From positions 1 through 22,385 of the IMG/VR virus record IMGVR_UViG_3300025276_000237: a DNA stretch of 22,385 nt; one strand, written 5' to 3'. Position numbers and translations under genes: made by a program. The notes beneath the pieces were generated by a model, which worked only from the letters and a program-made list of their open reading frames with translations, had not been told where the DNA came from and ran no database searches. Source of the stretch: a virus. Below, piece by piece: positions 1-22,385 of this stretch (position 1 is the first letter of the stretch; every line of letters begins with the position of its first letter).

Positions 1-897
1 ATTACCTGCTCCAGAAACGTTTGCTAAAGCAACTGCGTTTGCTGTTGTTGCAAATGGTACTGCACCTGTTACATTTGCGCCTACTATGTTTGATGCTCCA
101 CCGGCATCTCCAGTAAACATACCTGTGATGGTTAAGTTACCGTCCATGTTTACATTAGCGGCCGCTAGATCGATATAGGGTGCTTGTAATTGTATTTCAA
201 CGTCTGCATCTGCGTTAAGTGTGCCATCTGAACTTGAATGTACATTTACTTGTGCATCGTTAAATGAAATTTTGTCAGTAGTAGACATAGTAATGCCTGT
301 ACCACTTGATGTATTACCAGTAGTAAGAACGTCTGCTAGTGTTTGACTACCTGCGCCTGCTGGTCCAAAACTACCAGTACCATCTAAAAAGTTTGCGGCA
401 TTGCCGTCTAAATTGACCGTAGCAATGTTACCTATGCCAGTAACATTTGCTACAGCAACTAAGTTCGCACTATTGGAAATGACTGCATGTGATGCGTTTG
501 CTACTGCACCAGATACATTTGCTCCTTGTATATTTGATAAGTTACCTGCTTCGCCACTAAAGTGACTAGCACTCACAACATCTGTTGTGTTGTTAAAGGT
601 AAATGTAGTGTCACCTTGCATTGTTCCAGCATCGTTATACTGAATTTGTGTGTTTGCTCCACCAGGGACAGATCCACCACCACCAGTTTGTGCTACCCAT
701 GATGTAACACCTGCACCGTTTGTTGATAAAACGTATCCGTTTACACCACCACCAATAACTACGTTAGGAGTACCTGCGGCATCTAAATTATATGCTGTGT
801 TTGCTACATTAGCAGTAGTAGAAGGCCCTATTACGCCTCTACCAAGTTGTACTGTTATGTTACCTGTTGAAGAATTTACTTTTATTTGAGTTGCCAT
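1..897 (-). CDS. Tail fibre/appendage protein, partial (3' end beyond the window)
   Basis: This open frame starts at the ATG at 895-897 and stays open for 299 codons to the left edge, so the C-terminus is missing. The ATG overlaps the stop of the upstream gene by one base (TAATG), which implies translational coupling; no close strong ribosome binding site is visible. The protein is rich in Gly, Ala, Asn, Thr and Val and almost free of Cys, as expected of an extended beta-rich fibre. Residues about 46-103 contain GGVNGYVLSTNGAG, SWVAQ, a Gly linker and NTQIQYNDAG, a module that recurs in the gene at 3361-4605. Later there are repeated NxSG and GANVxGAV pieces. Such proteins are usual in marine phage appendage clusters. 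The exact role (receptor-binding fibre or fibre shaft) is inferred from position and composition. Confidence 0.75.
   Translation of the reverse strand, partial: MATQIKVNSSTGNITVQLGRGVIGPSTTANVANTAYNLDAAGTPNVVIGGGVNGYVLSTNGAGVTSWVAQTGGGGSVPGGANTQIQYNDAGTMQGDTTFTFNNTTDVVSASHFSGEAGNLSNIQGANVSGAVANASHAVISNSANLVAVANVTGIGNIATVNLDGNAANFLDGTGSFGPAGAGSQTLADVLTTGNTSSGTGITMSTTDKISFNDAQVNVHSSSDGTLNADADVEIQLQAPYIDLAAANVNMDGNLTITGMFTGDAGGASNIVGANVTGAVPFATTANAVALANVSGAGN
589..762 (-). repeat. Coding repeat: GYVL-NGAG / NDAG fibre module, copy in the partial fibre gene
   Basis: This encodes residues 46-103 of the partial fibre protein. It aligns without gaps to residues 186-243 of the protein at 3361-4605; by hand count about 37 of 58 residues are identical. 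Conserved parts are GGVNGYVL, GAG, SWVAQ, PGG, NDAG and FTFNN. It marks a shared modular unit, not a DNA-level repeat. Confidence 0.8.
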
Positions 898-1667
898 TAG
901 TAGTTTACCACTCCGTCTGAATTAATTAAAAATAGTAGAAACACGATTTGATCGTATGCTGGTTGCGTTGTTGCACCAATCACTACTGCTGGAAAAGATA
1001 ATTTAAGTCTACCTGAGAAACATGCTGGCTCTGTAGCATTTATGTCTAAATCAGGGTCACCTGTAATGACTCCCCATGTTGCATCATCTATAGTCATTGT
1101 AAATTGACCAGATGCATCGACTCTGTTACTAATTGTTAATGAAACTGGAGTAGGGTCTATTTTGTTCATAGACATAGAACCAGTTGCTGTTGACAAAACA
1201 AGTGTTGCTCCACCAGATGTTGCTGAAATACTAAACGTAGTTGCTGTAGGTATTTCTTTTATAAAATAAGTTGTGTTGATTGCTACACTACCAAACACTG
1301 TGCCTGCAAATTGTACAGGTTGATTTAAGTATAGTTCTTCTGTAGATGTACATGTCATCATGTTGTCTACGGCGCTCGTAGCAGTGATTGTTTGTATTAA
1401 AGGTACAGCAGGGTAATCTTGTATTTTAAAGTTAAGACCTGTTCTGCTGTCATTGAAATTAGAGATTGCTCGTCTTACGATCTGAGCATCTATTGTTACA
1501 CCTGTTAAATCAATAGGTCCTGAACTTGTAGTCCAACCACTCGTTGTAGTTGTATCTGCCCATGCAAAGTTCCAAAAGTCTTTTTGATTGTATACTAGGT
1601 TTTCTGCTAAGATTTGACCATCAAATCCAGCTACTTGATTAAGTGTGTTTTGGCTGAATTTAGCCAT
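897..1667 (-). CDS. Tail appendage protein with Ig/BppU-like fold and an inserted beta module
   Basis: A 256-residue protein with a good ribosome binding site (AGGAG, 7 bases before ATG). The N-terminal part, with DLTGVTIDAQIVR at about 53-65, resembles the beta-sandwich domain of baseplate upper proteins (BppU-type), where strands read DLTG-x-aqir. That domain seems to resume at about 172 with PVSLTISNRVDASGQFT. Between them, residues about 91-165 (ITATSAVDN, PVQFAGT, TTYFIKEI, FSISATSGGA, TATGSM) form a beta module seen in many structural proteins of marine phages. The gene sits in a run of appendage genes after the J-like gene and overlaps the next gene by one base. Function as a tail or baseplate component is inferred from context; I recognise no enzyme motif. 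Confidence 0.7.
   Translation of the reverse strand: MAKFSQNTLNQVAGFDGQILAENLVYNQKDFWNFAWADTTTTSGWTTSSGPIDLTGVTIDAQIVRRAISNFNDSRTGLNFKIQDYPAVPLIQTITATSAVDNMMTCTSTEELYLNQPVQFAGTVFGSVAINTTYFIKEIPTATTFSISATSGGATLVLSTATGSMSMNKIDPTPVSLTISNRVDASGQFTMTIDDATWGVITGDPDLDINATEPACFSGRLKLSFPAVVIGATTQPAYDQIVFLLFLINSDGVVNY
1173..1397 (-). other. Inserted beta module (ITATS...FSISATSGGA...TATGSM type)
   Basis: Residues about 91-165 of the 256-residue appendage protein. The pattern PVQFAGTVFGS, TTYFIKEI, TTFSISATSGG, TATGSM is a recurrent unit in structural proteins of cyanophages and other marine phages, as I recall the family. Here it interrupts a BppU-like sandwich. Boundaries are approximate. Confidence 0.55.
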
Positions 1668-1670
1668 GTG

Positions 1671-1713
1671 CTTCTCCTATGCTGTCTCGCATCTTCTACC
1701 TGCTGTCTCGCAT
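1671..1713 (-). repeat. Imperfect tandem repeat of about 21 bp in the leader of the appendage gene
   Basis: The 12-mer gctgtctcgcat occurs at 1681-1692 and again at 1702-1713 on the plus strand. Each copy is preceded by a variant of cttctcct or cttctacct, giving two adjacent 21-22 base units. The copy nearer the gene carries the true ribosome binding site (AGGAG on the minus strand); the other copy carries AGGTAG at the equivalent place. It looks like a local duplication of the translation leader. Confidence 0.8.
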
Positions 1714-1738
1714 GAAGTAGATTGAGTTATTAATATTG

Positions 1739-1746
1739 TATTTATG
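1739..1746 (-). promoter_or_regulatory. Late-promoter-like octamer CATAAATA
   Basis: On the minus strand the sequence reads GCATAAATACAATATTAA, one base from TATAAATA. It lies in the 84-base gap upstream of the appendage gene starting at 1667, with 71 bases to the ATG. It shares the extension ACAATA with the exact octamer at 19805-19812 and with the related site at 17448-17455. Confidence 0.4.
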
Positions 1747-1751
1747 CTATC

Positions 1752-1985
1752 TTAAAAATTTTCTAGTCGATCTTTTGATATGCTTAAGTATTTTTGAGTG
1801 AGTGCTTCTATTCGTTTTGCTTTACAAGTTAAGTCGTTTAACTGGTTATAATAATGTCTGATAGTATTTTCATGCGTAGTGCAATCGTCTTGCATTAAAG
1901 AAGTAATAATTTTATCAGTGTTACGCAATTTTTCATTAATTGCTTTTGCTTTTAACATGTGTTCTGTAAAATTAAAGTATGCCAT
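1752..1985 (-). CDS. Small helical protein of unknown function (77 aa)
   Basis: I do not recognise a named family. The protein is charged, Lys/Asn/Leu rich and predicted helical, with no membrane segment. Residues 38-52 contain H-x2-T-x2-HY-x2-QL-x2-L, which matches residues 40-54 of the 91-residue protein at 19523-19798; with the flanking pattern (EK...K-I/L-I/L) this suggests distant paralogy. There is no Shine-Dalgarno sequence. Instead an exact TATAAATA octamer ends six bases before the ATG, the same arrangement as at the other gene. It sits alone among tail appendage genes. It is probably expressed separately from its neighbours, and a virion role is not evident. Confidence 0.65.
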   Translation of the reverse strand: MAYFNFTEHMLKAKAINEKLRNTDKIITSLMQDDCTTHENTIRHYYNQLNDLTCKAKRIEALTQKYLSISKDRLENF

Positions 1986-1991
1986 ATACTA

Positions 1992-1999
1992 TATTTATA
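1992..1999 (-). promoter_or_regulatory. T4-type late promoter octamer TATAAATA
   Basis: An exact TATAAATA on the minus strand, between the stop codon of the propeller-like gene (2002-2004) and the ATG at 1983-1985. Exactly six bases (TAGTAT) separate it from the ATG. In T4-type late promoters this octamer is the -10 element and transcription starts about six bases downstream, so the transcript would be nearly leaderless. Confidence 0.5.
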
Positions 2000-2001
2000 T
2001 C

Positions 2002-3360
2002 CTATCCTATTGCTTGATTACTTGTTACAATACCTGTTGAAGATACTGATTGAGCAGTTTTAGTAGTAGGTGTTAAAGTACCAACGTTTGCACAGAAAAT
2101 ATCTGAGGTTGTAAGTGTACTTAAAGTAAAAGTACCTGCAGTTCTTCCAGGTAAAGCAATCGTTTCAAATTTATTATACGCCTGTCCAGTACCAAAATTC
2201 CATGCCGCAGGACTTACTAATGTGCCGTCAGATGGTATCTTAACTCCAAATAAACCGTATACAGCATTTGATCCTAACATGTAAATAAAATTATCTCTGA
2301 CAGTAAATCCATTTGTACCGGCAGATACAGGACCGACAGCAACAGCAGGGAAATATTGAAACTTAACCTCGTAGTTCCATTGCATATTTAAATTTTTATC
2401 TAATCTACTAACACCAGTATTACAGAGATATACATCACCATCGTCTGCTACCTTGATATATCGTCCTTGACCATATTGAGTAAAAACATATGACGTTACT
2501 ACACTTCCAGTTACAATATCTACTTTTGCAACCTCTCCGTTACTGCATGATACATAAACATAATCATCATCACAATCTATATCTTTGATAAGACTATTTG
2601 TTTCAAATAACCACGTTGTGCCACCTGCAAATTGCTGTGGTCTACCTAAGTAATACTTGTTTGCACCTGAATTAAAACAAGCCATTATTGTTACACCTGC
2701 ATCATTTGTACATGATACACCATTTCTAGCAAACAAGTTATTAAAAGTACCTGTATATATTCTTCCAGACTCGGCTCCATTATGACCATATGCATACATT
2801 TCAGTATTACTATTATTAGTATTTTTTGAATATGATAATACCATCATATCAGTTAAATTTGCTTTACCTGAATTGTATAAAAGTCTACTTCCACTAAGAA
2901 AAGTCCCTGATCCAAAGTCTAAACCAGTAATGCCTGATCCTGCGGCTGTTTTGTCTGCATAATTAGCAAATATTGCCTGAGAACCAGAACCACTTACATA
3001 CACATCTTGTGGATAAAATGTATCATTACCTGTAGTTGTAATTGCTCCAAACCCTTGAGTCAGAGCTTTTGAAAAATCAAATTGAGGTGATGCATCAGTA
3101 TCATCTACTTGAATAGGATATGCAATTCCGTCTACTAATAACGGGCCCGAAGGTATCTGACAACCTTGAATGTACATATTACCTGAACTATCAGCACCTA
3201 CACTACTAAATCTAGCATCAAATGAATTGCCATTGTCACCAGCTCTATTGAAAGATTGAATTGATCCTGCCGCCGCCAACATATAACCTCGCCCTGCACC
3301 AAATGTTACAAATGATGCTTTAGGATATGCAAGTGCCCCTAATGAACTAATAATAGGCAT
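2002..3360 (-). CDS. Tail appendage protein with propeller-like repeats
   Basis: A 452-residue protein that starts immediately after the stop of the upstream gene (TAAATG). Several stretches have the form of propeller blades: SSVGADSSGNMYIQG, KDIDCDDDYVYVSCSNGEV followed by VDIVTGSVV, YIKVADDGDVYLCNTGVS and RDNFIYMLGSNAVY. These resemble PQQ/NHL-type blade repeats: a strand, an Asp/Gly turn, xVYV or xMYI, then a turn with TG or DG. I see no catalytic motif and no signal peptide. The position between fibre-type genes suggests a virion appendage, possibly for recognising a cell-surface ligand. Propeller assignment is by eye only. Confidence 0.6.
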   Translation of the reverse strand: MPIISSLGALAYPKASFVTFGAGRGYMLAAAGSIQSFNRAGDNGNSFDARFSSVGADSSGNMYIQGCQIPSGPLLVDGIAYPIQVDDTDASPQFDFSKALTQGFGAITTTGNDTFYPQDVYVSGSGSQAIFANYADKTAAGSGITGLDFGSGTFLSGSRLLYNSGKANLTDMMVLSYSKNTNNSNTEMYAYGHNGAESGRIYTGTFNNLFARNGVSCTNDAGVTIMACFNSGANKYYLGRPQQFAGGTTWLFETNSLIKDIDCDDDYVYVSCSNGEVAKVDIVTGSVVTSYVFTQYGQGRYIKVADDGDVYLCNTGVSRLDKNLNMQWNYEVKFQYFPAVAVGPVSAGTNGFTVRDNFIYMLGSNAVYGLFGVKIPSDGTLVSPAAWNFGTGQAYNKFETIALPGRTAGTFTLSTLTTSDIFCANVGTLTPTTKTAQSVSSTGIVTSNQAIG

Positions 3361-4605
3361 TTAGACAATACTTCCAGTTGTACCCAATACTGTAAATGTT
3401 GCTGATGCTGTTTTGATAATATTAAATGTATAATAATCTTTTTCGTTTGTTGTTCCTATGCCAGGGGGTATATTATTATAATATTCGATTGTTTGTGATG
3501 TACTATCTATTTCTACACCAGACAATGTAAATGGAGTTATACCATTTTCATTAATATATGTACATGTCATACTTTGTCCTGCAGACATAATAGTATCTAA
3601 AGTAGTTGTTGCGTTTCCTCTAAAGTTAAGAGTAAAGTTAGCAGTTGCATCAGCAGTTTGCAAAACAATTGCTTGATCTAATAAATTAAAATTAATTGTA
3701 CCTGTTGCTGGTGTAGCATTTAAGTCTACTTTTTCTTGGGCTTGTTGTATTGTAGTAGTTCCACCGACTAAAATGTTACCTGCAATATTAGCACTGTTAA
3801 TAGTTAAAAGCCCGGCCGGTGCTGTAATATCATTACCAACTACTAAACCACCTGGCATATTAACAAGACCTGATACATTATTAAATGTAAATCCTGCATT
3901 ACCACCAAACAAACCAGCATCGTTAAACTGTACGTTTGTGTTAGAACCACCTGGATTACCTGTGCCGGAACCACCTTGTGCTACCCAACTAAGACTTCCT
4001 GCTCCATCTGTTCCTAAAACATATCCATTAACACCACCATTAATAGCAACATTACTTGCATCTGCCCATTGTATACTATTACCATCACCTGCAAACTCTG
4101 CACCTGATTCGACTTCAATATTATTTTTTGCTGTAATGTTTCCGTTAACTGCTAAAAAGCCTGTGTATGCGGCACCTGTAGTATACATTCTTGCAACATT
4201 AGCACTAGCAACTGTAAAGTCAACATTACCATTTACTGATGGTATTTCTACATTAGATGTACCATTTACTATTTTAGTAGGATCTGATGTACCTGGAGTC
4301 CATGATAAAACACCTGCACCATCTGTTGTTAATTGATAACCTGTTGCTCCACCATCTATTTTTAAGTTAGCAAGATTAGTAAATGTAAGATTACCACCAG
4401 AAACAGTTGCATTTGCTAATCCACCAAAGAGGTTACCATTGTTAAACTGCAAAGATGCATTTGGACTGCCAGGAGGATTAGTAGTACCAGCTGAAGTAAA
4501 AACACTTAAATTAATAGGATCTACTGTGACTGTTTGCGTAATTGAGGTTTCAGTTACATTTAAAGTGATCGGCTCAACTATTATATTTGCGTTGATTGCT
4601 GACAT
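3361..4605 (-). CDS. Tail fibre/appendage protein with GYxL-TDGAG modules
   Basis: A 414-residue, Gly/Asn/Thr-rich protein whose ATG overlaps the upstream stop by one base (TAATG). It holds two versions of a module. One is at about 85-103 (GGATGYQLTTDGAG, LSW) and the other at about 190-210 (GGVNGYVLGTDGAG, SLSWVAQ). Each is paired with a QFN-x2-LFGG unit, at about 46-62 and 218-235. The second copy is closely related to residues 46-103 of the fibre protein at the left edge of the window. The C-terminal third (about 290-414) differs and may form a globular tip. Modules of this type are frequent in tail fibre and long structural proteins of marine phages. Role inferred: appendage or fibre subunit. 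Confidence 0.7.
   Translation of the reverse strand: MSAINANIIVEPITLNVTETSITQTVTVDPINLSVFTSAGTTNPPGSPNASLQFNNGNLFGGLANATVSGGNLTFTNLANLKIDGGATGYQLTTDGAGVLSWTPGTSDPTKIVNGTSNVEIPSVNGNVDFTVASANVARMYTTGAAYTGFLAVNGNITAKNNIEVESGAEFAGDGNSIQWADASNVAINGGVNGYVLGTDGAGSLSWVAQGGSGTGNPGGSNTNVQFNDAGLFGGNAGFTFNNVSGLVNMPGGLVVGNDITAPAGLLTINSANIAGNILVGGTTTIQQAQEKVDLNATPATGTINFNLLDQAIVLQTADATANFTLNFRGNATTTLDTIMSAGQSMTCTYINENGITPFTLSGVEIDSTSQTIEYYNNIPPGIGTTNEKDYYTFNIIKTASATFTVLGTTGSIV
3877..4050 (-). repeat. Coding repeat: GYVL-TDGAG / NDAG fibre module, copy in the 414-aa protein
   Basis: Residues 186-243 of the 414-residue protein, the partner of the copy at 589-762. A shorter, more diverged partial copy (GYQLTTDGAG, LSW) lies upstream in the same protein at residues 85-103. 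Confidence 0.8.
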
Positions 4606-5120
4606 TATTGATACCTAACTATAAATCCTAATGGTTCTTTTGATTTGTTTACTTTCCCACTAGTTGCATCTGTACGATCAATGGTAACTGTTACAATAAC
4701 TAATATTGTAGGTGTTGATTTACCTTGTACTAAAGGTACTATAGGTGTTGCTACAGGTGTTCCTGTGCCACCAGTAAGTGTACTAGGGACATAAAGATAT
4801 GCTGTGCCTCCAGCACCGTTTACAATCGCAACTGCGAGGTCAGCACTGTATGTTCCAACACCTGTACTTGGTTGAGGATCAGGACTTAATGTAATGTTAC
4901 CTAAATCGATTTGACCTAAATCATCATTGTATATAACTGTATCAACAGAATAAAATCCTGCTTCTGTTCCTAAAGTCCATGTAGAAATATCTACAGCGGC
5001 GCCAGCCGAATCTGTAAAATTTAAATTAATCGTATATGCTTCGCCTGTGTAAATTTCTAGGCATTGCATCTCCGTCCCGGCAAAGGTGATCGTTTTAGCG
5101 CCTGATAGTAGTAAACTCAT
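4605..5120 (-). CDS. Small tail/baseplate protein with BppU-like domain
   Basis: A 171-residue protein with a ribosome binding site (AGGAAAC) about 7 bases before ATG. The segment YTINLNFTDSAGAAVDIS at about 29-46 matches the start of BppU-like Ig domains (an extended strand, then DxxG-x-A-x-DIS). Near the C-terminus, ILVIVTVTIDRTDATSG looks like another strand pair. It is the first gene after the J-like protein and heads the appendage cluster; its stop overlaps the next ATG by one base. Likely a structural adaptor for the fibres downstream. No enzyme motif is visible. Family assignment rests on pattern resemblance only. Confidence 0.6.
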   Translation of the reverse strand: MSLLLSGAKTITFAGTEMQCLEIYTGEAYTINLNFTDSAGAAVDISTWTLGTEAGFYSVDTVIYNDDLGQIDLGNITLSPDPQPSTGVGTYSADLAVAIVNGAGGTAYLYVPSTLTGGTGTPVATPIVPLVQGKSTPTILVIVTVTIDRTDATSGKVNKSKEPLGFIVRYQ

Positions 5121-5141
5121 AATTGTTTCCTGTTAATGTTG

Positions 5142-5149
5142 TATTTATT
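5142..5149 (-). promoter_or_regulatory. Late-promoter-like octamer AATAAATA
   Basis: The minus strand reads GAATAAATACAACATTAAC in the 54-base gap after the J-like gene, 21 bases before the ATG of the 171-residue gene. It is one base from TATAAATA and carries the ACAA extension shared with three other sites in the window. It could start an appendage transcript. Confidence 0.4.
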
Positions 5150-5174
5150 CATAGTTTATATTTTAATAATAGAC

Positions 5175-8100
5175 TTAGTTTCCACCCTTAAGTCGATAGT
5201 TGTTAAAGTCACCTTGCATTGCAATAACATTTGCACCTGATGTCATTAATCGTATTACAAATCCAGTACCTACGTTAAAAGCTCCTGGTACAGATGATTG
5301 TAATGATGTTTTTCTCTCTAAGTCAATTCTAGTTGGTTGATTTGCTTTTAGATTAAAAGTGTCAAAAGATTCTGAATCCATAGCCATATTATCTGGCGCT
5401 AAGTTAAAGACAGCAAAGGCTCCAAACTGTATTGTACAATCCACGTCTGATACAAACTGGCCTGCAAATTCACACAATACATTTTCTTCTACAGGTATAC
5501 GTATGTTACCATCATATGGTTTATATTCTATACACCAAAAGTTTTTTAAACCATTAGTAAAATTTAACTGAGCCGCCAATGCAGGAGTAAGTGATCCTGT
5601 AGAACTCGCAAGGTATCCATCTGCCGTAGAAGCTGTTCCTTGATAATAAGGGTAAAGATCACTTGTAGTACCTGAATATGCCGTGTTTAAATATTTTGGT
5701 CTATTAGTATTAATTGTACTAAGTGAACCATATGTAGTTAAATCTGTTGGGGGAATAACTGTTGTGTTACCGGCGTCAGATGTTTGATAAATGTAGTTTG
5801 AAATTCGTTGCTGTGCATACATATCACCGCTACTAGTCATATTATTATATGTTATAGTATTAGACTGTATTGAGTTTCCTGTTATACCACCTTGATCATT
5901 ATTAGCATCAAAATAGTTAAATTCTACACACGCATTCACAATAGCAACACTTGGTGCTTGATTTAATTCTGCTTCAACATTAGATGTCATAGTAGCAATA
6001 AACGTTAATGGCGATGCAACAAAGTCTCCGTCACCGCTAATAATAGTTGCTCTACCACCAGCAGCCAATGTATCATTTGCTGGTGTCCATGTTATTGTAG
6101 TTCCTGATGAATTTACATTACAAATAGTCGTAGTTATTGGAGCAGATACAACAGATCCGTCCCATGCTATTGCAGAACTTGCAACACTTGTTACACCTTG
6201 TGTTTGATTTTTTGCAGTAACAGACCAAAAGTAAACACTATCTGGTAAATCATTCATTTCTATCTTATAACTTGTATGCACTTCACTATCAGCAAGACCT
6301 GCGCCTGTAGCAACAAAATCTTTTGCTATAGCAGTACCAGTTCCCTCACCTGTCCCAGTTGCAATAAATGATTCTCCTGAAACACCTAGAACAGCACCTA
6401 CAGCCTGCCAATTTGTTGTGCCTGAACTAATAATAATATAAAGTTTACCTACTTGTAATAAAGAAAGTGGGGCAAGTGATAAAGCTACTGCATCTGCTCC
6501 AATATTTAACCAGTTTGTAGTACCCAATGTTTTAATTGTGTAATGTTGACCAATCAATATTTGATCAGCAGTTATATCAGCAGTTAAGGGATTGCCTGTA
6601 GCATTTTCTGTGCGTTTATAAAGTGCATGTGCATCAGTATTAGTATTTGTACCATAATTAAACTCTAAATGTGTAAACAAACCTAAATTAGGTACTTGCC
6701 CAATAACTTCTAGTGTAGTGACACCATCTGGTCTGTTATTATTTAAAAACAATCTAGGTGCATTTGGTACTTCCATAAAGTTTGGATTTACAATACCTGT
6801 ATTTGGAGAAGGTTCAAATGCTTGTAATGCAAAATCATCATAAACAGTATTATTGTACTCAAATGCAGTAAGTCTTGCTCCTAATGAGCCGTCGCCGTAT
6901 TTTTCTTCTGAAACGTTTGCAACTCTAAAAAGTTTACCTTCTCCTGCATTTAATACGTCCCAACCATACACATTATTTTTAACACGTATGACATCTCCTG
7001 CTTCTACTTGTATTCCTGAATAATCTAACTGTAATGTAATTATTATGTCTTCTCTGCTCTGTAAGAGCCTTCTTACACCTAAATAAACTGATTGTACTGA
7101 TGTGTTGACTATAGGAAAGTCTACGTCTAACTTGTTTACGGCTTCGTTAGGCGACATAGAACCAACTGCATAGTCTGATAGATTAATTAATTGATAATCA
7201 GTCTGATCTCGTATAGATTCATTTGGATACGCAACTTCTAACTGATTAAATGTTTCGTTTAGATTAATAGGAGCAACATTTATGCCACCTACAAGATTAT
7301 TATCGTCAACTAGATATAAATCACTTATAGTTGTATAATCTGTATAACTTTGATTTATAATAACACGCCACTGACCTAAGAATTCACTGTATTGTAACCA
7401 TGAATCACAACTATCTGCTAACATTTGTAAATTACTTAGACAATCAGTGCCTGTTGCAACAGGACCATTAATTCTGTAACGTTTTTGTGTTGTCGCTCCT
7501 CCACCAACTCCTGTATAAGGCAAATCGTAATTTGAGTATGTGTTTAAGTTAGTTAAAGATACAGCATCAATTTGTGCTGTTGGTATAGCACAACCATATC
7601 GTTGATTTTGCATATAATCTAAAAATACACTACCTGGTTGATCTAAACTGTTTGTAAGTCTTGCAGTTAATCCACCTAAAGATGTTGTTCCTTTTTCTGG
7701 ATTGTATTTTACTTTAATAATTGCAAATGCACATTTACTCATTAAATCTGATGATGTCCAACGTTGACCTGATGGTATCTCTGTATCTTGCATAATTTGT
7801 TGAGCAGTTTGTGTTGTATTTTGTCCTGGTGTTATTGCACCATCTGGAAACAAATAAATGCGAATTTGACCAGACATTTTAGTGTCAATCGTTGCTGGTG
7901 TAGTATTATTGATTAATCCAGTAACTACGCCTTCTGAACCAAACTGTACTTTAAGTCCGTTGTAAAAAATGTTGTTGGTGTCAAAAGTATAACCACCTGT
8001 GTCTGTTACTTCTGCCATAGCAACACAATACCACATAGTTTTGTTGTCAGAACTAATTTTTGCGTCTGTAACACTACCGCCTATGTATGCACTACCGTAA

Positions 8101-8315
8101 ATAACAGGTAATTTATTTTCTGTTGCTGGTGGTAACTGTATTCTTGCACCACCTGAACCACCTGAGTCTCCTCCTCGCATTTGTCGTTTCATTAACAAAC
8201 GAGATGCACCAATAGATAGAAGTGTTGAGCCAATTGCAGTAAAGATTGTTGCCGCTGTACCTGTAATACCGATTGCCGCAACTACATATGCCGCCGCCAT
8301 TGTAAATATTGCCAT
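5175..8315 (-). CDS. J-like tail tip attachment / central fibre protein
   Basis: At 1046 residues this is the largest protein here. A hydrophobic Ala/Gly/Ile-rich N-terminus (about 1-43) precedes the segment at about 55-100 (LPPATENKLPVIYGSAYIGG) typical of J-like tail tip proteins of marine phages. Residues about 280-460 (LQMLADSCDSWLQYSE, GQWRVII, VEAGDVIRVK) match the GpJ/phage-tail-3 hub region. A fibronectin-III-like region at about 515-715 ends with SVYFWSVTAKNQ and is interrupted by two GTTNW modules (about 586-662). The C-terminal 250 residues are unique and probably bear host recognition. AGGAG lies 7 bases before the ATG. Position after the tape measure and the M/L-like genes fits lambda gpJ, which sits at the tail tip and binds the receptor. 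Compared with lambda, no NlpC/P60 (K) gene lies upstream. Confidence 0.85.
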   Translation of the reverse strand: MAIFTMAAAYVVAAIGITGTAATIFTAIGSTLLSIGASRLLMKRQMRGGDSGGSGGARIQLPPATENKLPVIYGSAYIGGSVTDAKISSDNKTMWYCVAMAEVTDTGGYTFDTNNIFYNGLKVQFGSEGVVTGLINNTTPATIDTKMSGQIRIYLFPDGAITPGQNTTQTAQQIMQDTEIPSGQRWTSSDLMSKCAFAIIKVKYNPEKGTTSLGGLTARLTNSLDQPGSVFLDYMQNQRYGCAIPTAQIDAVSLTNLNTYSNYDLPYTGVGGGATTQKRYRINGPVATGTDCLSNLQMLADSCDSWLQYSEFLGQWRVIINQSYTDYTTISDLYLVDDNNLVGGINVAPINLNETFNQLEVAYPNESIRDQTDYQLINLSDYAVGSMSPNEAVNKLDVDFPIVNTSVQSVYLGVRRLLQSREDIIITLQLDYSGIQVEAGDVIRVKNNVYGWDVLNAGEGKLFRVANVSEEKYGDGSLGARLTAFEYNNTVYDDFALQAFEPSPNTGIVNPNFMEVPNAPRLFLNNNRPDGVTTLEVIGQVPNLGLFTHLEFNYGTNTNTDAHALYKRTENATGNPLTADITADQILIGQHYTIKTLGTTNWLNIGADAVALSLAPLSLLQVGKLYIIISSGTTNWQAVGAVLGVSGESFIATGTGEGTGTAIAKDFVATGAGLADSEVHTSYKIEMNDLPDSVYFWSVTAKNQTQGVTSVASSAIAWDGSVVSAPITTTICNVNSSGTTITWTPANDTLAAGGRATIISGDGDFVASPLTFIATMTSNVEAELNQAPSVAIVNACVEFNYFDANNDQGGITGNSIQSNTITYNNMTSSGDMYAQQRISNYIYQTSDAGNTTVIPPTDLTTYGSLSTINTNRPKYLNTAYSGTTSDLYPYYQGTASTADGYLASSTGSLTPALAAQLNFTNGLKNFWCIEYKPYDGNIRIPVEENVLCEFAGQFVSDVDCTIQFGAFAVFNLAPDNMAMDSESFDTFNLKANQPTRIDLERKTSLQSSVPGAFNVGTGFVIRLMTSGANVIAMQGDFNNYRLKGGN
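6324..6584 (-). other. Two tandem GTTNW beta modules inserted in the J-like protein
   Basis: Residues about 578-664. The first unit reads IGQHYTIKTLGTTNWLNIGA and the second VGKLYIIISSGTTNWQAVGA; only the second continues into GESFIATGTGEGTGTA, so the first is truncated. Units of this shape (YxI-x2-GTTNW-x2-GA ... F-x-ATG-x-G-x-GTGTA) recur in phage structural proteins. Flanking sequence resembles one FN3 domain split in two. Confidence 0.65.
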
Positions 8316-8316
8316 A

Positions 8317-8775
8317 TTATGCTCCTGCTACCCAGACTTCTTCTGATTTACGATATCCTAACTTTTCAAATTTAATTTGATCTAAGTGTTCAGTTTTCGT
8401 AACTGTATATGTTGAAATTTCTTCTTTTTTTATCATTTCTTCTGCTATTTTCTTGTATGTTGACAACATTTTGTAACATGCACTTGATTTGCGATGTTCA
8501 GGCTCAACATAAATTAATAATTCGTTTAAAACAGTTTTATCAGGGTAAAATATGTTTGGATTCTTTAATGCAAGTATAATACCGACTAATTTGTCTTCGT
8601 GTTCAGCCACAATCGCTGTTCCTGCACCTAAAATAATATGATGATATAATTTATTAACATATTCTAAGTCTAAATTACCGTAATTCTTAAGATCAAGTTC
8701 TACACCATCATAAAAGTTTTTGACTAAATCAATAACTTTGTCTATATCAAACTTATCTGCTTTACGTACTATCAT
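8317..8775 (-). CDS. GNAT-family N-acetyltransferase
   Basis: A 152-residue protein of typical GNAT length. The N-terminus IVRKADKFDIDKVIDLV matches the first strand and helix. About 54-70 (AIVAEHEDKLVGIILAL) match strands 2-3. Motif A is at about 85-108 (ELLIYVEPEHRKSSACYKML), and ENLGYRK-like FEKLGYRKSEEVW closes the fold. The acetyl-CoA pyrophosphate loop, usually Q/R-x2-G-x-G/A, reads R95-K-S-S-A-C100; Gly is replaced by Ser, a variant I recall in other phage GNATs. The ATG overlaps the upstream stop by four bases (ATGA), and the gene sits between the L-like and J-like genes. The substrate is unknown. It could modify a virion or host protein, or be a structural co-opted fold. Confidence 0.8.
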   Translation of the reverse strand: MIVRKADKFDIDKVIDLVKNFYDGVELDLKNYGNLDLEYVNKLYHHIILGAGTAIVAEHEDKLVGIILALKNPNIFYPDKTVLNELLIYVEPEHRKSSACYKMLSTYKKIAEEMIKKEEISTYTVTKTEHLDQIKFEKLGYRKSEEVWVAGA

Positions 8776-9431
8776 CGTTGTTGATTTCGGCGATTGTTCC
8801 CGCCTCCGCCGCCGCCACCGCCACCAGCAAGAGTTGTTTTAGAATCTGATTCTCCACCAAAGTCAAAATTAACACCTGCGATACTATAAACTTGATCCAT
8901 GCTTGTATCTGTTGGATTAAATACTTGCCAACTTTCTTTGTTTGTTTTTCTGCCTGCTATTCTGTTAGATAATACATTTACGTAACTACTGGCTGAAACC
9001 GCAACTGTAAAGTTATCATCTTGCTGACTACGATCTTCTGTTATACCAAATGATGTAATAATGCCTCTAAATCTGTTATATGCAGTTTGTATAATACCTG
9101 CATCATTGTAAAACCCACGTTGAACTTGTACTTCACTACCTCTGATCTTAGTACCTAGTACTAAAAAGATATTGTCTGCCCCAATACCTGATAATGATAT
9201 AATTGTGTCACCTGCTGTTACTCTTAAATCTCTGTTTTGTGCACCGACTTGTAATAATCCACCTAAAGGCAAGTAAACAACACTATCTATTGTTTCTTCT
9301 TTGTATGCACTACTAAATGTATAGACTGTAGTGTCTGTAGGATCAGTATAATCGTTAAAAATAGTAAGTTTTACAAACTCTGCTGATTTTATTTGACTAG
9401 TATTTTGTACTTCTGGTATATTCTGTGTCAT
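8772..9431 (-). CDS. Tail tip protein, L-like position
   Basis: I place the start at ATG 9429-9431, not at the in-frame ATG 18 bases earlier. AGGAGA lies six bases before 9431, and the upstream stop TAA overlaps this ATG by one base. The product is then 219 residues beginning MTQNIPEV. The body has the pattern of L-like/DUF2163-type minor tail proteins: VYLPLGGLLQVG, then repeated short strands, and near the end WQVFNPTDTSMDQVY, which parallels the QR-x-GDxxxEY region of that group. It lacks the Cys cluster of lambda gpL. The C-terminus is nine consecutive Gly followed by NNRRNQQR, a flexible basic tail encoded by a GC-rich patch. Role inferred: tail tip assembly before J. Confidence 0.65.
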   Translation of the reverse strand: MTQNIPEVQNTSQIKSAEFVKLTIFNDYTDPTDTTVYTFSSAYKEETIDSVVYLPLGGLLQVGAQNRDLRVTAGDTIISLSGIGADNIFLVLGTKIRGSEVQVQRGFYNDAGIIQTAYNRFRGIITSFGITEDRSQQDDNFTVAVSASSYVNVLSNRIAGRKTNKESWQVFNPTDTSMDQVYSIAGVNFDFGGESDSKTTLAGGGGGGGGGNNRRNQQR

Positions 9432-10120
9432 TATGCATCTCCTACCCATTCGTATAAATCAAATGAACTACTAAACTCAATTAATGCGTTACTTGTAGTT
9501 ACACCTGCACTATTTTGTTGATATCCACCTGGTACTAACTTATATATAGGCATATTAGGGCAAAACATGTAAAAATTACAGTCATTTCCGTACTTAAGTG
9601 TGTTACCTACAACTGAACTTGTAATAATATTAGGTCTATGTGTAATAACTTGTACTGTTGTCCCTGTTCCTCTTGTTATTTCTGTAGTAGAAGTAAAAGG
9701 ATATGTATTTTTACCAATCTGAATAAGATCATTTGGCTTAAACAATACTCTTGTTGATGAAATTGCTGGTAAATTAGTTAATGTAAGAACATTACCCACA
9801 AATGATTGCACTGTTATTGCGTTTTTTTGTGATTGATTCAGAGTTCCTTGATATTTAAAGATCCAAGATAGACATGCATTACTACCAAACGTAACTACTT
9901 GTGGTGTATTTCTGTCTAGTACGTCTAATGCTTCCATTAATGGTCTTGCATTGTCATAACGTAAACTAGAAGGCATGTCTAATGACATACGCCATGGCTG
10001 AAATGTTGGTGTCTCTGAAGTACGAGGTACTTCGTTTCGTGTTGTTTGTATACCAACAACTTTTCTACGATCAATAGCAATGCCATTACAGTTGTTAATA
10101 ATTGTTTGTAAACCTGACAT
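9431..10120 (-). CDS. Minor tail protein, M-like position
   Basis: A 229-residue protein between the tape measure block and the L-like gene, where lambda carries gpM. Visible features: IAIDRRKVVGIQTTRNEVPRT near the N-terminus, then WRMSLDMPSSLRYDNARPLMEALDVLDR at about 43-70, a helix likely to pack against the tail tip, and a beta-rich remainder. I recall similar proteins next to L-like genes in uncultured marine phages, without a firm family name. It could be a distal tail or hub component. The stop overlaps the next start by one base, so the two proteins are probably made in a coupled fashion. Confidence 0.6.
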   Translation of the reverse strand: MSGLQTIINNCNGIAIDRRKVVGIQTTRNEVPRTSETPTFQPWRMSLDMPSSLRYDNARPLMEALDVLDRNTPQVVTFGSNACLSWIFKYQGTLNQSQKNAITVQSFVGNVLTLTNLPAISSTRVLFKPNDLIQIGKNTYPFTSTTEITRGTGTTVQVITHRPNIITSSVVGNTLKYGNDCNFYMFCPNMPIYKLVPGGYQQNSAGVTTSNALIEFSSSFDLYEWVGDA

Positions 10121-10132
10121 AAGTAAATCCTA

Positions 10133-10333
10133 TTATTTCTTTGAGAAACTTTGCAATTGAGTTACGTTTCTTATCTCTGAACCATAGCCAATCACATACA
10201 TTAAAAATGTAAGTGGTAATAACCACAGTGAGATTTCTGAGAACATGTGTCCCCATGTTAAAGATATTGCACCTAAACTAAAAACATTTAATGTTCCTGT
10301 TGATGGTACTTGTTTGTCGCTTGTAATTTTCAT
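10133..10333 (-). CDS. Small membrane protein after the tape measure gene
   Basis: 66 residues with one clear transmembrane helix at about 35-55 (LWLLPLTFLMYVIGYG), a hydrophilic N-terminus and a basic C-terminal tail ending FSKK. The ribosome binding site is strong (AAAGGAAAAACAAATG). The leader resembles those at 13655 and 13884. There is no signal-peptide cleavage motif. A single-helix protein of this size could be a pinholin or other membrane effector, or a membrane-embedded tail-tip accessory protein. Nothing here decides between these; no endolysin gene is adjacent, which weakens a lysis role. Confidence 0.65.
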   Translation of the reverse strand: MKITSDKQVPSTGTLNVFSLGAISLTWGHMFSEISLWLLPLTFLMYVIGYGSEIRNVTQLQSFSKK

Positions 10334-10359
10334 TTGTTTTTCCTTTTTTAAGTTGTTGT

Positions 10360-12807
10360 TTAGCCGTACGGCATTTCTGATTGTGCCATTTGCACTGTAC
10401 CGAGCAATATTTTACGATTCTCAGCAAACAATTGTGCGACTGATTTAGCATCAACAGCACTAACTGCGTTTGTTATGTTTGTTACATTGTTAACTGTACT
10501 ACCACCCATTGATTGTCCATTAGGTATAACTGTACCTGATGATTTTGGTACGAATAGTTCGGGTCCTTCTTCACCCACAATGTATGGTCTACCACCTTGT
10601 GCTGGTCCACCTTTTGCAAGTCCAAAGATAGATTTAAAGAAGTCTCCGACTCCTCCACCTCCGCCTGTGCCTCCCATTGCACCTAGCAATGTACCCATTA
10701 GTTTTTGTATTTGACTTCTAATAAGCATTTCTACCATGCTGTCAAGCAAGTCTTTAAATGATAACTTACCTGTCTTAGCAAAGTTAACAAATGCATCTTC
10801 TACGCCTTTTGTAAACGTCTCAAATATTGCTTTTGCTTTGTCTGCTTCGTTTGTACTATCTTCTATAAATTGATTTAATGCATCATTCCATCCTTGTTCA
10901 AAAGTACGTGATGCATTGTATCCTGCTAGTCCTAATGCTTGTTGTTTAAGTATAGCAACATCAGTAGCATCTGATACGTCTTTCATTTGTTGTGTAATAG
11001 TATCAATTGCTGTTTGATCAACTCCTGGCTTTAAATCAATTAATTGATCTTTTAACTCTGCTAACGTTTCATCTCTAAGTTCTTCTAAGTCTCGTTTAAG
11101 ATCATCTTGTGATTTTTGAAACGCAGTCATGTTTAATTGATCTAGTTCTTTTTGTAAATCATTTGTGCCTTCTGCAATTTCATTATTGAAATCTGTTACA
11201 GCCGATCTAGCATCTTTTAATCTTTCATCTACGTCAATTAAACTTTGATTAAGAAGTTTCATGGCTTGAGTATAATGCTCAATACCCATTAATCCTGAGT
11301 CGTATGCTTCTGTCAATTCCTCAATTGCTTGTAATCTAAATGCTTCTTCTCTTACATTTTTTATTATGTTTTTGTTTAATTCACCTAAGAAATGAGCATA
11401 TGTTTTTTCAAGTTTAATTTTATCTTCTACAACTTTGGCTGCTTTTGCATCTGCGGCCGCTTTTTTCTTTGCGGCTTCTGCGGCATCTTCTTCTGCTTGA
11501 TTAAGTTCTTCTAGTTCTCTTGTAGCTTTTTCTGCGGCTGTTTCAAACCCTAGTAGACCTTTACTAAAGTCAATGATAGCATCTCGTGGACCCTTCATAA
11601 AGTCTGGTCCACCTAGTTTTTTAGTTGCAAAACTTAAGAGTTCTAGTATTCCTATAACTGCTCCTACTGGACCCAAGAATCTTATGAATAGTCTGCCTAC
11701 GTTAGTAAGAACTTTACCTAGAGAACCTATTAATCCACCTGCGGCTGCTTTTCCAGCGCCGCCTCCTCTGAAGCCTAAAGTAATTACTCCTAATAAGCCT
11801 TGTAGTAAACTCTTAGTATTTTTTGCTATCATGCCAAACGAAGTTAATGTTTTTCCGTTTTTAAGCACCGTAGTGCCCATTGCAATAAATGAACCTTGCA
11901 ATCTACCTAGCATGCCTAACATTCCGCCTGCACCGAATACTACTATAAGCAGACCGGCCGCATAAACTAGTTTGTCAAAACTTTCTACTAGTTTCCCAAC
12001 ATCCATCTCATTGATAGATTTTGCTAACTTTTCGATTGCTCCGGCTAAGCCTTCCATTACTCCTGTTTCTGATTCAATAGAACCGAATAAAGCAAGAGTA
12101 GCATTTCTTAAAGAAGTAAATGCTTGACTTACTGTAACTGCTGTTAAATCAAAATCAGACTGAACACTATCTTTCATTTTACGAGTAGCCGCTAATATAA
12201 CGTCTGCTGTAAGTGCGCCTTCTTTGGCTAGGGCTCTTAATGCACCAATTGGCTTACCTAATGCTTCTGCTAACTTTAACATAAATGCACTGTTACTTTC
12301 AGCAATACTGTTAAATTCATCACCACGTAAAACACCAGATGCTAGTGCTTGACCAAACTGTCTAATTGCACCTGAGGCTGCCGCCGCATCAGCACCTGAT
12401 ATTGCTAATGTTTGTCCAAAGACTCTAGTAATGTCTGCAATTTCTGCTTGACTAGTACCTAAATCTTTTGTTGCAATAACAAGATCAGCATACAAACTTG
12501 CCGTAGCAGATAAACTAGACCGTGAATCTGCGGCTACTTGAGTAACAAGTTTTATGGCTTTGGCTGCCTCATCTGTACTTCCTGTTACTGCTTTTAATCT
12601 GTTATTAAGATTAGTAAACTCATCACCTAATTTGATGATTTCTCCAACACCAATAACTGCAAATAATCCAGCAAATGCTTTAGTTAAACCAGAGACACCT
12701 GACTTTGCTTCTTTACTAAACTGTTTTGTTTTCTTTTCGCTTTGGGCTAGACCCTTGTTAAACTGCTTATTGTTTAACGTTAATGCTACTTTAATATCTT
12801 GTGCCAT
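10360..12807 (-). CDS. Tail tape measure protein
   Basis: 815 residues. About 60-240 match the conserved N-terminal tape-measure domain (LNNRLKAVTGSTDEA, LYADLVIATKDLG, FGQALASGVLRGDEFNSI, LAKEGALTADVI). Hydrophobic helices follow at about 280-300, 333-346 and 370-395. A Lys/Glu/Ala coiled coil spans about 420-600. The lambda-H-like C-terminal domain lies at about 633-705 (WNDALNQFIED, FAKTGKLSFKDLLDSM), followed by a Gly linker and GGRPYIVGEEGPELFVPK at about 738-755, a signature of many siphophage tape measures. It fixes tail length and is expelled into the host at infection. At about 0.15 nm per residue the length suggests a tail of roughly 120 nm (inference). It follows the G/T chaperone, as in lambda. 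Confidence 0.95.
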   Translation of the reverse strand: MAQDIKVALTLNNKQFNKGLAQSEKKTKQFSKEAKSGVSGLTKAFAGLFAVIGVGEIIKLGDEFTNLNNRLKAVTGSTDEAAKAIKLVTQVAADSRSSLSATASLYADLVIATKDLGTSQAEIADITRVFGQTLAISGADAAAASGAIRQFGQALASGVLRGDEFNSIAESNSAFMLKLAEALGKPIGALRALAKEGALTADVILAATRKMKDSVQSDFDLTAVTVSQAFTSLRNATLALFGSIESETGVMEGLAGAIEKLAKSINEMDVGKLVESFDKLVYAAGLLIVVFGAGGMLGMLGRLQGSFIAMGTTVLKNGKTLTSFGMIAKNTKSLLQGLLGVITLGFRGGGAGKAAAGGLIGSLGKVLTNVGRLFIRFLGPVGAVIGILELLSFATKKLGGPDFMKGPRDAIIDFSKGLLGFETAAEKATRELEELNQAEEDAAEAAKKKAAADAKAAKVVEDKIKLEKTYAHFLGELNKNIIKNVREEAFRLQAIEELTEAYDSGLMGIEHYTQAMKLLNQSLIDVDERLKDARSAVTDFNNEIAEGTNDLQKELDQLNMTAFQKSQDDLKRDLEELRDETLAELKDQLIDLKPGVDQTAIDTITQQMKDVSDATDVAILKQQALGLAGYNASRTFEQGWNDALNQFIEDSTNEADKAKAIFETFTKGVEDAFVNFAKTGKLSFKDLLDSMVEMLIRSQIQKLMGTLLGAMGGTGGGGGVGDFFKSIFGLAKGGPAQGGRPYIVGEEGPELFVPKSSGTVIPNGQSMGGSTVNNVTNITNAVSAVDAKSVAQLFAENRKILLGTVQMAQSEMPYG

Positions 12808-12809
12808 AA

Positions 12810-13097
12810 TTAAATCTTCCTAACGTATTTTGAGGCTTTATCGTCTAGTTGTTCAATTGTTGGCTGAGTGAAACCTTGAGGTGCTTGTTTGCTGTATCCC
12901 TCGTTGAGTCTACCTGCATATGCATAGTTAGACACAATTTTGTTTCCTTTTTTAATTGTTTTATTTCTTGCGTTGCCTGATGCAACAGGGGTATTTTCTT
13001 TTGTAATTTTTAAGGCCTCATCAACCAAGTATGATGGCAAACCAGCAAGTTCTTTCATGCGTTTGTCAAATACTGTTGTGTTGATCCTTATGCCCAT
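12810..13097 (-). CDS. HK97 gp10-like tail completion protein
   Basis: 95 residues between the chaperone pair and the tape measure. The core TPVASGNARNKT, then VSNYAYAGRLNEG and APQGFTQPTIEQL, has the pattern of the HK97 gp10 / tail-completion family (TPxxtGxxRxs ... Y-A-x-x-h-E-G ... P). The family members join or complete the head-tail neck or the tail end. Here it is shorter than usual (families run to about 130) and lies after the major tail protein rather than before it. Ends two bases before the tape measure ATG. No strong Shine-Dalgarno is visible; coupling with the preceding frame (five-base gap) is likely. Confidence 0.65.
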   Translation of the reverse strand: MGIRINTTVFDKRMKELAGLPSYLVDEALKITKENTPVASGNARNKTIKKGNKIVSNYAYAGRLNEGYSKQAPQGFTQPTIEQLDDKASKYVRKI

Positions 13098-13101
13098 ATT
13101 A

Positions 13102-13323
13102 TTATTTACCCATAATCTCTAATAGTTCATCGTCTGTATAATCTGGTATAGGCGCCTTACCATCTATTTGTTTTTTGTTATGATAATGTTCAAACGACAT
13201 GGCCGCATCCATTATATACAAATCAAAAGTGTCTGCATCTTTTATCACCTGACTTGGAAGCAGACCGTATCTTTTACCTATTCCATCTATTTGCATGATT
13301 GAGTTCATTTTCATGGACTTCAT
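13102..13323 (-). CDS. T-like C-terminal extension of the tail assembly chaperone (made by -1 frameshift)
   Basis: This 73-codon frame is the -1 frame relative to the G-like gene. From the slippery site, codons GTA ACA TCT GAC AGC ATT GAT lead without a stop into its first ATG. The predicted fusion (13102-13655) is 104 + 7 + 73 = 184 residues. No ribosome binding site precedes the ATG at 13323, so independent translation is unlikely. The sequence IGKRYGLLPSQVIKDADTFDLYIMDAAMSFE matches the pattern of frameshift-encoded T extensions (xRYGxxPSxVxxAxxxDLxIxD). In lambda the G-T fusion binds the tape measure and recruits the tail tube protein. The tape measure gene lies two genes downstream. Confidence 0.85.
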   Translation of the reverse strand: MKSMKMNSIMQIDGIGKRYGLLPSQVIKDADTFDLYIMDAAMSFEHYHNKKQIDGKAPIPDYTDDELLEIMGK

Positions 13324-13340
13324 ATCAATGCTGTCAGATG

Positions 13341-13655
13341 TTACTTTCCCAAACTTTCGGTGACCTTTTGAACGACTTTGATCAAAATATTAGTTGGCAT
13401 CATAGTGCCATCTTTAATAATCTCTTTGCCTTTCTCATCAAGTATAAGTGACTTAGCAACACCAATCATATCTCCTATATTAGGATTCTGATTTTCGATA
13501 TTTGATGCTAAGTTTGCAAGTTTGATGAAGACTTCCATAGGCTGTCTATCCCATGTGTAGAAAGATAAAGGCTCACCGAATTCTTTTACGGTGTCTTCGT
13601 CCTCTATGAGTACTTCGATTAGTTGGGGTTTTGTTGTAATTTCTGATAGTTTCAT
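13341..13655 (-). CDS. Tail assembly chaperone, G-like
   Basis: 104 residues, acidic, with a ribosome binding site AAAGGAAAAC before ATG. The placement between the major tail protein and the tape measure, the length and the overlapping -1 frame all match lambda gpG. The last codons are AGT TTG GGA AAG TAA: the heptamer G-GGA-AAG lies directly before the stop, identical to the lambda slippery sequence. TTTGGGA, which also has the X-XXY-YYZ pattern, overlaps it. The protein coats the tape measure during tail assembly and is absent from the finished virion (family knowledge). Sequence similarity to known G proteins is not evident by eye; the assignment rests on position and frameshift architecture. 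Confidence 0.8.
   Translation of the reverse strand: MKLSEITTKPQLIEVLIEDEDTVKEFGEPLSFYTWDRQPMEVFIKLANLASNIENQNPNIGDMIGVAKSLILDEKGKEIIKDGTMMPTNILIKVVQKVTESLGK
13344..13350 (-). promoter_or_regulatory. -1 ribosomal frameshift slippery heptamer GGGAAAG
   Basis: In frame as G-GGA-AAG, immediately followed by the TAA stop of the G-like gene. After a -1 slip the next codons are GTA ACA TCT, open into the T-like frame. It is the same heptamer that lambda uses for its G-T fusion. No obvious stem-loop directly downstream was found by eye. Confidence 0.85.
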
Positions 13656-13680
13656 TTGTTTTCCTTTAAGTTAAGTTGTT
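13656..13680 (-). promoter_or_regulatory. Shared translation leader (AAGGAAAACAAATG type)
   Basis: The minus strand reads ACAACAACTTAAC, then TTAAAGGAAAACAAATG at the G-like gene. Almost the same leader precedes the genes starting at 10333 (ACAACAACTTAA, AAAGGAAAAACAAATG) and 13884 (CAATTTAACTC, AAGGAAAACAAATG). Its recurrence suggests a copied or jointly selected initiation cassette for tail-assembly genes. Confidence 0.6.
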
Positions 13681-13686
13681 GTATTA

Positions 13687-13884
13687 CTATTTAGTCAGGC
13701 CGTTTTCGCCTAAATCTTCGAGTAATTGATTAAGCAGTGCAAGTCTAAATGCTTGTTTTGCTTTGAGTTGTCGAACTGTTGCCAGCATGTTATCTAACAT
13801 GGGCATCATTTTTGCTTCATCACTGATTAGTGATCTAAGTTTGTCTTCGTCTGTTTTTAACCAGACATCGTGTGAATTTGTCAT
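13687..13884 (-). CDS. Small helical protein between major tail protein and G-like chaperone
   Basis: 65 residues, no recognised family. The middle (MLDNMLATVRQLKAKQAFRLALL) forms a likely amphipathic helix, and the C-terminus LLEDLGENG is acidic. Ribosome binding site AAGGAAAAC, 5-6 bases before ATG. It is the first gene after the intrinsic terminator at 13909-13941, so its transcript needs read-through or a promoter within the 79-base gap. The position suggests an accessory of tail assembly, but this is a guess from location. Confidence 0.6.
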   Translation of the reverse strand: MTNSHDVWLKTDEDKLRSLISDEAKMMPMLDNMLATVRQLKAKQAFRLALLNQLLEDLGENGLTK

Positions 13885-13908
13885 TTGTTTTCCTTGAGTT
13901 AAATTGTT

Positions 13909-13941
13909 AAAAAGCAGAGACGCTGTTTCCAGCGTCTTTGC
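13909..13941 (-). terminator. Rho-independent terminator after the major tail protein gene
   Basis: On the minus strand, stem AGACGCTG / CAGCGTCT with a GAAA tetraloop, extended by GCA / TGC across one A-C mismatch (12-position stem in total), and followed by five T. The loop is at 13926-13929. It begins 23 bases after the stop of the major tail protein gene. It is the only clear intrinsic terminator I found in the window. Confidence 0.9.
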
Positions 13942-13963
13942 GATCTGATTTTATTACAAGTTA

Positions 13964-14488
13964 TTAACTAGCAATAGTACCGGTTGTCATATCACCTGTT
14001 ACAGCGATTTCCATTGGTGAGATCCAAACTGGTGAGTCTGGAGATACAGTAGGAGCGATGGATGTAATAAATCCAAGTCCTCTATACCAATGTGCGCCAA
14101 CTGTTGGAGTTGTTGCGTCACCGTTCATTACAAGTACCCATTGAACCTGAGTTTTAGTTGCTGATAAGCCATTCACACCAGAAAATAATGCTGATGGATT
14201 TGTGGCTGTGCTATCACCAAAAAATACTGTTGGATCAACAACCATATTCGTTGAAATAGAGTTGTCTGCCGGGGTTGTAACTTTATTCATATCTTCTGAG
14301 CAGAAATCTACCCATGAAAATATACCTGTACTGTTGTTTACAGTTACGTCTTGTAAACAAGTAACATCCAATGCTTCTTCAGTAGTTACCCATGAGGCGG
14401 AACTAGTTCCGTCAAATAAAGTAGTAGTGTCTATTGAAAGATACATATGAGGATGCGTACCTTGTGTGTTTACTGTTAAGTATGCCAT
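13964..14488 (-). CDS. Major tail protein (tail tube subunit), probable
   Basis: 174 residues, Thr/Ser/Val rich, beta-type composition. It lies between the probable tail terminator and the G-like chaperone, the lambda V position, and is followed by a strong terminator. The leader AAAGGAGACAAATCATGGC is nearly identical to that of the major capsid gene, as expected for the two most abundant virion proteins. Visible segments: LTVNTQGTHPHMYLSIDTT near the N-terminus, LEDV-type EALDVTCLQDVTVNNSTG at about 38-55, and WVLVMNGDATTPT at about 117-129. Function in the tail tube is inferred from order, length and leader; I cannot confirm the fold by eye. Confidence 0.75.
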   Translation of the reverse strand: MAYLTVNTQGTHPHMYLSIDTTTLFDGTSSASWVTTEEALDVTCLQDVTVNNSTGIFSWVDFCSEDMNKVTTPADNSISTNMVVDPTVFFGDSTATNPSALFSGVNGLSATKTQVQWVLVMNGDATTPTVGAHWYRGLGFITSIAPTVSPDSPVWISPMEIAVTGDMTTGTIAS

Positions 14489-14494
14489 GATTTG

Positions 14495-14504
14495 TCTCCT
14501 TTAA
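14495..14504 (-). promoter_or_regulatory. Strong ribosome binding site of the major tail protein gene
   Basis: TTAAAGGAGA on the minus strand, seven bases before the ATG, overlapping the stop codon of the preceding gene. Together with CAAATCATGGCATAC it matches the major capsid gene leader (16559-16574) at all but two bases over about 25. Confidence 0.75.
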
Positions 14505-14935
14505 GATTGGTAGGCGTTATTAAATTCAAGTCTAGTTAAAGTAAAAGTATAGTTGTGTATTTCACTTCTTTGACCTATAGTCACGTCTCTGTCAAATTCT
14601 ACTGATGTATAACCATCAAAGAAATTAACGTTGGCCGCTAAATCGTTAATTGAATTAAGAATTACAGGTGCTTGAGGATCTCCTTGAAAACTTATATAAA
14701 GTATATTAAATTGATCTTCTGCGTTGTACATAGATGCACAACTCTGTACTCCTAACTGATTTATTGATCTGCCATTATCTGTCACATCGTCAACATAAAG
14801 ACCATACGCAATGTTATCGTCTTCTGAAGGGAAAGTACTAGACACTTCTATGATTGGTGCTTGTATTTTCGCAACAGTTTTTAAGTATGTTACTACTTTT
14901 GCTTTGTCGACTAGTGGTAGATTAGACAATGCCAC
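14501..14935 (-). CDS. Probable tail terminator protein (U-like position)
   Basis: 144 residues. The start is GTG (14933-14935), directly after the upstream stop (TAAGTG). AGGAGA lies nine bases upstream inside the end of the connector gene, and no nearby ATG fits better. The length and position, between the head-tail connector and the tube protein, match lambda gpU-type tail terminators, which cap the tube and set the joining surface. Visible: a helical N-terminus (LVDKAKVVTYLKTV) and a beta-rich body ending IHNYTFTLTRLEFNNAY. No motif proves the family; the assignment rests on synteny. Confidence 0.6.
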   Translation of the reverse strand: MALSNLPLVDKAKVVTYLKTVAKIQAPIIEVSSTFPSEDDNIAYGLYVDDVTDNGRSINQLGVQSCASMYNAEDQFNILYISFQGDPQAPVILNSINDLAANVNFFDGYTSVEFDRDVTIGQRSEIHNYTFTLTRLEFNNAYQS

Positions 14936-15463
14936 TTAGAACCATCTCCTATTGTTGTTAAAATAGTCTGGATCTGCTGTCCAGTTTTCTTCTAACTTAG
15001 TAGTTGGTCCATCAGGGGCATCCTGATTTAAATCATAAAAATTCATTAACTGTAGGGCTTTCTCCCATTCTCTCTCGTATCTTTCTAAAGCATGACCATA
15101 GTTAGCGGCGTCAACAGAGTTAACGTTACTAGTATCAGAAACAATACTTTCATAGAAGATTTTAGTCGCCATAAAAGTATCGAGTCTGATTAATGTTTGA
15201 TCATTCTTAATTAAAAGATTTGGATTGAATGCTGAGATCATTTGACCATTAGGTAAATTAGAGTATAGTGTCGCTCCCATTACAGTGTCACAATATGCAG
15301 GCCACCATCCAAACTCAAGTGTATACAAGATTTCTTGCGACCCTACATTAAAGTAAGTGTCCCAATCGATTTGCATTTGAGATGCACGGCGTTCAGCAGA
15401 AGGATCATAAAAAATGATATCTGCTACTGTAGCATTTGATATTCTTTGAAACGGTACTGACAT
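14936..15463 (-). CDS. Head-tail connector/adaptor protein, probable
   Basis: 175 residues, immediately after the major capsid protein. The composition is mixed helical with many aromatic residues (EFGWWPAYCD, RYEREWEKALQLMNFYDL, and a C-terminal NNNRRWF). The last segment would suit docking to another virion protein. Ribosome binding site TAGGAATA before ATG. The order capsid - this gene - tail terminator - tube matches the slot for head-completion or neck proteins. I do not recognise a named family. Confidence 0.6.
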   Translation of the reverse strand: MSVPFQRISNATVADIIFYDPSAERRASQMQIDWDTYFNVGSQEILYTLEFGWWPAYCDTVMGATLYSNLPNGQMISAFNPNLLIKNDQTLIRLDTFMATKIFYESIVSDTSNVNSVDAANYGHALERYEREWEKALQLMNFYDLNQDAPDGPTTKLEENWTADPDYFNNNRRWF

Positions 15464-15493
15464 TATATTATTCCTATACTAATTTAATTTAAC

Positions 15494-16558
15494 TTATGAC
15501 TGTGCAATATTAATTGAACCACCACGTCTTACGTCAGCGACACCTGCACCCATATAAGCAAGTCCTGTTAACCACATTTGTAGTCCACCTGGTTTCTCGC
15601 CCATTTTCACTTGAAGTCCTTCTTTTAGAACAGTGAAGATAGCAGTTTCATGGAAGTAAGATCCTATTAAACAAGTTTGTGCAACACCATTAATAAGTCT
15701 TGCTCCGGCTGCACCGGCTAAAATTGTTGTTAAGAAGTTACTAAAGATAACTCTACAACCATATAGGTTAGTTAGTGTACCTGTAGCAAGTAGTTCTTCA
15801 CCCAATGTTGAGATTGCTGATCCACCTTGGCCTGGTGCAGTTTGAATTGCTCCGCCAGATAGTTCAGATAATGCTCTGATCATTGATGAACCACTTTTAC
15901 CTGTTCCGCCTGCTGTTGATGATCCGTTAGAATCTAAAACAATAATTGGTGTTCCTGGTAATTTAGCAACAACATAGTTTTGCTTGACGTTCTGTACAAG
16001 ACCTAACACTGTGTTTGCATAGAACTCAGAGTCAGCCGCTACAGCACCTGCTGTATCTGCTTCTGCTAATTCCATTGCACTTAATGATACCATTTGGTTG
16101 AAGCCGTCAGAGCCGACTACTACAGTATTCTGTGTAGTTGCTTTGAAACTTTGGAATGCTAAACACACTCTTTGGTCAACTTTCTCACCATATGATCCAC
16201 CAAGTTCTTCACCGATAGTAGCGGCAAGTTCAAATGATGTAGTCCATGAATAGAATACGTCAAATGCTGTTGCGGCAACTGTTGGTGTTGCTTGAATTGA
16301 ACCCTGTGCAAGGTTTGGATTTTGTTCTACTGCTCCACCTGCACCGAAACCTGTTCCAGGCGCGGCGTTTGGATCGTAGTCCTGATATGTGATAGCACCA
16401 AAGTTTGGAACTAGGTATGTATCACCCTGATTTGGAGCCACTACTCTTGTAAAATCTACAAGTCCTTGTGACTCATGCATTGCTTCCAATGCGAAGTTTG
16501 CTATTGCGGTTGTGAAGCCAAATGCTTCATTGTTTGCTCCGCCTAATACGTATGCCAT
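15494..16558 (-). CDS. Major capsid protein
   Basis: 354 residues, Gly/Ala-rich and low in Cys, directly after the scaffold gene. Features consistent with an HK97-fold coat protein: an N-terminal helical arm with ALEAMHESQGLVDFTRVV, an extended loop with YQDYDPNAAPGTGFGAGG at about 58-75, a spine helix KVDQRVCLAFQSF at about 126-138, and a C-terminal GLQMWLTGLAYMGAGVADVRRGG. No N-terminal protease target is obvious and no protease gene is present in the window, so capsid maturation by cleavage is not indicated. The leader AAAGGAGATTAATCATGGC is the strongest of the window. Order portal - scaffold - capsid is standard. Confidence 0.85.
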   Translation of the reverse strand: MAYVLGGANNEAFGFTTAIANFALEAMHESQGLVDFTRVVAPNQGDTYLVPNFGAITYQDYDPNAAPGTGFGAGGAVEQNPNLAQGSIQATPTVAATAFDVFYSWTTSFELAATIGEELGGSYGEKVDQRVCLAFQSFKATTQNTVVVGSDGFNQMVSLSAMELAEADTAGAVAADSEFYANTVLGLVQNVKQNYVVAKLPGTPIIVLDSNGSSTAGGTGKSGSSMIRALSELSGGAIQTAPGQGGSAISTLGEELLATGTLTNLYGCRVIFSNFLTTILAGAAGARLINGVAQTCLIGSYFHETAIFTVLKEGLQVKMGEKPGGLQMWLTGLAYMGAGVADVRRGGSINIAQS

Positions 16559-16574
16559 GATTAATCTCCTTTAA
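16559..16574 (-). promoter_or_regulatory. Strong ribosome binding site of the major capsid gene
   Basis: TTAAAGGAGA, seven bases before ATG on the minus strand, nearly identical to the leader of the major tail protein gene at 14488. The preceding AT-rich stretch contains TATAAT (16579-16584), but no matching -35 hexamer at usual spacing. Confidence 0.75.
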
Positions 16575-16600
16575 AAATATTATAATTGGCTTTAAACAAA

Positions 16601-17404
16601 TTAGTTCCGTTTAGGACTAGAATCAGAGACACTTACACCAAGACCTTTTAGACCAATGCCTTTACCTAGACCATTTCTCATTTTCCATTGCTTAAATTCA
16701 GCAGGGTTACGAGAATAGTCAGGAATGGCGTCTAAATCGCTTCCTGCAAATTTACTCTGTCCTGGTCTTAATCCAGAACCAGATTGAGTTGATGAATTTT
16801 GCTTAAGTAACTTTGGGTTACCTGTTGCTACTTCATTAACTAAATCTTTTAACGTTAATGGTTCTCCGTCTGATCCGTATCGTTCTTGCCCTTTAGCGTT
16901 TACAATGCTGTAAGTTTTATCTTCATTCCATTGAATGTTAGACTTAACTTTCTGCATAGCATACTCTGAAAGTTCAGAATCAAAACGATCACCCATTGAT
17001 TGCATAATATCAGATTCAAGTTCTTTACCTTTCAGTGCTACTTCTTTAGAAGATAACTCTGACTGTAATTTTTGAAACTGTTCTTGCAAGTCATTGTTGC
17101 TAACCGAACGAGTCGATTGCATTTCAGGTTGACGTTGTTCCATTGGCTTTACGTTGCCACCGGCTTGTGTCTGTACAGACTTCTGTTGTGCTATAAATTG
17201 CACTGCATCTTCGACTGAACCTAAGTTCGTACCTGATGCTTTACTCAATGCATTTAAAATACCTTGAGTTTGCGATTTACGAATAGCACTAGGATTAACT
17301 GTACTGTCACTTGAAGATTCATTACTATTAACACCATTGTCATTAGTTACTACTGCATCTTCTTGCAGGGCTTGTTCGTTGCCACCGATATTTTCATCAA
17401 TCAT
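16601..17404 (-). CDS. Capsid scaffolding protein
   Basis: 267 residues, strongly hydrophilic and Gln/Ser/Asn rich, lying between portal and capsid genes. A coiled coil at about 101-133 (LQEQFQKLQSELSSKEVALK) and a basic Gly-rich C-terminus with KMRNGLGKGIGLKGLG fit scaffolds, whose basic C-terminal end binds the coat protein. The disordered N-terminus (about 1-45) is acidic. Ribosome binding site ATAGGAGAA. In lambda-type phages the scaffold guides procapsid assembly and then leaves. No protease domain is fused to it, unlike lambda C/Nu3. Assignment by composition and position. Confidence 0.8.
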   Translation of the reverse strand: MIDENIGGNEQALQEDAVVTNDNGVNSNESSSDSTVNPSAIRKSQTQGILNALSKASGTNLGSVEDAVQFIAQQKSVQTQAGGNVKPMEQRQPEMQSTRSVSNNDLQEQFQKLQSELSSKEVALKGKELESDIMQSMGDRFDSELSEYAMQKVKSNIQWNEDKTYSIVNAKGQERYGSDGEPLTLKDLVNEVATGNPKLLKQNSSTQSGSGLRPGQSKFAGSDLDAIPDYSRNPAEFKQWKMRNGLGKGIGLKGLGVSVSDSSPKRN

Positions 17405-17447
17405 TAAATTCTCCTATTTTACGTAATAAACGATTCGATTGTTATTG

Positions 17448-17455
17448 TATTTAAC
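17448..17455 (-). promoter_or_regulatory. Late-promoter-like octamer GTTAAATA
   Basis: The minus strand reads GTTAAATACAATAACAA, overlapping the portal stop codon, 43 bases before the scaffold ATG. It differs from TATAAATA at two positions but keeps the ACAATA extension seen at 1739-1746 and 19805-19812. Could drive scaffold and capsid expression. Confidence 0.3.
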
Positions 17456-19043
17456 GTCCAGTATTCTGTCCGTTAAGTTGCACAGCAATTGCTTGTTGTG
17501 TTTCGTATGATGGTCCAGTGTTTTGTATTGCTACTGGTCTCCCAGGGCCACTGCCATCATATGCTTCTAAACTTTCATCACCATCACTTTCCCCTTCATA
17601 ATCATCATTATATTCAGGGATTTGTGATTGTAAATCACGGCTTAAAACTCTTTCGTTGTCATCAGTCATTAACTGCTTCATAGCAGGATCAGTAACTGTG
17701 TCAATAAATGCTTGTTCATATTGAGCAATAGATTCATCAGGTGCTAAGATAGCAATGATGTCTTTTGTTATCATGTCATTGACCATTGAGTTATCTGGTA
17801 CTAATGCTTTTGCTTCTTTATAAACAGCAATTCTATAATTTGTGTCATGTGCATCATAGTCAGTTGCATACATAACTTCACCTGCCCAACGCATGTTCAT
17901 AAAACGTGCGGCGTATGTAAAGATTTGTTCTTCTGCAACTTCCATAAGTCTTGCTTTCGCTTTTGCAACTCTGTGAAGTTGTTTGCGTTCCTCAATAATA
18001 GCAATACCTGATTGTACATTATGACGTGACATTCTTAATCCACCTAAGCCTGTCAAGTTTTCTATTTGATCTAAAACTTCTTTTTGTTTTTCCATTGTCT
18101 TAGTTACATCACCAGTATCAACAGGGATAGTCTCTAACTGACCCTGCATTGCTCTAACAATTGATCCTGCTTGTGCAGGAACACTAACACCTTTGTCTGC
18201 TCTGATTAAAGTCTTAGCAAACTGAATAGATGTGTAAGCATCACATTCTAGTTTGTAGTACTCACGCATTGCATCTGATGCAGAGTCGATATCTGAGATA
18301 CCGTAGTCTATTGATCTTGGATCCATCTTAGCATATGCCATGAATCCTGGTATACCCATTCCTTCTGGGTATGTGCCTTCACCGATTATTTCTGCTTCTT
18401 CGTCTTCTTGTGATGTTTTGTTAATCTTGTAACTTATCCAATAAGAAGGATAATCTTCTGTGCCTAAGTGATAACATTTTAAGTAGTAACACTTATCGTC
18501 TTCGTTCTCTAATACTTTACAGTAATTAAGTACAGGTCTGCCACCATAAATTTCATAGTCCCAGTCCCATACTGATATAGGATTGATTGCTACGACATAT
18601 GGTCTGCCTAAGTTGCCTTCGCTTTCTTGTGGCATGTCTACAAAGACCCAACACTGTCCATAGATAGAAGTTAGATCGCCTACGTTCTCCATGAATGCGT
18701 TCATTGATCTGTTTTGTAGATCAGCATCTAGTAACAAAAGTTGTGCCCATTCTATATTGTCTGGATTGATTGCTGTACCTTGAGGGGTAGCAAATTTAAG
18801 ATCACGTTTTATACCTGGCTCAAACACTACGTCATTAATCGTATCAACGATATAACGACAAATAGGTTGTGCAACTGTATTCTCAATTACATCTAAGTAT
18901 AAATTTGAATCTTCTGATGGACGCTTTCTGCGTACATGTCTTTTAAATTGTAATCCTCCTAGATATGAAACTTGATAACTCAACATCTGAGGTAACATAG
19001 CGGCATATAAAGGACTTTGTGCGAGAAGGTCTTTTGACTTCAT
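17451..19043 (-). CDS. Portal protein
   Basis: 530 residues, the usual portal length. The N-terminal region (DVIENTVAQPICRYIVDTINDVVF at about 51-74) is the common entry helix and clip boundary of portals. The segment YVVAINPISVWDWDYE at about 148-163 is a wing strand motif. The stem/crown helix bears IENLTGLGG (about 331-339), SGIAIIEERKQLHRVAKAKARLMEVAEEQI follows, and the C-terminal tail is acidic (about 475-500). The portal is the dodecameric DNA channel at one capsid vertex and docks the terminase. The ribosome binding site is modest (AGGAA), preceded by two exact TATAAATA octamers. Follows terminase and HNH genes, as in many siphophages. Confidence 0.9.
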   Translation of the reverse strand: MKSKDLLAQSPLYAAMLPQMLSYQVSYLGGLQFKRHVRRKRPSEDSNLYLDVIENTVAQPICRYIVDTINDVVFEPGIKRDLKFATPQGTAINPDNIEWAQLLLLDADLQNRSMNAFMENVGDLTSIYGQCWVFVDMPQESEGNLGRPYVVAINPISVWDWDYEIYGGRPVLNYCKVLENEDDKCYYLKCYHLGTEDYPSYWISYKINKTSQEDEEAEIIGEGTYPEGMGIPGFMAYAKMDPRSIDYGISDIDSASDAMREYYKLECDAYTSIQFAKTLIRADKGVSVPAQAGSIVRAMQGQLETIPVDTGDVTKTMEKQKEVLDQIENLTGLGGLRMSRHNVQSGIAIIEERKQLHRVAKAKARLMEVAEEQIFTYAARFMNMRWAGEVMYATDYDAHDTNYRIAVYKEAKALVPDNSMVNDMITKDIIAILAPDESIAQYEQAFIDTVTDPAMKQLMTDDNERVLSRDLQSQIPEYNDDYEGESDGDESLEAYDGSGPGRPVAIQNTGPSYETQQAIAVQLNGQNTGR

Positions 19044-19065
19044 ATATTGATTCCTACGAATACAT

Positions 19066-19073
19066 TATTTATA
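19066..19073 (-). promoter_or_regulatory. T4-type late promoter octamer TATAAATA, portal-proximal
   Basis: Exact TATAAATA, 22 bases before the portal ATG, with the ribosome binding site AGGAA between them. A T4-type start about six bases downstream would leave a short leader that includes the ribosome binding site, so this placement is functionally sensible. Confidence 0.5.
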
Positions 19074-19085
19074 GTAATAACTAAG

Positions 19086-19093
19086 TATTTATA
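19086..19093 (-). promoter_or_regulatory. T4-type late promoter octamer TATAAATA, portal-distal
   Basis: Second exact octamer in the same 52-base gap, 42 bases before the portal ATG and 12 bases upstream of the first copy. It lies directly after the HNH gene stop. A double octamer ahead of the head operon would be consistent with high late expression. Confidence 0.5.
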
Positions 19094-19095
19094 TT

Positions 19096-19521
19096 TTATT
19101 GTATCTTTTTAAATTTACAGTTATCATTGTGCCATCTTTTAATTAGACTAGGTATACTTACCATGTCACAATGATCGCATTTCATTTTACTTCTGCAACC
19201 GTAATGATTATGTCTGTCTTTACTAATCATGTCGTGTATGTTTTCTTTGTGCGTACCTACCCACAAATGATCTGGGTTGCAACATCTTCTATTGTCGCAT
19301 GTATGCAATACACATTGTCCTTTGGGTATGTTTCCCTTATGTATTTCATAAGATACTCTATGTGTAGTTCTCATACCATTGTGATCAGTATCTCTAATCA
19401 TACCGTAACCGATATTGTTTACTGCACCTTGATATTCCCAGCAATCTGTAACTTCGTTATGTTTACACTTACTGTATAAACGTTCTTCTATTGGTGTTCT
19501 TTCGTATCCTCTAGTAGCCAT
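19096..19521 (-). CDS. HNH endonuclease with C-terminal zinc-finger-like motif
   Basis: 141 residues. The N-terminal part, CWEYQGAVNNIGYGMIR at about 27-43, and THRVSYEIHKGNIPKGQCVLH with CDNRRCCNPDHLWVGTHKENIHDM (about 53-98), match the HNH_3/His-Me-finger group: metal-binding Cys70, Cys75, Cys80/81, His73 and His85. A second cluster Cys115-x2-Cys118 ... His131-x3-Cys135 looks like a small zinc finger that may bind DNA. It sits between terminase and portal. In HK97-like phages an HNH protein beside the terminase is needed for packaging, but the form here also matches free-standing homing endonucleases. Ribosome binding site GAGAGGAATAAA before ATG. Which role applies is undecided. Confidence 0.85.
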   Translation of the reverse strand: MATRGYERTPIEERLYSKCKHNEVTDCWEYQGAVNNIGYGMIRDTDHNGMRTTHRVSYEIHKGNIPKGQCVLHTCDNRRCCNPDHLWVGTHKENIHDMISKDRHNHYGCRSKMKCDHCDMVSIPSLIKRWHNDNCKFKKIQ

Positions 19522-19522
19522 T

Positions 19523-19798
19523 TTATTCCTCTCGTTTTTTTAATTCTATATCACGTAATTCTTCAATCTTGTCAATCATCGTGTCTAGTTTTTCTGTTAA
19601 TTTATTCGTGCCCTTCATTCCTCTATACTCATAGACAAGAGCAATCAATTGTTTTTTATAGTGTTCGTATGTGTGTGCATGTCTGTTAACTTGATCAGGT
19701 AGTGATAAATCAAAAAGAAGTTTACTATAACGTGTCATCTTTTTTTCTAAGTCTGGCAGACTATCTAAGTTATCATATTGCGTATCAAATTCACTCAT
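19523..19798 (-). CDS. Small helical protein of unknown function (91 aa)
   Basis: Charged, predicted helical, with a C-terminal heptad-like coiled coil at about 66-91 (LTEKLDTMIDKIEELRDIEL). Residues 40-54 (HAHTYEHYKKQLIAL) share H-x2-T-x2-HY-x2-QL-x2-L with the 77-residue protein at 1752-1985, and the upstream LEKK...SKLL segment also lines up. There is no Shine-Dalgarno; an exact TATAAATA ends six bases before the ATG. It lies between the large terminase and HNH genes. It could be a packaging accessory protein, but the paralogue among tail genes argues against a role tied to one neighbour. Confidence 0.65.
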   Translation of the reverse strand: MSEFDTQYDNLDSLPDLEKKMTRYSKLLFDLSLPDQVNRHAHTYEHYKKQLIALVYEYRGMKGTNKLTEKLDTMIDKIEELRDIELKKREE

Positions 19799-19804
19799 AT
19801 ATTG

Positions 19805-19812
19805 TATTTATA
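19805..19812 (-). promoter_or_regulatory. T4-type late promoter octamer TATAAATA, leaderless arrangement
   Basis: The minus strand reads TATAAATA-CAATAT-ATG. The octamer ends six bases before the start of the 91-residue gene, exactly as at 1992-1999. If used as a T4-type late promoter, the RNA would begin at or next to the start codon. Confidence 0.5.
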
Positions 19813-19843
19813 CTTAAACTTTTTTTATGTAATTAAAGTATAA

Positions 19844-21289
19844 CTACCAGATAACATGATCTGATTCGTTATCTCGTTTACCCATGATATCTTCCCATGT
19901 AGGTCCTCCTTTATATAAAGGACTATATGGTTCATGTTCTATGCCTGGTCTATTGTAGGCCTGCATTCTTGCATCACTGCCTAAGTATTCTGCGCCTGCC
20001 CAACTGTCATGCTGAATAGGAAACAAATGATGTATGCCGTATCTAATAGAATCACCTAGTCCGTCAATATGCGAATACTTTGCATCAGTATATTTTGTTA
20101 ACTTCTTACGTGTACCATCAGTAAAATGATATGACTGTAATGCTTCTATAAGTTGTACGTCATATGGACTAACTGTTAATCCACCTCTGTTTATAAATGC
20201 GTTACTAGAGTTATCTGTATCTGAGATTAATGGGTTGACTCGCTTACTATTAATAATAGTAAAGCCATACTTCTCAAGTATGATTCTATCAGTGACACCA
20301 AACGTAGATGTTGTGTCTCGGTTTGTTTGTGCACCTGTCATGTCGATTACAGAATAGATTCTACGTCTAGGGTAATCTTCTCGTATCTGTTGTGCTAATT
20401 GTTCTGTACCACAATCTTTGATAGCATAAGATTTAAGTATCTCCATAGTACCGTCGTTACTGTTAGGCTTTGTTACTTGTGCAACTACAGCACACATAAC
20501 TTTTTTGTTAAAGTCGTGAAACGTATAGACATCTCCTAATCTATCGAACACGTCTCTACTATGTACTGCTCTGTTAAATGTATAAAAGAACTGATCAGTA
20601 ACTGACTCCCAACTACACATATAATCTTGTTCAAATTTAAGAGGACTAATAATTCGTTTTTGTTCTTCGATAAAGTCTAAGTTACCACTACGCATTTGCT
20701 TGTAGTTTAAATGTCTGACAATGTATTTGTCTGGATTGTTTTGTGCTAGTGTAAACAAATCAAACAATGGACCATTACCATTGGGCGTAGATATAACAAT
20801 CAATCTACCTTGTGTATCAGGTGAGCCTACTCTAGGTCTAAGTCTGTTTGTAATCTCTTGTAATGTTTCTTGCGAGTATAGTGATGCTTCATCTGCTACC
20901 CACATACCTACGTTTAGACCTCTTAGATTCTCCTTCATCTCAGCAGACTTGCATCGAATGAACACTCCATTTGGGAACTTTATAGTGAGTTCTGAGTTGT
21001 TAATGTCTTTACCATCACGGAGTCCAAAGTTTTCCATGCAACTTTGTTTTAATGGTTCCCAAATAAGTGATTTGATCATAGAACCTGTAGGGGCACTATA
21101 GATAATGTCTTTGCCTTTATGATATCTTTCATCACTCGCAAACAAAGGTAATGCGACAGCGGCCAAGAATGTTTTACCACTACCTACAGGCACAATGTCT
21201 ATGCAATGTTTATTTGACTCTAGCCAGTCATGCATGATAGTAGACTGTTCTCCATATAAGGAGATGTCTATTTTATTTGCTTTTGGCAT
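19844..21289 (-). CDS. terL: Terminase large subunit (TerL)
   Basis: 481 residues. Walker A is VPVGSGKT at 33-40 and Walker B is MWVADEAS at 129-136 (Asp133, catalytic Glu134). The coupling motif is VISTPNG at 165-171. Nuclease acidic residues appear as Asp259 (YTFHDF), Asp316 (YSVIDMTGA) and Asp409 with Asp413 (YSHIDGLGDSIRYG). This is a complete ATPase plus RNase H-like nuclease that pumps and cuts DNA at the portal. The Walker A is early in the sequence, so the N-terminal adaptor is short. The start overlaps the small subunit gene by 17 bases and has no clear Shine-Dalgarno, so coupled translation is likely. No intein or intron is visible. The sequence alone does not settle cos versus headful packaging. 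Confidence 0.95.
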   Translation of the reverse strand: MPKANKIDISLYGEQSTIMHDWLESNKHCIDIVPVGSGKTFLAAVALPLFASDERYHKGKDIIYSAPTGSMIKSLIWEPLKQSCMENFGLRDGKDINNSELTIKFPNGVFIRCKSAEMKENLRGLNVGMWVADEASLYSQETLQEITNRLRPRVGSPDTQGRLIVISTPNGNGPLFDLFTLAQNNPDKYIVRHLNYKQMRSGNLDFIEEQKRIISPLKFEQDYMCSWESVTDQFFYTFNRAVHSRDVFDRLGDVYTFHDFNKKVMCAVVAQVTKPNSNDGTMEILKSYAIKDCGTEQLAQQIREDYPRRRIYSVIDMTGAQTNRDTTSTFGVTDRIILEKYGFTIINSKRVNPLISDTDNSSNAFINRGGLTVSPYDVQLIEALQSYHFTDGTRKKLTKYTDAKYSHIDGLGDSIRYGIHHLFPIQHDSWAGAEYLGSDARMQAYNRPGIEHEPYSPLYKGGPTWEDIMGKRDNESDHVIW

Positions 21290-21629
21290 CGATAACTTTT
21301 AAAGCAGGGACATTCTGATAATCAGGTAACTCACGTTGCGTAAACTTAAAATTGTTTACAAGTGATTGACCCATACTATGAACATCTAGTTCATGTTTGT
21401 CTGCAACGACTTTTGATAATATCATTTTTTCGTATGCTATACGTGCTGTAAAATCACCAGCAATGATACTAGCATGATATCCTTCTGCTAATAATTGTTC
21501 AAAGGGTTTGCCTAACTGTATACTAATCTCTAGTAGAATCTTTTCGCCAGTGATCTTATTGACACTGCCTTTAGGTCTGCCAGAGCCTGGCTGTCTGCCG
21601 CCCTTAACTGGTTTCTTTTTTGTTGTCAT
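21273..21629 (-). CDS. terS: Terminase small subunit, probable
   Basis: 118 residues. The N-terminus KGGRQPGSGRPKGSVNK contains an AT-hook-like GRP core and is the commonest N-terminal signature of phage small terminases (GRPKGSxNK). The body is helical with a hydrophobic stretch (IIAGDFTARIAYEKMILSKVVA) and a C-terminal VPALKVID. It lies immediately upstream of TerL with a 17-base overlap, as expected. It would recognise the packaging site and stimulate TerL. Ribosome binding site GGAGAAAGAAC before ATG, inside the preceding gene (26-base overlap). It is shorter than the ~150-180 residues of most small terminases, but the motif and position agree. Confidence 0.8.
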   Translation of the reverse strand: MTTKKKPVKGGRQPGSGRPKGSVNKITGEKILLEISIQLGKPFEQLLAEGYHASIIAGDFTARIAYEKMILSKVVADKHELDVHSMGQSLVNNFKFTQRELPDYQNVPALKVIDAKSK

Positions 21630-21867
21630 GTTCTTTCTCCATTAACATTTTGAATTTACGATCAAAGATTTGATTTACTAATAATGGTAATTTCTTTTTC
21701 TTTGATTTAAACAATAATGCATTTTGTATTTCTCTAACCTCTAATGGGTCTTCTATACGTGCTAATGCCATTACAAAATGTTTGTAACAAGGTTCGCAAC
21801 ATAAATGTCCTATAAGTTTATTCCATGTAGTACCCATCTTTTTTTCTATTGGTGTAATATCTGTCAT
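21604..21867 (-). CDS. Small protein upstream of terminase, unknown function (87 aa)
   Basis: No family recognised. CCEPC at about 23-27, next to His21 and His30, could bind a metal, and the C-terminal half is Lys-rich (KSKKKKLPLLVNQIFDRKFK). It overlaps the previous gene by four bases (ATGA) and the small terminase gene by 26, so it belongs to the packaging transcript. A DNA-binding accessory is possible but not shown. Confidence 0.65.
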   Translation of the reverse strand: MTDITPIEKKMGTTWNKLIGHLCCEPCYKHFVMALARIEDPLEVREIQNALLFKSKKKKLPLLVNQIFDRKFKMLMEKEHDNKKETS

Positions 21868-22055
21868 AATCTACCCTCATAGTTTCTAAGTAATTCACCA
21901 CAGAGTGATGAGTTAATTAATTTGTTTTTTATTCTGTTTATAGTGTGCATGTTCTTTTGTAAATCATATCCTTCACACTTCTGTTCATTAAGATAATTGT
22001 AATACACAATTAATTGATTAGATGCTAAGTCTGATAAGTCGACTTGATCAATCAT
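21864..22055 (-). CDS. Small hypothetical protein (63 aa)
   Basis: No family recognised. The protein is helical, with an amphipathic middle (LIVYYNYLNEQK, then NMHTINRIKNKLI) and no membrane segment. The start follows the upstream stop by three bases and is preceded by AAAGG, which lies unusually close to the ATG. Ends with a four-base ATGA overlap with the next gene. Part of a tight early cluster of four short genes before terminase. Confidence 0.6.
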   Translation of the reverse strand: MIDQVDLSDLASNQLIVYYNYLNEQKCEGYDLQKNMHTINRIKNKLINSSLCGELLRNYEGRL

Positions 22056-22058
22056 CCT

Positions 22059-22118
22059 TTACTTCCCTGTTGGTCTAGGTCTAGGCTTTGGTTTAGGTCT
22101 TGGTCTGTATGTTGCCAT
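22059..22118 (-). CDS. Candidate nested Arg/Pro-rich peptide (19 aa), internal in-frame start
   Basis: The peptide MATYRPRPKPKPRPRPTGK would start at ATG 22116-22118. AGGAG at 22125-22129 lies six bases upstream, and the surrounding GAGGAGAAAG is among the best ribosome binding sites in the window. It is in frame with the HGGKG protein, so it may be either a second product or just the tail of the longer protein. The sequence alone cannot decide. Confidence 0.4.
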   Translation of the reverse strand: MATYRPRPKPKPRPRPTGK

Positions 22119-22244
22119 ATCTTTCTCCTCTTTTAGTGAATCGTAATCTATGCCTCCAAAGATACGATCCCAGTTGCTTCTATATAATTCATCGTTGGGC
22201 GATCTAGGCTTATCACCTTTTCCCCCATGCCATTGATCAGACAT
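22059..22244 (-). CDS. HGGKG-motif small phage protein with Arg/Pro-rich C-terminal tail
   Basis: I place the start at ATG 22242-22244: GAGAAG lies five bases upstream, and the eight-base overlap with the preceding gene is typical. The in-frame ATG at 22256 would add only MRRY. The product, 61 residues, starts MSDQWHGGKGDKPRSPNDE and contains NWDRIFG at about 25-31. This HGGKG ... Y-x2-NWD-x-IF pattern recurs in small proteins of marine phages near packaging genes, as I recall them; the function is unknown. Unusually, the last 19 residues (from an internal Met) are RPRPKPKPRPRP-like, and a strong internal ribosome binding site precedes that Met. Confidence 0.7.
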   Translation of the reverse strand: MSDQWHGGKGDKPRSPNDELYRSNWDRIFGGIDYDSLKEEKDMATYRPRPKPKPRPRPTGK

Positions 22245-22383
22245 ATATCTTCTCATAATCTGTTTCTATATCTTCTGGGTCAAGTCCATCATAGACTTTC
22301 TTTGTTTTCTTACACTTATATTTAAGTGTACCAAATACAGATAATAGCTTCTGATTATCTGCGTTCCACTTTTCTCTCACCAT
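22237..22383 (-). CDS. Small unknown protein at the right edge (48 aa, possibly 5'-truncated)
   Basis: An open frame from ATG 22381-22383 to TGA 22237-22239, encoding a Lys-rich, helical product with NADNQKLLSVFGTLKYK and KKTKKVYDGLDPEDIE. Only two bases of sequence remain upstream, so the true start may lie outside the window. Its stop overlaps the HGGKG gene start (ATGTCTGA), which matches the coupling style of its neighbours and supports it as a real gene. No family recognised. Confidence 0.55.
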   Translation of the reverse strand: MVREKWNADNQKLLSVFGTLKYKCKKTKKVYDGLDPEDIETDYEKIYV

Positions 22384-22385
22384 CT

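Follow-up and report, generated by a model that had tools for sequence, protein, structure and literature searches.

Does the proline- and arginine-rich end of a small phage gene represent a gene in its own right, or only the tail of the protein in which it is encoded? The window, i.e., the whole 22,385-base virus record that we analyzed, belongs to a tailed phage, since it contains matches to terminase, portal, head, and tape-measure proteins. One of its open reading frames (ORFs), the HGGKG gene, encodes a protein ending in ...KEEKDMATYRPRPKPKPRPRPTGK, and within it a sequence-only reading had noted a strong internal ribosome binding site (RBS) ahead of an in-frame ATG. The peptide starting there, MATYRPRPKPKPRPRPTGK, was likened to proline-rich antimicrobial peptides, with a basic nucleic-acid-binding tail or a once-separate mini-gene fused in frame as alternatives. 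The features of this locus are listed in Table 1.

Table 1. Positions of the HGGKG gene, the mini-gene, and neighboring genes in the window
Feature	Position	Strand	Remarks
Fused ORF, HGGKG domain with (K/R-P)n tail	22059..22256	-	65 aa; 61 aa from the second ATG, 22244
Mini-gene MATYRPRPKPKPRPRPTGK	22059..22118	-	ATG starts at 22118; 19 codons and TAA; stand-alone in L098/L584, L426/L558, L428/L560, L559, and L093
Internal Shine-Dalgarno (SD) core GAGGAG	22125..22130	-	Six bases 5' of the ATG; kept in L001 and L002; unstructured
"geneU", 3' end, ending ...TDYEKIYV	22237..22385	-	Gene upstream of the HGGKG gene
Next gene, MIDQVDLSDLASNQ...	21864..22055	-	In L150 comes after a phrog_2859-like gene, which is absent from the window
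Probable small terminase subunit	21273..21629	-	phrog_18735, E 0.026, weak; position before the large subunit
Terminase large subunit	19844..21289	-	phrog_2, E 7.8e-40; query for fetching 51 relatives

The predicted internal start site in the window

Examination of the HGGKG gene confirmed that GAGGAG and an internal ATG encoding MATYRPRPKPKPRPRPTGK are present, and that this internal SD and start codon share the frame of the longer gene, as in a gene-within-gene arrangement. The six-base spacing reported earlier holds for the core GAGGAG, but not for the ten-base GAGGAGAAAG, which ends two bases from the ATG. Similarly, the strong internal RBS exists but is unexceptional by itself: a well-spaced anti-SD match (5 nt or longer) precedes 8 of the 162 in-frame ATGs located inside genes of the window (and 8 of its 28 gene starts), so that the RBS alone is approximately a 1-in-20 event, and we dropped SD strength as proof of a mini-gene. 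The choice of GAG-GAG is about a 4% choice, since Glu codons in the window comprise 63 GAG vs 269 GAA. The internal start region of the window is unstructured (MFE -1.8 kcal/mol, z 0.48), and predicted structure around the ATG is weak in the window and in three relatives alike (MFE -0.6 to -4.7 kcal/mol) and does not exceed that of shuffled sequences. The coincidence of RBS and ATG gains much strength only once comparative evidence is added.

The HGGKG protein of the window has no match in the Pfam or PHROG families and, in INPHARED, only a single weak match, in Curvibacter phage P26059A (E 0.1); a PDB search with the window protein returned a single match with an E of 1, which is meaningless. 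Elsewhere in the window, a 141-aa ORF between terminase and portal (19096-19521, minus strand) contains CDNRRCCNPDHLWVGT, which we take to resemble an HNH homing-endonuclease motif.

Fused, stand-alone, and absent states in related phages

Scanning viral contigs with the 65-aa protein identified 63 HGGKG loci, each of which was read to its stop. Only two of these, L001 and L002, carry a K/R-P tail, with the remaining 61 ending otherwise, and the tail is therefore not part of the HGGKG family. The fused contigs are the window, L001/L150/L557, and L002/L180/L555, and in all three the frame is open from HGGKG through to the end, demonstrating the fusion. The start signals are retained in this small sample, as both fused relatives keep GAGGAG and the ATG; in L002 the peptide is altered to MKKGYGKPKPKPRPKPGR, and the SD and ATG are nevertheless conserved. 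A tail retained with the ATG or SD lost, the pattern named beforehand as evidence against an internal gene, was found in neither relative. Comparison of L002 with the unfused HGGKG gene of L003 (L003/L571, where this gene is located elsewhere in the operon) gave, in blocks of 15 bases, 10-12 identities across the domain, 6 in the block whose codons form the SD, 9 in the one that includes AACACA-ATG, and 4-5 past the internal ATG. Since identity fades before the ATG and is lost after it, the joint can be placed at the internal start codon or directly beside it.

In relatives, the mini-gene is also found as a short gene of its own in the same syntenic place, just as the sequence-only reading had suggested should be looked for, and this finding supports its proposal of a once-separate mini-gene fused in frame. 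For example, in L098 (one contig with L427 and L584), L426/L558, and L428/L560, MKKSTYKPKPKPRPRPR comes directly after geneU (which ends ...DPEDKETDYEKIYV), and the ATG of MKKSTYKPKPKPRPRPR overlaps the end of geneU in a different frame and has TAAGGAG seven bases 5' of it; the stand-alone mini-gene of the relatives thus starts within the last codons of geneU. In these three contigs a phrog_2859-like gene comes next (E 4.5e-12 in L098). L559 also has MKKSTYKPKPKPRPRPR, with no phrog_2859-like gene, and there the next gene, a MIDNIDLSD gene, corresponds to the MIDQVDLSD gene of the window. The more distant L093 has the order geneU, MYDKKPKPRPKPGPKPKR, and a phrog_2859-like gene (E 7.4e-10). The mini-gene is therefore present without the HGGKG domain at the same place in four contigs and in this fifth, with SDs of TAAGGAG, TAAGGA, and GGGAG among the stand-alone relatives. 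Five close relatives and L093 have a phrog_2859-like gene behind the mini-gene, whereas the window (22055-22059) and L559 lack it. The mini-gene behaves as a unit: HGGKG precedes it in some contigs but not in others, and the same variation is seen for the phrog_2859-like gene on its other side. The five unfused relatives, together with the position of the joint, suggest that the fusion is the derived state, and the short unit of the window would then be a captured gene, since relatives have it by itself at this locus.

The mini-gene is accessory. Thirty-eight of the 51 terminase relatives could be inspected upstream (the other 13 start inside the terminase gene), and six of the 38 contain the mini-gene, two fused and four alone; the proportion is 4 of 21 where at least 1300 bases of upstream sequence are available. 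In L575/L576 and L585, a long ORF with YDIGANIG lies near the large terminase gene, just upstream of it, and in L576 it sits between this gene and a small-subunit-like ORF; YDIGANIG is presumably an FkbM-like methyltransferase motif.

A class of short (Lys/Arg-Pro)n genes in viral contigs

We defined the wider class as RBS-led products of at most 30 aa with four or more K/R-P units; mini-genes of this type, which fall below the size that is normally annotated, are found in many unrelated phages. The pattern RBS-ATG-(K/R-P)4, which the window also matches, occurs in at least 119 stretches of viral contigs; among the matches listed, 95 are in frame and give 80 distinct closed products, of which 57, including the fused L150 and L180, are no longer than 30 aa, and 45 of these 57 have at most 35 open codons ahead of the ATG. 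Control patterns behaved differently in the viral contigs, with E-P giving 70 stretches, 27 products, and 5 short products (only 1 with a short upstream frame), and K-A giving 61 stretches, 21 products, and no short product. Q-P gave 15 stretches and 7 products, with the single short one located within a long frame. In bacterial and archaeal genomes, K/R-P was found in at least 120 stretches, with 25 products and 4 short ones among the matches listed. Fisher tests of the short fraction in viral K/R-P against E-P, K-A, and genomes gave 2e-6, 8e-10, and 1e-6, values that are inflated by related sequences. The motif occurs at a single place in each of 50 records tested, and the reversed pattern in none. 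Taken with their controls, the class counts show a stand-alone type of gene. An unrestricted K/R-P5 scan was not used for counts, as it lumps together mini-genes, long proteins, and long microsatellite-like repeats. Nine INPHARED regions, picked by the neighbor proteins of class members, contain no (K/R-P)3 stretch on either strand, and further cultured-phage searches returned nothing or weak matches only, mostly to tail fibers; the class is therefore known here from IMG/VR contigs only, with the addition of the 4 short bacterial and archaeal genome products.

The 57 peptides are 12-30 aa long (median 18 aa), with a median net charge of +8 (range 0 to +12), and their repeat positions hold 239 Lys vs 39 Arg. 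At least two different Pro codons are used in 52 of the 57, and neighboring third bases are alike in 83 of 221 cases, with 90.4 expected from shuffling; mixed codons, with third bases no more alike than when shuffled, favor selection acting on the peptide over repeat slippage. Tyr is found outside the repeat in 39 peptides (12.1 expected from neighboring proteins), and Y, C, F, or W in 51 (29.4 expected). Tyr or Cys is present on one side of the repeat only in 46 of the 57, on both sides in 4, and on neither in 7, and the window peptide, with Tyr4 at one end of its repeat, fits this class. The one-end rule has a P of 7e-6 on all 57 and 0.001 on the 38 left after removal of similar peptides, but it is gone at the harshest clustering (P 1.0 on 19), which mostly merges peptides through their common repeat, and we therefore describe it as a tendency. 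Two class members, L145:586-672 and L174:4658-4747, differ from the others in joining a basic KP half to an acidic half (MGRKPGPKPKPKPKPAPEPDEPEPEEAA). A Cys-led subset (L075, L157, L069, and L164) has MGCNCGK-KPKP, MGCKPKP, and MCATCGCRKKPKP, and may possess a CxC metal site.

The surroundings of class members, for which we used hand-picked neighbors, are mixed. Among the first 25 families listed, the PHROG-matched neighbors are mostly virion, packaging, or lysis proteins (terminase, head, tail), with others including a DnaC-like loader, RtcB, and unknowns. Terminase (PF03237) is present in 16 of 50 records, and in 8 of these 16 the mini-gene lies within 2 kb of it, with 4.6 expected (P 0.046); significance is absent at 1.5 and 3 kb, i.e., the closeness to terminase is marginal. 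In one record, L177 (G048:4786-5970, plus strand), the frame of the terminase large subunit is broken by one in-frame TAG, which may point to amber recoding in this phage or may be an error.

Proposed mechanism, alternatives, and relation to known systems

We consider it probable, at modest confidence, that a once-independent (Lys/Arg-Pro)n mini-gene became joined behind the HGGKG gene, giving a dual output and, with much less certainty, a peptide that binds a polyanion. According to this proposal, the final 60 bases of the HGGKG gene would be a mini-gene from a wide phage class of (Lys/Arg-Pro)n micropeptides, fused in frame with the joint at its own start codon. As the RBS and ATG are retained, we infer internal-start translation, and the message should yield both an HGGKG-(K/R-P)n fusion and a free 19-residue peptide. 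This peptide would form a stiff, strongly basic arm, since alternating K/R-P is expected to adopt a polyproline-II helix, with the Tyr at one end as a putative contact point, and it would be made from a presumably late operon. It may function as a late cationic arm for a polyanion; a first, tentative guess is that it binds nucleic acid during head assembly or DNA packaging. The mixed neighbors, the marginal closeness to terminase, the accessory status, and an SD strength near chance count against the proposal, and the acidic tail in L145 and L174 is awkward for a pure polyanion binder.

The mini-gene may instead have been captured only as a C-terminal extension of HGGKG, with the internal start disused and the fusion protein doing the binding. 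The frame open to the end in all three fused contigs is in keeping with this, as are the KP-rich stretches of many phage proteins (the long ORFs of the K/R-P5 scan), but the SD and ATG persist in both fused relatives despite divergence of the tail, and relatives encode the peptide without an HGGKG partner, leaving this explanation rather doubtful. Chance low-complexity sequence would account for an SD of a strength found ahead of 8 of 162 internal ATGs; the syntenic stand-alone relatives and the class controls already disfavor it, and we regard it as highly improbable. The short cistron might also act as an unstructured leader, opening up the message and linking its own translation to that of the following gene, in which case the peptide would be irrelevant. 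In line with such a device, 22 of the 57 class members have a stop-start overlap with the next gene, 18 of 57 carry an SD-like motif within their last 20 bases, and the next ORF is no more than 15 bases away in 25 of 56. However, Q-P, which should be about equally unstructured, is rare across the whole collection and short in only 1 of 7 products, the strong Tyr/Cys enrichment and the interchange of K and R point to the peptide, and the downstream gene of the window changed while the mini-gene stayed, making a leader role very unlikely.

The resemblance to proline-rich antimicrobial peptides (PrAMPs) such as oncocin, metalnikowin, Bac7, and drosocin appears partial. The window peptide is similar in length and in its high Pro and basic content (6 P, 4 R, and 3 K of 19), and has a Y-R-P-R-P stretch, which we take to resemble the core of some insect peptides. 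A phage-made analogue could sit in the ribosome exit tunnel and slow host translation, and production inside the cell would bypass the uptake that PrAMPs need. However, Y[KR]P[KR]P is present in only 7 of the 57 class members, the class is biased to Lys and not Arg, and Tyr is C-terminal in 20 of 57, i.e., often at the other end, with the core motif often reversed. Whereas PrAMPs are secreted peptides cut from signal-bearing precursors, the mini-gene is part of a phage operon and encodes no signal, pro-peptide, or precursor. In addition, several copies lie beside late structural genes, where a stop to translation would harm the phage. We therefore think such an analogue quite unlikely. A broader variant, in which phages of many lineages carry one-copy, "one-anchor" (Lys/Arg-Pro)n overlooked peptides of 12-30 residues that act inside the host as PrAMP counterparts by docking to the ribosome or another structured RNA, captured in the lineage of the window as a dual-use HGGKG tail, is also unlikely. 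Apidaecin has been put into T7 (PMC9221748), which is an engineered case.

The proposed fusion of a captured mini-gene has parallels in other systems. In RpnL/RpnS (PMC10327210), an in-frame internal start creates a gene within a gene, and Cas10d/Cas11d is named as a further case in the same source. As in these systems, one frame in the window would give a long product and, by internal initiation, a short C-terminal one; the window differs in that relatives carry the short unit by itself at this locus, and there is no indication of a toxin-antitoxin relation. Adenovirus mu and the internal peptides of phage T4 are short basic peptides of the virion that condense DNA, and the present class, known here from genes alone, would share with them very short length, strong basicity, and late production. 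The class likewise resembles the very short, unannotated genes studied in the field of phage small proteins (Fremin et al. 2022; PMC11323111), and the words "proline," "lysine," and "cationic" are absent from the available portion of the review PMC11323111. No paper on phage K/R-P mini-genes was listed in our literature search, and the class may be undescribed.

Close relatives display the stand-alone, the fused, and the absent state, and the joint falls at a start codon, so that the window offers an unusually clean snapshot of a gene fusion. The target of the peptide (DNA, ribosome, or virion protein) is directly testable, because a basic Pro-repeat peptide with a terminal Tyr or Cys is simple and can be synthesized. 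Many gene callers have a limit of about 30 codons, and the members of the class are shorter than this; provided that the class is real, a recurrent kind of gene is being overlooked when phages are annotated.
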